Below are positions 1 through 64,000 of a stretch of 64,000 nucleotides of DNA, piece by piece. The stretch spans positions 1 through 64,000 of the forward strand of contig WFTQ01000050.1 of NCBI GenBank assembly GCA_015485355.1, in the 5' to 3' direction. The stretch's first letter is position 1. The number at the start of each line of letters is the position of its first letter. This DNA comes from a bacterium (GTDB taxonomy: Bacteria; Calditrichota; Calditrichia; RBG-13-44-9; J042). The notes beneath the pieces were generated by a model. It had not been told where the DNA came from and ran no database searches. It was given only the letters and a program-made list of their open reading frames with translations. The position numbers were made by a program, and so were the translations under genes.

Positions 1-69
1 CCCTGGAGGATTCGAACCCCCGACCAACGGCTTAGAAGGCCGCTGCTCTATCCGCTGAGCTAAGGGAGC
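1..69 (-). tRNA. tRNA-Arg (anticodon TCT), 3' end cut by window edge
   Basis: Read on the minus strand, the 5' acceptor strand GCTCCCT lies at 69-63. The D arm follows, and the anticodon loop is CTTCTAA, which places TCT at positions 34-36 (decodes AGA). The T arm is GGGGG-TTCGAAT-CCTCC. The 3' acceptor strand is visible only as AGGG before the window ends, so the last few bases, the discriminator and any CCA lie outside. It lies 40 bases downstream of tRNA-Pro on the same strand, so the two probably form one transcript. Confidence 0.93.
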
Positions 70-109
70 GTTGAGCCGGCGTGGACACCGCGGCCCCTGT
101 TTCGCTTTG

Positions 110-184
110 TCGGGGCGAGTGGATTTGAACCAGCGACCCCCTGCTCCCAAGGCAGGTGCGCTAACCAGGCTGCGCTACGCCCCG
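110..184 (-). tRNA. tRNA-Pro (anticodon TGG)
   Basis: On the minus strand the acceptor stem is CGGGGCG (184-178) pairing with CGCCCCG (117-111), with A as discriminator at 110. The anticodon stem-loop is CCTGC-CTTGGGA-GCAGG, giving TGG for proline. The T loop is TTCAAAT. The bases after the discriminator read CAA rather than CCA, so CCA is added after transcription. Confidence 0.95.
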
Positions 185-542
185 ATCCTTGCCTCCCTTT
201 CCCGCATCCCCTAAAAAAGCCGGTTCTCTACCCCGTGCGCCTTTTTTCCCGTCCCCCGGTTATCGAGGGCTATCAAAAAACCTCGTCCTCCGATGGGGAG
301 CATACCGCTTTCTTTATGATGCACCGCCCGTTTTCTCTTCCGAAGCCGCCCAATTTAATTCTTCCGCCCAAAAAAATCAAGACCTATATCCACTCCCAGC
401 CTCCCGGGGGCATGGGCAAACCCATATTATTTACGCAGAACAAATGAAAATTTTCAAAAATATCAAAAAAAGATTTTAAAAATTGGCGTTCCTTCCGTAT
501 TATTTATTTTAAAACGGATTAAAGAGGGAAGGGTAAACAGCC
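185..542. other. Intergenic region between tRNA-Pro and the CYTH gene
   Basis: No gene is supported over 358 bases. Short open frames here have no ribosome site and no recognisable sequence. The last 120 bases are AT-rich and hold the likely promoter of the gene at 543: TTGGCG (483-488), 16 bases, TATTTT (505-510), which is a weak match. The tRNA promoter must lie in the left part, but I could not pick it out. Confidence 0.5.
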
Positions 543-1064
543 ATGAAAAATATCGAGATTAAATATTTCTTGTCCTCTCCCCGTTCCATTAAACTGAAGT
601 TAAAAGAACATCCGGAAATCAATTTTCAATATCAAACTTACCAGAAGGACGTATATTTTAAAATTTCGGACCATCGGCTTAAAATCCGCATCGAAGAAAA
701 CCAACAGCCTCACATTATTCAATACCATCGTCCGGACGTAGAAGAACCCCGCATCAGCGATTATCAGATCATCAAAATTACCAATTTGAGCAAGACCCTT
801 CGGGAACTGCAACAAAAATTCGGCATTCTAGGACAGGTGGAAAAATGGCGTGAACTCTATATTTTCCGAAATGTCCGCATTCACCTGGACAATGTAACCC
901 AGCTGGGATGGTTTTTGGAATTTGAATCGGTCATCATCGGTCAATACGATCAGGAAACGGCGACACAGAACCTGCAGATTCTGATCGACTATTTCGCCCC
1001 TTTTGTCAATGGAACTTGTGCCAAAAGCTATATCGATCTTATCTTGGAAGTGAACCAATATTGA
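543..1064 (+). CDS. CYTH-domain protein (CyaB-like adenylate cyclase / triphosphatase fold)
   Basis: The protein is 173 residues. It starts with the EIK motif (residues 5-7) typical of CyaB-type CYTH proteins. Alternating charged strands follow: KISDHRLKIRIE, IQYHRPD, WRELYIFRNVRIHLDNV, and LGWFLEFES. Together these match the eight-stranded tunnel that binds a triphosphate and metal. CYTH proteins are class IV adenylate cyclases, thiamine triphosphatases or inorganic triphosphatases; the substrate cannot be told from sequence. The ATG follows an AAGGG stretch at normal distance. The gene is 15 bases upstream of rdgB on the same strand, so the two are probably co-transcribed and both would act on nucleoside or inorganic triphosphates. 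Confidence 0.8.
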   Translation: MKNIEIKYFLSSPRSIKLKLKEHPEINFQYQTYQKDVYFKISDHRLKIRIEENQQPHIIQYHRPDVEEPRISDYQIIKITNLSKTLRELQQKFGILGQVEKWRELYIFRNVRIHLDNVTQLGWFLEFESVIIGQYDQETATQNLQILIDYFAPFVNGTCAKSYIDLILEVNQY

Positions 1065-1079
1065 ACCCTACAGAGGACT

Positions 1080-1691
1080 ATGGGAGTTCCAGAAATTATC
1101 TTCGCCACCAAAAATAGGCACAAAATCAAAGAAGTGCAGGCGATTTTAAAAGATGTCGCTCTGATCATTCGTCCCATGGACGCAGTCATGGACTTGCCCG
1201 AGATTGAGGAGACCGGCCAGAGTTTTGCAGAAAATGCGTTGCTCAAGGCCCGCACGGTTTTCCAGCATACCGGTCGATGGACCATCGCAGACGATTCGGG
1301 CCTGGAGGTGGATGCCCTCCAGGGAGCACCGGGCATCTATTCGGCCCGATTTTCGGGCCAAAGCCATGATTACCGGGCCAACAATCAAAAGCTGTTGCAG
1401 GCCATGAAGGACATTCCCGACAATCGTCGAGGCGCCCGGTTTCGCTGCGTGGTGGCCATTGTGGGACCCAACTTCGCTACCACCGTGGAAGGGGTGGTGC
1501 GGGGAACAATTGTTCGAGAACCCCGAGGTACCCGGGGTTTTGGATACGACCCCCTGTTCGTTCCCGAGGGATATGAGCGGACGTTTGCGGAACTGGGAGA
1601 AGATATCAAAAACCGGATCAGCCATCGGGCGATCGCTTTTCGTAAGGCGGCGGCCGTGGTAAAACGCCTGTTGAACCCATCCGCCCAATAA
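1080..1691 (+). CDS. rdgB: Non-canonical purine NTP pyrophosphatase (dITP/XTP, RdgB/HAM1)
   Basis: RdgB hydrolyses dITP, dXTP, ITP and XTP to monophosphates, which keeps deaminated purines out of nucleic acids. The protein is 203 residues, normal for the family. Seen are the N-terminal FATKNRHKIKE substrate-binding motif (family: (V/A)(T/S)xNxxKxxE), ETGQSFAENALLKA, the IADDSGLEVDALQGAPG catalytic and metal motif, YSARFSG, and the C-terminal GYDPLF and SHRAIAF motifs. The ATG at 1080 has GAGG only a few bases upstream, tight spacing for a ribosome site, but no better start is available before the conserved N-terminus. Confidence 0.96.
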   Translation: MGVPEIIFATKNRHKIKEVQAILKDVALIIRPMDAVMDLPEIEETGQSFAENALLKARTVFQHTGRWTIADDSGLEVDALQGAPGIYSARFSGQSHDYRANNQKLLQAMKDIPDNRRGARFRCVVAIVGPNFATTVEGVVRGTIVREPRGTRGFGYDPLFVPEGYERTFAELGEDIKNRISHRAIAFRKAAAVVKRLLNPSAQ

Positions 1692-1811
1692 GCTTTATCA
1701 TCCCGAATCGGTCTATTCTGCCTGCCGGTCCAGCCACTTTTTTCATTTCCGGTTGCGCACGCCTATTCCGGACCTCATCATACACAGGCGGCAAAAAAGG
1801 AGGGTGCTACC

Positions 1812-2990
1812 ATGCCTCGTTTCCCTGACGTTGCTGAACGGGTCGAGCCTTTACAGGGTTCGGTTTTTGAAAAATTCCGCAAACAGATGAAGGCCCAGGG
1901 CGAAAACTTAGTGCGTCTGCATATTGGAGACACCTACTTGCATCCTGCCTATCCCTTGCCCATCGAAACGGCCTTTGTGAACCGCTACCCCACGTTTAAT
2001 CGTTACTGTCACACCTTTGGTGTGGAGCGTTTGCGAGGTGTGCTTCTCACCAAGCTGCAGGAGGACAATCAACTGCCCGTCACGTTGCACCACCTCTTGG
2101 TCACCGGTGGCGCCACCAATGCTTTGAGTATAGCCGTCCATGCGCTGGTGAATCCCGGAGAAGCCGTGTTGGTGTTGACACCGGCCTGGCCTTTCTTTTT
2201 TGGCATGGTGAAAATGATCGGGGCAACCGTAATCGAAGTGCCTTTCTACACCAAACTGTTCGAGCAACCTGACCTGGATATTGAGGCCTATCTATCGCAA
2301 TTCATCACCCCTCAAACCGTGGCGCTTTATGTGAACACCCCGAACAATCCCAGCGGCAAGGTACTGACCCGGGAACACATGCAACAGATCGGGGAATTTG
2401 CTCGTCGGCATCGCCTTTGGATCTTATCCGACGAAGCTTACGATGGGTTGACCTTCGACTCCCGTCCGCATATTTCCATCGGCAGCCTTCCCGGATTGTT
2501 TGATCAAACGGTTTCTATCTTTACGTTTTCTAAGATTTTTATGTTTGCTGGACTTCGTCTGGGATATCTGGCGGCCAATCCCGATGCCGTCAAGGCCTTT
2601 AACCGCATCCTGGTCCATCAGCTTTACAGCCCTTCGACGCTGGCCCAGTATCTGATGATCGAGCCTGTCCAGACCCGTCACCAGTGGATGCCCGGCGTCC
2701 GAAACCATTATCAAGAGTTGAGGGATTTATTCCGGAAACATCTGTCAATCGCCTTTCCTATCCCCGAAGGGACCTATTTTATTTTCTTTTCCTTGGCCCC
2801 TTATTTAAAGGGTCGGGACTACCGGCAGGTGTTTCATCAGCTTCTGGAGAACGGTGTATCGGCGGCTCCGGGGCAGGATTTCGGGCGGCATTTTCGGCAC
2901 TATGTTCGAATCTGCTTCACCGGGGAGCCTCCCGATCGGCTGGCCGCGGCGATTGACCGATTCAACCGCCTGATACGCCGGCTTCGTTGA
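1812..2990 (+). CDS. PLP-dependent aminotransferase class I/II
   Basis: The protein is 392 residues with fold-type I aminotransferase motifs: TGGATNALSIA (phosphate-loop region), YVNTPNNPSGK, ILSDEAYDGL with the PLP-binding aspartate, and TFSKIFMFAGLRLGYL, where K241 is the expected Schiff-base lysine. RICF near the end supplies the substrate-carboxylate arginine. It is close to aspartate, aromatic or kynurenine-type aminotransferases, but the substrate cannot be fixed. AAGGAGG lies just ahead of the ATG. A carbon-nitrogen hydrolase follows 20 bases after its stop. Transaminase plus omega-amidase-like hydrolase is a known logic (transamination of glutamine, then deamidation of the 2-oxo product), so a role in methionine salvage or glutamine-dependent transamination is a reasonable guess only. 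Confidence 0.88.
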   Translation: MPRFPDVAERVEPLQGSVFEKFRKQMKAQGENLVRLHIGDTYLHPAYPLPIETAFVNRYPTFNRYCHTFGVERLRGVLLTKLQEDNQLPVTLHHLLVTGGATNALSIAVHALVNPGEAVLVLTPAWPFFFGMVKMIGATVIEVPFYTKLFEQPDLDIEAYLSQFITPQTVALYVNTPNNPSGKVLTREHMQQIGEFARRHRLWILSDEAYDGLTFDSRPHISIGSLPGLFDQTVSIFTFSKIFMFAGLRLGYLAANPDAVKAFNRILVHQLYSPSTLAQYLMIEPVQTRHQWMPGVRNHYQELRDLFRKHLSIAFPIPEGTYFIFFSLAPYLKGRDYRQVFHQLLENGVSAAPGQDFGRHFRHYVRICFTGEPPDRLAAAIDRFNRLIRRLR

Positions 2991-3010
2991 CCAACAAAAG
3001 GAGATTCGCC

Positions 3011-3820
3011 ATGTGGAAGGTGGGTTATTTTCAATTTCGCCCCCTGTTCGGAAAGGTGGAACGAAATGTGGAACGGGTGGTTCACGCGCTTCGGGAGGTT
3101 GAGGCGGACCTCCTGGTTTTACCGGAACTGGCCTTTACCGGATACTATTTTCAGAATCGTCAAGAAGCATTGGCCCTGGCGGAAGACCCGGACGATTCTC
3201 CTACGGTTCAGATACTCACGGCCCTGTGCAAGGGGGGCAATTTTCATCTGGTTACCGGGTTTGCCGAACGAAGAGGGGACCAATGCTACAATAGTGCCCT
3301 GTTGATCGGGCCGGAAGGGGTGATCCACATTTATCGGAAACTGCACTTGTTTCACGAGGAGAAACATTGGTTCGATCCGGGGGATCTTCCGCCGGCGGTT
3401 ACCCGAATCAACGGCGTGGGCATTGGAATGATGGTATGCTTCGACTGGATTTTTCCGGAAACCATGCGCACCCTGACTCTACTGGGCGCCGACATCGTTT
3501 GCCATCCGTCCAACCTGGTTCTGAGCTACTGCCAGCAAACCATGATATCCCGCTGCCTGGAAAACGGCGTCTTCGCCATTACCGCCAATCGGATCGGGAC
3601 GGATACCCGCGCTCATGGCCGCATTCGCTTTACCGGAAAGAGCCAGATCGTCGCCCCCAAAGGCGTTTTGTTGCACCGGGGACCGTCCCGTAAAGAAGAG
3701 CTGTATATCACCACGATCGATCCCCGGGAGGCCAGGGATAAACAGATCACTTCGCTCAACCATCTGCTCCGCGACCGCCGGCCGGAATTTTACGGGCCGT
3801 TGATGGCAAAAAACCCTTAA
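3011..3820 (+). CDS. Carbon-nitrogen hydrolase (nitrilase superfamily)
   Basis: The protein is 269 residues with the nitrilase catalytic triad visible: E39 in LLVLPELAFTGY, K110 in IYRKLHLF and C143 in GMMVCFDWIFPE. The fold is cytosolic and the enzymes hydrolyse amides or nitriles through a cysteine thioester. The start is set by AAAGGAG at 2996-3002, eight bases ahead of ATG 3011; an upstream in-frame start at 2987 overlaps the previous gene and lacks such a site. Sitting right after an aminotransferase, it may be an omega-amidase that removes the amide from 2-oxoglutaramate-like products. This is inference from gene order, since the substrate pocket cannot be read from sequence alone. Confidence 0.88.
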   Translation: MWKVGYFQFRPLFGKVERNVERVVHALREVEADLLVLPELAFTGYYFQNRQEALALAEDPDDSPTVQILTALCKGGNFHLVTGFAERRGDQCYNSALLIGPEGVIHIYRKLHLFHEEKHWFDPGDLPPAVTRINGVGIGMMVCFDWIFPETMRTLTLLGADIVCHPSNLVLSYCQQTMISRCLENGVFAITANRIGTDTRAHGRIRFTGKSQIVAPKGVLLHRGPSRKEELYITTIDPREARDKQITSLNHLLRDRRPEFYGPLMAKNP

Positions 3821-3836
3821 GAAATTGTTATGCCGG

Positions 3837-5000
3837 ATGAATGAGCGTTCTTTCTGGATACTCTTTTTCACCGTCTTCGCCGCCATGCTGGGCCTGGGCA
3901 TCATCGGTCCCCTGATGCCTTTACTGGCCAACCGACTGGGAGCAACGGGGACGGCTTTAGGCCTGGTATTTTCGGGATTTTCCATTGCCCGTACGCTGAC
4001 CATGCCTCTGGTGGGGCATCAAAGCGACCGTCTGGGACGCAAGCGCTTCATTGTGGTGGGGTTGCTGATTTATTCCCTCATTTCCGTGGGATACCTGTTC
4101 AGTCATTCGGTATTGGAGTTGATCTGGCTCCGGGTGCTCCACGGCATGGCATCCGCCATGGTGATTCCCATTGCCATGGCCTATGCCGGGGAACTGGCTC
4201 GTAAGGGTCAGGAGGGGGAAACGATGGGAACCTTTTCCATGGCGACCATGGCGGGATTAGGCGTGGGTCCCCTGCTGGGCGGTGTATTCACCGACTGGTT
4301 GGGACAGGAGGCCGCTTTTCTGTCCCTCACGGCATTAGCCCTCATCGCCGCCGGGTTCGGTTATTGTTTTCTTCCGGAAACCCGGCGATCCAATCGTAGC
4401 CCAGCAATTCCTTTCTTCCAGGGGCTGCAACGCATTCTCTCCCATCGCGCCGTTCTGGGCGTCCTCTGGTTCCGCTTCATCATGACCCTGGCCCGGGGGA
4501 CCATTATCTCCTTCTTTCCGCTTTACGCCGCCTCCGTGGGGATGTCCCTGGCAAAAATCGGCATTCTTCTTTCGGTCAATATGTTGCTCATGTCCCTGTT
4601 ACAAAAATGTTTCGGCCGCCTGACCGATCGTACGGGGCATCGGTTATCGTTCATTCAAGCGGGCATGATTCTGGCCGCCATTTCCCTGGCCCTTATCCCT
4701 TCCTTTCACCAATTCTGGCAGCTTTTTTTATTAAACGTGGTCATGGGTCTGGCAGGCGCCCTTGCCTTCCCCGCCGCCATCGCCCTGATGGTGGAATACG
4801 GCCGTAAAAGAGGCATGGGCAGCGCCATGGCCTATTTTAATATGGCCCTGAGCACCGGAATGATCCTGGCCCCCTTACTCAGCGGCCTGATCATGGACGT
4901 TTTCTATATCGAGGCAATTTTCTACATCAACGGTTCTTTGATCGGCCTGGGAGGCATCATTTTTTTCCTGCTCACCCACGGCTTACGAGGGTCATCCTGA
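3837..5000 (+). CDS. MFS transporter
   Basis: The protein is about 387 residues with roughly 12 hydrophobic segments. The first segments read LGLGIIGPLMPLLANRLG, and the loop between segments 2 and 3 carries GHQSDRLGRKRF, matching the major facilitator motif A (G-x-x-x-D-R-x-G-R-R/K). IAMAYAGEL and a second-half signature, GRLTDRTGHR, repeat the same loop in the C-terminal half. It resembles multidrug-efflux-type MFS members, substrate unknown. It starts 16 bases after the nitrilase gene and is probably in the same operon. An in-frame TTG at 3825 is an alternative start; neither has a clear ribosome site. Confidence 0.85.
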   Translation: MNERSFWILFFTVFAAMLGLGIIGPLMPLLANRLGATGTALGLVFSGFSIARTLTMPLVGHQSDRLGRKRFIVVGLLIYSLISVGYLFSHSVLELIWLRVLHGMASAMVIPIAMAYAGELARKGQEGETMGTFSMATMAGLGVGPLLGGVFTDWLGQEAAFLSLTALALIAAGFGYCFLPETRRSNRSPAIPFFQGLQRILSHRAVLGVLWFRFIMTLARGTIISFFPLYAASVGMSLAKIGILLSVNMLLMSLLQKCFGRLTDRTGHRLSFIQAGMILAAISLALIPSFHQFWQLFLLNVVMGLAGALAFPAAIALMVEYGRKRGMGSAMAYFNMALSTGMILAPLLSGLIMDVFYIEAIFYINGSLIGLGGIIFFLLTHGLRGSS

Positions 5001-5126
5001 CCATTTCGCCCAAACGGTCTCATCGGTTCCGCCGCCCCCCTACCCCTGTATTTCGCTCTTTCCCTCCAACCCCCCATCATTAAAGAGGTCTCCCGATGTG
5101 TCGATGACTAACTCTTGGTCGATTAA

Positions 5127-8100
5127 ATGTTTCACCACAGATGTATGAAAAGGTATTTCACACACATGCCCATTAAACAAAAAATTATTGCGGGAGCCAT
5201 AACCGTACTTTTCGGATTTTCTCTGTTTAATTATCTCTTTTTTCCCCGTCAGATCGAAAAGCATTTTCGTGAAGAAACCCACCATCGGGCTCAACGCCTT
5301 GCCCGGATGATAGGAGCGAATCTGGAAACAGCCATCAATCAGGACGATCTCACCTTTCTGGAATCGATTTTCCGCGTTCTCCGGAACGACCAGGAAATCG
5401 TTTATATGGTGTACCATGACCGCAATCGAGGAACATTGACCTACAACCCCGATAACATTCGCATCCCCTATCCCGTTCTGAGCCGAAAGAACCCGTTCGC
5501 CGAGCAGGATACGATCCTGCATTACTATGAACAGATGCGCTCCCGAAGCGCTTCATTAGGGGATTTGTTCATTGGTTTATCCACCCAGGAAAGGAACCGG
5601 CACATTTTCCAATTAAAACACTTCATCGGCATATCCAGTTTCATTTTATTTATTATGGGCATTTTAGGAGCGGTGTTTCTGGGCACGGTCATCACCCAGC
5701 CGTTGCATCGATTTGTAAACACGTTACGGGCTGCTCGGAAAGTCCGGCTTGGACGGGATGCCCGACCAGACGATGAGTTTGACGAGATTTTTGATGCTTT
5801 CCAGGAAATCAATGCCGACCTGGAAAACCAACGCAAAGCGCGGAAGGAGGCCAGCGAACATCAACGGGCCCTCCTGGAAGCGGTGAACGAATCGGTGATT
5901 ACCTGCGATCATGCGGGGACGATTGTTTTAATGAATAAGACCGCTGAACGGCAATTCCAATATCCCCGGAAAGAGCTCCTGGGGAAAAACATTCGCGACC
6001 TGTTTACGCCATCGTCTCAATCGCTTTTTCAGGAATATATGGTTCAGGTCGCCAGGGAGTCAGTCAACCCGCCGTATTCCACGGATGAGGGAGAACTACT
6101 CGGGCAACGCAAAGATGGTTCTACCTTTGCGGCCCGCATTTCCATCGAAACGGTTCGCCTGTCGGAACACGATCTGTACACCCTGGTAATAGAAGACATT
6201 ACCGAGGAAAAGATCAACCGGAAAAAAATCCAGCAAAGCGAAGAAAAAATTCGCGCCTTGTTCGAAGCCATCCCCGATTGCATTTTCTGGGTATCTTCCC
6301 AGGGCCGCCTGCTGGGTTACAAACCTTCGGCCAGCGGGATGGTACCGTTTCCTCTACAGGACCGGATCGATCGCCACATTCGCGACATTTTTCCGGAACC
6401 CTTGGCGGAAACATTGGAACAGAATATCCAATCGGTTTTATCCCAAGGGGGTATCCGCTCTTTCGAATACAAAACCGACATCGACGGCACGAGGTATTAC
6501 TATGAGGCCCGGATGCGCCGGTTTACCGAGGATGCGGTCGTCGCGATCGTTCGGGACATTACCGAATACAAGAAGATATTGAAAGATTTGGCCCGAGCGC
6601 GCGACGCCGCCGAAAGTGCGGCCCGCACGAAAAGCGAATTTCTGGCCAACATGAGCCACGAAATCCGCACCCCGCTGAATGCCATTGTGGGAATGTCCGG
6701 CCTGTTGTTAGACACCCGCCTGAACGAGGAACAAAAGGATTACGTAAAAACCATACGCATCAGCAGCAACACCTTGTTATCCCTGATCAATGACATCCTG
6801 GACTTTTCCAAGATTGAAGCCGGAAAACTGGAACTGGAAGAAGTGCCCTTTTACATCCGAGAATGCGTAGAGGATTGTCTGGATTTGGTCACCACCCAGG
6901 CCAGCGAAAAGGGTCTGGAACTGGCCTATTTTATTCACGATGACGTTCCCACCTCCATTTACAGCGACGTCACTCGATTGCGCCAGATTTTAACCAATTT
7001 GCTCAGCAACGCCGTAAAGTTTACCGAGAAAGGGGAGATCACCGTTTGGGTAAAGGCCCGCCCGCTTCAAGAGGACCGGTACGAATTGCAGTTTTCCGTG
7101 AAAGACACCGGTATCGGAATCCCTCGGGATAAAAGGGATCGCCTGTTCGAAGCCTTCACCCAGGTGGACGCCTCCACCACCCGGCGCTTCGGCGGCACGG
7201 GACTGGGATTGACCATCAGTAAACACCTGACAGAAATGATGGGCGGGCGCATCTGGGTAGAAAGCGAAGTCGGGAAAGGTTCCGTTTTTCATTTTACCAT
7301 CCAGGCGAAAGCGGCCCATTTGCCGGAGCCGAAGCTTCCAGAACATACCGAGACGCATCTATCCGGACGGCACTTTCTCATCGTGGATGATAACGAAACC
7401 AATCGTCTGATCCTGAAGAAACAATTACAGAAGTGGGAAATTCGGGTCACCGAAGCCGACGGCAGCTTCCGGGCATTGGAGAAATTGGCTCAAATGCCCC
7501 GGGTGGACGGAATTATTTTAGACATGCAAATGCCCGAAATCGACGGACTGCAATTGGCCCGCACCATCAAGGCACAGGAACGGTTCCGGCAAGTACCCCT
7601 CATTTTGCTGAGCTCACTGGGGGGTAGCAAACAGGAAGCGAGTTTTCCACTCTTTGAGGCGGTTCTGACCAAACCCATCAAGCCCTCGAACCTGTTGAAT
7701 ATTCTACTGAATATTTTCAGCGCCCGTCCGGTATCGTTCAAAAAGATCACCGATTGGCGGGGCTTCGATCGAGAAATGGGGCGCAAATATCCTCTGAAGA
7801 TTCTGCTGGCAGAGGACAATCGCATCAATCAAAAAGTCACCCTGCGCATTCTGGAAAAACTGGGCTACCGTGCGGATGTGGTGGCCAACGGCCAAGAAGC
7901 CGTGGAGGCGGTTACCCATCAACCCTATGACGTGATCCTCATGGACGTTCAAATGCCCGAAATGGATGGGGTGGAGGCCACCCGGCATATCCGCCACACC
8001 CTTCCTCCAGCGCGTCAACCGCGCATCATCGCCCTGACGGCAAACGCCCTGGCCGGCGATCGGGAACGTTACTTGCAAGCCGGCATGGACGATTACCTGA

Positions 8101-8177
8101 GTAAACCCTTAAGAAACGAAGACCTGGTGGAAGCGCTTAAACGGAGTTATAAAGTATTGCAGCGGAATAAGCCATAG
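5127..8177 (+). CDS. Hybrid sensor histidine kinase (TM-HAMP-PAS-PAS-HisKA-HATPase-REC-REC)
   Basis: The protein is 1016 residues. Approximate layout: TM1 18-37, an extracytoplasmic domain of about 125 residues, TM2 165-190, HAMP 190-240, PAS 248-360, PAS 368-481, HisKA around H511 (NMSHEIRTPLNAIVG), HATPase 611-725 (N-box LRQILTNLLSNAVKF, DTGIGI, GGTGLGL), REC1 with D799 (LDMQMPEIDG) and REC2 with D940 (MDVQMPEMDG). Both receivers keep their lysine (TKP and SKP). There is no Hpt or output domain, so an external Hpt or response regulator must take the signal. No clear ribosome site precedes the first ATG; the methionine at residue 14 could be the true start. The gene faces another large kinase gene head-on. 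Confidence 0.92.
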   Translation: MFHHRCMKRYFTHMPIKQKIIAGAITVLFGFSLFNYLFFPRQIEKHFREETHHRAQRLARMIGANLETAINQDDLTFLESIFRVLRNDQEIVYMVYHDRNRGTLTYNPDNIRIPYPVLSRKNPFAEQDTILHYYEQMRSRSASLGDLFIGLSTQERNRHIFQLKHFIGISSFILFIMGILGAVFLGTVITQPLHRFVNTLRAARKVRLGRDARPDDEFDEIFDAFQEINADLENQRKARKEASEHQRALLEAVNESVITCDHAGTIVLMNKTAERQFQYPRKELLGKNIRDLFTPSSQSLFQEYMVQVARESVNPPYSTDEGELLGQRKDGSTFAARISIETVRLSEHDLYTLVIEDITEEKINRKKIQQSEEKIRALFEAIPDCIFWVSSQGRLLGYKPSASGMVPFPLQDRIDRHIRDIFPEPLAETLEQNIQSVLSQGGIRSFEYKTDIDGTRYYYEARMRRFTEDAVVAIVRDITEYKKILKDLARARDAAESAARTKSEFLANMSHEIRTPLNAIVGMSGLLLDTRLNEEQKDYVKTIRISSNTLLSLINDILDFSKIEAGKLELEEVPFYIRECVEDCLDLVTTQASEKGLELAYFIHDDVPTSIYSDVTRLRQILTNLLSNAVKFTEKGEITVWVKARPLQEDRYELQFSVKDTGIGIPRDKRDRLFEAFTQVDASTTRRFGGTGLGLTISKHLTEMMGGRIWVESEVGKGSVFHFTIQAKAAHLPEPKLPEHTETHLSGRHFLIVDDNETNRLILKKQLQKWEIRVTEADGSFRALEKLAQMPRVDGIILDMQMPEIDGLQLARTIKAQERFRQVPLILLSSLGGSKQEASFPLFEAVLTKPIKPSNLLNILLNIFSARPVSFKKITDWRGFDREMGRKYPLKILLAEDNRINQKVTLRILEKLGYRADVVANGQEAVEAVTHQPYDVILMDVQMPEMDGVEATRHIRHTLPPARQPRIIALTANALAGDRERYLQAGMDDYLSKPLRNEDLVEALKRSYKVLQRNKP

Positions 8178-8353
8178 CAATCCACCGGGGGAACACCCCC
8201 TCCCGGTATCAGTCCACCGGAAGCAACCCGATTCTCCGATGGCCCGGCGCCTCGGAAGGCCGACGGTTATCGACCGAATAATCTCTTTCTGCAGCTCCGC
8301 TGGATCAGAAGAACAACGCCCATGCGGTCTTACCGCTTTGGACCCTTACAGGC

Positions 8354-11300
8354 TCAATCCTCCCGCCGTTCCGAAGGGCCCAGCAGCTCCCGGATGGTGT
8401 CTAACAGCGTCGTGGGACTAAAAGGCTTTTGAATAAAATGCTCGCCGGGATTCAACCGACCCTCGCGTAACACCACATTATCGGTGTATCCGGAAATAAA
8501 GATGACTTTCACATCGGGGAAATGGCGCCGGATTTGTTGGGCCAATTCGCCGCCACTCATTTCCGGCATGATGACGTCGGTCAACAGCAGATGAATCGGC
8601 TGAGAGGTCTTTCTGGCCATTTCCAGCGCTTCGCGTCCCTGCCGGGCTTCCAGCAGCCGGTAACCGTTTTCGGTTAATACCGATCGAATCAGGTTGCGGA
8701 CGGCTTCATCATCTTCTACCACCATAATCGTTTCGGTTCCTTTCAATGCCCGCTGAGGGGATCGCCTCTCCATGGGGCTGGGATGGGCGGGACCGGCGTC
8801 CACCCGGGGCAGGTAAATCTTGAAGGTAGAGCCTTTGCCGGGTTCACTATAAACCCAGATGAAACCATCATTCTGCTTAATAATGCCGTATACAGTGGCC
8901 AGACCCAAACCGGTGCCTTTGCTTTTGTCTTTGGTGGTAAAAAACGGTTCGAAGATGTGTTGCTGAATTTCCTTGTCCATTCCCACGCCGGTATCGCTTA
9001 CGGCCAGCATCACGTAACGTCCCTTCCGGGCCCCCATATGCGTTTCGATGTAATGATCGTCCAGTTCGACATTGGCCGTCTCGATGATAAGTTTTCCACC
9101 GGTGGGCATGGCATCCCGGGCATTGACCGCCAGATTCATCAAAACCTGTTCCACCTGATTGGGATCGATCTTTACGTTTCCGGCTTCCCGATCCAGATGG
9201 ATTTTCAATTCCACATCCTCGCCGATGAGCCGTTGCAACATGTTGGTCAACTCGTGGATAATGTCGTTCAGGTTGACCACACGGGGTTGCACAATTTGTC
9301 GCCGGCTGAATGCCAGAAGCTGACTGGTCAATTCAGTGGCCTTCTCGCTGGCCCTTAAGATCTGTTGAATCGGTTTGTATAGGGAGGAATCCGACGGCAC
9401 TTGATTCAACAGCAATTCCGAGTATCCATTGATAATGGTTAAGATATTATTGAAATCATGCGCCACGCCTCCCGCCAATCGGCCCACGGCTTCCATTTTC
9501 TGGGCCTGAAACAACTGGGCTTCCAGCTGCTTACGCTCGGTAATATCGGAAGCGACGCCAATAAGCGCTATGGGCTGGGCATCCCTGTCGTATATCACAG
9601 AAGTGGATAAGAAGATGGGGAATTCCTGCCCGTTTTTGCGTACGTTAAGCAACTCCCCCTGCCAGCCTCCCTGGAGGGTCTGGGGTAAAATCTGGCGGAC
9701 TTTTTCGGGATCGTTGTTGGGAGAGCGAATGCTATCGATGGATTTACCAATGACCTCCTCCTGGGAATACCCATAGATCCGGCAAAAGGCTTCGTTCACG
9801 AAAATGATGTTATCGTCCAGGTCGGTGATGGTAACGGCTTCCCGGATACTGCGTAAGGCGTGAGCCAGCAAGGTGCGTTCTTGCTCCGCCTGCAGCCGCA
9901 GCATGGTAATGCCCAACAGGTTGGCGGCCGTTTTTAAGGCCTCGATCTCGTGGGCCGACCATTCGATTTCGTCCCGGCAATTGTCAAAACCAATAAACCC
10001 CCACCACTGATCCCCTACCAAAATAGGGGCGACCAGAATAATCTGGATCTGCTGGGCCTGCAGCACCTGCTGTTCCGATTCCGGGAATTCGCGCACTTTC
10101 CCATAAATCAAGCGGCCCCGCCCCAGCTCCTTTACCCAGCGGGCAAACCCATTGGTCACATAGGGGAAGTTTTGTAGTTCGGGATTATCAATTTGCGGCT
10201 CGATGCCTTCGGCCACCCATTCGTACAACTGACTGGCCAACAACTGTCCATCGGGAGCCGGATGATTTTTAAAGATATAAACCCGGCTGGCACGGGACGC
10301 CTTCCCCAGCCGTTCCATAATCTCGTGAATATGGCTGTCCCAGTTTCTTCCCTGAAGAAATTTGGTGGCCGCGTAATTCACCGCTTCCAGAATGTCGTCC
10401 TTGCGCTTCAGGGCCTCTTCGGTTTTCTGCCGTTGACTGACGTCCATCAATTGAGCCACAGAACGCACCCGCCCCTGGGCATCCCGAAAGGTGTTCGCCC
10501 GCACTTCCAGGCGTTTTCGCGTCCCATCGCTGCACACCACATCCAGCTCGTAATGAAAGGGCACGTCCTCCCCCTGTTGACGCCTTCGATAGCGCTCCAC
10601 GGTCATCGGTAAATCTTTCTCATCAACAAGTCTTCGAAAGTCCATACCAATCAGCTCGCTTCGGGCGTAGCCCACCATGCGGCAAAATTCATCATTCACA
10701 TAAATCAACCGATATCGATCATCCACCAGAATGACGCCGGAATGAGAACGCTCCACAATGGAACGAAATTTTTCTTCACTGGCACGCAACTGTTTAATCA
10801 TGGTTTTCAGGGCAGAAACATCCCGGATGTAAATGGCCGTCAAACGATCGGCTTCCCCCTCCAGAGGAACCCCGTGCCCCTCTAAGAAGACGGAACGGCC
10901 GTCTTTTCGGGTAAAAGAAACTTCAAAAGGAATGGAAGAATCGGAGATCCCCGTGCTGTTCTGTTGCTGAAGGGCCGCCCATAAGGGCAAGTCTAATTCC
11001 GCCAAAGAACGACCCAGCACCTCCACAGGATTAAGCCCGGTGATTTGGCAAAACGCCGGATTCACATCGACCACCCGGTTCCAACCATCCACCAGAATAA
11101 AGCCATCGCTGATGTTTTCCAGAATCAAACAGGTCCTTCGGTAAAGGGACTGCAGTTCGTTTTCCTGTTGTTCCCGTTCCAGTTCCGCGGCGACTCTTCC
11201 GGCCCATACCTGAAGCAAGCGATGGATCAGCGCTTCCTCCTTTACCGAACGGCAAAACAGCAATCCCATGACCCCTAAAGGTTCCCCGGTACTTCTCATC

Positions 11301-12022
11301 AACGGCCAGCCGAAATAGCGTTTCAGGCCCGCCTGGGCCCCGTCCAGTCCCGCCGGCAAACGGCGCTGGATTTGCCGACGAACAACCAGGTGACCTTTCC
11401 GAAGCACCCGTTCACACCAGGTATTTTCCAGAGGATAGGTTATGTTATTGGCGGGTTCACCACCCCGGTAGATCACCCGGGTGCACAAATACCTGTCATT
11501 CCGGTTCTGCAAGTAGGCCACATAGGCGGCATCGGCCTTAACATAGTGGACAAAAAACTGCATCACCATATGAAAAAACAGGTCCCCCCCGCCGGTGATC
11601 CGGCGTCCATTCGAGGGGATGGGGGGCTCTTCCGAGGAACCGGAAAAAGATTCAAAAAAAACAGCCATATAAAGCGGTTGTTGGTCATCCACCCGCGTTA
11701 CCTCCATCCGGAAAGCAATCGCCGGTGTTTGTGAACACCGCAGGCGTACCGGCAAGACGGTATCGATGTGGGAACTTTGTTTGACGACCAACGCCAAACG
11801 GGCGGAGTCTTCCTCCAACAGAAAATCGAAAACCGACTGCCCCACGATTTGTGGTGGTGAAAGCCCAAGCCGTCGGGCGATGGTATCGCTTACATATCGC
11901 GTTCGTCCGTCACCATCAAACAGCCAAATCCCCGTGGGCCGACGATCGGGGGTCACTCCCGGCGGCCTGCTCCGCTGACCGCGACCGCCGTTGACCACTT
12001 GTTTATTCATCTCCCCATCCAT
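8354..12022 (-). CDS. Soluble multi-PAS/GAF hybrid histidine kinase with C-terminal receiver
   Basis: The protein is 1222 residues with no membrane segment, so it senses cytoplasmic cues. In order, it has a PAS domain, a GAF-like domain, PAS, PAS (both with PAS-type GYARSELIG or GLNPVEVLG turns), a second GAF around residues 550-710, and another PAS. HisKA follows with H855 in AGGVAHDFNNILTIINGY, then HATPase (NLAVNARDAMP, DTGVGMD, GTGLGLATVYGI) and a receiver with D1149 (LLTDVIMPEMSGG) and a KPFSP lysine. The AHDFNN H-box plus terminal REC is common in delta-proteobacterial and FCB hybrid kinases. The ATG at 12022 lacks a strong ribosome site; an ATG four codons on is preceded by GGGGAG with no spacing. 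The gene diverges from porX. Confidence 0.92.
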   Translation of the reverse strand: MDGEMNKQVVNGGRGQRSRPPGVTPDRRPTGIWLFDGDGRTRYVSDTIARRLGLSPPQIVGQSVFDFLLEEDSARLALVVKQSSHIDTVLPVRLRCSQTPAIAFRMEVTRVDDQQPLYMAVFFESFSGSSEEPPIPSNGRRITGGGDLFFHMVMQFFVHYVKADAAYVAYLQNRNDRYLCTRVIYRGGEPANNITYPLENTWCERVLRKGHLVVRRQIQRRLPAGLDGAQAGLKRYFGWPLMRSTGEPLGVMGLLFCRSVKEEALIHRLLQVWAGRVAAELEREQQENELQSLYRRTCLILENISDGFILVDGWNRVVDVNPAFCQITGLNPVEVLGRSLAELDLPLWAALQQQNSTGISDSSIPFEVSFTRKDGRSVFLEGHGVPLEGEADRLTAIYIRDVSALKTMIKQLRASEEKFRSIVERSHSGVILVDDRYRLIYVNDEFCRMVGYARSELIGMDFRRLVDEKDLPMTVERYRRRQQGEDVPFHYELDVVCSDGTRKRLEVRANTFRDAQGRVRSVAQLMDVSQRQKTEEALKRKDDILEAVNYAATKFLQGRNWDSHIHEIMERLGKASRASRVYIFKNHPAPDGQLLASQLYEWVAEGIEPQIDNPELQNFPYVTNGFARWVKELGRGRLIYGKVREFPESEQQVLQAQQIQIILVAPILVGDQWWGFIGFDNCRDEIEWSAHEIEALKTAANLLGITMLRLQAEQERTLLAHALRSIREAVTITDLDDNIIFVNEAFCRIYGYSQEEVIGKSIDSIRSPNNDPEKVRQILPQTLQGGWQGELLNVRKNGQEFPIFLSTSVIYDRDAQPIALIGVASDITERKQLEAQLFQAQKMEAVGRLAGGVAHDFNNILTIINGYSELLLNQVPSDSSLYKPIQQILRASEKATELTSQLLAFSRRQIVQPRVVNLNDIIHELTNMLQRLIGEDVELKIHLDREAGNVKIDPNQVEQVLMNLAVNARDAMPTGGKLIIETANVELDDHYIETHMGARKGRYVMLAVSDTGVGMDKEIQQHIFEPFFTTKDKSKGTGLGLATVYGIIKQNDGFIWVYSEPGKGSTFKIYLPRVDAGPAHPSPMERRSPQRALKGTETIMVVEDDEAVRNLIRSVLTENGYRLLEARQGREALEMARKTSQPIHLLLTDVIMPEMSGGELAQQIRRHFPDVKVIFISGYTDNVVLREGRLNPGEHFIQKPFSPTTLLDTIRELLGPSERRED

Positions 12023-12293
12023 TTTTTAGTTTCAGTCCCCTTCCCGACCCTTCTACGCCATCCACACCTTTGCCCCGCCGCAAATCATCCCCATACCAAA
12101 ACCGCTACCCGATGCCCAAATGGGTAACCATGGACGTCCCATGAAGAGGAAAGGTGAAATCCAGAGAGACAGGCAAATTTTAAACACAAACAATTTTTCG
12201 ATACCCAAGAGGGGGTCTTCATCTCTTCTTTGTGTTCGAACCATAAATGCAATTCCATTTGCTTCGGTTGTTTCCCATCCCAGGATTTTAATA

Positions 12294-12307
12294 ATCGGAA
12301 TTCCGAT
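12294..12307. promoter_or_regulatory. Perfect 14-bp palindrome, candidate operator
   Basis: The sequence ATCGGAATTCCGAT is its own reverse complement over all 14 bases and sits in the AT-rich centre of a divergent promoter region. It is long enough to be unlikely by chance at this spot, and is of a size bound by dimeric helix-turn-helix regulators. Which protein binds it, if any, is unknown. Confidence 0.4.
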
Positions 12308-12520
12308 CATAAAATTTAAATCCGATTTGCAATTTTCTGAAAATATTTCGCAAAATAGAGCAAAATATTACCGAATCCTGAAACAAGAAGGCCCGATCAG
12401 GAACAGCTTTCGGAATTTGGAAAAAGCGGGGTTTTGAGGGGCTCTTGGGAGGCGGGGAATACTCAAAGCGCCCCGCTACGGGGCGGGGGAACCGTCCGCC
12501 CCATTTCCGGATAAAATCCA

Positions 12521-12549
12521 TTAGCCATTGCGTCATGAAATTTTAATAT
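12521..12549 (+). promoter_or_regulatory. Candidate sigma-70 promoter for porX
   Basis: TTAGCC (12521-12526), 17 bases, then TAATAT (12544-12549). The -10 element is a five-of-six match and the -35 is poor. The start of transcription would fall about 25 bases ahead of the porX ATG. Confidence 0.35.
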
Positions 12550-12581
12550 AGAAATTCGTTACGAATGTAAGGGGGATGCAC

Positions 12582-14140
12582 ATGAAGAAAAATAAAATTT
12601 TATGGGTGGATGACGAAATCGAGTTTCTGCGGTCTCACATTCTGTTTTTACAGGAAAAAGGCTATCAGGTTGACGTGGCCACCAATGCCGACGATGCCCT
12701 GGGCATGATCCAGAAACACCATTACGATCTTGTTTTACTGGACGAAACCATGCCCGGTAAAGACGGGCTGACGGCTTTAAGCGAAATGAAAACTTATAAT
12801 CCCGCATTGCCGGTAATCATGATCACTAAAAACGAAGAAGAGACCTTGATGGAAGAAGCCATAGGGTCCCATATCGACGATTATTTGACCAAGCCGGTAA
12901 ATCCCAGTCAAATTCTCCTGGCCGCGAAGAAAATTTTGGAAACCCGCCGTATCTCTCAGAAAAAGATCACCCGGGACTACGCCCAGGAGTTGAACAACAT
13001 CACCATGCAGCTGATGTCCCCCTGGAACCGGAAGACTGGATAAACATTTATGGGAAACTGACCCAGTGGGACATTCAGCTGGATGAGGTCGGGGATCGGG
13101 ACCTTCGGGAAGTGATCCATCATCAACGGCGGGAATGCAATGTGGAATTCGGGAAATACATCGAAAAAAACTATCGTCATTGGGTAAACAGTGCCCAACG
13201 GCCGCCCCTTTCGGTGGATGTGATAAAACAACATGTTTATCCGGAACTGGAAGCCGGCAACAAAGTGGTGTTGGTGGTCATCGATTGTTTACGTCTGGAC
13301 CAGTGGTTGACCCTGGAACGCTATTTTTACGATTTTTACCACATTCAACGGGATTACTACTTTTCCATACTTCCAACGGCCACACCCTTTTCCCGCAATG
13401 CCATTTTCAGTGGACTGTTCCCGTGCGAAATCGAAAGGCGGTATCCAGAGCTCTGGGCCAAGGGGGAAGACGATGATTACAGTCGCAACCGTTACGAGAA
13501 CCAATTGCTTTACGACCAGCTACGATTGCTGGGTTTGCGGCTGAAAACCGCACCGCGATATTGCAAAGTGCTCAATATGGAAGAAGCCCGTCAGGTGGAA
13601 AAGAACCTGGAGGCCTATCTGAACACCCCCATCTTTGCCTTGGTTATCAACTTTGTGGATATTTTGGCCCATAGCCGTTCGGATTTACCCATTCTCAAAG
13701 AAATCGCCCCGGACGAATCGTCATACCGTTCGCTTACCCGATCCTGGTTCGAACACTCTCCCTTTCATTCTATTTTTCAGAAGCTGGCCACTATGGACGC
13801 CACCGTTATCCTGACCACCGACCATGGCAGCATTCGCTGCCTGCGGGGGACCAAAGTGCTGGGCGACCGGGAAACCTCCACCAATCTGCGGTACAAATAC
13901 GGCCGGAATTTAAAAGTGGATCCCAAACACGCCCTTATCGTCAAGAATCCTCTGGACTACAAGCTCCCCCGGCGCAATTTCAACATCAATTACATCATCG
14001 CCAAAGAAGACTATTACTTTGTGTATCCCACAAACTACCACAAGTATCTGGCCCATTATCGGGATAGTTTTCAGCATGGGGGGATTTCCCTGGAGGAAAT
14101 GATTTTACCGGTTGTCAAGCTGGAATCGAAAGTTGGATAG
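12582..14140 (+). CDS. porX: PorX-type response regulator with PglZ domain (T9SS regulator), split by an apparent frameshift
   Basis: PorX is the response regulator controlling type IX secretion in Bacteroidota. The receiver (ILWVDDE, phospho-acceptor D54 in LLDETMPG, IMITKNEEE, LTKPVNP) runs in one frame until a stop at 13041-13043. The PglZ phosphatase-like domain (VVLVVIDCLRLDQW, ILPTATPFSRNAIFSG, TTDHGSIR) runs in another. Translating the second frame back from 13112 gives linker residues PEDWINIYGKLTQWD, which match PorX linkers, up to a C5 run at 13018-13022. One added base there restores a 519-residue protein of normal PorX length, ending 14 bases before tsaE. Start ATG 12582 has AAGGGGG six bases upstream. 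The split is either a sequence or assembly error, a real mutation, or programmed slippage; I favour the first. Confidence 0.88.
13018..13022 (+). other. Frameshift point in porX (run of five C)
   Basis: The receiver frame and the PglZ frame are both coding-like up to and from this C run. Reading TCC then re-reading one C (a -1 shift) joins them without loss of conserved linker sequence. Without the shift the first frame ends 19 bases later at TAA. Confidence 0.75.
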
Positions 14141-14154
14141 ACCAAGAGGCCGGT

Positions 14155-14646
14155 ATGCGAAACACGAAAACACCGATCCCGCACCAGCCCCTCCGGACGA
14201 GGGTAAAGGCAGCCGTGACCCATTCTCCGGAAGAAACGGCTCGGCTGGCCCGGGAGTTCGCCGCTCGATTACGGCGAGGGGATGTGGTGGCCTTTCTGGG
14301 TGATCTGGGCAGTGGCAAAACATTTTTCATCCAGGAAATTTGTAAGGCCCTGGGATGTCGGGAATACGTGACCAGCCCCTCGTTTACCATTCTTCAGGAG
14401 TACCACACGGCCGATAACGTCCCCATTTATCATTTCGATTTTTATCGCCTGACCCACCCGGCCGAACTGCTTCACCTGGGACTGGACGATTTTTTTTACG
14501 GCGATGGCATCACCCTCATCGAATGGGCGGATAAGATTCCCCGGGAGTTGCCTGTGCCCCGGTGGGAGATACAGCTGAAATTTGTGAACCACCAGCCCAC
14601 CCAGCGCCGGATCCATATCTATCGTCTGGAGGCCGGGCATGACTAA
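14155..14646 (+). CDS. tsaE: tRNA t6A threonylcarbamoyl complex ATPase TsaE
   Basis: TsaE is the ATPase that resets the TsaBD complex during N6-threonylcarbamoyladenosine formation at A37 of ANN-decoding tRNAs. The protein is 163 residues with Walker A GDLGSGKT, the SPSFTILQEY switch region, YHFDFYRL (Walker B area) and ITLIEWADKIP. These are family hallmarks. An N-terminal extension of about 20 residues precedes the core. AAGAGG lies ahead of the ATG. It begins 14 bases after porX and overlaps tsaB by 8 bases, so porX-tsaE-tsaB-rimI reads as one operon. Confidence 0.95.
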   Translation: MRNTKTPIPHQPLRTRVKAAVTHSPEETARLAREFAARLRRGDVVAFLGDLGSGKTFFIQEICKALGCREYVTSPSFTILQEYHTADNVPIYHFDFYRLTHPAELLHLGLDDFFYGDGITLIEWADKIPRELPVPRWEIQLKFVNHQPTQRRIHIYRLEAGHD

Positions 14647-15334
14647 GTCGACCTCCGCACCTGTTCTACTCCTGGGACTGGAAACTTCCGGGTGGACCTG
14701 TTCAGTGGGGCTGAGTCGAGACAATCGGCTTCAGATGGAAATTGCCACCCATTTAAAACACATCCATTCCACCCATTTGGCCCCTTTTGTAGAACGGGTA
14801 TTAAAAACCCTTCGGGTTTCCCCTGCCCATCTCAGCGCACTGGTGGTTTCCGCCGGGCCCGGTTCGTTCACCGGTCTGCGCATCGGGTACAGTCTGGCTA
14901 AAGGACTGGCTCACACGCTTCGGATTCCGCTTATCGAAGTCCCTACGCTGGATGTCTGGGCTTTCCAGACAGGCCCGCAATCCCATCCTATCTTTCCCGT
15001 CATCGATGCCCATCGGGAGGAAGTTTTTACCGCCGAATATCAGTACCGGGAAAATTTCCTACGGATTTCGGATTACCAACTTCTGTCCCTGGAAGCATTC
15101 TGTGAAACTGTGACGAAAAAATCCGGTGTGGTTACCGGGCAGGACGTCCAACGTTTCGAGGGGATCTTTCGAGAACAATGTCCCCGGAATTCGCTTATCT
15201 TTCGTCCCAACCCACCCCATCCGGCTCAGTGGGCTTTACTGGACCTGGGTTATCAAAAGTACTTAAAAAAAGACTTCGCTCTGCTGGAATCGGCAGAACC
15301 CATGTACATGAGGGCATTCAAGGGTGTTTTATGA
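14639..15334 (+). CDS. tsaB: tRNA t6A threonylcarbamoyl complex scaffold TsaB
   Basis: TsaB is the ASKHA-fold partner that dimerises with TsaD for t6A synthesis. The protein is 231 residues, as usual. The motifs are LLLGLETSGWTCSVGL at the N-terminus, HSTHLAPFVERVL, and the highly conserved VSAGPGSFTGLRIGYSLAKG. PVIDAHREEVFTAEY follows. It overlaps the end of tsaE by 8 bases and its stop overlaps the rimI start, showing tight translational coupling. TsaD and TsaC are not in this window. Confidence 0.95.
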   Translation: MTKSTSAPVLLLGLETSGWTCSVGLSRDNRLQMEIATHLKHIHSTHLAPFVERVLKTLRVSPAHLSALVVSAGPGSFTGLRIGYSLAKGLAHTLRIPLIEVPTLDVWAFQTGPQSHPIFPVIDAHREEVFTAEYQYRENFLRISDYQLLSLEAFCETVTKKSGVVTGQDVQRFEGIFREQCPRNSLIFRPNPPHPAQWALLDLGYQKYLKKDFALLESAEPMYMRAFKGVL

Positions 15335-15798
15335 AACCCATTATCCGACGCATGACAGACAGCGATCTGCCCGCAATTCTGGAAATTGAGCACACCGTAT
15401 TTTCCGATCCCTGGCGACGGGAAAGTTTCGAGTTTGAAGTCCACGTGAATAAATTCTCCTTCCCGGTGGTCATGGAATGGAAAGGCAAAATCATCGGTTA
15501 CGCGGTGGCCTGGGAGATTTTCGAAGAATTCCACATTGCCGACATCGCCGTTCACCCGGATTACCAGGGGCAAGGATGGGGAAAACATTTGCTGGAATTT
15601 TTATTGCAGCGCGCCCGGCGGATCGGAGCACAGTATGCCATGCTGGAGGTACGTCCCACCAACCGACGCGCCATTGACCTGTATCGCAAATACGGCTTCC
15701 ATGAAGTCGGGCGGCGAATCCGCTATTATCGGGACGGCGAGGACGCCCTGGTCATGAAAAAAAATTTGATCTCCCAGCTGGAGGGCAATTGCGTATAG
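15331..15798 (+). CDS. rimI: Ribosomal-protein S18 alanine N-acetyltransferase-like GNAT (RimI)
   Basis: The protein is 155 residues of GNAT fold. The acetyl-CoA loop is seen as VHPDYQGQGWGKHLLEFL (Q/R-x-x-G-x-G/A), followed by MLEVRPTNRRAIDLYRKYGF and a final tyrosine region, GRRIRYYRDGEDALVM, all typical of RimI. RimI acetylates the N-terminus of ribosomal protein S18 in enterics; targets elsewhere are less certain. The start ATG at 15331 overlaps the tsaB stop (ATGA). A longer in-frame reading upstream only duplicates tsaB sequence in another frame and is rejected. tsaB-rimI is a very common pair. Confidence 0.93.
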   Translation: MKPIIRRMTDSDLPAILEIEHTVFSDPWRRESFEFEVHVNKFSFPVVMEWKGKIIGYAVAWEIFEEFHIADIAVHPDYQGQGWGKHLLEFLLQRARRIGAQYAMLEVRPTNRRAIDLYRKYGFHEVGRRIRYYRDGEDALVMKKNLISQLEGNCV

Positions 15799-15956
15799 CC
15801 CTATGGCCAACCGGTTTGTGATTCCATCTGCCGCCTTTTCCCAGCCGCCCGGGAGTCCACCGGAGCCCCATCCTATCTATGTTGCTGTTCAGGACCCCCT
15901 CCACCCGCCGAACAGCTATTATCCCGCCCCCTGACCGGGCGGGAAAAATCTCATGT

Positions 15957-15984
15957 TTGATATCCTGAAAATCTTTATTAATTT
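15957..15984 (+). promoter_or_regulatory. Candidate sigma-70 promoter for accD
   Basis: TTGATA (15957-15962), 16 bases, TAATTT (15979-15984). It lies about 30 bases ahead of the accD ATG. Just upstream, CCCGCCC (15923-15929) and GGGCGGG (15937-15943) form a stable hairpin followed by A residues on this strand, so it separates rimI from accD but is not a typical plus-strand intrinsic terminator. Confidence 0.45.
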
Positions 15985-16016
15985 TAACCAATTTCGGGTA
16001 AAAAAGGAAAGAAACG

Positions 16017-16970
16017 ATGGACTGGTTTAAACGCAAAAAAGGCATTTCCGGCAATGAACGCAAATCCATCCCCGATGGATTGTGGGTCAAATGCAATAAA
16101 TGTAACGAGATCATCTATCGCCGGGAATTGCAAAAACGGATGTTTGTGTGCCCCAAGTGCAACTATCACTTTCGGGTGACTTCAAAAGAATTCATTCAAT
16201 ATTATTTTGACGAGGGGAGTTTTCGGGAATTTAATCAGAATATTCGATCGGTGGACCCGCTCAAGTTTAAGGATTCCAAAAAATACACCGACAAATTAAA
16301 GGAGGCCCAGAAGAAAACGGGATTGAATGAGGCGGTGGTCACCGGGGATGCCACCATTCATGGGCAGCCGGTCGTGACGGCGGTGATGGATTTCTTCTTT
16401 ATCGGTGGGAGTATGGGTTCCGTGGTAGGGGAAAAGATTTCCCGCGCCATCGATCGGGCCCTGGAGAAGCGGGTACCCCTGATCATCGTGGCCACTTCGG
16501 GTGGGGCCCGTATGATGGAAGGGGCGCTGTCTCTGATGCAAATGGCCAAAACCAGCGCCAAATTGGCCCGCCTGTCGGACGCAGGAATCCCTTATATCGC
16601 CGTGCTTACCGATCCCACCACGGGGGGCACCACGGCCAGTTTTGCCATGCTGGGAGATATCCACATTGCCGAACCGGGAGCCCTGATTGGTTTTGCCGGA
16701 CAGCGGGTGATCAAACAAACGATCGGCCAGGATTTGCCCGAAGGGTTTCAAACCGCCGAATTTCTACTGGAACATGGATTTGTGGATTTGATTGTGGCCC
16801 GCCAGGAAATGCGCGCCACACTGGCCCGCATCCTCCGCATCCTCTGGCCGATAAACGGCGAAAACGGCAAGTCCCGAGAAAAACTGGAAACCGCCGGGGC
16901 CGCAGCCAACCCGGAAGTTCATTCGGACAATTCCTCGCCCCCCGGTACAGGGCGGCAAACCGCAGGCTGA
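16017..16970 (+). CDS. accD: Acetyl-CoA carboxylase carboxyltransferase subunit beta
   Basis: AccD and AccA transfer carboxyl from biotin to acetyl-CoA, the first step of fatty-acid synthesis. The protein is 317 residues. A zinc ribbon is present with C26, C29, C45 and C48. The crotonase-fold core shows [48 protein letters not shown] and [13 protein letters not shown]. The last 35 residues are a low-complexity tail beyond the normal end. AAGGAAAG precedes the ATG. It is followed by a strong terminator, so it appears to be a single-gene unit; accA is not in the window. Confidence 0.96.
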
Positions 16971-16997
16971 ATCCGGCTCCTTTTGCTTCCCCGGCAG

Positions 16998-17028
16998 ATG
17001 GCGGACTTCCTGGGTTCCGCCATTTTTT
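16998..17028 (+). terminator. Rho-independent terminator after accD
   Basis: Stem ATGGCGGA (16998-17005) and TCCGCCAT (17016-17023) with a 10-base loop, followed directly by a run of six T. It lies 28 bases after the accD stop. Confidence 0.85.
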
Positions 17029-17250
17029 GTTTATCCGGGAACCCGTACGGGCCACCTCTCGTTCGAGTAACCCAATCCGGCCGAGAAAACCGATACCGAG
17101 TCGATGGGGAAGCGTGCCAAACAAAACCAACATGTTTCGGATGGGTAGGAAAATGACCCGGAAAATCGAACCGAACCGCAACGTTTCTTCTTCAAATTTC
17201 CTGCATCACTCTGTGATCTGCAGGACGGTAAAAAAGAAAGCGAGGTGACC

Positions 17251-18024
17251 ATGGACAAGCAACGCCCCCGTATTCTGGTAACCAACGACGACGGCATTCA
17301 TGCAGCGGGTATATACGCCCTGTACCAGGCCATGAAAGAAATCGGCGAACCCTACGTAGTGGCTCCCGATTCCGAACGCAGCGCCGTGGGGCATGCCATA
17401 ACCCTTTCCGATCCCTTACGCGTGTGGGAGTTTGAACGCAACGGCCGCTTTTTCGGCTGGGCCGTTAATGGTACACCGGCGGACTGTGTAAAACTGGGGG
17501 TGAAAGCCATCCTGAATTTTCAACCGGACCTGGTGGTTTCCGGTATCAATCAAGGGCCCAATACGGCGCTCAATGTCATCTACTCGGGCACCATATCGGC
17601 CGCTACCGAAGGCACCATCATGGGCATTCCCTCCATTGCGTTTTCTTTAACCAGTTTTCGTCGGGAGGATTTCTCGGTAGCGACCCGTTTCGCCCAACAA
17701 CTGGCCCGCATCGTCTTAAAAAACGGGCTACCGCCCGGAACCCTGCTCAATGTAAACATCCCGGCGCTACCCGCCCCGGAAATAAAAGGCATCCGCATCA
17801 CCCGACAGGGACGCGGCCGATACGAAGAATATTTCGAAAAACGCACCGACCCCATGAACCGCGTATATTACTGGTTGAGCGGTACCAAACTCTTTCTGGA
17901 TACCGAAGAGGACGTCGATGAAGTGGCCATTTCCCAGCATTACATCTCCATCACGCCGCTGCAGTTCGATTTAACCGATTACAAAATGCTGGAGGAATTA
18001 AAAGCATGGGAGATTAAACTGTAA
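17251..18024 (+). CDS. surE: 5'/3'-nucleotidase SurE
   Basis: SurE removes phosphate from nucleoside 5'- and 3'-monophosphates and is metal dependent. The protein is 257 residues. The N-terminal metal site is [11 protein letters not shown] with D13 and D14. Then come [28 protein letters not shown] and [19 protein letters not shown], which hold the remaining ligands, all at the usual positions. The start is ATG 17251, with GAGGTG nine bases upstream; a GTG two codons earlier falls inside that ribosome site. guaA begins 2 bases after its stop, and glmS follows, so surE-guaA-glmS is one operon. Confidence 0.95.
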
Positions 18025-18026
18025 TC

Positions 18027-19562
18027 ATGGAGAAAGTCTTAATCTTAGATTTTGGTTCTCAATATACACAGCTCATTGCCCGTAAAATTCGGGAATTGCG
18101 GGTGTATTCGGAGATTCAGCCCTATAACGTCCCGCTGGAGGCCGTTCGGAACGATCCCGGCATTCGAGCCATCATCCTATCGGGAGGGCCGGCCAGCGTC
18201 TACGACGCGGACAGCCCCATTTGCGATCCCGGCATCTTTCACTTGGATCTGCCCGTGTTGGGCATCTGTTATGGCTTACAGCTCATCGCTCATATGCTGG
18301 GCGGTACGGTGCATCCGGCGGCGCGCCGGGAGTACGGACGGGCGGAACTGATGATCGACCGGTCCAATGACCTGTTCTTTGAAGTCGATTCCCCCACGGT
18401 GGTCTGGATGAGCCATGGCGACCACCTCACGGAAATTCCCCCGGGGTTCGAAATCCTCGCCCATACCGAAAACTCCCCCATCGCCGCCATCCGACATCGA
18501 GCCAAAAAAATTTACGGATTGCAATTCCACCCGGAAGTCCATCACACCATTGACGGCAAACAAATTCTGGAAAACTTTCTGTTTATCGTTGCCGGGTTGC
18601 GGGGAGAATGGTCCACCCAATCCTTCATCCACACCCAGGTGGAGAAGATCCGGAGCCGGGTTGGCAATCGGCGAGTTCTTTGCGCCCTGAGCGGCGGCGT
18701 GGACTCCAGCGTAACCGCTATTCTGTTGCACAAGGCGATCAAGGATCAGTTAACCTGTGTGTTCGTAGACACGGGTTTATTGCGCCAGGGGGAAGCCGAA
18801 GAGGTGGAACGGGTATTCAAAGAACATTTTCAGATAAACTTGATTTCAGTCAAAGCCCACAAACGATTCTTGTCTAAATTGCGCGGCGTCGTCGATCCGG
18901 AAAGCAAGCGCAAAATCATCGGCCAGACGTTCATCGAGGTCTTTGAACAACAGGCGCGTCGATTGGGACGCTTTGATTTCCTGGCTCAGGGAACGCTTTA
19001 TCCCGACGTCATAGAGAGCGTTTCGTTTAAGGGGCCCTCGGCCACCATCAAAACCCATCACAATGTGGGAGGGCTGCCCGAAACGATGCATTTTCAACTC
19101 ATCGAACCCCTCAGGGAACTATTCAAGGATGAAGTGCGTCAGGTCGGCCGGGAATTGGGGTTGCCGGAAAAGATCATCGGGCGCCATCCCTTTCCCGGAC
19201 CTGGACTGGCCATACGAATTTTGGGAGAAGTTACCGAAGAGCGTTTAAAAATTTTACGCGAAGCCGATTATGTATTTCTTGCGGAGTTGCGCAAGGCCAA
19301 TCTGTATGATCAGATATGGCAGGCCTTTGTGGTTTTACTACCGGTTCGCTCGGTTGGGGTGATGGGCGACCAGCGAACTTACGATTATGTTGTCGCGCTC
19401 CGGGCGGTAACGAGTACCGATGGGATGACCGCCGACTGGTATCCCCTGCCCGGTGATTTTTTAGCCCGGGTGTCGAACAAAATGATCAACGAAATCAAGG
19501 GGATTAATCGAGTGGTCTACGATATCAGTTCCAAGCCACCGGCCACAATCGAGTGGGAATAA
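18027..19562 (+). CDS. guaA: GMP synthase (glutamine-hydrolysing)
   Basis: GuaA converts XMP to GMP using ATP and glutamine. The protein is 511 residues, normal length. The class I amidotransferase domain carries C81 in [17 protein letters not shown] and the histidine-glutamate pair in LQFHPEVHH. The ATP-pyrophosphatase domain carries the P-loop [16 protein letters not shown]. The C-terminal dimerisation domain shows [26 protein letters not shown] and a final PPATIEWE, typical of GuaA. It begins 2 bases after surE and is 15 bases ahead of glmS. Both neighbours deal with nucleotide or glutamine-dependent chemistry. Confidence 0.98.
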
Positions 19563-19577
19563 GGAAAGGAGAAAACC

Positions 19578-21410
19578 ATGTGTGGAATTGTGGGGTATAT
19601 CGGTAACGCGCAGGCCTATCCGATTCTAATAAACGGATTAAAGCGACTGGAATATCGAGGCTACGATTCCGCCGGCGTGGCCATGATGGACCACCGGCAC
19701 ATACGAGTGATGAAACAGGTGGGCAAAATTTCCGCCCTGGAACAAGCGTTGGATCCGGCAGCAATGCGGGGCTCCTTGGGCATCGCCCATACGCGTTGGG
19801 CCACCCACGGGGAACCCACCCAGACCAATGCTCACCCACATAGCGATTGCCAGGGCGACATCGTGCTGGTGCACAATGGCATTATCGAAAACTACCAGTC
19901 CCTCCGCCAAATGCTGGAAGAAAAGGGCCATCAATTCCGCACCGAAACCGACACCGAAATCATCGCCCATTTGATTGAAGAGCTGTATCAGAACGGCACC
20001 ACTTTCGAGGAAGCCTTCCGGGGGGCATTGCTTCAGGTGGAAGGCACCTACGGCATCGCCGTCATCACCTTACACGAACCGGACAAACTGTTTGCCGCCC
20101 GAAAGGGCAGTCCCCTGGTGGTGGGCATCGGCACCGGGGAATATTTCCTGGCCTCGGACGCCGCGGCCATCATTGCCCATACCCGGGATGTGTTCTATCT
20201 GGAAGATGGAGAGATCGCCATCATCGGCCGGGACGGATTCATCACCAAAACCATAGAAAACGAGATCATTGAAAAGAAGATTGAACGTATTACCTTCGAC
20301 CTGGAGCGCATCGAAAAGGCGGGCTACCCTCACTTTATGCTGAAAGAAATATACGAACAACCCCGCACCGTGGCCGATTGCATGCGGGGTCGCCTGTTAA
20401 AGGACGAAGGGATCGCCCGTTTAGGCGGATTGACCCCCATTTTACACAACGTCATGCGGGCCCGCAAAATCTTTATCACCGCCTGTGGCACCTCCTACCA
20501 TGCCGGTCTTATTGGAGAATATATGATCGAAGAATATTGCCGGGTGCCGGTGGAGGTGGAATATGCCTCCGAATTTCGTTACCGCGATCCCATCATCCAG
20601 GACGACAATCTGGTGATTGTGATCAGTCAGTCCGGGGAAACGGCCGACACCCTGGCCGCCCTGCGGGAGGCCAAGCGTAAAGGGGCCACGGTGATGGGAA
20701 TTGTGAATGTGGTGGGTTCCACCATTGCCCGGGAAACCCACGGTGGGGTGTATATTCACGCCGGGCCCGAAATCGGGGTCGCTTCCACCAAAGCCTTTAC
20801 CTCGCAAGTAACCGCCCTGGCCTTGTTAACCGTTATGCTGGCCCGGGCGAAAACGATGTCCGCCGAAGAGGGTCGTCAGATCGTTCAAGAGCTGGAACAA
20901 CTCCCCGATAAAGTGAACCGGGCCCTGGAGTGCGACACCATTGTAAAACAAATCGCCCAAGAGTTTAAAGACAATCGGAACTTTCTTTATCTGGGTCGAG
21001 GCTATAACTTCCCCGTGGCCCTGGAAGGCGCCCTGAAATTAAAGGAAATTTCCTACATTCACGCAGAAGGATATCCGGCAGCGGAAATGAAACATGGACC
21101 CATTGCCCTGATCGACGAAGCCATGCCCGTCGTGTTTATTGCCACCCGGGACAGCACTTACGATAAAATCGTGAGCAACATTCAAGAAGTGAAGGCCCGA
21201 CGAGGCAAAGTCATTGCCGTGGTTTCCGAAGGCGATCACGAACTGGACCACCTGGTGGATTACACCATTCCGGTGCCTGCCACCGTTAATTTCCTCCAGC
21301 CGATCATTACCATCATCCCCCTGCAATTGTTGGCCTATCATATTGCGGTGCTTCGGGGATGCGATGTGGATCAGCCCCGCAATCTGGCAAAAAGTGTGAC
21401 CGTAGAATAA
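19578..21410 (+). CDS. glmS: Glutamine--fructose-6-phosphate aminotransferase (isomerising)
   Basis: GlmS makes glucosamine-6-phosphate, the entry point to peptidoglycan and lipid A precursors. The protein is 610 residues. The class II glutaminase domain begins MCGIVGYIG, with Cys2 as nucleophile, then RLEYRGYDSAG, HTRWATHGEP and VHNGIIENY. Two SIS domains follow: ITACGTSYHAGLIGEYMIEE and VISQSGETADTLAAL in the first, YLGRGYNFPVALEGALKLKE in the second, ending LAKSVTVE as expected. AAGGAAAGGAG lies ahead of the ATG. A strong terminator follows, making this the last gene of the surE-guaA-glmS operon. No glmS ribozyme-like leader is possible in the 15-base gap from guaA. Confidence 0.98.
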   Translation: MCGIVGYIGNAQAYPILINGLKRLEYRGYDSAGVAMMDHRHIRVMKQVGKISALEQALDPAAMRGSLGIAHTRWATHGEPTQTNAHPHSDCQGDIVLVHNGIIENYQSLRQMLEEKGHQFRTETDTEIIAHLIEELYQNGTTFEEAFRGALLQVEGTYGIAVITLHEPDKLFAARKGSPLVVGIGTGEYFLASDAAAIIAHTRDVFYLEDGEIAIIGRDGFITKTIENEIIEKKIERITFDLERIEKAGYPHFMLKEIYEQPRTVADCMRGRLLKDEGIARLGGLTPILHNVMRARKIFITACGTSYHAGLIGEYMIEEYCRVPVEVEYASEFRYRDPIIQDDNLVIVISQSGETADTLAALREAKRKGATVMGIVNVVGSTIARETHGGVYIHAGPEIGVASTKAFTSQVTALALLTVMLARAKTMSAEEGRQIVQELEQLPDKVNRALECDTIVKQIAQEFKDNRNFLYLGRGYNFPVALEGALKLKEISYIHAEGYPAAEMKHGPIALIDEAMPVVFIATRDSTYDKIVSNIQEVKARRGKVIAVVSEGDHELDHLVDYTIPVPATVNFLQPIITIIPLQLLAYHIAVLRGCDVDQPRNLAKSVTVE

Positions 21411-21444
21411 ATCTCCTGTTGAAGCCGACATATCCCTGCTCCGT

Positions 21445-21477
21445 CCCCGCCCCCCGCAGCCGGGGCGGGCGTTTTTT
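21445..21477 (+). terminator. Rho-independent terminator after glmS
   Basis: Stem CCCGCCCC (21446-21453) and GGGGCGGG (21462-21469) with an 8-base loop, then CG and a run of six T (21472-21477). Confidence 0.88.
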
Positions 21478-21821
21478 CCGAAATATCTTACCCTGTGCCG
21501 GCGTCCTTTTTCCCTGCCTCCCTTCCAGAACGCCTTGACGTCGGGTGCCCCAACAGGAAGAATCCCCATTCCCCAGCGGGGAAAGGGGGCCGGCGTCTGC
21601 GCCCTGCTCCGAAAACCACACCCGGAAATTCCCACCTTCCATGCTCCGATCCCCGTTCTTTACCCACCCAACGGCGAGCAACCAGGCGCCCGATCGTACG
21701 GTCATGCCTTCCAAACCCCATCAGCCCTTCACGTTTCGACGCCCACACACCAATGCCGCCCTTGGTGGCACACCGGCGAGGGACAGTCGGGGAAAAAAGT
21801 AAAAATTGTCGAAAATTTGGC
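21478..21821. other. Non-coding spacer between the glmS terminator and the next promoter
   Basis: About 340 bases with no supported gene. Several long open frames exist here on both strands, but none has a ribosome site, and the frames on one strand simply mirror those on the other. No repeat, tRNA or hairpin of note was seen. Confidence 0.5.
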
Positions 21822-21850
21822 TTGACTTCCTGTAAATTTACCCCTAAACA
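21822..21850 (+). promoter_or_regulatory. Sigma-70 promoter for the TIM-barrel gene at 21881
   Basis: TTGACT (21822-21827), 17 bases, TAAACA (21845-21850). Transcription would start near 21857, about 24 bases ahead of the ATG. The -35 matches five of six bases of the consensus. Confidence 0.65.
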
Positions 21851-21880
21851 TGTAAGCTCAAAAAACGGAAAGGAAGCCCT

Positions 21881-22708
21881 ATGGGTCTGCAGCTGGGTGC
21901 CACCGTATTTTTCCAACGTCCGGAAGAATTTGAAATGGTTTTAAAAGTGCTGCAAAAATATCCCTTTGTTCAATACATTGAATTTCGCGGGGAAGCGCCA
22001 TTCTTTTTTCCCGGCTGGACTCCCCGATCAGATTTCCAGTTCTACCGGCGAATTCTGTCCAAAACGCCGCTGAAAACCACCATTCACACCACCATGTACG
22101 ACATCAACCTGGCTACTTTGAATCCCCGTCTGAAAGACGCCAACATCAAAAGCTATAAGGAATACATAGATTTAGCCGCCTATTTCGATTCCGAGATCAT
22201 CGTGCTTCACGATGGGGAGGTTTATCTGGAATTTGCCCGAGGTCCCCGCAAGGACGAATTTCTGGAAGTCGCCCAACGGCACTTGATGGAAACGTTGGTG
22301 GAACTGGCCGATTACGGTCGGGAAAAGGGAGTGAAGGTGGCTCTGGAAAACGCCCCACCCCAGAAGCATGTTTCACTGGTGTGGAATCCGGAAAACCATA
22401 CCACCATCCTGAAAACGATCAACCATCCCAATCTGGGCGCGCTTTTCGATATCGCCCATGCTTTTTTACACGGCCTGGATATTCCACAATACCTGGAGGC
22501 CATTCATCCTTTTCTCCTGGAAATTCATGCTCACAATAATATGGGTGAGAAGGACGACCATCTGGGTCTGCCCAACGGCAAAATTGATTATCTCCCGATT
22601 TTAAAACATCCCGCCGTGGAAAATATTCCCCTTATCATGGAAATCCGTTCTTACGACGAAATCATTCATACACTGGAGTGGCTGAGGGCCAACGGGTTTA
22701 CCGATTGA
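21881..22708 (+). CDS. Sugar phosphate isomerase/epimerase-like TIM-barrel protein
   Basis: The protein is 275 residues of the xylose-isomerase-like / AP-endonuclease-2 TIM-barrel type. Likely metal ligands are in VLHDGEVYLE, VALENAPPQ, LFDIAHAFLHG, LEIHAHNN and IMEIRSYDE, the last strand giving the final glutamate. The family includes isomerases, epimerases, dehydratases and endonuclease IV; endonuclease IV has a different set of His/Glu ligands and longer loops, so a sugar-related role is more likely. AAAGGAAG precedes the ATG and a good promoter lies upstream. Its end overlaps the end of sfsA on the other strand by 11 bases. Confidence 0.8.
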   Translation: MGLQLGATVFFQRPEEFEMVLKVLQKYPFVQYIEFRGEAPFFFPGWTPRSDFQFYRRILSKTPLKTTIHTTMYDINLATLNPRLKDANIKSYKEYIDLAAYFDSEIIVLHDGEVYLEFARGPRKDEFLEVAQRHLMETLVELADYGREKGVKVALENAPPQKHVSLVWNPENHTTILKTINHPNLGALFDIAHAFLHGLDIPQYLEAIHPFLLEIHAHNNMGEKDDHLGLPNGKIDYLPILKHPAVENIPLIMEIRSYDEIIHTLEWLRANGFTD

Positions 22709-23408
22709 GCCGTTCCCATTGTACGGGCAGACGCCGGCACACCGAGATCTCTTTCGGGCTGACCCGTGCCCGATAAGCCAGTACTTCGACTCCACATTGA
22801 TGGGCTTCTCGAAGCAGGCGGCCGTATTCCGGATCGATATGATCGGCCGGGGCCATGGCGTGGGCATCTTCCCGCTGCACCAGAAAGACGATGACCGCCC
22901 GATGCCCCTCCAACACCATTTGCATCAACTCCCGAAGATGCTTCCGGCCGCGCACGGTCACGGCATCCGGGAAATAGGCCCGTCCGCCTTCCACAAGGGT
23001 TACATTTTTAACTTCCACGTAACAAAAAGAACGCTCGTTGTGTAATAACAGATCGATGCGCGAATTCCGTCCGTATCGAACTTCCTGGCGCACGCCGGCA
23101 TAACCCTGCAATTCGCGAATAGTACCCCGCTCAATGCCTTCCTTTACCAAACGATTCGGGTAAAGGGTGTTTATCCCCACCCACACGCCGTTCACCTGCA
23201 CCAGCTCCCAGGTATACCGCAATTTCCTTTTAGGATTGTCACTCCGGGAAACCAACACCGGGCTGCCCGGAATGTTACAACTTAAAAGGCTGCCGGAATT
23301 GGGACAATGGGCTGTAATCATTTCCCCGGTACCCAGGCGCACATCCACCAGAAACCGCTTGTACCGGCGTAACAGAGTTCCTTTCAATAATTGAGCGGGT
23401 AAACGCAT
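22698..23408 (-). CDS. sfsA: SfsA family DNA-binding/nuclease-like protein
   Basis: The protein is 236 residues. The N-terminal OB-like part reads MRLPAQLLKGTLLRRYKRFL with AHCPNSGSL, the hallmark (A-H-C/V-P-N-T/S-G) of SfsA. The C-terminal nuclease-like part has RIDLLL, CYVEVKNVTLVE, YFPDAVTVRGRKHLRELM and VFLVQREDA, the D-E-x-K and PDA motifs of the family. SfsA was named as a sugar fermentation stimulation protein in E. coli; the sequence instead suggests a nucleic-acid enzyme. The ATG at 23408 is preceded by GGAG at good spacing; a GTG two codons upstream is too close to it. Confidence 0.93.
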   Translation of the reverse strand: MRLPAQLLKGTLLRRYKRFLVDVRLGTGEMITAHCPNSGSLLSCNIPGSPVLVSRSDNPKRKLRYTWELVQVNGVWVGINTLYPNRLVKEGIERGTIRELQGYAGVRQEVRYGRNSRIDLLLHNERSFCYVEVKNVTLVEGGRAYFPDAVTVRGRKHLRELMQMVLEGHRAVIVFLVQREDAHAMAPADHIDPEYGRLLREAHQCGVEVLAYRARVSPKEISVCRRLPVQWERLNR

Positions 23409-23514
23409 CCCCACGCTCCAGATTAGGCCGTCACCAATTTAGGAACGGAACGCTTACCGTCCAAATCGGGAAAACCAAATGGGGCGTTAAACAAAATCAC
23501 CATGGCATATTTCA

Positions 23515-23538
23515 AAATTAGCCCGATTTTGCTAATTT
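23515..23538. promoter_or_regulatory. Inverted repeat upstream of purine permease, candidate operator
   Basis: AAATTAGC (23515-23522) and GCTAATTT (23531-23538) form a perfect 8-bp inverted repeat with an 8-base spacer. It lies about 40 bases ahead of the permease ATG, where a promoter and repressor site would be expected. No T tract follows, so it is not a terminator. Confidence 0.4.
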
Positions 23539-23574
23539 GCGAGAGCACCATTCGGCAAAACGCAGGAGGGGGCA

Positions 23575-24903
23575 ATGCTGGAACGCTGGTTTAAGCTAAG
23601 CGAAAATCAGACCAACCTGAAACGAGAAATTTCCGGTGGCATTACCACTTTTATGACCATGGCTTACATCATATTTGTGCAGCCCATTGTCATGCATCAG
23701 GCGGGTATGGATATGGAAGCGGTTTTGGCAGCCACCTGCATATCCAGCGCCATGGCTACCTTTTTGATGGCATTTCTTGCCAACTATCCCATTGCCCTGG
23801 CTCCGGCCATGGGACACAACTTCTTCTTTACCTACACGGTGGTACTAACCCTGGGCTACTCCTGGCAACAGGCCCTGGGCGCCATATTCATCAGCGGCGT
23901 GTTGTTTATTTTACTTTCCTTTGTGGGGTTACGGGAGCACCTCATCAATGCCGTGCCGGCCGGCATCAAAAATGCCATTGCGGTCGGAATTGGTCTACTG
24001 ATCACCATGGTGGGATTGGAATGGAGCGGTATTGTGGTGGACCATCCGGGCACACTGGTGGGTCTGGGAGATTTGACCTCGCCGCCGGTATTGCTCTCGC
24101 TGTTTGGTCTAATCGTTATGGGTACTCTGTTTGCCCGCGGGGTCCGGGCAGCCATTTTAATAGGGATATTAGCGAACCTGGTGCTCGGCCTGCTGATCGG
24201 CATGATACATTACGAGGGCATATTGGGGCGGATGCCCTCGCTGCGCCCCACCCTCTTTCAACTGGAGGTTTCCGGTGTCCTTCAATTCGGAATGCTTTCC
24301 ATCATTTTCGTTTTCTTTTTTCTGGATCTATTCGACACTGTGGGTACTCTCATCGGAGTCAGTCAGGAGGCCGGTTTTTTGAGGGACGACGGCGCCCTTC
24401 CCCGGGCCAAACAGGCCCTTCTATCCGATGCGATGGGTACCGTGGTGGGGACCCTTCTGGGCACCTCGACCATCACCAGTTACATCGAAAGTTCCACCGG
24501 CGTCAGCGCCGGGGCCCGCACCGGGCTGGCGAACCTGATTACCGGGATCCTCTTTCTGTTGGCCCTCTTTTTTACCCCTCTGGTAAAAATGATCGGCGGG
24601 GGGATCGCCTTCGGCGAGGGACTGACGTTATACCCGGTGGTGGCACCGGCACTGATCATTGTCGGCTGCCTTATGATGAAAAACGTCCGTCGTATTCGAT
24701 GGGACGATTTTACGGAAGCGGTTCCCGCCTTTCTCACCATCATCCTGATGCCCACAACGTTCAGCATTACAGAAGGCATGGCATTTGGATTCATTTCCTA
24801 TACCGTGCTCAAAGGGGTAACGGGAAAACTGAACGAGGTTCCCTGGCTCATTCGCATTTTCGCCTTGTTGTTCATCTTTCGATACCTATTCTTGATGTCA
24901 TAA
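23575..24903 (+). CDS. NCS2-family purine (adenine/guanine/hypoxanthine) permease
   Basis: The protein is 442 residues with 12-14 hydrophobic segments, typical of the AzgA/PbuG branch of nucleobase transporters. Seen are EISGGITTFMTMAYIIFVQP at the start, the APAMGHNFFFTYTVVL segment, PAGIKNAIAVGIGLL, FFFLDLFDTVGTLIGVSQ and GTSTITSYIESSTGVSAG, all close to family signatures. The canonical APGMGLNA is read here as APAMGHNF, a small variation at a substrate-near position. AGGAGGGGG precedes the ATG. It would import purine bases by proton symport. Nearby surE and guaA are purine-related, but are in a separate operon. Confidence 0.92.
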   Translation: MLERWFKLSENQTNLKREISGGITTFMTMAYIIFVQPIVMHQAGMDMEAVLAATCISSAMATFLMAFLANYPIALAPAMGHNFFFTYTVVLTLGYSWQQALGAIFISGVLFILLSFVGLREHLINAVPAGIKNAIAVGIGLLITMVGLEWSGIVVDHPGTLVGLGDLTSPPVLLSLFGLIVMGTLFARGVRAAILIGILANLVLGLLIGMIHYEGILGRMPSLRPTLFQLEVSGVLQFGMLSIIFVFFFLDLFDTVGTLIGVSQEAGFLRDDGALPRAKQALLSDAMGTVVGTLLGTSTITSYIESSTGVSAGARTGLANLITGILFLLALFFTPLVKMIGGGIAFGEGLTLYPVVAPALIIVGCLMMKNVRRIRWDDFTEAVPAFLTIILMPTTFSITEGMAFGFISYTVLKGVTGKLNEVPWLIRIFALLFIFRYLFLMS

Positions 24904-25094
24904 TCATCCTTTCCACCGCGGCCTTTGGGGTTTTCCCGGGCTAAACGATTGAAGCGTTTTGCTCTTTCTCCCCTCCCGTGGGGAATATTTGGGGTAGGCT
25001 TGCGGGGATGAGCCGGTTCAATCCCCTTCCCGGAGGCCCCTCTCTTTCCTCCTGGTCCCACCCTCCCATAGGGGCCCAGGGAAAAACGCGGGAT

Positions 25095-27686
25095 TCACTC
25101 CCGTTGATGTTTTGGGGCGGTCTTCCCCGGGTTGCCCGTCTGTTTCAAAAAAATTTTTCTCGGCTGCCCGTACAGGGGTACCCGGACAAAGCGCACCGGG
25201 CGCCGCCATCGCACCTGTTCCCATCCGGCTGCGGTCAGGCGCAACCAGACGGCCCGATCAACATCCGTGCGCCATGTTTGGATGTTGTGCCGGCGCAACC
25301 GGTTAATGACCCCGGCAGAAGGATGCCCGAATCGATTCCTTCTTCCCGCGGAAATGATCGCCAGTTCGGGCTGGACCGATTGCAAAAAACCGGGGGTGGT
25401 GGAGGTGGCACTTCCATGATGAGGTACTTTTAACACCTCGGCACGCAGCAAAGGACCCCACAACATTAAAATGCGTTCGGCTTCCTTCTCGGCGTCTCCG
25501 GGGAACAGCACCCGGTGCCCTCGATGGTTGAACAACACCACCAGGGAATGGTTGTTCAGGTTGCCTCTGCCCGAGAAAGTGGTCTGCCATTCTTCCGGAA
25601 AGGGTGACAGGACGTATAGCCGGGTTTCCGCATCGACGACGATTCGCTGTCCGGCGGCTTTCCAACGCACAGGCACTTGCAAACGCTGGGCATGGCGTAC
25701 CAGGCTGTCCTGCCGGCGATGGGCAAAGGGCAAACGGGCCAGGTAGAGCGTGTCCACGGGAATCGTTTCCATCAACCGGAAGGCCGCACCCATATGATCC
25801 CAGTGGGGATGACTGATGATCAAGTGGTGGATCCGGCGCACCCCAAGTTTGGAAAAAACCGGTAACAGAGAAAATTCCAATTGTTCGATGCGCCTCAGGG
25901 GACCGGTATCCCATAAAATCACCTTTCCGGAAGGGGTTCGCACCAGCAGGGCATCTCCCTGGCCGACATCGACAGCCACCAGTTCCAGAAAACGGGTGCC
26001 GGCATCCCGGGGAACCAGGCAGACCAGGATCATCAAGGCACCGGCGATGACACCCCGGCGAAATTTTTGCTGAACAAATGCCTGATAAGCCGCCAAATAG
26101 AGCAACAGGAGAACGCCCAACCGCCAGGAAGTGAATTCCGGCAAAATCACATACGCCCCCGGCCACTGGACCACTTGATGAACACCGTACCAGAGTCCCC
26201 GAACCAATTCATCGGTAAAACCGGCCATCCAGGCGGCAAAATCGGGGGAAAGGAAACTGACGGGCAAAAACAGGAAACCCAACCCCACCAGCAACCCGAT
26301 ATAAGGAACGACCAAAAGATTCAACAGGAAGGAGGCCAAAGAGATTTGTTGAAAGTAAAGAACCATAAGAGGCAGGGTACCGATTTGAGCGGCGACCGTA
26401 ACCCCCAGCGGCACCACCAACCCATCCAGCAGCCTGCGCTTCCAGGCCGATTTTCCCCAGCGGTTTCGCAAATCCATATACCGAGGGTACCACCGATGCC
26501 AGGCAAACAGAATGCCGGCCACAGCCAGAAAGGAAAACTGAAATCCCACCCAGAACAATTGCTGGGGAGCCGCCAACAAAATGATAAAGGCCGCGGCCAT
26601 CAAGATGTTGAAGGGCTCCCGGGAACGCTCCTGCAGGATAGCCAGAAGATACAAAACGGCCATCAACGTGGCGCGGACCACGGGCGGTAAACTCCCGGTG
26701 AGAAGCATGTAGCCCAGCAAAAGCCCCATTAAGAGAATGTAGCGGCTCCGGTAGGAAAAGGGCAAAAAGGACAATGCCACGCTGAACAGCCCCATCACAA
26801 AGCCCACATGTAAGCCGCTGATAGCCAGCACGTGCATCAAACCCGCCAGCTGGAAATCCCGACGAACCTCCGGGTCCAAGCCTTCCCGCTTTCCCAGAAT
26901 CAATGCTTTTAAAAATTCGGCACTTGGACGGGGGAAATACCGCTGAAACTGCCGGGCCGATTGTAGGCGCAACCAGGAGAAACCGTACCGCCATCGTTCC
27001 CACGCGGTTTCCGGCGGGTATACCCTGATTTGGGAGGCCGAATCGATTTTCCCCTGGCAAACAACCCCCCGCAAATACAAATAACGGCGGTAATTGAATT
27101 GCCCGGGATTACGCGGCAGGGGCAGCGAATCCAATTGCAGATGCTCCACCTGGATTCGATTCCCTGCGTAAAGATTGTCGGCTGCCCCGGCAGGTAAATA
27201 GAGTAACATTCGAAAAGCTGTGGCCATCGTTACCGAATCCCGGGAAAGCGCATGCACGGCTACGATCAACCGGGCGCTGCGATGGTCGCCAGGAGTAAAA
27301 ACCTCTGCCACCGTACCGTGAACGGTAAGCAAGGAACTGGGAAGCGGACCGGGAATCGCATTGATTAACTGCACGTCCCGCCAGATTGCAAACCGTGCCA
27401 TCCCGGCCAGAAAAAATACCATGAGCAACAGTCCCGCTTTCAGGGGTGGGTATCGCCCCGCCAGCCACACTCCTGGGATCCACCCAACAAACAGGAGGAC
27501 CCCTGTCAGCCAGGAGGGCAATGGTACCAGATAGGCAACCGCCACCCCGGCGGCGAAGGGCAGGGTGATCCACCCAAAGGGGCAACGAAAAGGCGTGCGA
27601 GCCGTCCTATCGATCATGCCAATGGCAAATGGTATTGATTTCAGGCGTGCGATTCCCTTCGGACCTTCCGATCCCGGAATACTCAT
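25095..27686 (-). CDS. comEC: ComEC/Rec2 family DNA uptake channel
   Basis: The protein is 863 residues. The N-terminal part has hydrophobic segments and a soluble OB-like domain (VHGTVAEVF, RIQVEHLQLDSLPLPRNPGQFN). The Competence domain follows with ILGKREGLDPEVRRDFQLAG and LMHVLAISGLHVGFVMGL, a ComEC hallmark, and many membrane spans. The C-terminal part is a metallo-beta-lactamase domain with VAVDVGQGDALLV, IISHPHWDHMGAAF (H-x-H-x-D-H metal site) and VPHHGSATS. ComEC is the inner-membrane channel for single-stranded DNA in natural transformation, and the lactamase domain is thought to degrade the other strand. No comEA or comF is nearby. Upstream ribosome signals are weak, and the methionine at residue 24 is a possible start. 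Confidence 0.93.
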   Translation of the reverse strand: MSIPGSEGPKGIARLKSIPFAIGMIDRTARTPFRCPFGWITLPFAAGVAVAYLVPLPSWLTGVLLFVGWIPGVWLAGRYPPLKAGLLLMVFFLAGMARFAIWRDVQLINAIPGPLPSSLLTVHGTVAEVFTPGDHRSARLIVAVHALSRDSVTMATAFRMLLYLPAGAADNLYAGNRIQVEHLQLDSLPLPRNPGQFNYRRYLYLRGVVCQGKIDSASQIRVYPPETAWERWRYGFSWLRLQSARQFQRYFPRPSAEFLKALILGKREGLDPEVRRDFQLAGLMHVLAISGLHVGFVMGLFSVALSFLPFSYRSRYILLMGLLLGYMLLTGSLPPVVRATLMAVLYLLAILQERSREPFNILMAAAFIILLAAPQQLFWVGFQFSFLAVAGILFAWHRWYPRYMDLRNRWGKSAWKRRLLDGLVVPLGVTVAAQIGTLPLMVLYFQQISLASFLLNLLVVPYIGLLVGLGFLFLPVSFLSPDFAAWMAGFTDELVRGLWYGVHQVVQWPGAYVILPEFTSWRLGVLLLLYLAAYQAFVQQKFRRGVIAGALMILVCLVPRDAGTRFLELVAVDVGQGDALLVRTPSGKVILWDTGPLRRIEQLEFSLLPVFSKLGVRRIHHLIISHPHWDHMGAAFRLMETIPVDTLYLARLPFAHRRQDSLVRHAQRLQVPVRWKAAGQRIVVDAETRLYVLSPFPEEWQTTFSGRGNLNNHSLVVLFNHRGHRVLFPGDAEKEAERILMLWGPLLRAEVLKVPHHGSATSTTPGFLQSVQPELAIISAGRRNRFGHPSAGVINRLRRHNIQTWRTDVDRAVWLRLTAAGWEQVRWRRPVRFVRVPLYGQPRKIFLKQTGNPGKTAPKHQRE

Positions 27687-27823
27687 TCACCCCGTTAATG
27701 TGAGAATCATCACCTTACCGGGAGTGTCCCGACGTCTGCGATGAACGTTTCGGGGTCCTGCTCTGTCCCTGCCTGTCCCCGATAACCGATCAATTTTCCA
27801 CGGGTGCCGCGGCCGTCAACGGC

Positions 27824-28174
27824 TTAACAGGTCAGGTGGAAAGCACCGATCACACCATCCGGGTACTCCTGCTGAGCCGTACCAAATCGCTGCACCGCCT
27901 TATCGGTGATGTCTGCAAACCACTTTATGCCCAAGTGAGTCAACCATTCTTGCATTTCTGTGCTGATGGTCATTCGCCCATATTTGCCTTGCCCGATGAT
28001 CAGCAGCTTCGGGCGACGCTCGTTCAGAAAGGGCAGATCGTCCGGATAAAGGCAGTGCCCTTCCCGACGCCACCAATTCGCCTTCACACCTTCCGGAAAC
28101 ACGATTACGTCGCTGCGATAGGTGTGTCCATCCACCACAATATAGCCAAAATCATACGCTTCGATGATCGGCAT
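27824..28174 (-). CDS. Mth938-like (NDUFAF3/DUF498) domain protein
   Basis: The protein is 116 residues. It matches the Mth938-like fold from end to end: FGYIVVDGHTYRSDVIVFP, WWRREGHCLYPDDL, LLIIGQGKYGRMTIS, WFADITDKAVQRF and the diagnostic C-terminal GAFHLTC. The family includes the human complex I assembly factor NDUFAF3; bacterial members have no proven function. AAGGAGGG precedes the ATG. It is 89 bases downstream of the macro-domain gene on the same strand, so the two may be co-transcribed. Confidence 0.85.
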   Translation of the reverse strand: MPIIEAYDFGYIVVDGHTYRSDVIVFPEGVKANWWRREGHCLYPDDLPFLNERRPKLLIIGQGKYGRMTISTEMQEWLTHLGIKWFADITDKAVQRFGTAQQEYPDGVIGAFHLTC

Positions 28175-28263
28175 GGTCGGCCCTCCTTCCTACACCGGAA
28201 CCGGAGCTCTTGTATGGAATGCCTTTCGACCCGCCGGACGGAATCCGCGCCGTCGCCCTCCCA

Positions 28264-28827
28264 TCATCCTTCTTTTTGGAACACTTCTTTAAACGCTTCC
28301 TGAAAGGCCTTCACAGTAGGGTCATCAAACAGGCACACCCGCACTTGTTGGAGGGAACTATCGGGATTTTCTCTTAAAAACCGGTCGATGGTGGACAGTA
28401 TAATCCGGGCACAACGGTCTTTAGGAAATCCAAAAATCCCCGCACTGACGGCGGGCAAGGAGACGCTCCGGAACAGTCGATCACCGGCCAATTTCAGACT
28501 GTTCCATACGGCATTGCGCAATTTATTATCCTCATCGCCCTCACCCCATCGAGGGCCCACGGCGTGGATGACGTAGCGGGCCGGTAATTTCCCCCCTCCT
28601 GTTATGGCCGCCTGGCCCACCGGCACATATCCGATGCGATCGCTTTCTTCCTGAATCTGCAATCCGCCGCGACGCACAATAGCGGCCGCGACCCCTCCAC
28701 CATGCACCAAATGCGAATTGGCGGCGTTCACGATGGCGTCCACTTCTTCAAGGGTAATGTCCCCCTGTATCAGCTTCAGGTGTTTACCGGAAACCACTTC
28801 CACCGAGATCAATTCCCGATTGGCCAT
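28264..28827 (-). CDS. Macro domain protein (ADP-ribose hydrolase-like)
   Basis: The protein is 187 residues. Core motifs are LIQGDITLEEVDAIVNAANS (including the NAAN segment), HGGGVAAAIVRRGG, YVIHAVGPRWGEGDED and the loop SLPAVSAGIFGFPKDRCARI, which binds ADP-ribose. Such proteins bind ADP-ribose and often remove it from proteins, nucleic acids or O-acetyl-ADP-ribose. The start is ATG 28827 with GAGGGGAG five bases upstream; longer readings upstream overlap the promoter and are rejected. Promoter TTGAAT-17-TATATT lies just ahead. No toxin ADP-ribosyltransferase partner is adjacent. Confidence 0.92.
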   Translation of the reverse strand: MANRELISVEVVSGKHLKLIQGDITLEEVDAIVNAANSHLVHGGGVAAAIVRRGGLQIQEESDRIGYVPVGQAAITGGGKLPARYVIHAVGPRWGEGDEDNKLRNAVWNSLKLAGDRLFRSVSLPAVSAGIFGFPKDRCARIILSTIDRFLRENPDSSLQQVRVCLFDDPTVKAFQEAFKEVFQKEG

Positions 28828-28861
28828 AATCACTCCCCTCGTTTTTAGTGCGCTGGAAGGA

Positions 28862-28890
28862 AATATACAGTTTCGGAAAATGAAATTCAA
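28862..28890 (-). promoter_or_regulatory. Sigma-70 promoter for the macro-domain gene
   Basis: On the minus strand TTGAAT (28890-28885), 17 bases, TATATT (28867-28862). Transcription would start about 28 bases ahead of the ATG. Confidence 0.7.
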
Positions 28891-29069
28891 TCCGTCGTTA
28901 CCGGGAGGAGGAGCCTTTTGATCGGGTTCCGCTTCGGGAAAACCGTTACCGGTATCGATGCCCCCGATATCGGCCTTTAAATGACAGGAAAACAAAAGAA
29001 TTGCCTTCTCAATCCGATGATAGGGATACGCCCTGAAAGGGGTTGGTAAACAAGTGAGGTACAGGGATC

Positions 29070-30938
29070 GTGCAACGAAAGGACGAACTCAGGATGAGGC
29101 CGGCAATCCGCACGGAGCATTTGCAGCACCTTCCACCCAACCGTTTGTTTGAATATCTGGTAGAAAAATACTATCGGGTGCGGGCCTCGGAGCCTCTGGA
29201 TGAATACTTGCAGCGTATCCAGAATCTGCCTTTCTATGAACGCATCAAAATGGCCGAAACCGAAACCACGCCGGAGATTATCGAAGCCCTGGCCGACGAT
29301 ATCGATCCCTGGGTCCGGGAAGCCGCCCAAAATCATGAATACTGGAAATATCTGGGTCAGTTTAAATCCCTGTTGGACATGTCCCAATCGGATAAAATTC
29401 GCTTCATCGAAAAAGAACAACTCCCCAATTTGCTTATATTTATATTTTTTGAATCGGATCTGGACGTCCTGGACGCCGTCTTTCGCAATCCTTCCGTTTC
29501 CATTTTCATGCTCAACACTCTGCGGCAGTATCTGATGAAACGCGGCTTCGGACCCCGGGACGATCTCATTTTAGAGATGATCGATCACCACATTCGTACG
29601 AAAAGAGATCGAATCTTCAAGATTTCCCGAATCCTTCAGACGAGCACCACCCGACCGGCGGCACAGCAGTTACCGATATTGCTGAATTTTTTGCTGGACA
29701 ACGACCAGCTGGTGAAACAGAGCGCCCTCAACGCCATTTATCGCATCGATTTCGAAAAGCTCCAGGCCCATTTGCAACAAGATGATCCTCAGGCCGTGAT
29801 CCAATCGGACAATGCCCATCGTTTATGGCTGATCCTGGATCAATTGGCCCTTCACTTTCGCATTCCCCATCCGGTACTCATTTCCTGGGATCAATCTCTC
29901 GAGTTGCAGGTTCCCGAGCGTAATCCGGATTTCAAACCGTTCATTCGAGAGCGCAAATTGCAATTGCTGGAATACTGCACCAGCAACCTGAGCGAACCGG
30001 GACGTTTCCTTACCATTGTTCAGGCACATCTGGACAGCGATACCGCCGTTCAGAAACGGGTCGCTCAAATTCTAACCCTGGACGAGATTCTGAGCCTGAT
30101 CTCCGACGCGACGTTTCCCCAGGCCATCGGGAAAAAAGCCGTACAAATCCTGAAACACCATCCCTCCCAGCAGTTACAGAAACAACTGAGCAGCGTGTTG
30201 ATGACCCTTGGAGAACATACCCGTAAGCAGCTCCAGGAGATGGAAGCTTCTATTAACGCTTATCTGGATATCATCTTCAATTCCCTGGGCTATCCCCAAA
30301 TCCAACAATTACGGGACACCCTGAAAACGATTCACGAAGCCCGCCTTCTTTCGGAACAGTTTTTTAAAAGCAACGCCCGTAGCTTAGAGAACCCCGAGGA
30401 GGCCTTAAAACTGCGCCGATTGTTTCGACGGATCGAATCCTTCTACGTAAACCAATTGCAATCGCTCTACCAGGAATTGTCTCCGGGAGAAGCGGCGGAA
30501 TTGCAAGAAATTTATGAGATGATTACCATTCTGATGAAAATTCCCGACGAAGTGGTCGCAAAAGCCGGCTATACGTTTTTGAACGATTCTTCCGACTATA
30601 TTACCCAGGAGAAAAAAGCGCGGCTGGTCTGGCGCTCCACTATGGGCCAATACCTGGGGCGCTTGAAACAGTTTGCGGAAATTCTCCATCATAAATGGGT
30701 CGCTTCGCTGCCCTCCCGGATATCTCGGCTGGATTTTCAGAAAGAAATGAATTTTGCGATTCAAGAATTGGAAAACGATTACAAACAGCGGGTCCGATGT
30801 CATCTAACCATTGCCTGTAAACAATGCAAAAAGCGCATCTGTGCCGGCGAACGCTTTCTGCTGGAAATCGAGTTCTTATTGAGCGAGCTCATCGATCAGC
30901 TTGAATCCCAAACGCAAAGCGCATCCCGGGAAACATAA
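29070..30938 (+). CDS. Unrecognised large helical protein with C-terminal cysteine cluster
   Basis: I do not recognise this 622-residue protein. It has no signal peptide or membrane span and is almost wholly helical, rich in Leu, Gln and charged residues. The first 250 residues contain HEAT-like helical pairs, for example LADDIDPWVREAAQNHEYW and LLDNDQLVKQSALNAIYRI. The C-terminus carries C577, C583, C586 and C591 (C-x5-C-x2-C-x4-C), spaced like a zinc or iron-sulphur site, then an acidic helical tail. The GTG at 29070 follows AGGGA closely; ATG 29094 is an alternative start. It stands alone, divergent from the macro-domain gene. A scaffold or signalling adaptor role is possible, without direct support. 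Confidence 0.75.
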   Translation: MQRKDELRMRPAIRTEHLQHLPPNRLFEYLVEKYYRVRASEPLDEYLQRIQNLPFYERIKMAETETTPEIIEALADDIDPWVREAAQNHEYWKYLGQFKSLLDMSQSDKIRFIEKEQLPNLLIFIFFESDLDVLDAVFRNPSVSIFMLNTLRQYLMKRGFGPRDDLILEMIDHHIRTKRDRIFKISRILQTSTTRPAAQQLPILLNFLLDNDQLVKQSALNAIYRIDFEKLQAHLQQDDPQAVIQSDNAHRLWLILDQLALHFRIPHPVLISWDQSLELQVPERNPDFKPFIRERKLQLLEYCTSNLSEPGRFLTIVQAHLDSDTAVQKRVAQILTLDEILSLISDATFPQAIGKKAVQILKHHPSQQLQKQLSSVLMTLGEHTRKQLQEMEASINAYLDIIFNSLGYPQIQQLRDTLKTIHEARLLSEQFFKSNARSLENPEEALKLRRLFRRIESFYVNQLQSLYQELSPGEAAELQEIYEMITILMKIPDEVVAKAGYTFLNDSSDYITQEKKARLVWRSTMGQYLGRLKQFAEILHHKWVASLPSRISRLDFQKEMNFAIQELENDYKQRVRCHLTIACKQCKKRICAGERFLLEIEFLLSELIDQLESQTQSASRET

Positions 30939-31299
30939 CCCGCTGGTCTTCCACCACCCGTTCCAATCAGAAGGGCACCAGGGGATTGCGCGGGTCAGGG
31001 GATTAACGCTACCAACTTCCGGTTAGGGATTCCATTTGCACTTCCCGTTTTCGGTGAACACATGGCCACCCGCCCCTCGCCTGACCACCACCCATGGCAG
31101 CCGTCGGCAAATCACCGTTCCACTACAGACAGAAAGCGGCGCAATGCCCCCCTCGGATGCGAAAGCAGGATCCCTCATCAGCCGGTGTTTTCTTGGAAAA
31201 ACGGCACACGTCCCCTTTCTAACGCCGACTTTGAAAAGAGAACAAGATTTAACAGATAAAACAAAGAAGTGAAAATCAAGCCATGCCGATGAAAATGTA
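30939..31299. other. Non-coding stretch downstream of the unrecognised helical gene
   Basis: About 360 bases between a plus-strand stop and the terminator of the HU gene on the other strand. Short open frames have no ribosome site. No tRNA or repeat was seen. Confidence 0.5.
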
Positions 31300-31328
31300 A
31301 AGCTGACCCTCTTTCAGAAGGTCAGCTT
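31292..31328 (-). terminator. Probable terminator after the HU gene
   Basis: On the minus strand AAGCTGACC (31328-31320) and GGTCAGCTT (31308-31300) form a perfect 9-bp stem with an 11-base loop, followed by TACATTTT. The T tract is interrupted but the hairpin sits 14 bases past the stop. Confidence 0.65.
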
Positions 31329-31341
31329 CCTCCACACATTT

Positions 31342-31614
31342 TTAGGCCACGCTTTCTTTCAAGCCTTTGCCCGGTTTGAATTGAGGCACCCGACGGGCAC
31401 CGATATGAATCCTTTCACCCGTACGAGGATTTCGCGCCTCCCGTGCCGGTCGCTCCGCCACCCGGAAGACCCCAAAACCTACCATGCTTACCGATTCCCC
31501 TCTTTTCAGTGCTTCCACTACCACCTCCTGGAAAGCAGTTAAAAACTTATCCGCATCTTTTTTGGTAAAACCCGTCTTACCGGCAAGAGCATCAATCAGT
31601 TCTTTACGGTTCAT
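31342..31614 (-). CDS. hup: HU family DNA-binding protein
   Basis: The protein is 90 residues, exactly HU size. It begins MNRKELIDALAGKTGFTKKD, and carries VSMVGFGVFRVAERPAREARNP, which includes the GFG turn, and the arm with the conserved RNPRTGE. It ends KPGKGLKE. HU dimers bend and compact DNA. AAAGGAG lies ahead of ATG 31614; a longer reading upstream runs through the promoter and is rejected. It has a strong promoter (TTGACA-17-GATATT) and its own terminator, so it is a single-gene unit. Confidence 0.96.
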   Translation of the reverse strand: MNRKELIDALAGKTGFTKKDADKFLTAFQEVVVEALKRGESVSMVGFGVFRVAERPAREARNPRTGERIHIGARRVPQFKPGKGLKESVA

Positions 31615-31660
31615 ACCACTACTCCTTTCGTTATGTATTTGAATGGATACGAAACGCAAA

Positions 31661-31689
31661 AATATCCTAACTGCAACGGAAAATGTCAA
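31661..31689 (-). promoter_or_regulatory. Sigma-70 promoter for the HU gene
   Basis: On the minus strand a perfect TTGACA (31689-31684), 17 bases, GATATT (31666-31661). Transcription would start about 40 bases ahead of the HU ATG. This is the best -35 element in the window and fits a highly expressed gene. Confidence 0.75.
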
Positions 31690-31861
31690 GAAGAAATCAA
31701 AGAAAAAAAGGAAAATTTATCGAAATCGCCCATTTTTAAGGGATTTTTTGCGCTTTCCAACCGCCTCGTTCCCTGCAGAATCCATATTTGTCGAAAAAAG
31801 CGGTTTCGTTCGGCCTTACCCGTAAGCATATTTGGATGGTACAAAAAATGAAGGAGCGGTC

Positions 31862-33835
31862 ATGGGGATTCCCCGGTCGGTCATCGATCAAACGATAGAG
31901 CGATTGGTCAAAGAATATGGGAGCGGGTACCGGCAGCGGATTCACACGGGGGTTCACCAGGCGGCCCGGCGCTGGCAGAAGACCGATGGTTCTCCGGAAG
32001 ATTTTCAGGAGTTTTGCAGGAAGCATTTTTTCGCCGATGCGGCTCAACGGCGGACGGTGTTTCAACGTTTCCTGGATAAACTGGAATCCCTATATGGAAA
32101 TCTTCACCGCATTTACCGGGAATTCCATCGGGAATTGCATGTGGACAGCGGAAGAATGTCCCCGGTCGACCTTCTGTTTGCTCAATACAATCCTTTCGCC
32201 CACGTTCAGGAAGACATGTTCAGAACCCGATTAGCCTTTGTGGTGTTGTTAAACTTTCCCATTTACTCCCTGGCGGAGAAGGACCGGCTTGGGCGGACCT
32301 GGGAACGTCGGCAATGGGCGGAAGCACGCCTGGCGGATATGTTGGTTCACCGCATACCCGCGCCGGTTCAGCAACAGCGCAGCGCCGCTTACGCTCGTGC
32401 GGACGAATACATCAGCCATTACAACATTTTTATGGATAAACTGCGAATACACGGCAAAACCGGTTGGTTCCCGCCGGGGGTCCACCTGATCAGTCACTGG
32501 GGATTACGGGACGAAATTAAGGCCCTTTATCCAGATCCAAACGGGCTCACCAAACAACGAATGATTTATACCATTATGAACCGGATTCTCCGCCAGGAAA
32601 TTCCGGCGGTGGTTATCAACAACCCCGATGTTGAATGGGACCCGGACAGTAATCGGGTTTACCGGAACGGGTGTCCGGTTTCCGACCCGACCTTACCGGA
32701 AGCCGATCGCCGGTACCAACATTTGAAATCGATCTTTGAGGCCGAAAGGCAGGTCGATGCTTACACCCCCGATACCCCCTCCCTCATCGATCGTCGCTTT
32801 TTGCTGGATCGGGAAATGGAGGAAGCCCAGGTAGAGGCACTGATCATCGATGTATTAAGGGCCCCGGTGTTAAAAGCATTGGCCCGTCTCATTCAGAACC
32901 GCCTGGGGAGGGCTCTGGAACCGTTCGACATCTGGTATACCGGATTACGGCCGCAGGCCCATCTTCCCGAGGCGGAACTGGATAAACGGGTTCAAAAAAC
33001 ATTCCCCACCCTAACAGCATTTCAGGAAAAACTGCCCTGGATTTTGCAACGCCTGGGCTTTTCCGCCGCCCGGGCCGCCGAATTATCCCATCGAATTGTG
33101 GTCGAACCGGCCCGAGGGGCAGGTCATGCCCTGGGCTCCCAAATGCGGGGAGACTCGGCCCACTTGCGCACCCGCATTCCCGAACAAGGCATGAATTACA
33201 AAGGGTTCAACACCGCCATGCACGAATTGGGCCATACCGTTGAACAGGTTTTTTCCCTGGAATACGTGGATTATTATACCCTGCACGGTGTGCCCAACAC
33301 CGGCTTTACCGAGGCCTTTGCCTTTCTGTTTCAATCCCGGGACCTTCATATTCTGGGCCTGGATGCCGAAGATGCCGCCCGGCTGGACTGGCTATATGCT
33401 CACGAAATGTGGTCGGCCTTCGAGATTGCCGGGGTGGCCCTGGTGGACATGCGCATCTGGCGGTGGATGTATCAACATCCCGATGCCTCGGCCGACGACC
33501 TCAAACGCGCCACCCTGGAAATTGCCCGGGACGTGTGGAATCAATACTTCGCTCCTGTATTGGGAATGAAAAATCAGGAAATATTGGCCATTTATTCACA
33601 CATCATCGATGCCGGGATGTACATTCCGGATTATCTACTGGGGCATTTAATCGCCTTCCAGATTTTCAGTTACATGCAGGACAAAGACCTGGCCAGCGAA
33701 ATGGAACGCATGTGCAAACTGGGCCGGTTAACCCCCCGGGTATGGATGCAACACGCCCTTGGAGAAGATATTTCGGCAAGGCCGATGATTGAGGCCGCCA
33801 CACGGGCAATCAAAAACCTCAAACGCCGACATTGA
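31862..33835 (+). CDS. M3-like zinc metallopeptidase (HExxH gluzincin)
   Basis: The protein is 657 residues and cytosolic by sequence. The active site is H454-E-L-G-H458 in NTAMHELGHTVEQ, with E484 (NTGFTEAFAF) as the likely third zinc ligand 26 residues later, the spacing of M3 oligopeptidases. A tyrosine-rich strand (EYVDYYTLHGVPN) lies between, also as in M3. The N-terminal 400 residues are helical and do not look like thimet oligopeptidase or PepF closely, so this is a divergent branch. GAAGGAG precedes ATG 31862; an upstream ATG at 31832 has none. It is divergent from HU and stands alone. Substrates are unknown; small peptides are likely. Confidence 0.82.
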   Translation: MGIPRSVIDQTIERLVKEYGSGYRQRIHTGVHQAARRWQKTDGSPEDFQEFCRKHFFADAAQRRTVFQRFLDKLESLYGNLHRIYREFHRELHVDSGRMSPVDLLFAQYNPFAHVQEDMFRTRLAFVVLLNFPIYSLAEKDRLGRTWERRQWAEARLADMLVHRIPAPVQQQRSAAYARADEYISHYNIFMDKLRIHGKTGWFPPGVHLISHWGLRDEIKALYPDPNGLTKQRMIYTIMNRILRQEIPAVVINNPDVEWDPDSNRVYRNGCPVSDPTLPEADRRYQHLKSIFEAERQVDAYTPDTPSLIDRRFLLDREMEEAQVEALIIDVLRAPVLKALARLIQNRLGRALEPFDIWYTGLRPQAHLPEAELDKRVQKTFPTLTAFQEKLPWILQRLGFSAARAAELSHRIVVEPARGAGHALGSQMRGDSAHLRTRIPEQGMNYKGFNTAMHELGHTVEQVFSLEYVDYYTLHGVPNTGFTEAFAFLFQSRDLHILGLDAEDAARLDWLYAHEMWSAFEIAGVALVDMRIWRWMYQHPDASADDLKRATLEIARDVWNQYFAPVLGMKNQEILAIYSHIIDAGMYIPDYLLGHLIAFQIFSYMQDKDLASEMERMCKLGRLTPRVWMQHALGEDISARPMIEAATRAIKNLKRRH

Positions 33836-34329
33836 GATCATGACTGAACCGCGCCTAAGAGTCCGTAGCTGGAAATGCAACCAGTGGCAGCCAGTGACAC
33901 CCACCCGGGCAGACTCCGGCAACAACCGGCTAATGGACCCCCGTCATCTTGCCCCGGTGGCGACAGCCCCACGCTCCCCTTTCCTCCGTGAAGGGAGCGA
34001 TATTCGTTTGTCGGGTTCATCTCAAACGGCTCCCTGGATGACCGTCATTGGGAAAACGATGGAAAATCCCGAAAACCCTTTACCAATAGGGAACCGATCG
34101 GTCTTGAGTGATACAGCTTGTTTGTGTAGGCGAGTGCTGGCAAGCGGCGGAGAGGAGCGAATTCTGTTCCTCCTAAATCCAGCGCCTCGGGTTGCAGCCG
34201 GGATGCCTGGAGAACCGATTCCCCGGGGCCCGCTCCCGGGGACAAATGCCGACATCGATTCCAACGGTTCGACTTACCTTACCCATCGTTGCCTTCAGAG
34301 ATTCGACATCCAACCGAAAGGAGAGACCG
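33836..34329. other. Non-coding stretch ahead of the SDR gene
   Basis: About 490 bases with no supported gene. An open frame extends the SDR gene upstream by 46 codons but has no ribosome site and no recognisable sequence. A weak promoter-like TTGAGT-17-TAGGCG lies near 34105-34133. No repeat or RNA gene was recognised. Confidence 0.45.
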
Positions 34330-35133
34330 ATGACATCGCAGGCTACAATGGCATTAGTTACCGGTGCTACCACCGGAATCGGGTATGAATTCTGTCGCTT
34401 ATTGGGGGGCGAGGGTTATCATCTGATTATAGTGGCGCGGGACTCGCAGCGCCTGGAACAGCGTAAAGAGGAACTGGAACGCCGATTTGCCATCACCGTA
34501 CACCCCATTGCCTTAGACTTATCCCGCCCGGAAGCCGTGGATGTTTTATTGGCCCAAATCGGTTCCGATGTTTCCCGCATCGAGATTTTGATCAACAATG
34601 CGGGTTTTGGTAAACGCGGAGCGTTCTGGGAAATGGATCCCCTCTTCCAGGTACAAATGATTCAGGTGAATGTCACCGCCTTGGCCGACTTAACCCGGCG
34701 GCTGCTGCCCTTTATGCTGAAACAGGGGAAAGGCTGGATTCTGAACGTGGCCTCTACAGCGGCATTTTCTCCCGGGCCGTATATGGCCGTGTATTATGCC
34801 ACGAAAGCCTTTGTGGTCTCCTTTTCCGAAGCCCTTTACGAAGAGTTAAAAGGCACAGGAATCACGGTATCGGCTTTATGCCCAGGCCCAACCCGGACCG
34901 AATTTCAGCATCGGGCGGGCCTGGATTCCGAAAAGCCCTTTCCTCTGCTTCCCATGATGAGCGCCGAAGCGGTGGCCCGTGCAGGATACCGGGGACTCAT
35001 TCGCGGCCGGCGCATCATCATTCCCGGATGGCTTAATAAAATTTCAGTATTCAGCACCCGACTGTTGCCCAGAGAAGTCACCAGCCGGATGATCAAGTGG
35101 GCTCAAGCCAAGCGAACGGGAAACGCCCTTTAA
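34330..35133 (+). CDS. Short-chain dehydrogenase/reductase
   Basis: The protein is 267 residues, a classical SDR. The cofactor motif TGATTGIG is at 11-18, LINNAGFG at 88-95, and the catalytic S142 and Y155-x-x-x-K159 are in NVASTAAF and YYATKAF. ALCPGPTRTEF is the usual post-catalytic segment. R37 and the lack of an acidic residue after strand 2 (VARDSQRLEQ) suggest NADPH. It belongs to the DltE/YqjQ-like cluster often annotated as ketoreductases; substrate unknown. AAAGGAGAG precedes ATG 34330. Its stop overlaps by 4 bases the stop of a small membrane protein gene on the other strand. Confidence 0.92.
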   Translation: MTSQATMALVTGATTGIGYEFCRLLGGEGYHLIIVARDSQRLEQRKEELERRFAITVHPIALDLSRPEAVDVLLAQIGSDVSRIEILINNAGFGKRGAFWEMDPLFQVQMIQVNVTALADLTRRLLPFMLKQGKGWILNVASTAAFSPGPYMAVYYATKAFVVSFSEALYEELKGTGITVSALCPGPTRTEFQHRAGLDSEKPFPLLPMMSAEAVARAGYRGLIRGRRIIIPGWLNKISVFSTRLLPREVTSRMIKWAQAKRTGNAL

Positions 35134-35564
35134 AAATTAACAGAAACCAATCCCACGCCCAGACCATATATCCCATGGGCCAGCAGGTGCGCAAAGACGA
35201 CCTGCAGATCCACCCGCCGAAAACGCTCCAGGGGATGCATCTCCGCCAGAGACAACATCAAGACACTAAAGATCAGGCCGTGACCGAAGCCCAGAAAACC
35301 CGCCGCCATGATGGTGGACCAGTATCCCTGAAGTTGAATGAGATTCAAAAGAGTGAGGTAAGCCAGAGCAATCGGAATGCCGATTAGAAAATGCACCACC
35401 AAGCCCACCGGAAAGGCATTGTGATAAGAGCGCGTAATGGCGCTACCAATGGCCCGAACCATATCGGCGTTGGTCCAGCCCGTCTTGTGGATCAACATCA
35501 AACACAGGGTCATCGCGGCGGTTCCCACCAGACCGGCGACAATCCCTTCTATTATAAATACCAT
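35130..35564 (-). CDS. Small four-span membrane protein, function unknown
   Basis: The protein is 144 residues with about four hydrophobic segments (near 2-24, 52-73, 83-107 and 122-143). The first loop carries HKTGWTNADMVRAIGSAITRS and the middle loop HPLERFRRVD. GGAGGAAATC lies immediately ahead of the ATG. I do not recognise a family with confidence; it resembles uncharacterised inner-membrane proteins. It converges on the SDR gene with a 4-base overlap of stops and diverges from the T9SS cargo gene. Confidence 0.75.
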   Translation of the reverse strand: MVFIIEGIVAGLVGTAAMTLCLMLIHKTGWTNADMVRAIGSAITRSYHNAFPVGLVVHFLIGIPIALAYLTLLNLIQLQGYWSTIMAAGFLGFGHGLIFSVLMLSLAEMHPLERFRRVDLQVVFAHLLAHGIYGLGVGLVSVNF

Positions 35565-35770
35565 GATGATTTCCTCCGCGTTTTTTTTGAACCAACGGTA
35601 CCAAAGTTAAGCCCTGTTTCACGAAGGTTGACCATTGTCCGGGTCTTGTCCCGCGCTTTGCCTTGCGCACAACCATGGCCCTCTTTGGGATTATTCCTAA
35701 TTTTCAAACGGTTCCATCCGAAAATGAGTATAAATTAAACAAAAAAATGGATTAAAAAAAGGAGTTCACC

Positions 35771-37300
35771 ATGAACCATAGGGTACGTATCTGCTTGATC
35801 CTCTTATTGTTAAGTACTCCCACCTGGGCGCAGTTTTTGGTGCTTTCTTCCGATCCGGCCGATGGGGCCACCCATGTCCCCACCTCAACCACCATCCGCT
35901 TCACATTCAGCGATTCCCTGGATCCTCAGGCCAATCCACAGGGTTTACCTGTCCGTTTTCTGGCAATATCGCCCAGGGATTCGATCGTCATCGATTCGGT
36001 CTATTTCAGCAGCGATTTTAAAACCCTCTACATGGACGTTACGCAAACCCCGAACACCGATTTCGTCCTGATCATATCCTGGGCCGTCAGTATCAACGGA
36101 GACACACTGGCCCGTCCGTACGCACTGAATTATACCACGGCGGCTGACTACGGGCAGTATTCCATCAGTGGCACGGTATTTCTCCCGGATGGAGATCCAA
36201 CCAATACTTACGTCATCATTACCCCCAAGTCCGTTTTTGCAGACGACTCCAGCGAAGGCAATCCCGCTGTGATTCACTCCGCCTCAATCGTGCTGAATTC
36301 TCAGGGTACTTATACCCTAAATTATGTTCGAAACGGCACCTATTGGGTCACCGGTGCCTATGACACGGATCGAGATGGGTTTATCAACCCCAACGCCGGG
36401 GATTTTGTGGGCTTCTACGATGCAGACGGCGACGGCGAAGAGGATAGTGTAGTGGTTCAGGACGGCAACCTCACGGGAATTGACCTCAATTTGTTTACGT
36501 TCACACCGTACACGGTGCGTCAACTGGTCGACAGCGCCCGCACCCTGGCCCATCAGTTTGCTCAAGATCAAAAGCTGCTGTTTATCGGTACCTGGACCGA
36601 TTCCCTGATGGAGGGACGCTCTTTTTATTGGCATTTTATATTCTATTCCCCGACCCTGGGCTATTACACCGAAATGACCCTGGGGGTTTTCCAGTTCACC
36701 ATCGATACTTCGAGCTCCAGTTTCATGCCCCCGGATGCGGTGGAAATCCCCAATCAGTTCATCGACAGCGATACCGCCTTTCAGATTGTGGAAATGGCCG
36801 GAGGTCTCCTTTTTCGGCAACAGTACGAGGTTTATGAAATAAGCATGCAAATTGGGAACTTTTTCTGGATCTATGCCGACGATCCCAGCAAAGTGGTCTG
36901 GTACTTCGAATACAAAGGCGTGTCCCCTCAGGACAGCATTGAAGCCTCTTTCCACGCCGTGGTGGACGCCCAGGACGGTATGGTCCTTTCCACCACGGTA
37001 ACGTCCATCGACGAGGACCCCGCTCCCGGGCGGGTTCAACAATTCCGCCTGGAACAAAATTATCCCAATCCCTTCAACCCGGTCACGACCATTCGGTTTA
37101 CTCTGCCCACAAGCAGTCGGGTGATCCTGAGAGTCTATGATGTTACCGGCCGGGAAGTAGCCACGCTTCTTCAGAGGCGCCTGCGCGCCGGTACTCACAA
37201 GGTTACTTTCGATGCGACCCATCTGCCCAGCGGCGTCTATTTCTACCAGCTGAAAGCAGGCAAGTACGCGGCCACCAGGAAAATGATCTTAATGAAATAG
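35771..37300 (+). CDS. Secreted T9SS cargo with Ig-like domain, Ca-loop motifs and type A sorting domain
   Basis: The protein is 509 residues. A signal peptide (1-20, cleavage after TWA) exports it by Sec. Residues 25-118 form an SbsA-type Ig-like domain (SSDPADGATHVPTSTTIRF). Near 198-226 two aspartate-rich loops, DTDRDGFINPNAGD and DADGDGEEDS, look like dockerin or EF-hand calcium sites. Residues 425-509 are a T9SS type A sorting domain: LEQNYPNPFNPVTTIRFTLP, YDVTGREVATLL, GTHKVTFDATHLPSGVYFYQL and the last MILMK. The cargo would cross the outer membrane through T9SS and lose this domain. AAAAGGAG precedes the ATG, and a strong terminator follows. No catalytic domain was recognised in the middle. 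Confidence 0.9.
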   Translation: MNHRVRICLILLLLSTPTWAQFLVLSSDPADGATHVPTSTTIRFTFSDSLDPQANPQGLPVRFLAISPRDSIVIDSVYFSSDFKTLYMDVTQTPNTDFVLIISWAVSINGDTLARPYALNYTTAADYGQYSISGTVFLPDGDPTNTYVIITPKSVFADDSSEGNPAVIHSASIVLNSQGTYTLNYVRNGTYWVTGAYDTDRDGFINPNAGDFVGFYDADGDGEEDSVVVQDGNLTGIDLNLFTFTPYTVRQLVDSARTLAHQFAQDQKLLFIGTWTDSLMEGRSFYWHFIFYSPTLGYYTEMTLGVFQFTIDTSSSSFMPPDAVEIPNQFIDSDTAFQIVEMAGGLLFRQQYEVYEISMQIGNFFWIYADDPSKVVWYFEYKGVSPQDSIEASFHAVVDAQDGMVLSTTVTSIDEDPAPGRVQQFRLEQNYPNPFNPVTTIRFTLPTSSRVILRVYDVTGREVATLLQRRLRAGTHKVTFDATHLPSGVYFYQLKAGKYAATRKMILMK

Positions 37301-37327
37301 TCTCCTTCTTCTCCATATCTTCTGGCC

Positions 37328-37374
37328 GGGAGGGCTTACCTCTGCCCCAGGTAAACCCTCCCTTTGCTGTTTGT
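37328..37374 (+). terminator. Terminator after the T9SS cargo gene
   Basis: GGGAGGG-C-TTACC (37328-37340) pairs with GGTAA-A-CCCTCCC (37350-37362) around a 9-base loop, followed by TTTGCTGTTTGT. The stem is long and GC-rich; the T tract is broken. Confidence 0.7.
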
Positions 37375-37464
37375 ACCGGAAAGGCGGTGCCGGTTTCGCC
37401 GCGGCGATGTTTCTCCCAGGGAGGGCCCCCTGGTCCAGCGTTGATCATCGGCGTGTTCAACGGA

Positions 37465-37818
37465 TCACTGGAACAGTGCATCCAGGCGTTCCACCGGACG
37501 GGCCAGAACGACCCGATCCCCGTACACCACAATCGGCCGCTGAAGCAAGCGGGGATGCTCCGAAGCGATTTGGGCAAACGCTTCCGCCGTGAGGGACCTT
37601 CCTTTCAATCCCAGCTCCCGAAACTCTTTCTCGTTTGTCCGGATGAATTCTTCCACCGGCAACCCCGATTTACGAATCAGTTGCGCCAGTTCATCCGGAG
37701 AAAAACCTTCCCGGAGGTAGTCGAAGATCACGGGGTCGATTCCTTTTTCCCTTAAATAATTCAACCCCTCCCGGCTTTTGCGGCAACGCGGATGGTGCCA
37801 GATGACAACTCTTGCCAT
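37465..37818 (-). CDS. ArsC/Spx-family arsenate reductase-like protein
   Basis: The protein is 117 residues of thioredoxin fold, ArsC family. The catalytic loop is HHPRCRKSRE with C12, and a second signature is LLQRPIVVYGDRVVLARPVE, where the RP-I/V segment holds the arginine that contacts the anion. YLREGFSPDEL follows the usual strand 2. Members use glutaredoxin or glutathione to reduce arsenate, but the YffB branch has no known arsenate role and this protein lacks ars neighbours, so function is uncertain. AGGAGGAATCC lies directly ahead of the ATG. Confidence 0.85.
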   Translation of the reverse strand: MARVVIWHHPRCRKSREGLNYLREKGIDPVIFDYLREGFSPDELAQLIRKSGLPVEEFIRTNEKEFRELGLKGRSLTAEAFAQIASEHPRLLQRPIVVYGDRVVLARPVERLDALFQ

Positions 37819-38032
37819 GGATTCCTCCTGAAGTATGGATGCACATTCAACGAACAGTCATGGACAATAGCTTTCGAATACCCTTGGCATTCAACGTCCC
37901 CTCCCGATTTTTTATCCCGCTGTGGCCGCACAATTCCAGATAAAACTGGAATTTTCCCCGGCGATTATTTAAACTTTATTCGACAAAAAAACAATAAAAA
38001 GGTAACAAAGGGCCATCAATCGGGGAACCGTC

Positions 38033-40009
<1,977 letters not shown>

Positions 40010-40105
40010 GGCAAATGGGTGGATGATTCGTAACCAGCGGCGGCCTCTCAATGCCCGGGACAATGCAAAGGAGGCACCGGGGAAACGGCCCCCATGTCTC
40101 ATCCG

Positions 40106-40741
40106 TTATGGCAAATGCAGAAACGCCACCATCATATCCCATATCCCCTCCAGCTGATCGATTAGACTGTGATCCGCGGCCAACAAAACAACCCGTGCTT
40201 GTGGGTTCCGTTTCAGATACTCCACACTCAGCGAATAAGGGACCGACTCATCGAAAATGCCATGAAATACCAGGGCAGGCAGCCGGCGACGGACGACCCT
40301 TTGCTCGTGCTTCAAGGCATCCTCGTAAAACGCATAATGCAGCTGTTGGGTACGCCGGGTACCGTAGTGATACACCGGTAATACGCCCCGTTGTTTCCAT
40401 TCCTTCAGCCCGGCGGGACCAAGGATTTGGGACTGGCGGCCGACAAAACCAAAGGCAGGGGCCAGAAGGACCAAACGGCAGACCTGTTGAATGTCTTCCG
40501 CAAGCAAAGCGGCCAACCAGCCTCCAAGACTCGAACCGATCATACAGACATCCTCGGTACACCCTTTCAGCAGATGCTTGACCAAACTCAGCTGACGCGA
40601 AAGGGTGGTGTGTTCGAAATCATTCTCCGTTAAATCGGGGATATCCAGATCCTTACCGATTTCCTGGAATTTTCGACGAAAATACCGTCCCTTGGTCGAT
40701 CCCCTACCGGAAGCGAATCCATGTAAATAAATATATCGCAT
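40106..40741 (-). CDS. YqiA-like alpha/beta-hydrolase esterase
   Basis: The protein is 211 residues. The opening MRYIYLHGFASGRGSTKG is the UPF0227/YqiA signature. The nucleophile serine is in MIGSSLGGWLAALLAE; the acid is probably the aspartate in VFHGIFDESVPY and the base the histidine in LLAADHSLIDQLEG. YqiA of E. coli is an esterase acting on short acyl esters, with no settled role. GAAAGGGA precedes the ATG. It converges with the acyl-CoA synthetase gene. Confidence 0.85.
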   Translation of the reverse strand: MRYIYLHGFASGRGSTKGRYFRRKFQEIGKDLDIPDLTENDFEHTTLSRQLSLVKHLLKGCTEDVCMIGSSLGGWLAALLAEDIQQVCRLVLLAPAFGFVGRQSQILGPAGLKEWKQRGVLPVYHYGTRRTQQLHYAFYEDALKHEQRVVRRRLPALVFHGIFDESVPYSLSVEYLKRNPQARVVLLAADHSLIDQLEGIWDMMVAFLHLP

Positions 40742-40953
40742 AAAGCAGTCCCTTTCACTTTTTCAAACCTGGAGGCCTGCAGGCGGCGACATCGGCATCC
40801 CGATACTCACGAGCGTTGCAGAAGGGTACCGCCGTTTTCGGAAAGGATGTAAAAGTAGACGGCTTCCGCAAACTTATCCGCATGGGGTTCTCTGTTCGAT
40901 CGACGCGGGGTGGAGCTCAAGCCGCTTCCTTCCAGGACGAGGTTTATCAGCGA

Positions 40954-41490
40954 TCAGTCATCTCCGGTGGATTCGGAGGATGCCGGCGTCGATTCCGATT
41001 CTCGAGGGCTTCCCCTTTGCCGAACCTTCTCTTTCACAATCAGATATACCCCGACACCAATCAAAAGCAAAGGCCAGACAAAACGATTGTCCAGAGCCAG
41101 GGCGAAAAAAACTCCACTGATAACCGTCAGCACCAGACCACTGCGGAGGTAACGCTCTTCCCGACTCCCCAGAACATACATGGCCCAAAAGCCCAGACCG
41201 GGTCCCAGAATAAAAATCGGCCATAAGGCACCCGACAAGCGATACGGCCATTGGTTCTCCAGCAAAAAATACAGCCCGTAAACGATTAAAATGGTGCCCG
41301 GCATTAACAACCGATAATGGGTACGGTCGGCAAACCAGAAGAGCCAGAACACCACCCCCGGAAAAAGCAATAAAAACGGCCAGGTGTTTGCCAGACTGAA
41401 GGACAAGACGCCCAGATTCCGCAATAAAAATAACACCCCAACCAGGATAAACAGAATACCCCAGACCATGGATTTGGTACGGTCTTCCAT
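40954..41490 (-). CDS. LiaF/DUF5668-like membrane protein
   Basis: The protein is 178 residues with about six membrane spans arranged as three similar hairpins: WGILFILVGVLFLLRNLG, WPFLLLFPGVVFW, GTILIVYGLYFLLENQWP, LWPIFILGPGLGFWAMY, LVLTVISGVFFALAL and WPLLLIGVGVYLIVK. This repeated (W/L)P-ll-GxG pattern is typical of the LiaI/LiaF-like transmembrane region family, linked to envelope-stress sensing in Firmicutes. The C-terminal 20 residues are charged, Ser/Glu-rich and cytoplasmic. The start is ATG 41490 with CGGAGG six bases upstream. It diverges from a secreted 5'-nucleotidase gene. Confidence 0.8.
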   Translation of the reverse strand: MEDRTKSMVWGILFILVGVLFLLRNLGVLSFSLANTWPFLLLFPGVVFWLFWFADRTHYRLLMPGTILIVYGLYFLLENQWPYRLSGALWPIFILGPGLGFWAMYVLGSREERYLRSGLVLTVISGVFFALALDNRFVWPLLLIGVGVYLIVKEKVRQRGSPRESESTPASSESTGDD

Positions 41491-41657
41491 GAATACCTCC
41501 GATGTCATATTCGTTATCGAACTGTTAAATGCACGGGAATAAAATAGACATGTTTCAAAAAAAATGAAACCCCCTTGCTATTTCGGCCACCGTTTGGGAT
41601 TGCTCAACCGAAGCCCCTTCCGGGGAGTTGTTCCCGAAACGGCAATAGGCAAACATC

Positions 41658-41686
41658 TTGATTAAGTTCCTGCCGAAAAGTATATT
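41658..41686 (+). promoter_or_regulatory. Sigma-70 promoter for the 5'-nucleotidase gene
   Basis: TTGATT (41658-41663), 17 bases, TATATT (41681-41686). Transcription would start near 41693, about 20 bases ahead of the ATG. Confidence 0.75.
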
Positions 41687-41712
41687 CTTAGCGAATCAGA
41701 TGGGAGAGTTGG

Positions 41713-43419
41713 ATGTTTCGCACCTGCCTGGTGGTTTTAGGAATATTGCAATCGGTCCTGGCCCAGTCGCCGCAGTTGCACCGGATCACCATACTGTTTA
41801 CCAACGACATCCACGGCGGGATCACGGAAAAACGAGCGGAATTCTTGAACCCGGAATTTCCTCCGGTATTGGGAGGCGGCGCTTCGGCCGCTACCCTCAT
41901 CAACAAGGTGAAAGCCCAGGCCCAAAAGGAAGGATTCACCGTGCTGACCATCGATGCCGGGGATATTTTTCAGGGCACGTTGGTGGGAACCCTCTCCCGG
42001 GGAAAGGCGGTAGTTCAATACATGAACAGGGTAGGCTACGATGCCTGTGTGCCGGGAAACCATGATTTCGATCTGGGCAAAGACAATTTGATTGAATTGA
42101 TCCAGGCTTCCCAATTTCCCTGGGTATCTTGCAACATCTTTGACCGGGAAACCGGGAGCCTCTGGCCTTGGGTTAAGCCCTGGATTATCATCGAACGCAA
42201 CGGATTGCGGATCGGCATTACCGGCGCCACCACAGTGGGTACCCGATGGATGAGCTTCCCGGAAAATATCCAAGGGCTGGAATTTCGGCCGGAAATTCCC
42301 TCGCTTCAGCGGGCGGTGGACGAACTCAGGGCGAGGGACGTGGATTTGGTCATCGCTCTGGTTCATCTGGGACTTCCTTACGATCCGCGGGAAGGCTACC
42401 GAAAATTGAAGGGCATGAGCCTGGACAGCGTGTTGAAGAAAGATTATGTTAATGCCATGGAAGTGGCCCATTTTGTGAGAGGCATTGATGTTTTGCTGGG
42501 GGGGCATTTGCACCGGGGTTATCCAGAACCCTGGGTGGATCCGGTCAATCATACCATCTGCCTTCAGAACTATGGCAATATGAGCAATCTGGGTTGGATT
42601 AATGTGTATTTCGAAAGGACCGCTCGTACCATCTACACTTTCGATTATCCCGCAGACGCCGGCACCCTGCTGTTGCTCCAGGAGGATGAATTCTGGCCGG
42701 ACAGTGTGGTGTTTCGCCTCATCAAACAACAGCAAGCCACATACGAGAAGGGATTCGAAGAAGTTATTGGAGAGACCCGAATCACTTTGAAGCGATCGAG
42801 TGTGGGAGAATCCCCTCTGAACAATTTGATTACAGACGCCATGCGCCGGCGGGTGGAAGCCGATTTTGCTTTCACCAATTTCGGGGGGATTCGGGCGGAC
42901 ATAAAGAGAGGCCCCATCACCCGGGCGGATGTCTTTCGGGTATTGCCTTTTGGCAATCAGATCGTCACCTTCCATGCCCCGGGTCGATTCATCAAAAACA
43001 TTCTGGAGCAAAAACTCCGCGGCGGCGGCCGGGGATTGGCCATTTCTGGCGGTAAAGTGATTGTGAACCGCTCGCTACCGGATGGCCGGCGCGTAGTGTA
43101 CATGGAAATCGGTGGGGAACCTCTGGAACCGGATCGCCTCTATCGGGTGGCGACCACGGATTACCTTATGGAAGGGAACTCCGGCTTGGTTCTACTTAAA
43201 AGCGTTCCCCCGGAAGAAGTGGCCCATACCGGCATCTTGCTGAGGGAAGCCGTCATCGAATACATCCGCCGACATTCGCCCCTGAAGATTCAGACCGATG
43301 GACGCTGGAAACAAGATGATCACTATTTTCCCGATGAGGACTGGATTCGCAAGTACGGGGACCGGGCGGCACGAGTGGAAAAGAAGCCGGACCCCTCCGG
43401 CCTTTCCACCAGCCGTTGA
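41713..43419 (+). CDS. Secreted 5'-nucleotidase / 2',3'-cyclic phosphodiesterase (UshA family)
   Basis: The protein is 568 residues. A short signal peptide (1-18, ending VLAQ) exports it to the periplasm. The calcineurin-like domain shows ILFTNDIHGGI, DAGDIFQGT, VPGNHDFDLG, ALVHLGLPYD and GGHLHRG, giving the two-metal site. The C-terminal substrate domain shows NNLITDAMRRR, FTNFGGIRAD and VFRVLPFGNQIV. It dephosphorylates extracytoplasmic nucleotides so that nucleosides can be taken up. GGGAG precedes the ATG and a good promoter lies upstream. larC starts 43 bases after its stop. It has no T9SS or lipoprotein signal. Confidence 0.93.
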   Translation: MFRTCLVVLGILQSVLAQSPQLHRITILFTNDIHGGITEKRAEFLNPEFPPVLGGGASAATLINKVKAQAQKEGFTVLTIDAGDIFQGTLVGTLSRGKAVVQYMNRVGYDACVPGNHDFDLGKDNLIELIQASQFPWVSCNIFDRETGSLWPWVKPWIIIERNGLRIGITGATTVGTRWMSFPENIQGLEFRPEIPSLQRAVDELRARDVDLVIALVHLGLPYDPREGYRKLKGMSLDSVLKKDYVNAMEVAHFVRGIDVLLGGHLHRGYPEPWVDPVNHTICLQNYGNMSNLGWINVYFERTARTIYTFDYPADAGTLLLLQEDEFWPDSVVFRLIKQQQATYEKGFEEVIGETRITLKRSSVGESPLNNLITDAMRRRVEADFAFTNFGGIRADIKRGPITRADVFRVLPFGNQIVTFHAPGRFIKNILEQKLRGGGRGLAISGGKVIVNRSLPDGRRVVYMEIGGEPLEPDRLYRVATTDYLMEGNSGLVLLKSVPPEEVAHTGILLREAVIEYIRRHSPLKIQTDGRWKQDDHYFPDEDWIRKYGDRAARVEKKPDPSGLSTSR

Positions 43420-43462
43420 AGGGTAAATATCGTTGCGCAACCCAAAACACCGACAGGGTACC

Positions 43463-44635
43463 ATGAAATTTTTATACATCGAATGCGTGGGTGGCATCAG
43501 TGGGGACATGCTGATCGGAAGTCTTTTAGACGGCCTGGTGCCTTTTGAACATCTGCAACAAGAATTGCAGAAACTTCCCCTGAACCAATACCGCCTGGAA
43601 TTGCAGGAAGAAACCCGACACCACATTTCCGGAAAACGGTTTCGGGTTCAGGTCACCACCTCGGAGGTCGCCCGTCGCCACCTATCCGATATCGTCAATC
43701 TTCTGGAAAGCAGTCAACTAAGCGCCTTTGTAAAGGAAAACAGCATCCAGACTTTCCAATCCCTTGCCCGTGTAGAGGCCCGCATTCATGCCACCACGGT
43801 GGATCGAGTGCACTTTCACGAAGTGGGGGCCCTGGATTCGATCATCGATATCGTCGGCACATTTATCTGTCTGGAATACTTACACCCTGTATCGATTTAC
43901 CATTCTCCCATTCCGGTAAGCCGAGGCCGAATCGATACGGCCCATGGCAAGCTTCCGGTTCCCGCACCCGCTACCCTGGCTTTGCTGGTGGGGCGACCCC
44001 TGCAATATCTGGATATTGAAGGGGAGTTGGTGACCCCAACCGGTGCGGCCCTTCTTGCTCATATCGCCCGGGGACCGCTCCCCACCAGCCAGACCTTTTC
44101 CATACAGCAAATCGGTTACGGTCTGGGCGAAAGCGATTTTCCGGAACTCCCCAACTTCCTGCGCATCTGGCTGGGAGAGTTTCCAATCGAAACCCAGAAG
44201 GAGACCGTCCTGCAGGTGGAAACCCACATCGATGATGTGAATCCCGAAATCTACCCTTACCTAATGGAACGATTATACCAGTGTGGGGTACAGGATGTGG
44301 CACTGTACTCTAACATCATGAAAAAAGGGCGGCCCGGAATACTGGTATCCATTCTATGCGACACGGCCTTGCTTCCGCAGGTCAAGGAGATTCTTTTCAC
44401 GGAAACCAGTACCATAGGGTTACGGTATTTTCCCGTGTACCGGGAGAAATTGGCCCGAAAGCTCATTACGGTCCACTCCCCCTGGGGAGACATTCAGGTC
44501 AAGAAGGTGCTTATCAACGGTAAACAGCGACTATTGCCGGAATTTGAGGAGTGTAAACGCATTGCCCAAATCAGCAAGCGGTCCCTCTGGGAGGTTTATC
44601 AGGAATTGACCCAATTTTTATCCGGGCAAACATGA
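43463..44635 (+). CDS. larC: Nickel insertion protein LarC (nickel-pincer cofactor biosynthesis)
   Basis: LarC inserts nickel, at the cost of CTP, into the pincer cofactor used by lactate racemase and related enzymes. The protein is 390 residues. Seen are YIECVGGISGDMLIGSLLD at the N-terminus, the VHFHEVGALDSIIDIVG segment, PVSRGRIDTAHGKLPVPAPA, the ELVTPTGAAL motif and, in the C-terminal half, ETHIDDVNPEIYPYLMERL and KKGRPGILVSILCD. In Lactobacillus plantarum larC needs a ribosomal frameshift; here it is one continuous frame. ATG 43463 follows ACAGGG. It overlaps the following methyltransferase start by 4 bases. larE is present elsewhere in the window (60188-61018), but larA and larB are not. 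Confidence 0.93.
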   Translation: MKFLYIECVGGISGDMLIGSLLDGLVPFEHLQQELQKLPLNQYRLELQEETRHHISGKRFRVQVTTSEVARRHLSDIVNLLESSQLSAFVKENSIQTFQSLARVEARIHATTVDRVHFHEVGALDSIIDIVGTFICLEYLHPVSIYHSPIPVSRGRIDTAHGKLPVPAPATLALLVGRPLQYLDIEGELVTPTGAALLAHIARGPLPTSQTFSIQQIGYGLGESDFPELPNFLRIWLGEFPIETQKETVLQVETHIDDVNPEIYPYLMERLYQCGVQDVALYSNIMKKGRPGILVSILCDTALLPQVKEILFTETSTIGLRYFPVYREKLARKLITVHSPWGDIQVKKVLINGKQRLLPEFEECKRIAQISKRSLWEVYQELTQFLSGQT

Positions 44636-45396
44636 AGGCACCCACCCCTCCCTCTACTCTGATTGTATACGGTCGGAATCCCTTGCTCGAAGCATTGAAC
44701 CAGGGTCAACCGATAGAAAAAATTTATTTGCTGCATCATGTGCGGGGCGGTAAGATCGAGCGTATTTGTCGAGAGGCCAAACGGCGGAACATTCCGGTCG
44801 CCCGTGTCGATCGCTCCAAGCTGGACCAACTTACAGGCTTGGCCCATCATCAGGGTGTGGCCGCCGTTATCAGCCCTATACCCACCTACGATCTGGACGC
44901 ATTTATCGAGATTTTGCGAGAAAAAGAGCATCCCCCCTGTGTGATCATACTGGACCGCATCCAGGATCCCCACAACATGGGGGCCATCATCCGCAGCGCC
45001 GAATTTTTAGGTGCCGATGGTTTGATCTTTTCCCCGCGCGATAATGTGCCTTTGAACCCAACGGTGGTCAAAACCTCCGCCGGAGCCCTCTTCCACCTGC
45101 CCATTTGCAAAACATCCAATCTGGTGCAGACCATCCAACGCCTGAAAGCATCCGACTTCTGGATTTACGGCGGCACCCTGGAAGGGGAACTCCCCTTGTG
45201 GGAGGTAGACCTGACCCGACCCTGTGGCCTGATCATCGGCAACGAAGACAAGGGCATTCGCCCCCTGATTCAAAAACATTGCGATCAATTGTTCGTCATC
45301 CCGCGAATCGGGCAAACCGATTCTTTGAATGCTTCGGTCGCCGCGGGCATCATGCTGTGGGAACGGCTCCGCCAGAAACGCAATGCTCCGCTATAA
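44632..45396 (+). CDS. rlmB: SpoU/TrmH-family 2'-O-methyltransferase (RlmB-like)
   Basis: The protein is 254 residues. The N-terminal substrate-binding domain begins LIVYGRNPLLEAL. The SPOUT knot has ILDRIQDPHNMGAIIRSAEF (motif 1), GLIIGNEDKGIRP (motif 2) and IPRIGQTDSLNASVAAGIML (motif 3). RlmB methylates the ribose of G2251 in 23S rRNA, but other SpoU members act on tRNA, so the exact target is inferred. Its ATG overlaps the larC stop (ATGA), so the two are translated together, although the jobs are unrelated. Confidence 0.92.
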   Translation: MKAPTPPSTLIVYGRNPLLEALNQGQPIEKIYLLHHVRGGKIERICREAKRRNIPVARVDRSKLDQLTGLAHHQGVAAVISPIPTYDLDAFIEILREKEHPPCVIILDRIQDPHNMGAIIRSAEFLGADGLIFSPRDNVPLNPTVVKTSAGALFHLPICKTSNLVQTIQRLKASDFWIYGGTLEGELPLWEVDLTRPCGLIIGNEDKGIRPLIQKHCDQLFVIPRIGQTDSLNASVAAGIMLWERLRQKRNAPL

Positions 45397-45551
45397 CCGG
45401 AACGGCCTGTCGACCCTTTCCCAAGGCGATGGCTCTCTTCTTTCCGACTGTCCCTTCCCATTGCCCTTCCGGCCTGCATCGCCGTTCGAGGCCATCCATG
45501 CCATGCCGCCCACCGGGCCTTTCCTGAGCGCCGGATTGCCAAAAATACAAT

Positions 45552-45573
45552 CCCCTTCCGAAACAGGGGTTTT
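45552..45573 (+). terminator. Weak terminator-like hairpin after rlmB
   Basis: CCCCT (45552-45556) and AGGGG (45565-45569) with an 8-base loop, then TTTT. The stem is only five pairs, so this is a tentative call. Confidence 0.35.
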
Positions 45574-45605
45574 GTAAAAAATGCAACCTTCTTGGCAAAT
45601 ATCCG

Positions 45606-45634
45606 TTGGTTTCCGCAGGTGATTTCGCTATATT
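45606..45634 (+). promoter_or_regulatory. Sigma-70 promoter for mazG
   Basis: TTGGTT (45606-45611), 17 bases, TATATT (45629-45634). The -10 matches five of six bases. The predicted start is about 43 bases ahead of the mazG ATG. Confidence 0.6.
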
Positions 45635-45684
45635 AGGGCACTTCTATTGTATTTTCTGCAATTCAACACCGAGGTCTTTGAATC

Positions 45685-46449
45685 ATGTATGTAGAACGTT
45701 TCGCCGAACTGGTAGAGATCATGAAACGCTTACGTCGGGAATGTCCCTGGGATCGGGAGCAGACCCCGGAAAGCCTCCGACAATACATTCTGGAAGAAGC
45801 CTACGAAACCGTGGAAGCCATCGATGCCGGAAACTGGGAGGAGCTGAAAAAAGAACTGGGCGATCTGCTGTTGCAAATCGTTTTTCAGGCGGAAATCGCC
45901 GAGGAGCGGGGCCGGTTTACCCTGGAAGATGTGATTCAACATATCAATCAAAAACTCATTCAACGGCATCCCCATGTGTTTGGGGGCATCGAGGTAAAAG
46001 ATGCCGAGCATGTCAAAGAAAACTGGGAGCGAATAAAGTATCACCAGGAGAATCGGCGCTCTGTTCTGGAGGGGGTTCCCCGTCATTTGAGTGCTCTGCT
46101 TCGTGCCCAGCGGTTGCAGGACAAGGCGGCTCAAGTGGGCTTCGACTGGGATGATCCCCGGGGGGTTCTGGAGAAAATTCAGGAAGAACTTCGGGAACTG
46201 GACAAGGCCCTCCATGCTCAGGCGCGGGAAAAAATGGAAGAAGAAATCGGGGACATGTTGTTTTCCCTGGTCAACCTGAGCCGATTCCTCAAAATAAACG
46301 CCGAAGACGCCCTGCGAACGACGATCAACAAATTCATTGCCCGCTTTCACTACATCGAGCAGAAACTGAGTGAACAAAATAAGTCGATTCGGGAGGCATC
46401 GTTCAAGGAAATGGATGCCCTCTGGGAAGAAGCGAAAAACAGGGAATAA
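45685..46449 (+). CDS. mazG: Nucleoside triphosphate pyrophosphohydrolase MazG
   Basis: MazG hydrolyses NTPs and dNTPs to monophosphates, and removes aberrant nucleotides. The protein is 254 residues with two tandem MazG helical domains. The first has CPWDREQTPESLRQYILEEA, YETVEAID and ELGDLLLQIVFQAEI, giving the E-E-x-x-E/D-x-x-D metal set. The second has KIQEELREL, KMEEEIGDMLFSLVNLSRF and a final FKEMDALWEEAK. The length and both domains match E. coli MazG. There is no adjacent mazEF. A kinase gene begins 50 bases later on the same strand. Confidence 0.96.
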   Translation: MYVERFAELVEIMKRLRRECPWDREQTPESLRQYILEEAYETVEAIDAGNWEELKKELGDLLLQIVFQAEIAEERGRFTLEDVIQHINQKLIQRHPHVFGGIEVKDAEHVKENWERIKYHQENRRSVLEGVPRHLSALLRAQRLQDKAAQVGFDWDDPRGVLEKIQEELRELDKALHAQAREKMEEEIGDMLFSLVNLSRFLKINAEDALRTTINKFIARFHYIEQKLSEQNKSIREASFKEMDALWEEAKNRE

Positions 46450-46499
46450 ATCGCGCAACCAGGGACGGTATAAACGAACCCTAAACCAACACCATCTGC

Positions 46500-48533
46500 A
46501 TGGCTCTACAATTTCTGAACTTTGCCCTGGTTACCTCTGCGGCCGTACCCCTGTTACTCCTCTGGTTGCTCTTTAACCAGAAAAAAAAGGAGATTTACTT
46601 TTCCATTTACGTGTACTTGACCATCCTGACCAGCATCGACGCCCTGGCAACTCTGATTTTGGTCAACACCCATCTCCCCGAAACGGCCCTCATGGCGGCC
46701 CGAATCCGCCTGATCACCGAAAGCTTCATCATCGCCATAGTATTTTATCTGGCCAAAACGGTGGACCTGTTCACCAATATTCCGCGTCCATCCCTAAGGA
46801 ACACCCTGGTTTTTTTCGGGGCCATGGGCATTTCCCTGATGGGGCTGTTGAACCTGATGATTCGGGACCTCCAGCATACCGGCATGGGCTTTTTCCCGGT
46901 GTTTTCCCCCTACTACTGGGTATTCATTCTGTTTTATTTTCTGATTTTCTATCTCATCTTCGTCGACATTGTCAGCAAATACCGCCGTTCCCGAAGGAAA
47001 CAGGAAATCCAGGATGTGCGAGAAATTCTGGTGGGTATCTATCCCTCTACTTTTTTTTCTACCCTGATTCTCTATATTTTGCCCTATTGGACAACGACGC
47101 ATCCGTTCATCTTTCTGGCATATTTCGTGCTCCCCTGCTTATTGTTGTACACGGCCTTCCGATTTTCCATCATCACCATCGATGCCCGCGTTCACTTCCT
47201 CGTACCGCAACTCCTTTTTTTTGCTCTGGTCATGCTGGGACTGTTTATTTACCTGCCCCCCTTAAAACAACTGCCCTGGTTGCTCCTCAGCATTCCCTTT
47301 TCGGTGGCGGTGATCCTGTTGTCGAACGCCCTCACCGGTCAGTTCTTTAACTGGATCAGCCGATTTCAGGTGGATTTGGACTCCGGGCTGGATAAAAAGA
47401 TGGAAGAATTTTCCTCGGAAATCATCAAATTCATAGACCAGGAAAACCTGTTGAATTTCGTGGGGGATTTCTGCCAGAAAACGTTGCAGTTCAACAAATG
47501 CGCCATCCTCACCCTGCAGTACGATGTACCGCCCTACCAAATTGCTTATTTCAGGAATTACGATCGCAATCCTTTCCGGCAAATGCTGGAAAGCGGTTCC
47601 TCCCCCATTCTGGAGTTGCTGGAAGAGCAAAAGACCATCATCAACAAATTCTCTTTTTCACCGGGCAGTGTGATTTACGAACTGATGGATCAACTGGACG
47701 TATACCTGGTGTTGCCCATCATGGGTAAAAACGAGCTCATGGGCATTGTTTTTCTGGGAGGCAGCCGCAAACAGACCAAAATCTCGGAGCGGCAGGTCCA
47801 ATTTTTAAAAATCATCGGCACCCAGGTGGGCATTGCCTTAGAAAACATCCGCACCCTGCATCAGACCATTCAATCTCAGAAGATGGCCGAGATTGGGATG
47901 CTGGCCTCCCAGCTGGCCCACGATTTCCAATCGTTTATCACCATCGTCAAACTGGAAAATTCCAGTAATGAACGCCTCAAACAACATGCCCACTATATGG
48001 AAAAATTGGTGCAGGATCTGCTGAATTACGCTCGTCCTCAAGAACTCAAATTGACCCCGGTAAAAATCAATCATCTCATCGACATGAGCCTGGATCTGGT
48101 GGACATTCCACCGGACGTGCTTATCGAAAAGCATTATTCCGAAGACTTACCCGAAATTCAAGTCGATGTGGGACAGATGCGCCGGGTGTTTACCAACTTA
48201 TTCGAAAACAGTATTCATGCCATGCGCCATCCTCGAGAGAAACGCCTGAAGATTACCACCCGACCGCTACGGCCCCTAACCAAATTGAAGCGCAGTCCCT
48301 GGATTTACATCGAAATCCTGGACACAGGCGAAGGCATTCCGGAAGAATACCTGGAAAAAATTTTTGAACCGTTTTTCACCACCCACAAACCGGACGGGGG
48401 AACGGGAATGGGACTGGCCATCGTTAAACAGATCATCACCCGACACCACGGCTTCATTGATGTAACCAGTAAACCCGGCAAAGGGACGATCTTCAACATC
48501 CGACTGCCCTATTTCATAAAAGGGGGTTCCTAA
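46500..48533 (+). CDS. Membrane sensor histidine kinase (multi-TM, GAF, HATPase)
   Basis: The protein is 677 residues. Residues 1-285 contain roughly eight to nine membrane spans with short loops, a polytopic sensor module. A GAF domain spans about 295-455 (KCAILTLQYD, VLPIMGKNELMGIVFLGG). The phosphoacceptor helix reads MAEIGMLASQLAHDFQSF, with the histidine in LAHDFQ (an NtrB-like H-D-F variant). The HATPase has N-box RVFTNLFENSIHAM, EILDTGEGIPEEYL, FEPFFTTHKPDGGTGMGLAI and a G2 loop. The next gene starts 1 base after its stop and encodes a sigma-54 activator, so they are a kinase-regulator pair. The overall plan resembles PrsK-type kinases but the H-box does not match that family closely. 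Confidence 0.92.
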   Translation: MALQFLNFALVTSAAVPLLLLWLLFNQKKKEIYFSIYVYLTILTSIDALATLILVNTHLPETALMAARIRLITESFIIAIVFYLAKTVDLFTNIPRPSLRNTLVFFGAMGISLMGLLNLMIRDLQHTGMGFFPVFSPYYWVFILFYFLIFYLIFVDIVSKYRRSRRKQEIQDVREILVGIYPSTFFSTLILYILPYWTTTHPFIFLAYFVLPCLLLYTAFRFSIITIDARVHFLVPQLLFFALVMLGLFIYLPPLKQLPWLLLSIPFSVAVILLSNALTGQFFNWISRFQVDLDSGLDKKMEEFSSEIIKFIDQENLLNFVGDFCQKTLQFNKCAILTLQYDVPPYQIAYFRNYDRNPFRQMLESGSSPILELLEEQKTIINKFSFSPGSVIYELMDQLDVYLVLPIMGKNELMGIVFLGGSRKQTKISERQVQFLKIIGTQVGIALENIRTLHQTIQSQKMAEIGMLASQLAHDFQSFITIVKLENSSNERLKQHAHYMEKLVQDLLNYARPQELKLTPVKINHLIDMSLDLVDIPPDVLIEKHYSEDLPEIQVDVGQMRRVFTNLFENSIHAMRHPREKRLKITTRPLRPLTKLKRSPWIYIEILDTGEGIPEEYLEKIFEPFFTTHKPDGGTGMGLAIVKQIITRHHGFIDVTSKPGKGTIFNIRLPYFIKGGS

Positions 48534-48534
48534 A

Positions 48535-49881
48535 ATGACAATAGAAAACAACAAAATCTTGATTGTTGAAGACAATGTGATCTGGTGCGAAAGCTACAAA
48601 AAGTGGATCGGAGATGAATATACGATAAAATTGGCATTCAATAAAACCGAAGCGCTGGAGTTGTGCCATTCCTTTGAACCCGACCTGATTATCCTGGATC
48701 TGGGCCTGCCCAACATTCAAGACGGTTTCGATTTACTGGACGAAATCATCAAGATGGGTAAAGACTGGCAGGTTATTGTCGTGACCTCGTTCAAAGACCA
48801 TCAATATGCTTTGGAAGCGCAGAAACGGGGAGCCTACTCCTATTTCTCCAAGGGGGAAAACATAGAGGAAGAACTTCCCTATCTGGTGAAACAGGCGTTA
48901 CGCATGCAACGCTTAGAGCGCGAGAACAAGGAATTGCGTTCCAAGTTGCGCCAAAACATTCGATACGATGACATTGTCGCCGTCAGTCGCCAGATGCAGG
49001 AAATTTTATCTTTGATCGAACAGATTAAAGACAGCAAAGAGCCGGTCCTGATTACCGGAGAGTCGGGGGTTGGCAAGGAAGTACTGGCCCGTCATATATT
49101 TAAACAAAACCCGCATTATAACAAAAATTTCGTGGCCATTAATTGCGCCGCTTTACCCACACATCTGCTGGAAAGCGAGCTATTCGGTTATGAAAAGGGA
49201 GCATTCACGGGGGCCGCCCGTACCACCCGGGGAAAAATCGAATTGGCCCATCGGGGCACCCTGTTTCTGGACGAGATTGGCGACTTGCCCTTGGAATTGC
49301 AAGGCAAACTCCTACGGGTGCTGGAAGAAAAGCGGTTCTATCGGCTGGGCGGCGAAAAGGAAATCGAAGTCGACTTCCGCCTGATCTCCGCCACCAACCA
49401 TTGCCTCAACGAAATGGTCAAGGAAGGCAAATTCCGCGAAGACCTTTACTACCGTATTAACGTTATCCCCATTCATATCCCCCCGCTCCGGGAACGACCG
49501 GACGACATCCCGGCCATGGTGGAGTATTTCTCCGAACAATTTTGCCGGGAAAACAACCTCCCTAAACCCAAATTCACCAGTCGCGTGATCGCCTTTTTGT
49601 CCCACCTGCAATGGGAAGGTAACGCCCGGGAACTGGAGAACACCATAAAACGCCTGATTTTGCTGAACCGGCAACAAATCGATATTCAAGACTTGCCTCC
49701 GGACATTATCGAAGAATCGAACAATTTCCTGGATAAGGCCCTGGCGAACGAATTGTCTCTGGAGGAAGTCTCCCGAATCTACGTGCGGATGGTGCTGGAT
49801 CTGAAAAAGGGCAACAAAAAAGAGGCCTGTAAGCTGTTAAAAATCAACTATAGAACACTAATGCGCAAACTGAACGGGTAG
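48535..49881 (+). CDS. NtrC-family sigma-54-dependent response regulator
   Basis: The protein is 448 residues. The receiver has ILIVEDN, the phospho-acceptor in [15 protein letters not shown] and a lysine in YFSKGE. The AAA+ domain has Walker A TGESGVGK, the sigma-54 contact loop [10 protein letters not shown], Walker [13 protein letters not shown], the second region of homology RLISATNH and arginine fingers in [11 protein letters not shown]. The C-terminal Fis-type helix-turn-helix is [24 protein letters not shown]. It should activate a sigma-54 promoter from an upstream dyad when phosphorylated by the kinase encoded just before it. A dyad and a -24/-12 promoter lie right after this gene. 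Confidence 0.96.
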
Positions 49882-49970
49882 CTTCTCTTTGCTCCGCTTC
49901 GGCCCGTCGTTGGGAATCTTATCGACGATGGGCGAACGGATCGGCTCCCTGTTCCCGGGCGGCGCCCACC

Positions 49971-49993
49971 AAGATTGCATTTTATGCAATCTT
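49971..49993. promoter_or_regulatory. Perfect 10-bp inverted repeat, candidate enhancer for the sigma-54 activator
   Basis: AAGATTGCAT (49971-49980), TTT, ATGCAATCTT (49984-49993). The half-site GATTGCA recurs at 50005-50011. The repeat is centred about 165 bases upstream of the predicted transcription start of the next operon, a usual distance for NtrC-type activator sites. It could instead be a weak AT-rich hairpin at the end of the regulator gene, but there is no T tract. Confidence 0.55.
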
Positions 49994-50120
49994 GAACATT
50001 CCCCGATTGCACTTTCCGCACTGCGCCGATCGCATGATGGACGCATCTTCAATATATCCAACAGGATACAGCATTTTCTTTTCAATTGGTTGTTATTACT
50101 ACAGTTACAACCACTTTATT

Positions 50121-50137
50121 CTGGCATGGTAATTGAT
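50121..50137 (+). promoter_or_regulatory. Sigma-54 (-24/-12) promoter
   Basis: The stretch CTGGCATGGTAATTGAT fits YTGGCACG-N4-TTGCW: GG at 50123-50124 and the -12 dinucleotide at 50135-50136 are separated by exactly 10 bases. The one deviation is GA for GC at -12. Transcription would start near 50148, 19 bases ahead of the ATG at 50167. Confidence 0.6.
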
Positions 50138-50166
50138 TCTTGAACAAGAAAAAAGGGTGAGGGAGC

Positions 50167-50415
50167 ATGATTCAAGAAGAGTCTTTGCTGCAAACGAAAA
50201 TCGAAATGCTTCGGGTCAAGCGAGAGGACCAAACCTGGTACTACAAGCTGATCATTGGGACGGATCCGGACACCTCGATTATCATTACAGACACCGATTT
50301 CAAGGCTCTGTTATCCGATTTACCCAATATCTTGTCCACCGTCATACAATCGCAGGTACTGGTTGAAACATCAAAACAGAGGAGAAATCGTCACCATGAA
50401 GGTACTCGTATTTGA
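50167..50415 (+). CDS. Small protein of unknown function, first gene after the sigma-54 promoter
   Basis: I do not recognise this 82-residue protein. The middle reads as alternating strands and helices: TWYYKLIIGTDPDTSIIITD, then DFKALLSDLPNILSTVIQS, then a basic tail QRRNRHHEGTRI. It has no signal peptide or membrane span. AGGGTGAGGGAG sits just ahead of the ATG, a convincing ribosome site, and the gene is the first one behind the -24/-12 promoter. Its end overlaps the start of the degenerate receiver gene by 20 bases, so the two are probably translated together. Confidence 0.7.
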   Translation: MIQEESLLQTKIEMLRVKREDQTWYYKLIIGTDPDTSIIITDTDFKALLSDLPNILSTVIQSQVLVETSKQRRNRHHEGTRI

Positions 50416-50776
50416 AACCAGCAAGGATCGGGCAAAGCTCATTCGCGATTTATTGGCCGATTACCGTTACAAAATCTGCATCAACTACGGGGGGGATCAC
50501 ATTCTGTCTCAAATCAGGGAAGACCGACCGTCATTAATCATTTTGAACGCCAATTTAAAGCCCACCTCGGGCATTACCATTCTGGAAAAATTAAAGCGAG
50601 ACCCCCGATTCCGAAAAATTCCGGTGATCTTAATTTCCAATTTTAATTCTCAGGAACTGGCCCGAAAAGTCAAACAGTTTCCCAACGTGGATTACTTGGA
50701 AGAGCCTTTCAAGATTAAAAATTTCCGCCACATGGTGGAAAGATGGATCAATTTCCGCAGTTTATACGTGAATTGA
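50396..50776 (+). CDS. Degenerate (pseudo-)receiver domain protein
   Basis: The protein is 126 residues, a stand-alone CheY-like fold. The fold is clear (MKVLVFETSKDRAKLI, PSLIILNANLKPTSGITIL, IPVILISNFNS, YLEEPFKIKNF) but the phosphorylation site is lost: the acidic pair after strand 1 is E-T, the phospho-acceptor aspartate is N51 (family LLLD, here IILN), and the conserved lysine of the TKP loop is E (EEP). It therefore cannot be phosphorylated in the usual way and probably binds a partner in a fixed state. AGAGGAG lies ahead of ATG 50396; the longer open frame upstream reads across the neighbouring gene and is rejected. Confidence 0.85.
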   Translation: MKVLVFETSKDRAKLIRDLLADYRYKICINYGGDHILSQIREDRPSLIILNANLKPTSGITILEKLKRDPRFRKIPVILISNFNSQELARKVKQFPNVDYLEEPFKIKNFRHMVERWINFRSLYVN

Positions 50777-50787
50777 GGGAGGGTACC

Positions 50788-50886
50788 ATGAGTCTTCTTT
50801 GGCTTACCCAATGGCATTTATTTTTGATCTTCGGACTGGTGGTGTTGTTCCGCTGGATGACCTACGTGAATAAAACGACCAAGTAG
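50788..50886 (+). CDS. 32-residue single-pass membrane microprotein
   Basis: A short frame of 33 codons starts 11 bases after the pseudo-receiver stop. GGGAGGG lies four bases ahead of the ATG, stronger than most ribosome sites in the window. The peptide is MSLLWLTQWHLFLIFGLVVL plus a short basic tail ending NKTTK. It has one hydrophobic segment of about 17 residues. The tail suggests N-out, C-in insertion. It overlaps the 3' end of an HD-domain gene on the opposite strand by 69 bases, so one of the two ends may be misjudged. No homologue is known to me. Confidence 0.6.
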   Translation: MSLLWLTQWHLFLIFGLVVLFRWMTYVNKTTK

Positions 50887-51819
50887 GGGGATGAACTTGC
50901 TCCAACGGGAGCCGGGAAGCAGGTCATATTGCAGAATACGATGAAGGGCATTGAGTTGCCCATCCAGTTGATTGATGAGGGAGAGGGCCATGGCTTCTCG
51001 GGTCATCGGGGGGACGGGGGCTCCTTTTTCCACGTCTCCAGGATGGCTCAGAATCAAGTGTCCCAATTGAATCCAGAGGGAAGGGGGGAAGTCGGACACC
51101 TGCCGCATCTGTTTCTCCACATACACGTATCCCTTCACCACATGGCCAATCAAGCGACCTTCATCCGTATAATCGATAAAGCCGCGGCCCAGATCCAGCT
51201 CCCAGATTTTTCCAATGTCATGCAATACAATGCCACACTTCAAAAGATCGAGGTTCAGTTCCGGATCGTTGTTTCCTAAAACCTGGGCGATGTTCAGCAT
51301 TCCCACCACATGATCCAACAAACCATAAAGATAAACATGGTGCCATAATTTCCCGGCGGGGGTCAGAAAATACCTTTCTGCAAAATCTTTCCGGGAAAAA
51401 ATATGGTGGAGCAATGTTCGCAGATGTTGATTCCGGATGCCATCGATATGCCCATAGAATTGCCGCTTTAATCGGTCTACATCCTTATTCACCGAGGGCA
51501 ACAGCTGGCGAATATCGACGTCTTCGGTCTCCTTTTTCCGGCGAATCTGTATCAGTTTCATCTCGCGCACCCCATTACACATTTGGGGAATCCCCTTCAA
51601 CTTCACCACCGCACCCACGGGGATCTGACGCTCCATCTGCTCGACCCGATTCCACCAGCGGGCCTTCAGACGCCCGCTCCAATCCCCCAGTTCCCACACC
51701 AGATAGGGCTGTCCATTTTGTCTGTAACGCAGCTCTTTTTTCCGCACCACACAAAAGCCCACAAATTCCTTACCCAACGGCGTGGTCTTCAGGCCACAAC
51801 GCTCCGATTTTGGTGCCAT
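50818..51819 (-). CDS. OB-fold/HD-domain protein (YhaM-like 3'-5' exoribonuclease)
   Basis: The protein is 333 residues. Residues 15-100 form an OB-fold nucleic-acid domain (GFCVVRKKELRYRQNGQPYL, VWELGDWSGRLKARWW, VVKLKGIPQM). The HD domain has HHVYLYGLLDHVVGM and LKCGIVLHDIGKIWEL, giving the H...HD metal residues, and HLILSHPG. The same layout is found in YhaM of Firmicutes, which degrades RNA from the 3' end and takes part in plasmid copy control. The last 25 residues (PAEQHHQSEDQK and before) look unlike the family and overlap the microprotein on the other strand. Confidence 0.87.
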   Translation of the reverse strand: MAPKSERCGLKTTPLGKEFVGFCVVRKKELRYRQNGQPYLVWELGDWSGRLKARWWNRVEQMERQIPVGAVVKLKGIPQMCNGVREMKLIQIRRKKETEDVDIRQLLPSVNKDVDRLKRQFYGHIDGIRNQHLRTLLHHIFSRKDFAERYFLTPAGKLWHHVYLYGLLDHVVGMLNIAQVLGNNDPELNLDLLKCGIVLHDIGKIWELDLGRGFIDYTDEGRLIGHVVKGYVYVEKQMRQVSDFPPSLWIQLGHLILSHPGDVEKGAPVPPMTREAMALSLINQLDGQLNALHRILQYDLLPGSRWSKFIPLLGRFIHVGHPAEQHHQSEDQK

Positions 51820-51965
51820 GATCGGGCATCCTTTCTATTGAATCTATCCATGGAACAAACCTTTGGCCATGCTGGAAGACCGCTGACGGCATCCCTTAAA
51901 ATTTTGGTGTCAATATGCCCGCCATTCGCTTAAATTAATGGACCGTTTGAAAATCAAGAACCGGG

Positions 51966-52451
51966 ATGCCTATGAACATCGGTTTAATTTCGGATACCCA
52001 TAATCGCTTTCATCGGGATATCGTAACCGCCTTTCGGCAGGTGGACCTGATTCTTCATGCCGGCGATATCGGGGCTCCCTCCATCCTGCACCAACTGGAA
52101 CAACTGGCTCCCGTCCATGCCGTCCGGGGTAATACCGACGATCCCGTGCGCTGGAATCACTTGCCCAAGAAGTTAATCATCGAAGTGGAAAAAATCAAAA
52201 TACTTATTGTGCATGACATTCACTCACCCCGATACTTCCTGCACCATCCGAATGCCTGGTCGGGCGGTGAGAAGATAGACGTTGTGGTATTCGGCCATAC
52301 CCACAAGTTTTTTGCCCGGAACATTCAGGGGATTTACTTTCTCAATCCCGGGAGCGCCGCCTCCCCCCGGGATCCCAGCAAGCCGACCGTCGGGCGACTG
52401 GAGATTCACCGCGGCAAGATCGGTAACCTGGAGAAAATCGAATTGGGCTGA
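51966..52451 (+). CDS. YfcE/MJ0936-type metallophosphoesterase
   Basis: The protein is about 161 residues (ATG 51966; ATG 51972 is equally possible). The five metal-binding motifs are present: GLISDTHNRF, LILHAGDIGA, AVRGNTDDP, LIVHDIHSP and VVFGHTHKFF, followed by FLNPGSAASPRD. This is the family of small manganese-dependent phosphodiesterases with activity on model phosphodiesters; the natural substrate is unknown. It is a single plus-strand gene in a minus-strand neighbourhood, and its stop lies 4 bases from that of the zinc-ribbon protein gene. Confidence 0.93.
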   Translation: MPMNIGLISDTHNRFHRDIVTAFRQVDLILHAGDIGAPSILHQLEQLAPVHAVRGNTDDPVRWNHLPKKLIIEVEKIKILIVHDIHSPRYFLHHPNAWSGGEKIDVVVFGHTHKFFARNIQGIYFLNPGSAASPRDPSKPTVGRLEIHRGKIGNLEKIELG

Positions 52452-52455
52452 CTGC

Positions 52456-52647
52456 TCAGGCGTACACTTCTTTCTCGTTGCACTTGCAGAGTTTTAGGTT
52501 TTGCGTGGCGTACTTCCAGGTACCGGTCTTCGGAGATTGATAAGAGACCACCTTTTTCAGAAACGTGTATGTTTCCCCACACACCGAGCAAGTGGGGACG
52601 TTGGGTTTACTGAATATTTTTGAGGCAAAATCCTGGCGTTTTCCCAT
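52456..52647 (-). CDS. Small zinc-ribbon-like protein
   Basis: The protein is 63 residues. C20 and C23 (CSVC) and C54 and C56 (CKC) could bind one metal ion. The region between is beta-rich (TYTFLKKVVSY, GTWKYATQNLKL), as in zinc ribbons. AAAGGAGAG lies ahead of the ATG. It starts 35 bases after the end of the GAF-protein gene on the same strand, so it is the last gene of the ECF sigma operon. I know no named family; a nucleic-acid or redox role is possible. Confidence 0.75.
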   Translation of the reverse strand: MGKRQDFASKIFSKPNVPTCSVCGETYTFLKKVVSYQSPKTGTWKYATQNLKLCKCNEKEVYA

Positions 52648-52682
52648 TGCACTCTCCTTTATCCCTATGCCTATCTTTCATT

Positions 52683-54392
52683 CTACTTGTTTGCTTCATA
52701 GCTTTTAAACTGGTTCTTGCCGGCGGCGATGGCGGCCCGCACGGCCTTTTCCGCCTTGACCATCAATGCTAACGCTTCACACCCCATTGTGGGGAATTCC
52801 ACACCCCCACAGGCCACATTGACCCCTACCATATGGCCCCCACTCCAAACAGGCCGTTCGGCCACGGCCTGACAGATACGCTGAACCGTAGGGGTTATTT
52901 CGGCCAACGGTTTCTCCACCCACAATACCGCAAATAAATTATCATGCAGCCGGAAAATATAATTGCTATTATCCAAATAAGGCAACAGGAAAGACAAAAA
53001 TTCCCGGATAAAATTTTTCCGCAATTCCTGTCGATGCTCCTTCTCCACAAACTCGACCTGGAAATAGGTTACCGAAAACGGTCGCTGGTAGGTCTGACAC
53101 CGATCAATCTCCTTCTGAAGCTCCATCTTAAAAGCCAGGAAATTTCCGATGTCGGTTTCTAAGTCGAACAAATTGCGCTGTTGCAATATATTAAACAATC
53201 GATTGTGCAACAGGAAAATCGTCACTTGATTGGTAATGGTTTCCAGAACGTTTTTATATTGAACTTTAAAACGTCCCGGCTGAAACGATTCCAACACCAG
53301 AGCCATGGTTTGGTGTTCCTCTCCCTGAAAAGGAATGGCAATTAAGGATCGATACTCTCTGGCAGGCTCCTCGTTCAGAGAAAAACGGGGAATGTAATTT
53401 TGTTTAGTGGCCAGGTCTTCCACCAGCAGGTGTTGCCGTTTACGCAGCACCCATCCCACCAGGCCTTCGTGGAGCTGAAAGCGATACCCCGAAGTCACGC
53501 CCCGGACGTCTCCCATGCTGAACACAATCCGGCCCTGCCCCTCTTCGGCCCGGCGGACGACGAAGACACGATCGGCGTGAAAATATTGTTTTAAAAAGCG
53601 TCCCAGATAATCCCACAATTCATCGGTGCTTTGGAATCCCACCATCCGGTTGCTGAATTCATTCAATATCCGCGCAATCCAGTTCTCCGTTTCATATTCA
53701 TACAACTGATTGCTTTCCACCAATTGCAGTTCGATCAACTGAGCGAACCGTTCCAGTAACTGCAGATCATTTTGCCCAAAGGCTTCTACGGCGTGGGCAT
53801 CCACACAAAGCACACCCAATACCTTCCCTTCAAATTGAACCGGAACTCCGGCGAAGGATCGTGCGGGCGATTTCCCGGGTTGATAATAAGGCAACAGACG
53901 GTTTCCGTTTTCGGGTAAATGATTTTCGATCAACGAGGTCCGATTTTTCAGCACCAGGGGGGGCAGGCCCGTCTGAAGGTCGTAAAAACGTTCTTTGTGA
54001 AAGGCTTTGGAGTGATCGGTTATAAAATAACGCAAATAAAATTTCTTCTTTTCCAGATTGAGCAACAGGAAACAGACCGTATCCGCCACCAGGGTTTGTT
54101 TGATCAAAGGGAATACCGTATCCAGAAACTGCTCAAAAATCTTTTCCACCTCCCTGTCAGTTTCGAGCTTGACCAGATCGCTTTTGGGAAGACCGTCATC
54201 CTGCTCCGGATGTTCCTCCAATTTATCCGGAATGTTTTGTTGGTTCCCATAATAGTAAACGGCTGCCGCTGCAGCCACCACCAGAAGTATTTTGAAGATC
54301 AGATACGGCCAGGAATTCGGCAATAGGCTGATAAAGAAGGCAAGGCTTATCATCAGCAAGAAAGCTTCCCGGTACGGATGAAGTTTCAGCAT
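52683..54392 (-). CDS. Membrane-anchored GAF-GAF protein with degenerate GGDEF-like domain
   Basis: The protein is 569 residues. Two N-terminal hydrophobic segments (about 10-25 and 28-47) anchor it. Two GAF domains follow (about 85-235 with FAGVPVQFEGKVLGVLCVD; 250-400 with FQLHEGLVGWVLRKRQHLL and LIAIPFQGEEHQTMAL). The last 160 residues look like a diguanylate cyclase that has lost its active site: LETDIGNFLAFKMELQKEID stands where D-x-LTGLxNR is expected, and LHDNLFAVLW stands where GGDEF is expected. It should sense a ligand or redox state and signal by contact. It lies 39 bases after the anti-sigma gene and may tune that sigma factor. The start has no clear ribosome site. Confidence 0.82.
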   Translation of the reverse strand: MLKLHPYREAFLLMISLAFFISLLPNSWPYLIFKILLVVAAAAAVYYYGNQQNIPDKLEEHPEQDDGLPKSDLVKLETDREVEKIFEQFLDTVFPLIKQTLVADTVCFLLLNLEKKKFYLRYFITDHSKAFHKERFYDLQTGLPPLVLKNRTSLIENHLPENGNRLLPYYQPGKSPARSFAGVPVQFEGKVLGVLCVDAHAVEAFGQNDLQLLERFAQLIELQLVESNQLYEYETENWIARILNEFSNRMVGFQSTDELWDYLGRFLKQYFHADRVFVVRRAEEGQGRIVFSMGDVRGVTSGYRFQLHEGLVGWVLRKRQHLLVEDLATKQNYIPRFSLNEEPAREYRSLIAIPFQGEEHQTMALVLESFQPGRFKVQYKNVLETITNQVTIFLLHNRLFNILQQRNLFDLETDIGNFLAFKMELQKEIDRCQTYQRPFSVTYFQVEFVEKEHRQELRKNFIREFLSFLLPYLDNSNYIFRLHDNLFAVLWVEKPLAEITPTVQRICQAVAERPVWSGGHMVGVNVACGGVEFPTMGCEALALMVKAEKAVRAAIAAGKNQFKSYEANK

Positions 54393-54431
54393 GGATGCGT
54401 ACGATGACCTGTGCTTGACATTGTTCGGAAT

Positions 54432-54986
54432 TTATTGATCGCCGACCAGCTGGACTCCCTTTCTCACCCGTTTGGGTGGATGACTTTGCAGGGAATCGTT
54501 GAATCCCTGAGACGGCACCCCCTGGGTAACCGATTGAACTTCTTCCGGTTCGGTGGCCTGCCCAATGCTGGAACCGGGAACACTGGCGGAACCGGCCGGT
54601 ATCCCCACGGCGGGGATACTTTGCTGAACCGCCCGAGAAGCCTGCTGATCCCCGGGGCTGAAAAAGATGAAGGTGGTTACCACCATCAGCAGGATGGCCG
54701 AACCGATTGCGGGAATTTTCCAGTGTTCTCGGATTAGAAAAAACGGTGAGGTGCTTTGTTGGCTGAATTGGTTGATTCGATAATGGAGTTGCGTTTCAAA
54801 ACCATCGGAGGTGCGAATGGGTGGGAGCCGCCGCAAGCTCTCCCGGATGATTTTAATCTGGTATACCGCCTCACTGCATTCGGAACATACCGCTAAATGG
54901 GCTTCCAGATATTTGCGCTGTTCGGAGTGAAGCTCCCCTTCGATGTAACTTGAGAAATAAACCCTGAATTTGTCACATTGGTGCAT
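54432..54986 (-). CDS. zf-HC2 anti-sigma factor
   Basis: The protein is 184 residues. The N-terminal zinc-binding anti-sigma domain has the H-x3-C-x2-C motif in HLAVCSEC and is preceded by YIEGELHSEQRKYLEAHL, as in ZAS-type anti-sigmas. One membrane span (about 95-112, GSAILLMVVTTFIFF) follows, then a periplasmic Ser/Pro/Gln-rich tail. It would hold the ECF sigma at the membrane until a signal releases it. GAGGG is seven bases ahead of ATG 54986; an upstream TTG is nearer and less likely. It starts 9 bases after the sigma gene stop, a classical sigma/anti-sigma pair. Confidence 0.92.
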   Translation of the reverse strand: MHQCDKFRVYFSSYIEGELHSEQRKYLEAHLAVCSECSEAVYQIKIIRESLRRLPPIRTSDGFETQLHYRINQFSQQSTSPFFLIREHWKIPAIGSAILLMVVTTFIFFSPGDQQASRAVQQSIPAVGIPAGSASVPGSSIGQATEPEEVQSVTQGVPSQGFNDSLQSHPPKRVRKGVQLVGDQ

Positions 54987-54995
54987 AGGCAACCC

Positions 54996-55610
54996 TCATA
55001 GTTTTGTTTCCTCACTACTCTTCGGCTCATTTTCAAACAGAAATTTCAAGTCTTCCTGCAGTTTCAGGCGTCCACGGTTCACTCTGGATTTTACCGTACC
55101 CAGCGGTATATTGAGAATTTGGCTGATCTCTTCGTAGGAGAATCCCTGCACATCGCGTAACAGGATCACCTCTTTGAACTTCGGCGGCAACTTCTCTATC
55201 GCCTTCTGGATGATATCATCCTTAATCGTACCATCCACTTCACGTTCAGGGTTTTTCTCAACGTCGGGGATATCATAGTCCCGCTCTTCATTGACGAAAT
55301 TACTGACACTAAAAATCTTACGCCGCTTCCGGCGGCGAAGTTCAGTTTTGGCCAGATTCCCGGCAATGGTATACACCCAGGTGGAAAATTTCGCAATCTC
55401 CTTATAATAATGCTTATTTTTAAACACCCGTAAAAAGGTCTCCTGAACGATGTCCTCAGCGTCCGAGCGATTGCCTACAAACCGAAAAACGTAATTCAAC
55501 AATTGATCTTTATAACGCCGCACCAGCGTATCGAAGGCCTGAACATCCCCATGTTGAAACCGCGCAATGAGCTCTTCATCGGTAATTTTAAGACTCTTTT
55601 TTCTTGCCAT
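54996..55610 (-). CDS. ECF-type RNA polymerase sigma factor (RpoE-like)
   Basis: The protein is 204 residues. Region 2 has ALNYV-like DQLLNYVFRFVGNRSDAEDI with VQETFLRVFKNKHYYKEIAKFSTWVYTIA, covering the core-binding and -10 recognition segments. Region 4 has IEKLPPKFKEVILLRDVQGF and SYEEISQILNIPLGTVKSR, the -35 helix-turn-helix. The spacer between them is long and charged (about 35 residues). It is followed by an anti-sigma gene and a GAF-domain gene. A possible self-type promoter lies upstream. The stimulus is likely at the envelope, by analogy with RpoE. Confidence 0.95.
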   Translation of the reverse strand: MARKKSLKITDEELIARFQHGDVQAFDTLVRRYKDQLLNYVFRFVGNRSDAEDIVQETFLRVFKNKHYYKEIAKFSTWVYTIAGNLAKTELRRRKRRKIFSVSNFVNEERDYDIPDVEKNPEREVDGTIKDDIIQKAIEKLPPKFKEVILLRDVQGFSYEEISQILNIPLGTVKSRVNRGRLKLQEDLKFLFENEPKSSEETKL

Positions 55611-55626
55611 AATTAGTTTAGTGTGT

Positions 55627-55672
55627 TTTAACTGTGTTTAGGGTTCAAAGTTCCCCCCGCCCGGGGGAACTT
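55627..55672 (-). promoter_or_regulatory. Perfect inverted repeat carrying GGAACTT, possible ECF promoter of the sigma operon
   Basis: AAGTTCCCCC (55648-55657), CGCCC, GGGGGAACTT (55663-55672) is a perfect 10-bp inverted repeat. On the minus strand its second arm ends in GGAACTT (55654-55648), the -35 motif of many RpoE-type sigma factors. Fifteen bases later comes GTTAAA (55632-55627), similar to the GTCTAA -10. The sigma gene ATG is at 55610. The repeat may also end the holA transcript, although the T run is short. Confidence 0.4.
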
Positions 55673-55800
55673 CCATTGTTTTATTTTCTCTCCGCGTTTA
55701 TGTGTACCCATCCCCTTTCAGACCCCTTCTTTCGCCCCACCGGTTAATCCCTCTCTGATAGCCAAATGGAATTGCCAACCGCTACACCGTACTTTGAATT

Positions 55801-56814
55801 TCAATTTATCAACTGCAGCATAAGAATGTCAAGAACTAAATCCGGGGACACGGAACCGGATTTCAACTGCTCATCGGCCCATCGAATCCGCTGAAAGGCT
55901 TGAACAATATTGCTCCACTTCCAGTACTTCAGCTGCTGTTTGTATGCTCGAAAATGGCTGCGATACAATTTCAGTTTTTCCTGGATTTCCCTGTCGTTGC
56001 GGACGCCGCTCTGGTAATATCCTCGAATTTTCCACAAGATCAAAAAATGACGGATCAAAAAGTACAGAATCGTCTGGGGACTTTCTCCTTTGGCCAACAA
56101 ATTCTGCAAACTACGCAACGCCTTTTCCCTTTCTCTCTGAGCTATGAAACGGGTCAAATCAAACACCGTTTGATTGACGTGAACCCCTACAATTTGTTCC
56201 ACATCTTCGGGGCCGATGACCTCCTTTTCCTGAAAAAAATTGGCAATTTGCGCGATCTCCATCTGTAAATCGTGAAGCCGCTCCCCTACATGATAGATCA
56301 GGGTTTGGATGGCTGGAGGGGTGATCCGTTTCCCCTGCTTCTGGAATGCGGACCGAATAAAGGCGATCAACTCTTCCGCACTCGCAGGGGGGACTCGAAC
56401 GCTACAGGCCTTTTCCATAAGTGCGTGGAATTTGCGTGGAGGGGAATCGGTGCGTGCCATTAAGATCAGGCAAACCTCCGGCAAGGGATGCTCCGAAAAA
56501 TGCATAACATGCTGAAACTTCTGTGTCCGCAGGTTCTGAATATCTTTATAAACAACCAGCTTTTTACGGGAAAACAACCCACCACCGGTTAAAAGCGTAA
56601 CCACCTCCTCAATGGGCGTTTCCGGGGCGTAACGAACAAAATAATTGATTTCCCGCTGAATTTCTCCCAAGTAGCCCCGGGCCAGCTGTTCCAATAAATG
56701 ATCCATCAAATGGGCCTCTTCCCCAAAAACAAAATACACGGGATGAAATTGCTTCCCTTCAATTTCCTCCAGAACCGTCTTATACGTAAGCTTGGTGCCT
56801 GGTGGGCCGCTCAT
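55801..56814 (-). CDS. holA: DNA polymerase III delta subunit
   Basis: The protein is 337 residues, as in other HolA proteins. Residues 20-60 read FHPVYFVFGEEAHLMDHLLEQLA, the N-terminal signature. GGGLFSRKKLVVYKDIQNL, the LILMARTDSPPRKF strand and FDLTRFIAQREREKALRSL with LLAKGESPQTILYFLIRHF match domains II and III. HolA is part of the clamp loader that places the beta clamp on primed DNA. The ATG overlaps the stop of a 34-residue gene (ATGA), so its translation is coupled to that small gene and the upstream transporter. This is an odd partner for a replication gene. Confidence 0.92.
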   Translation of the reverse strand: MSGPPGTKLTYKTVLEEIEGKQFHPVYFVFGEEAHLMDHLLEQLARGYLGEIQREINYFVRYAPETPIEEVVTLLTGGGLFSRKKLVVYKDIQNLRTQKFQHVMHFSEHPLPEVCLILMARTDSPPRKFHALMEKACSVRVPPASAEELIAFIRSAFQKQGKRITPPAIQTLIYHVGERLHDLQMEIAQIANFFQEKEVIGPEDVEQIVGVHVNQTVFDLTRFIAQREREKALRSLQNLLAKGESPQTILYFLIRHFLILWKIRGYYQSGVRNDREIQEKLKLYRSHFRAYKQQLKYWKWSNIVQAFQRIRWADEQLKSGSVSPDLVLDILMLQLIN

Positions 56815-56915
56815 TTATCCCTTTCCTTTCGATAAGCTTTATTCAGAAAGAACAGGAAGCCTCCCCAGACATATCCCAGAATACCAATCATCGAAACGAT
56901 GGTCGTCCACTCCAT
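56811..56915 (-). CDS. NSS transporter small subunit (MetS-like), 34 residues
   Basis: A short gene of 35 codons sits between the NSS transporter stop (2 bases upstream) and the holA start (overlap ATGA). It encodes MEWTTIVSMIGILGYVWGGF followed by a short basic tail ending RKERDK. One hydrophobic segment is present. AAGGGG lies ahead of the ATG inside the transporter gene end. Small single-span subunits of this form accompany bacterial NSS transporters of the MetP type in Actinobacteria and other phyla, where both are required. The size, position and membrane segment fit. Confidence 0.75.
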   Translation of the reverse strand: MEWTTIVSMIGILGYVWGGFLFFLNKAYRKERDK

Positions 56916-56917
56916 CT

Positions 56918-58372
56918 CTACCCCTTCGAACGCAGGCTCATTTGATACAATTTACGATTCATCACGATCAAAAAAGTGATTAAAATCCCCCATTGCAGAA
57001 TACAGGTACCTAAGCTAAACGGTCGCAGGGGATTCCACCACATTGTGGCTTCCCACTGAATGGACTGATAAGACCACCACCCCAACAGGATCAGCGCTTC
57101 CAAGGGGATGACAATCCGCATCACCCAATCAAACCACTGGCCGATGCGGAGATCGCTTTCCTTCGCATTAAGCCACTTGTTTCGAAACGTATCCACCCCT
57201 TTCTTTAAAACGGCGAAGGCAAAAAAGCTTCCGCTAAGGATGAGTCCCAATCCCCACACCCAATCCTGATTGTTGAATACATTCATGGAAAGGGCGGAGG
57301 GTGCTCCCAGGAGTGCGGTAAGCCCGGCCACCAGGCGCAAGGCTTTGCGTCTGGGCAGTCCCCAGTCCATAAAAACCCGGGTGGACAATTCGAACATGGA
57401 AATGAGAGAACTTAAAGCGGCAAAAAAGAGCGCCAGGAAAAAGACCGACATATACACCGAAGCCCCGATCATTGTGGAAAACAATTGCGGTATGGCGATA
57501 AAGGTCAGTCCCTGATTGCCCGATTGGAGGGCCTTCAGGGCCGCCTCCGGAGAGTCGCTTAAGGCAAAGACGCTGGGGATGATGGCCAATCCCGCCAGTA
57601 ACGATGCCGAGTTGTTGCCAAACCCGGTGATGAAGGCGTTTAGGGTCACATCCTCTTTCTGCCGCATATACACTGCGTAAGTCAGGATCAACCCCCAACC
57701 GGCGCCGGTGGACCAGGCCGACTGAGAAAGTCCTTCCAGCCAGACTTGATAATTCGCCAAATCGGCCCAGCGAAGATCAAAAAGATAGTGTAAACCCTGC
57801 ACGGCATTCGGTAATGTCAACGCCCGAACCACCCCAACCATCAACAAGATCAACAATGAAGGCAGCAATATCCGATTGGCTCGTTCAATGCCCCGCACCA
57901 CCCCCTGGTAAATGACCAGGGAAGCCAGACTCAGAGCAATCAGATGAAAGATCAACGGCTCGATGCCGGATGTGGAAAACCGCTCCCAATAGATGCGTTG
58001 ATCCACTCGCAACAGGGCACCACTCAACGCGGCGAAAAAATATTTCAACGCCCATCCCGTCACCACCGAATAATAAAACATGATCCCCATAGTGCAAAAG
58101 GCCACAAATCCCCCCATCCAGGTGTACGATCGCCCCAGAAACAGCCCAAATGTTCCAATGGGTCCCTTCCGGGTGTGTTTGCCCAGGGAAAATTCCACCA
58201 TAATCAAGGGGATGGACCAGAGAAGCAAGAAGATGGCCCAGGGGATCAAAAACGCCCCCCCATACTCGCCGGCCAACCGGGGAAAGCGCCAGATATTCCC
58301 GGCACCTATGGCCATTCCCAAAGTGGAAAGAAGCAACGTCCAGCGGGAGCTAAAAAATTCCTTCCGTTCCAT
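56918..58372 (-). CDS. Sodium-dependent NSS family transporter (amino acid uptake)
   Basis: The protein is 484 residues with about 11-12 membrane spans. The first spans show the NSS signature GMAIGAGNIWRFPRLAGEYG, with the unwound helix that binds sodium and substrate. VTGWALKYFFAAL, TYAVYMRQKEDVT and FFAALSSLISMFE are other conserved segments. Members of this (SNF) family import amino acids with sodium; the MetP branch takes methionine and alanine. The start is ATG 58372; TTG 58378 is possible. The 34-residue small subunit follows 2 bases after the stop. The transporter ends the group of envelope genes in this block. Confidence 0.93.
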   Translation of the reverse strand: MERKEFFSSRWTLLLSTLGMAIGAGNIWRFPRLAGEYGGAFLIPWAIFLLLWSIPLIMVEFSLGKHTRKGPIGTFGLFLGRSYTWMGGFVAFCTMGIMFYYSVVTGWALKYFFAALSGALLRVDQRIYWERFSTSGIEPLIFHLIALSLASLVIYQGVVRGIERANRILLPSLLILLMVGVVRALTLPNAVQGLHYLFDLRWADLANYQVWLEGLSQSAWSTGAGWGLILTYAVYMRQKEDVTLNAFITGFGNNSASLLAGLAIIPSVFALSDSPEAALKALQSGNQGLTFIAIPQLFSTMIGASVYMSVFFLALFFAALSSLISMFELSTRVFMDWGLPRRKALRLVAGLTALLGAPSALSMNVFNNQDWVWGLGLILSGSFFAFAVLKKGVDTFRNKWLNAKESDLRIGQWFDWVMRIVIPLEALILLGWWSYQSIQWEATMWWNPLRPFSLGTCILQWGILITFLIVMNRKLYQMSLRSKG

Positions 58373-58517
58373 TCTCAATTCCCGAAGTTGTTTCGACCCT
58401 TAACTCAGAAGAATCCGCTTCAATTATAAGGAAATCCGGGGGAGGAAAAAATGCCGGAATATTTTTCCCTTCCGTCCACAAGCTAATTCCGTCGTGCAGC
58501 CGTTCCCAACAAACCCA

Positions 58518-59339
58518 TTATACCAGTGAAAAACCCAGAAACCCCAAAACGCTAACGGCCGCACAGTAAAGGGCAAACCACTCCAGTTTTTTCTTTCGGA
58601 TAACATCCAACAACCAGATGATCGCCAAATATCCGGAGAGGGCGGCGGCCATGGTCCCAGCGGCCAGGTTAATGATTTGAGACGAAGGAGGTGGGGCATC
58701 CATCAGGTCTGTCAACTTCAGGATTGTAGCGCCGAAGATGACCGGCACGGATAACAGAAAGGAAAATCGAGCGGCCAGATTCCGATCCATTCCCAGCCAC
58801 AATCCCGTTACAATGGTCGACCCCGACCGGGACACCCCGGGAATAATGGCAAAGGCCTGGGCCAGTCCAATAAGGAAAGCCTGCTTACCATTTAAAAAGG
58901 TTTGACGCTCCCGGGTGTAGCGGGAGCTCCATAAAATGATTGCGGTTAACAACAGCATGCCCAGAGCCAGATAATGATTATGGAAAATACGCTCGATCTG
59001 TTTTTCGAACAAAAGGCCGATCACTGCCGCAGGGACGGAACCGATAAGAATGAACAGCGTCATGGCCTGGTACTGCTGCGCGGCGTTTTCCACGGACATT
59101 CCTCGCCACACAAATGCCGGCAACCCCGGAAGCGTCCGGATCATCATCCAGATATCCCGATAGAATACCAGAACCACAGCCAGCAGGGTGCCAAAATGAA
59201 CAAACACATCAAAGGCCAACCCCTTATCGGCAAATTGGAACAATTCGCTGAAGATCACCAGGTGACCCGAACTACTGATGGGCAGGAACTCGGATAGACC
59301 CTGAATGACTCCCAGTGCAATCGCTTTTATCCATTCCAC
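58518..59339 (-). CDS. uppP: Undecaprenyl-diphosphatase (UppP/BacA)
   Basis: The protein is 273 residues with about eight membrane spans. It starts MEWIKAIALGVIQGLSEFLP, which carries the family motif ahead of ISSSGHLVIFSELF. AFDVFVHFGTLLAVVLVFY and LIGLAQAFAIIPGVSRSGST give the second motif with the catalytic glutamate and serine set. UppP removes a phosphate from undecaprenyl diphosphate to recycle the lipid carrier for peptidoglycan. The start is GTG 59339, with AAGGAG six bases ahead of it. It sits among lipid A and protease genes, all envelope-related. Confidence 0.95.
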   Translation of the reverse strand: MEWIKAIALGVIQGLSEFLPISSSGHLVIFSELFQFADKGLAFDVFVHFGTLLAVVLVFYRDIWMMIRTLPGLPAFVWRGMSVENAAQQYQAMTLFILIGSVPAAVIGLLFEKQIERIFHNHYLALGMLLLTAIILWSSRYTRERQTFLNGKQAFLIGLAQAFAIIPGVSRSGSTIVTGLWLGMDRNLAARFSFLLSVPVIFGATILKLTDLMDAPPPSSQIINLAAGTMAAALSGYLAIIWLLDVIRKKKLEWFALYCAAVSVLGFLGFSLV

Positions 59340-59394
59340 AGCGGTTCTCCTTGCTTAACAATCAACCGGATTCCAACAGTAACCAACGATGAAT

Positions 59395-60198
59395 TCACCT
59401 ATTGATCCCGGTGTATGGGTTGGCATTCCCGGCATCCGCACTTCGGCCTTCGGGAAGAATTCCAATGATATTGAGATGACGCCCGGTCGTGCGTTGCGCC
59501 CGATGGGAATACAACGGCAGCGCGCTGCAGCTGGTACATTCCGGCGATACATCGATTTGCTCTTCGGGAATTCCCAGGGAAAGGCATTGCTCCTTGATGG
59601 TGTTTGCCAGGAAAAACCAGAGTTTGCCCTCCCGGGCTTCCAAAAACCGGTCGGGAAAATAGTTCCGAAATTCCGGGCCGACCTGATAACAACAGGGCTG
59701 TAACAAGGGGGAAAGGGCCACCCAGAATTGATTAGCCGCCAGGCGCCACCTTTTCTGCATTGTTCGGAGCATTTCGAGAACTATCCCCCACCGAGCACCT
59801 CGCCAACCGGCATGGGCGATTCCCACCCCAGGCACAGGCGGGACGGCCACAAAAACGGCGGCGCAATCGGCTGTGCGAACCCCTAAGAACAGCCCGGGGC
59901 GGTCTGTAATCATGGCGTCACCCTCTCCATGATCCCCCGGGGTTTCCACGTATTTCACCCTTCTTCCGTGAACCTGCTTCATTAACGCCAGCCGATCCGG
60001 AGCAAGCGACAGGCGGGCACACCAATCCCGATGCTGGGGTTGAAACAGCTCTGGAGGCAACGGCTGTGGCAAACGCATGCCGACATCCGCTTGAGAGGCC
60101 CCAGGCAGGGCCAGGCTGGTGGCGGCGAAAACCGCGCCGCCCGAACCCGGGAAACGATACAGGATTTCGTATTTTCCCAGAAAACGTTCAATCCTCAT
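59395..60198 (-). CDS. pgeF: Laccase-domain protein PgeF/YfiH
   Basis: The protein is 267 residues. Family motifs are LMKQVHGRRVKYVE, the metal-binding cysteine in RTADCAAVFVA, VGIAHAGWRGARWGI and the C-terminal DVSPECTSCSALPLYSHRA. YfiH-type enzymes were called polyphenol oxidases; they also have purine nucleoside phosphorylase activity and in E. coli PgeF corrects wrong amino acids in peptidoglycan. The ATG at 60198 overlaps larE by 11 bases; TTG 60204 is also possible. Overlap with larE shows translational coupling. Confidence 0.9.
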   Translation of the reverse strand: MRIERFLGKYEILYRFPGSGGAVFAATSLALPGASQADVGMRLPQPLPPELFQPQHRDWCARLSLAPDRLALMKQVHGRRVKYVETPGDHGEGDAMITDRPGLFLGVRTADCAAVFVAVPPVPGVGIAHAGWRGARWGIVLEMLRTMQKRWRLAANQFWVALSPLLQPCCYQVGPEFRNYFPDRFLEAREGKLWFFLANTIKEQCLSLGIPEEQIDVSPECTSCSALPLYSHRAQRTTGRHLNIIGILPEGRSADAGNANPYTGINR

Positions 60199-61018
60199 AA
60201 GCAACCTGTTTCACTGCCCATCTCGCAGCGCCGCCTCTCCGATAGCCCCGCAGGTCGACGGTAACATAGCGGTAGCCCCGTTGTTTCAGTCCGGCATCCA
60301 CATGCCTTCGCATTTCCGGATGAAGCAAGCGGGCCATTTCTGGCTCATCGACCTCAATTCGAGCCAGTTGCCCATGGTGGCGTACCCGCACCTGTCGGAA
60401 ACCCAATTTTCTCAGGAAAGCCTCAGAGGCTTCCACCTGCTGAAGGGCTTTGGGGGATATGGGGGTGCCGGTGGGAAACCGGGAGGCCAGACAGGCCATT
60501 TCCGGCTTATTCCAGGTGGGCAGTCCCAATCGGCGGGACAACTCCCGTATGTCTTGTTTGTGCAATCCCGCTTCCAGGAGAGGACTACACACCCGAAACT
60601 CTCCGGCGGCCGTCCGTCCGGGACGATCATCACCCACGTCATCGGCATGGGTTCCATCGGCGAGGTGAGTAAACTCATGCTTACGGGCATACGCCAACAT
60701 CCTGGAAAACAACTCCTTTTTGCAAAAATAGCACCGATTGTGGGGATTGCTCCGATACTGTTCATCCTCCAGCTCATGGGTATCGATGACCACTACCGGC
60801 AATTGAAACCGCCGGGCAACGGCCAGCGCCGATTCCAACTCCGCCTTGGGTAACGACGGCGACCGCCCCAGCACTCCCAGAGCCCGATGCTTCAACACAT
60901 CGACGGCCACCTTCAGGAGCAACGTGGAATCCACTCCACCCGAATAGGCCACCAGTAAATCGGGATACTGCTGCAATACCTTTTTCAATCGGTGCCATTT
61001 ATGATCAAGGGCGTCCAT
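60188..61018 (-). CDS. larE: Sacrificial sulfur transferase LarE (nickel-pincer cofactor)
   Basis: LarE donates sulfur to the pincer nucleotide from its own cysteine. The protein is 276 residues. The PP-loop is VAYSGGVDSTLLLKV, and NRCYFCKKELFSRML, THLADGTHADD and NKPEMACLASRFPTG are family signatures. With the ATG at 61018 the sacrificial cysteine is residue 176, the same number as in Lactobacillus plantarum LarE. GGAG lies ahead of this ATG; an upstream TTG is less likely. The gene is separate from larC at 43463, and no larA or larB is in this window. Confidence 0.93.
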   Translation of the reverse strand: MDALDHKWHRLKKVLQQYPDLLVAYSGGVDSTLLLKVAVDVLKHRALGVLGRSPSLPKAELESALAVARRFQLPVVVIDTHELEDEQYRSNPHNRCYFCKKELFSRMLAYARKHEFTHLADGTHADDVGDDRPGRTAAGEFRVCSPLLEAGLHKQDIRELSRRLGLPTWNKPEMACLASRFPTGTPISPKALQQVEASEAFLRKLGFRQVRVRHHGQLARIEVDEPEMARLLHPEMRRHVDAGLKQRGYRYVTVDLRGYRRGGAARWAVKQVAYED

Positions 61019-61084
61019 GGAGTCTGCTCCATCCAATTCTGAATGCCTCTTTTTCCCGTTTCGGCGACATGGGAACGATCGACC

Positions 61085-62407
61085 TTAGAAGAATATTTTC
61101 TGAATGTCGTTATAAATTACAAACACAATCAGCATCAGGATGAGCGCCATGCCAATTTGCTGAATCCGCATTTTGGTTTGGGTGGACAACGGTTTCCGGC
61201 GGATGGCCTCCACGGTGATAATCGCCAGATGGCCGCCATCCAACACCGGCAAGGGTAGAATATTAATGATGGCCAACATAATACTCAAATAGGCCACCAA
61301 TTCCATCAAATTGATAAACCCTGTACGGGCGAAATCTCCCGCCATCTTGGAGATCATTATCGGTCCACCAATCACTTCCTTGGGCGATTTTTTACCCGTC
61401 AGAAGCCAGCCTATGGATTTGATGATCATGTTGCCGGTAAAATACGCCTGCTGGAAACCGCGCTTGACCGATTGGGTAAAGGTTAACGGGCGCCGTTCCA
61501 CGAACGAGACTGCCTGAATCCCGATCTTTCCCACGATCTTACGGGAGCCATCTTCGGCAATTTCCGTTTCCGCCATGGGGGTTAAACGGACCTCCAGGGT
61601 CTGGCTTCCGCGCAGCACGGTAAGGGTGATCTCTCGATCGGCATTCTGGCGGACGATTTCGGTCATCTCCTGCCAATCGGCAACGGGGCGTCCATTAATG
61701 GCCACAATGCGGTCCCCCTCTTGCAAACCAGCCCTGGCGGCGGGCATGCCGCTCAGGACACCCCCCACTTCGGCGGGAATGAACGGATAAATGCCCAGTT
61801 GTTCGGATTTTTCCTCTTTTAAATCGTCTTTTCGAAAAACCAGTTCGACCGTCTGTCCCCGGCGCTCCACCTGAAAACGAATCTCGGTTCCCAGGCGATT
61901 GAGAAAAGCCTGGGAAATTTCGTTCCAATTTTGTACCCGCTGTCCATTAACGGCCAGGATTTTATCCAACTTCTGAAACCCCACTTTTTGGCCGATGCTG
62001 CCCTCCTGAACATACCCCACTACCGTGGTGGGGATCACTTTTTCGCCTTCCAGCCAGAAAATACCGGTCAAAATCACCAGGGCCATCAGTGCATTCATGA
62101 GAACCCCGGCAGAAATGATAATTGCCTTTTGCCAGGCCGGCTTCGAGTTGAATTCATACGGTTCCCCTTTGATCCGGGTATCCATACTCTCGTCGATCAT
62201 TCCGCTCATTTTGACATACCCCCCAAAGGGGATGGCCGATACGCAATAATCGGTGTCGCCGATCTTGACACCGAACAATCGAGGTGGATAGCCGATGGAG
62301 AATCGTTCTACCCGAACCCCGAATAGTTTGGCGGCCAGAAAATGCCCCAGCTCGTGTATAAATACCAGCAAACTAAAGACAAAAATCACCGAAACCAGAT
62401 AGATCAT
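61085..62407 (-). CDS. rseP: RIP metalloprotease RseP (site-2 protease)
   Basis: The protein is 440 residues. The intramembrane metal site is H18-E-L-G-H22 in FIHELGHFLAAKL, with the second ligand segment in LPLPVLDGGHLAI near the C-terminus. Two PDZ domains lie between (VQEGSIGQKVGFQKLDKILA and AGLQEGDRIVAINGRPVAD). Membrane spans flank them. RseP cleaves anti-sigma factors inside the membrane to free ECF sigmas, and clears signal peptides. The ECF operon 5 kb away encodes a single-span anti-sigma that could be a substrate; this is inference. The ATG at 62407 follows AAAGG. Confidence 0.95.
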   Translation of the reverse strand: MIYLVSVIFVFSLLVFIHELGHFLAAKLFGVRVERFSIGYPPRLFGVKIGDTDYCVSAIPFGGYVKMSGMIDESMDTRIKGEPYEFNSKPAWQKAIIISAGVLMNALMALVILTGIFWLEGEKVIPTTVVGYVQEGSIGQKVGFQKLDKILAVNGQRVQNWNEISQAFLNRLGTEIRFQVERRGQTVELVFRKDDLKEEKSEQLGIYPFIPAEVGGVLSGMPAARAGLQEGDRIVAINGRPVADWQEMTEIVRQNADREITLTVLRGSQTLEVRLTPMAETEIAEDGSRKIVGKIGIQAVSFVERRPLTFTQSVKRGFQQAYFTGNMIIKSIGWLLTGKKSPKEVIGGPIMISKMAGDFARTGFINLMELVAYLSIMLAIINILPLPVLDGGHLAIITVEAIRRKPLSTQTKMRIQQIGMALILMLIVFVIYNDIQKIFF

Positions 62408-62448
62408 GTCTTAAAACCTTTATGTTTTTTTAAAAACCATGTTAATCA

Positions 62449-62466
62449 CTTTAAACTGGTTTAAGG
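62449..62466. promoter_or_regulatory. Near-perfect palindrome upstream of rseP, candidate regulatory site
   Basis: CTTTAAAC (62449-62456), TG, GTTTAAGG (62459-62466) forms an 8-bp inverted repeat with one G-T pair. It lies about 45 bases ahead of the rseP ATG in an AT-rich stretch. It could be a regulator site or part of the promoter; no -10/-35 pair stood out. Confidence 0.3.
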
Positions 62467-62605
62467 TATAAAATTTTCCCGCCCAAAGAAATATCAAAAT
62501 CCGGTTAAAGGGGGGGCAATGCCCACATGCGGGGTCTCGCCTTTTAGGCTTATTTTCTTAAAGGTGGTGTTTTGCGCCTCTCCGGTGCCTCAGGCGATGG
62601 TGCCA

Positions 62606-63385
62606 TCAACGGAGAGGAATGATCCCGCGTTCGCTTTTGCGAATAAAATCCACTATCACCCTGATTTCCGGGGAGGGTTGCAGCCTGGACTCCACCTCTT
62701 TGACCGCCTCCTTCAAGAGCAGATTACTGCGGTAAATGATGGTATAGGCCCGTTTGATATCCCGCATCACCCGGCTGGAAAAACCCTTGCGTTTTAAACC
62801 CACCACATTGGTTCCCCCATAACGGATGGGCTCGCCCATGGCCAGCACGTAAGGGGGGACATCTTTGGTCACCCGCAGCCCTCCCCCCACAAAGCTATAG
62901 GTACCGATCCGCACAAATTGATGGATGGCTGTCAATCCCCCGATACCGACGTGATCCTGAATTTCCACATGGCCGGCCATGTTCACCCCGTTGGAAAGGA
63001 TGACATGATCGCCCAAAAGACAATCATGAGCCACATGAACATAGGCCATCAGGAAACAATGTTTGCCTACCACGGTCTTTCCGCGATAATCGGTACCCCG
63101 ATTCAAGGTGGCAAATTCGCGGATAGTGGTATCGTCGCCCACTTCCAAATAGGTTTTTTCACCGGTATATTTTAAATCCTGAGGGGCAGTGCCCAGCACG
63201 GCACCTTTGTATATCTTGACCCGCTTACCCAAACGGGTACCGGAATCCAGATAAACATGGGGACCGATTTCACAAGCTTCGCCAACCACCACATCGGCTT
63301 CGATAACGGCATAGGGCCCCACATGCACACCTTCACCCAATTGGGCATCGGGATGAACAATCGCTGTCGGGTGGATATCCACCAA
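62606..63385 (-). CDS. lpxA: UDP-N-acetylglucosamine acyltransferase LpxA
   Basis: LpxA adds a 3-hydroxyacyl chain to UDP-GlcNAc, the first step of lipid A synthesis. The protein is 259 residues. Hexapeptide repeats of the left-handed beta-helix run from IHPTAIVHPDAQLGEGVHVG on, including the active-site region AYVHVAHDCLLGDHVILSNG and GGLTAIHQFVRIGTYSFVGG. The helical C-terminal part is seen in RGIIPLR. A TTG start at 63385 is favoured, because GAGGAGG lies five bases upstream and the next codon is GTG; a longer reading from 63454 overlaps the fabZ end and has no such site. Confidence 0.94.
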   Translation of the reverse strand: MVDIHPTAIVHPDAQLGEGVHVGPYAVIEADVVVGEACEIGPHVYLDSGTRLGKRVKIYKGAVLGTAPQDLKYTGEKTYLEVGDDTTIREFATLNRGTDYRGKTVVGKHCFLMAYVHVAHDCLLGDHVILSNGVNMAGHVEIQDHVGIGGLTAIHQFVRIGTYSFVGGGLRVTKDVPPYVLAMGEPIRYGGTNVVGLKRKGFSSRVMRDIKRAYTIIYRSNLLLKEAVKEVESRLQPSPEIRVIVDFIRKSERGIIPLR

Positions 63386-63422
63386 AATCGCCTCCTCGTC
63401 GCTATCGGGCCGATCCCGCCTT

Positions 63423-64000
63423 TCACCCTTGCGAGGTTCTTTCGCGGTCAACAATGGCAGCCATCAATTCGGCCTCGGCCACCACTTCGCCATCCACAAA
63501 AGCCTTCCCATACATCTTGCAGGAGGTGGCGCGTTTTTTCAGCATTTCCAGTTCGAAAACCAACTGGGCACCGGGGAATACGGGTTTGCGGAAACGCACC
63601 TTATCCATTCCCATGAAGTAGACCAACTTATCGCCAGGGTTTTCCTCGCTGTTCAGCAACATAATCCCACCGGTCTGGGCCATGGCCTCGATGATAATGA
63701 CACCTGGCATAATGGGGTGACCGGGGAAATGCCCCTGGAAGAACTCTTCGTTCCCGGTAACATTTTTGACCCCCACAATTCGTTTACCGGCTTCAAATTC
63801 CACAATCCGGTCCACAAAAAGGAAAGGATAACGATGGGGAAGAATACGCTGAATGGCGTTAAAATCGAACACGATTCCTTTTCGGGAGACCTGCTGATAT
63901 TTGCGGGTTAACTGTTGTTTTTTATAATATTCTCGCAGACGCCGGGCGAACTCGATATTGCTTTTATGTCCGGGACGGGCGGCCAGAATCTGACCCCTGA
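63423..64000 (-). CDS. lpxC/fabZ: LpxC-FabZ fusion (UDP-3-O-acyl-GlcNAc deacetylase / 3-hydroxyacyl-ACP dehydratase), 5' end outside window
   Basis: The frame is open to the window edge, so only the last 192 residues are seen. The first visible part reads RGQILAARPGHKSNIEFARR, the C-terminal end of LpxC. A short linker (REYYKKQQLTRKYQQ) leads straight into FabZ: FDFNAIQRILPHRYPFLFVD, then the catalytic segment EFFQGHFPGHPIMPGVIIIE, and the FMGMDKVRFRKPV strand. LpxC deacetylates the lipid A precursor and FabZ makes enoyl-ACP. The two are fused in Bacteroidota and related phyla. The fused gene ends ahead of lpxA, giving the normal lpx order. Confidence 0.95.
   Translation of the reverse strand, partial: RGQILAARPGHKSNIEFARRLREYYKKQQLTRKYQQVSRKGIVFDFNAIQRILPHRYPFLFVDRIVEFEAGKRIVGVKNVTGNEEFFQGHFPGHPIMPGVIIIEAMAQTGGIMLLNSEENPGDKLVYFMGMDKVRFRKPVFPGAQLVFELEMLKKRATSCKMYGKAFVDGEVVAEAELMAAIVDRERTSQG

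Follow-up and report, generated by a model that had tools for sequence, protein, structure and literature searches.

The stretch of DNA analysed in this work (the window, 64,000 nucleotides) belongs to a genome assembly of 3.44 Mb in 114 contigs that is 98.7% complete (G000). It carries a porX gene that is divided over two reading frames and followed by two further genes on the same strand:

12582 to 13043, plus strand: 5' part of porX, encoding the receiver domain and the start of the three-helix bundle, followed by an out-of-frame tail ending at TAA 13041-13043
13018 to 13022, plus strand: run of five C with the one-base frame change, read from the sequence and coinciding with a one-base gap relative to a same-genus relative
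13022 to 14140, plus strand: 3' part of porX in the other frame, encoding the remaining helix bundle and the PglZ/alkaline-phosphatase-like phosphodiesterase domain
14155 to 14646, plus strand: tsaE (TIGR00150, 113 bits), 14 bases after porX
14639 to 15334, plus strand: tsaB (TIGR03725, 147.5 bits), overlapping the end of tsaE

Depending on whether ATG 12582 or ATG 12576 is taken as the start, the receiver frame encodes 153 or 155 residues. The PglZ frame is open past a stop at 12827 up to 14137, with its stop codon at 14138-14140, and contains no ATG near the break. Homology crosses from the first frame into the second at the C run, where the reading frame shifts by one base, and the joined product comprises 147 + 372 = 519 residues. 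When the joined protein was used in tblastn searches, G000 returned two matches in different frames that meet at residue 147, and nearly all relatives returned one unbroken match. The two-frame observation was thereby confirmed, far beyond chance. In the PorX protein of Flavobacterium johnsoniae, the receiver occupies residues 2-121, the helix bundle residues 122-205, and the PglZ domain residues 206-517 (PMC10951265). The break separates residues 147 and 148 of the joined protein and lies within the three-helix bundle, so that neither half ends at a domain border or forms a complete functional unit.

Both halves could be assigned to PorX. The receiver half matched the Pfam family Response_reg (5.6e-28) and the other half the Pfam family PglZ (1.3e-17). 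In the NCBIfam profile NF052313 (T9SS_RR_PorX, 513 positions, curated cut-off of 300 bits), the receiver half covered positions 2-143 with 212 bits and the PglZ half the adjoining positions 147-513 with 492 bits (491.8), the latter exceeding the cut-off by itself. The receiver has kept the acidic pocket and the D54, T82, and K104 motifs, including the phosphorylatable Asp expected of PorX. The PglZ part has kept the metal and nucleophile motifs VVID, LPTAT, NFVDILAH, TTDHG, and FQHGG, and the zinc-site residues of its PglZ domain align with those of structure 8ted, as expected of the PorX C-terminal domain. The joined read-through is collinear from end to end with the solved PorX structures (7pv7/7pva/7pvk and 8ted/8p6f), in the order receiver, helix bundle, and PglZ, and matched 8ted with an E value of 2.3e-148. 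The BREX-3 phosphatase PglZ (NF033449) has the PglZ domain in common with the window gene, but the score of 110.6 bits falls below the cut-off of 250 bits of that family. A PorX protein is expected to be encoded by a single continuous frame of about 515-520 codons; in comparison to known PorX (NF052313), the gene in G000 has one base fewer at the C run, hence the two frames in the assembled sequence. An initial reading, made from the sequence alone, had proposed a porX gene broken by one base at this run, and the profile matches, the 519 joined residues, and the frames that adjoin there bear this out. G000 possesses a single PglZ gene without a spare copy, and no second copy of porX was found in this genome.

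PorX is also expected to occur in genomes with a type IX secretion system (T9SS). G000 was found to contain 65 T9SS sorting-domain matches, an SprA-type translocon, and PorV-family proteins, and its T9SS therefore looks in use. Downstream of porX, tsaE was found within 600 bases in 50 of the 75 relatives with sufficient room. On the other side, the divergent neighbour of porX (window 8354-12022, minus strand) encodes a large histidine kinase of the hybrid type, in which PAS repeats are combined with a receiver at the C terminus. A hybrid kinase that is 69% identical also adjoins porX in a same-genus relative. Among the other close relatives listed, for some of which the contigs are short, no such neighbour of porX was found.

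The closest relative is the same-genus Calditrichota MAG M_MetaBat.96 (JAADJD010000037.1; G001 among the class members, L045 in the contig scan). Its porX is 89% identical and its frame unbroken, and the gene order is that of the window, with tsaE downstream and the divergent hybrid kinase upstream. When both genes are aligned, G000 is short of one base precisely at its C run. In G001 and several other relatives, the proline codon at the break is CCG and not CCC, and the extra base of G001 is not C. The lost base thus need not come from a miscounted C run, a homopolymer miscount being one route among several.

The search for a shared split covered 40 class members and 80 loci of a wider contig scan. 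PorX was present in 34 of the 40 class members, including 22 of the 23 of high quality, and only G000 and G013 gave two matches. The split at the position seen in G000 was found neither in the 33 further PorX-bearing class members nor in the 80 loci, and in about a hundred relatives porX is whole at this position. In G013 (C143:4730-6080), a MAG that is 62% complete, PorX is interrupted at a different place, with about 65 residues absent. Three of the 80 loci lacked one full match: L062 is interrupted by an assembly gap of N, L067 by a contig edge, its match beginning at residue 65, and L086 by an in-frame deletion across receiver and linker. This last PorX protein, from an Ignavibacteriales MAG (L086:2505-3824), is without about 73 residues, by deletion or misassembly. 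The split is consequently private to the G000 assembly. A relative with the same split had been proposed as the test for a programmed shift, and the outcome of this search is negative.

Both halves are under purifying selection. The differences between G000 and G001 at codon positions 3, 1, and 2 amount to 66, 15, and 5 for the receiver (66 of 86 at the third position) and to 178, 40, and 14 for the PglZ part (178 of 232), and no further stop or indel was detected in either half in comparison with G001. After polarisation with outgroups, 31 amino acid-changing and 99 silent codon changes were assigned to the G000 branch, as compared to 17 and 86 to the G001 branch, so that amino acid change on the G000 branch is not significantly in excess (Fisher p = 0.19). 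No sign of pseudogene decay was found. Given that both halves are constrained without such an excess, the break, if real, would be young relative to the split of the G000 and G001 species.

Taken together, we consider that the missing base is probably the result of a local assembly or consensus error, which we favour, with modest confidence, over a recent null mutation. Several observations argue for an error: porX is intact at this site in the same-genus relative and in the other class members, it is the only PglZ gene of the genome, the T9SS looks in use, and the two halves differ from those of G001 mostly at third positions, with no additional lesion and no significantly raised proportion of amino acid changes. 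Furthermore, porX lies just ahead of tsaE and tsaB, and a broken porX would be expected to place 1.1 kb of untranslated RNA ahead of these genes, which should be costly. In case of an error, porX would be an ordinary single-copy gene of a Calditrichota bacterium, the base being present in the organism and lost in assembly or consensus, and the cell would make a normal PorX of 519 residues. By analogy with the studied homologs, kinase input would then be transmitted via the receiver and the helix bundle to the zinc phosphodiesterase domain and from there to type IX secretion.

The assembly itself speaks against an error. Orthologous ORFs were compared both ways between samples of about 497 kb from G000 and 1.54 Mb from G001, in a scan that was repeated after more sequence had been sampled. 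Among 142 orthologous ORFs (55,064 codons, 165 kb), porX was the only frameshift in G000, although 359 C/G runs with a length of at least 5, along with 689 A/T runs, were present in the aligned genes. The reciprocal scan revealed no frameshift in G001, its single flag being the same porX event viewed from the other side. Without porX, there are zero frameshifts in about 164 kb, corresponding to a 95% upper bound of about 0.018 per kb. A break suspected in SprA, which gave two matches on contig C54, was discarded, since the gene was reported as one open frame of 942 codons near the contig end. The G000 assembly is thus not homopolymer-ridden, a systematic homopolymer error is ruled out, and the porX event is isolated. 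The sequence-only reading had considered an error in the homopolymer the simplest cause. An error is still slightly the likeliest explanation, as low rates apply here to rare local errors of the consensus as well as to rare genuine mutations, but the low indel rate weakens the argument, and with so many runs unshifted elsewhere and an extra base in G001 that is not C, a homopolymer error is not supported as the obvious cause.

The same freedom from other frameshifts supports a very recent real frameshift, by which the sampled strain, or part of the population, would be porX null and make only a receiver fragment of ~153 residues. We regard this as a serious contender, to which we give a little under even weight. 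A recent loss would leave no decay, as is seen, and a viable null is conceivable since porX is dispensable in F. johnsoniae, where its loss has a mild effect, reducing growth on chitin by about 40% (PMC11320123). In Porphyromonas gingivalis, the loss is severe, and removal of either the receiver or the effector domain left under 10% of gingipain secretion (PMC11320123). Against a null mutation stand the retention of PorX in most class members, the lack of decay in both halves, and a likely polar effect of the break on tsaE and tsaB.

Alternatively, the break might be real and tolerated. Programmed -1 frameshifting or slippage at the C run would provide a free receiver together with occasional full PorX, uncoupling motor binding from phosphodiesterase output in the T9SS. 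In principle, a C run would allow a single proline tRNA in the P site to slip back by one base and pair again, and a free receiver might serve a function, given that the CheY-like domain alone was enough for GldL binding in F. johnsoniae (PMC10951265). However, no relative is split at this place, the zero-frame codons ATG TCC CCC TGG offer no X XXY YYZ tandem slip site, and folding of the 100 downstream bases is no more stable than that of shuffled sequences (z = +0.75). Searches run without a positive control gave no match for GldL (TIGR03513) in the 40 class members and none for GldM (TIGR03517) in G000, so that the known motor may be absent or strongly diverged. No programmed frameshift in a response regulator was found in a search of the literature. 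Slippage yielding the fused protein, as initially suggested, is therefore very improbable. Functional fission into two proteins is hardly credible: the PglZ part would start at GTG 13112, the first usual start codon of its frame past the break, but this codon lies 68 bases past the stop and has a weak ribosome-binding site, and a protein started there would lack about 30 conserved residues of the bundle (148-177), which can be aligned to the solved PorX structures. The weights given to an error, a recent null, and programmed or split function are a judgement, in which the last two-part group jointly receives a very small share. The break in the porX of G000 comes from a slip of the assembly or from a mutation of very recent date, and does not represent a novel type of gene control.

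A real break that persisted would offer a natural test of whether the PorX receiver can work in the absence of its enzyme part. For the present, its main importance is for annotation: automated gene calling would report porX as a pseudogene or as two genes, in a genome in which type IX secretion seems to be in use. The PorV family appears to be large in G000, with about eleven genes over the curated cut-off and 20 matches in all, on contigs C72, C2, C35, C47, C81, C77, C16, C54, C70, and others. The best-scoring T9SS type A sorting domain of the genome is located in the window itself, at the C terminus of a 509-residue ORF (35771-37300, plus strand).

Follow-up and report, generated by a model that had tools for sequence, protein, structure and literature searches.

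The 64,000-nucleotide stretch of Calditrichota DNA analyzed here (the window) carries a locus in which mazG, a sensor histidine kinase, and an NtrC-type activator are followed by a pair of dyad sites, a -24/-12 promoter, and genes for an 82-residue protein, a stand-alone pseudo-receiver, and a short membrane peptide (Table 1). The side-by-side arrangement of a GAF-containing membrane kinase and an activator with a GAFTGA loop and an intact receiver, proposed in the initial annotation, is borne out by Pfam and by a motif check over the relatives; the GAF/membrane input region, which is present in the window, differs between families and is not a fixed part of the system. The activator shows the REC-AAA+-Fis HTH architecture with Walker A and GAFTGA motifs, keeps E12/D13, D55, and K106, and is 54-96% identical across Calditrichota. 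These domains, the upstream sites and -24/-12 promoter at its target, and an rpoN gene (one copy in the window's genome) place it among the NtrC-type sigma-54 response regulators.

Table 1. Features of the locus, with positions counted from the first nucleotide of the window.
Feature	Position	Strand	Basis or remark
Dyad upstream of mazG operon, TTGTAAAAAATGCAA	45572-45586		Exact motif match
Putative operator, TTGTATTTTCTGCAA	45647-45661		Just downstream of -10-like TATATT
mazG (nucleotide pyrophosphohydrolase)	45685-46449	+	Pfam E=7e-41; synteny
Sensor histidine kinase	46500-48533	+	8-9 predicted membrane segments, GAF, HATPase_c (Pfam)
NtrC-type activator	48535-49881	+	Response_reg, Sigma54_activat, AAA lid, HTH_8/Fis (Pfam)
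Putative distal enhancer site, TTGCATTTTATGCAA	49975-49989		Core of inverted repeat 49971-49993
Putative proximal enhancer site, TTGCACTTTCCGCAC	50007-50021		Right half decayed; tandem spacing in relatives
-24/-12 (sigma-54) promoter, TGGCATGGTAATTGAT	50122-50137	+	Predicted start near 50148; GG-to-GA spacing 10
82-residue protein	50167-50415	+	Family seen only in Calditrichota
Stand-alone pseudo-receiver	50396-50776	+	Response_reg PF00072 E=9.6e-14; N51 for Asp, E103 for beta5 Lys
32-residue single-span membrane peptide	50788-50886	+	One hydrophobic segment; positional search

Synteny was compared over 40 Calditrichota genomes, mostly fragmented MAGs. The order mazG, kinase, activator, [82-residue protein], pseudo-receiver, [membrane peptide of about 30 residues], with brackets marking the variable members, is kept across the phylum, so that the check suggested in the initial annotation, a search for the same gene order in relatives, finds the small genes conserved beside the pair; mazG is the upstream neighbor in nearly all relatives. 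The pseudo-receiver gene is complete in 38 of the 40 genomes and cut by a contig end in one more, and it encodes the sole operon product that is never lost, being present at every locus. In some relatives that lack the 82-residue gene, the tandem sites and the -24/-12 promoter are retained and the promoter drives the pseudo-receiver directly. In one genome (G012), the target operon does not adjoin the activator, perhaps as an effect of assembly. The circuit appears to span almost the whole phylum, with a kinase and an activator whose single job, as far as sequence tells, would be to turn on a tiny pseudo-receiver operon, which usually also encodes a small soluble protein and the membrane peptide. 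The anatomy given in the initial annotation stands. That annotation had not noted the second site or the operator near the start of the mazG operon, nor that the activator seems to serve one target and that the locus recurs throughout the phylum. The statement in it that no described system has this gene set agrees with our literature search, which turned up no published account of a circuit like this one and cannot prove absence.

Both putative enhancer sites are of the type TTGYA-N5-TRCAA and lie 32 bp apart in the window; in nearly every relative, a pair spaced by 31-33 bp is followed by a -24/-12 promoter 105-120 bp downstream of the proximal site. The perfect inverted repeat had been correctly located, but its arms, read directly, measure 11 bp (49970-49994) rather than 10, and the "spare GATTGCA half-site" reported beside it is present (50005-50011), its tandem spacing identifying it as the decayed remnant of a second full site. 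The TGGCA-N6-TTGA promoter with its 10-base GG-to-GA spacing was recovered unchanged, and in each genome's locus the promoter scored at least as high as 95-100% of 200 shuffles. Exact tandem pairs occur in 28 of the 40 genomes, always at this single locus, and the reversed control pattern gave 0 matches in the same search. These two comparisons, together with the membrane micro-ORF found after the receiver at 27 of 39 loci against 0.4% of shuffles, argue that the features of the locus are not due to chance. Phylogenetic footprinting supports the earlier proposal that the activator acts on this operon through the dyad, the binding itself being suggested by the position of the sites. Because the exact pair is confined to one locus with a control of 0, the activator looks like a single-target regulator.

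Upstream of mazG, the operator position is kept 29-48 bp before the gene in many genomes of four families (f1, f2, f3, and f6). A solitary dyad close to where the mazG operon is predicted to start suggests that the activator may repress its own synthesis. A sigma-54 promoter before mazG was considered and rejected: in the window, the look-alike GGGCACTTCTATTGTA shares positions with the dyad, but this overlap is absent from the sister species G001.

The protein described in the initial annotation as a receiver that has lost its phospho-acceptor is indeed one, with the fold of an aspartate-less receiver and Asn in place of the phospho-Asp. Its AlphaFold model (pLDDT 87) is supported as a receiver fold by Foldseek, among the closest solved folds being DivK (1m5t; E=2.8e-9, 28% identity), with FrzS also high. 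Among 38 genomes, the phospho-position holds Asn in 31, Asp in 5, His in 1, and Ser in 1, so that Asp is gone in 33, and the beta5 Lys is replaced in all 38; the five genomes that keep Asp count against the explanation favored below. Conservation is uneven: alpha1 and alpha5 are constrained (0.69 and 0.86) and the C-terminal tail RW..FRSLY is conserved, whereas alpha4 is eroded (0.29, against 0.89 for alpha4 in the receiver domain of the activator from the same genomes).

The other two products are small. The 82-residue protein, unrecognised at first reading and still without a Pfam, NCBIfam, or PDB family match (best Foldseek E=0.24), belongs to a new family found at the locus in 28 of the 40 Calditrichota genomes and in 0 of 345 outside the phylum. 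In its AlphaFold model (pLDDT 72), a single long helix accompanies three strands; the three best Foldseek matches, all Pur-alpha chains, are not significant (E 0.24-0.29) and serve as a lead only. The 32-residue membrane peptide was likewise upheld. By similarity it looked restricted to the genus, yet a positional search returned counterparts across the phylum (27-29 of 39 loci), which speaks against a chance ORF; in families f4-f6, the counterpart reads MExx-TM-KGxxIKDDxL.

Taken together, we consider it probable that the locus encodes a two-component sigma-54 circuit dedicated to a single target, whose output is the dose of a pseudo-receiver docking on a phylum-conserved partner. The evidence is computational throughout: comparing sequences shows the gene set, the sites and promoter, their confinement to one locus, the pattern of gene loss, and the decay of the active site, whereas transfer of phosphate to the activator, its binding to these sites, repression of its own operon, and docking by the pseudo-receiver are inferred. 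The kinase would phosphorylate the activator at D55, and the activator would bind both tandem sites (49975 and 50007) and, together with RpoN polymerase, open the promoter at 50122 to express the 82-residue protein, the pseudo-receiver, and the membrane peptide, while the lone site near the start of the mazG-kinase-activator operon would let it limit its own synthesis. If this operon is the activator's only target, one or more of its products must have a role beyond the circuit itself; the candidate is the pseudo-receiver, which alone is never lost and would be the essential output. As it is not switchable by phosphorylation, its activity would be set by the amount made, and it is this amount that the kinase-activator pair may control. 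The pseudo-receiver would dock through its alpha1/beta5-alpha5 loop/alpha5 face on a partner protein kept throughout the phylum; the membrane peptide and the 82-residue protein would be dispensable helpers, possibly in membrane anchoring or partner choice.

Receivers usually meet the DHp helices of histidine kinases by the alpha1/beta5-alpha5 face, which is the face conserved here. This, the autogenous layout, and the precedent of PspA negatively regulating PspF (PMC3128695) would fit a pure feedback device, in which the pseudo-receiver and its helpers bind and damp the kinase or the activator and the real output genes carry weaker, unrecognised sites. We regard this as unlikely: no further exact tandem site exists in the 28 genomes, and alpha1 of the pseudo-receiver (DRAKLIRDLL) is unlike that of the activator (W..SY.KW), which the same kinase must recognize. 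Less probable still is a broad regulator with many single or degenerate sites, of whose targets this operon would be only one. The window's genome does contain 27 TTGYA-N5-TRCAA sites against 7 of the reversed pattern, and a dyad precedes clpB; as the regulon was surveyed by exact-motif pattern searches, some weak or single sites at other places may be genuine. However, most of the single dyads inspected outside the locus in this genome and five relatives lie inside genes and have no tandem partners, and in a genome assembled as one contig and 100% complete (G017) the only tandem pair is the one at this locus. It is very improbable that the dyads act as a terminator or belong to some unrelated DNA-binding factor: the window's repeat, which closely follows the activator gene, could fold into a hairpin, but it has no T-run behind it, and the sites are paired about three helical turns apart at a fixed distance from the promoter; the terminator reading is rejected because the half-site letters, not their pairing, are conserved, around a 5-base center that is often AAAAA or TTTTT. 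An identity with PrsK/PrsR, regulators of PEP-CTERM/exosortase surface proteins, is largely refuted. Among NCBIfam models, TIGR02915 (PrsR) fits the activators best (372-410 bits) and TIGR02916 matches the kinase weakly, but the window's proteins (410 and 93 bits) and the activators of four relatives (372-394 bits) stay below the cut-offs (502.6 and 300 bits) and none of the 40 genomes has an exosortase above cut-off.

The dedicated circuit may, more tentatively, represent a phylum-wide system in which a sigma-54 pair and one promoter turn a phosphorylation signal into the dose of a docking protein, a non-phosphorylatable receiver being the sole indispensable product, helped by a new family and a microprotein. 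Annotation of NtrC-type activators usually goes no further than "sigma-54 dependent regulator". In this phylum, for which there is almost no experimental biology, sequence gives every step of the wiring, from the kinase through enhancer and promoter to the product. The three proteins at its end have no known function, and two are so small that standard annotation misses them. The system provides a clear test of why non-phosphorylatable receivers persist: are they docking proteins whose level, rather than phosphorylation, carries the signal?

Several known systems share parts of this design. ZraSR-ZraP and other narrow NtrC-family circuits use a kinase and an activator on very few promoters; the output here differs, consisting of a pseudo-receiver, a new small protein, and a membrane peptide. 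PspF has neither a receiver nor a kinase, whereas the present activator has a receiver, and its target proteins are unrelated to Psp products, a profile search with PspA models giving no match among them. The likeness to PspF, with pspABCDE and pspG, lies in a narrow sigma-54 regulon that includes small membrane proteins (PMC2763126). PrsK-PrsR, thought to act on sigma-54 dependent genes (PMC9850573), is a kinase-activator pair of similar size with the activator most similar by profile; the present pair differs in its scores under the cut-offs, its phylum without exosortase, and its one target operon of other content. The pseudo-receiver resembles the DivK and FrzS receivers only in fold; the former undergoes phosphorylation, and the latter belongs to a larger motility protein. 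The pseudo-receiver is also similar to the aspartate-less receivers such as RitR (PMC4395418), with which it shares the receiver fold and Asn at the phospho-position, the second most frequent substitution (16%) in that group; these receivers generally keep the beta5 Lys, whereas the Calditrichota protein has lost it and stands without an output domain.

The circuit lies in a Calditrichota genome of 3.44 Mb (114 contigs, 98.7% complete) that carries one copy of rpoN and about 19 activators of the NtrC type; one sigma-54 activator gene of this genome (contig C103, 20592-21100) is broken, consisting of two pieces and containing internal TGA and TAG codons. When the sequence was re-read, all features on which the initial annotation had founded a sigma-54 circuit were present at their positions, and the records nearest to the activator by search were mostly Calditrichota/Calditrichaeota MAGs. 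Across 40 Calditrichota genomes, all of one class and most of them fragmented MAGs, the pseudo-receiver orthologue is complete in 38, with an additional copy cut by a contig end in genome G016; the sole genome without it, G013, is only 62% complete. Beyond the class, searches with the pseudo-receiver yielded generic receiver-level matches only. Two records (L043 and L046, titled Candidatus Brocadia, Deltaproteobacteria) bear the Calditrichota locus, with pseudo-receivers identical or near-identical to that of genome G008 (L044), and are apparently mislabelled or contaminated MAGs. The order mazG-kinase-activator-(82-aa gene)-pseudo-receiver is kept on one strand in the fetched loci with a long enough contig, except in genome G012, where the target operon is separate from the activator, itself located at a contig end.

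Features of the circuit and its surroundings in the window (domains from Pfam)
Feature	Position	Strand	Length	Remarks
-10-like hexamer before mazG	45629			TATATT
mazG dyad	45647-45661			
mazG	45685-46449	+		
Kinase	46500-48533	+	677 aa	GAF, HATPase_c
Activator	48535-49881	+	448 aa	Response_reg, Sigma54_activat, AAA lid, HTH_8
Distal site	49975-49989			
Proximal site	50007-50021			right half decayed
Predicted -24/-12 promoter	50122-50137			
82-aa protein	50167-50415	+	82 aa	no Pfam match
Pseudo-receiver	50396-50776	+	126 aa	Response_reg, E 9.6e-14
Membrane peptide	50788-50886	+	32 aa	no Pfam match
OB-fold + HD-domain protein	50818-51819	-		YhaM-like layout
GAF-GAF-GGDEF protein	52686-54392	-		GGDEF motif degenerate (HDNLF)

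The activator-to-pseudo-receiver gap was scanned with exact patterns in all loci. The 10-bp dyad reported by the initial annotation is present, and proved to be one member of a pair of TTGYA-N5-TRCAA sites, spaced 31-33 bp start to start, as expected of activator dimers on the same helix face; the GATTGCA taken for a spare half-site is instead the decayed second site. A -24/-12 element (TGGCAY-N5-TTGN) follows the proximal site by 105-120 bp in nearly every genome (94 bp in the outlier G004) and scores at or above 95-100% of shuffles, locus by locus. In loci without the 82-aa gene, the tandem sites and promoter immediately precede the pseudo-receiver. The exact pair was found in 28 of the 40 genomes, each time at this locus (twice in genome G036, on two contigs of identical sequence), and the reversed control pattern gave no tandem match in any of the 40; in the genomes lacking the exact pair, an exact site is joined by an imperfect one, or the contigs are broken. 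Away from the locus, single dyads seen in six genomes are mostly intragenic, and we therefore read the activator, from these patterns, as a single-target regulator. Among families f1, f2, f3, and f6, many genomes carry a lone dyad 29-48 bp 5' of mazG, just 3' of a -10-like hexamer, an operator position from which we infer autorepression. The same layout occurs on contig C39 of the window's genome (L107), where a well-placed extra dyad, GATTGTACTTTTTGCAACC (2649-2663), separates a TATAAT-like hexamer, accompanied by a sigma-54-like element (TGGCACAGAAATTGTA), from the start of a minus-strand ClpB-like gene, which could be a second activator target in this genus.

The operon products differ in their persistence. 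The 82-aa family occurs in 28/40 phylum genomes, essentially at this locus alone (one second match, in genome G037), and in 0/345 genomes outside the phylum. Family f3 lacks its gene, as do parts of f1 and f2, a loss that is derived, because genomes G008 and G015 retain frame-shifted remnants. Its model (three strands and a long helix, pLDDT 72, from just four sequences) gave no significant match in a fold search. Between two species of the window's genus, codon changes number 31 synonymous vs 11 non-synonymous in the 82-aa gene and 55 vs 2 in the pseudo-receiver, showing strong protein-level constraint on both within the genus; the short membrane peptide is less clear (7 vs 6). A single-span micro-ORF of 29-40 aa begins -3 to 15 bp past the pseudo-receiver in 27/39 loci, compared with 0.4% when the downstream DNA was shuffled; two further loci have one at +89. 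Its product resembles MELFLFIQVIIAAIWVIYKGINIKDDILP in families f4-f6 and is MSLLWLTQWHLFLIFGLVVLFRWMTYVNKTTK in the window; judged by position, and unproven by sequence, these forms are likely of common ancestry. The convergent OB-fold + HD gene, a neighbor in families f1-f3, overlaps the final 69 bp of the peptide ORF. Many genomes of f1, f2, f3, f4, and f6 have a homologue of the GAF-GAF-GGDEF protein encoded convergently with the operon, so the position of this gene next to the circuit is old.

At the phospho-position, 38 pseudo-receivers have Asn (31), Asp (5), His (1), or Ser (1), and the beta5 Lys-Pro is replaced by Glu-Pro in 37 and Ser-Pro in one. Those with Asp, from genus g14 (L071, L082, L086, and L087) and genome G028 (L069), also lack the beta5 Lys and represent either a reversion or an older state. 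The structure is confidently predicted as a receiver fold (pLDDT 87), closest to DivK. Measured against the receiver of the activator itself across the same 33 genomes, constraint has fallen in helix alpha4 (0.29 vs 0.89) but is kept in alpha1 (0.69), the beta5-alpha5 loop (0.85), and alpha5 (0.86), a pattern consistent with a phosphorylation switch that has been lost and a docking face that has been retained. The kinase input region also varies: kinases of f1, f3, and G006 of f2 are of the membrane + GAF type (~675 aa), those of f4-f6 are soluble and shorter (~345 aa), and those of other f2 genomes have no predicted membrane segment; with the output fixed, the signal probably differs among families.

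We propose that the kinase would phosphorylate the activator, which would bind the tandem sites and drive the operon from the RpoN promoter. As only one target of the activator is detectable, at least one operon product must act beyond the circuit, and the pseudo-receiver alone among these products is never lost. Phosphorylation is unlikely to set its activity, so its amount would carry the signal, and its alpha1/alpha5 face would dock on a putative partner. In the main rival reading, the products serve purely as feedback on the kinase or activator, with the real output passing through unrecognised weak sites.

The best NCBIfam model for the activator is PrsR (PEP-CTERM), an identity we rejected because the score is below the cut-off (410 vs 502.6 bits; 372-394 bits for four relatives' activators) and exosortase is absent from the phylum. 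No description of the gene set was found in the literature searched, which took in a minority of subscription journals. Receivers lacking the Asp are a recognised subclass that as a group tends to retain the pocket Lys (PMC4395418), whereas the Calditrichota pseudo-receivers do not. PspF exemplifies a sigma-54 circuit with few targets, namely pspABCDE and pspG (PMC2763126); known circuits of this type have no output genes in common with the Calditrichota circuit but, as here, include small membrane proteins among their products.
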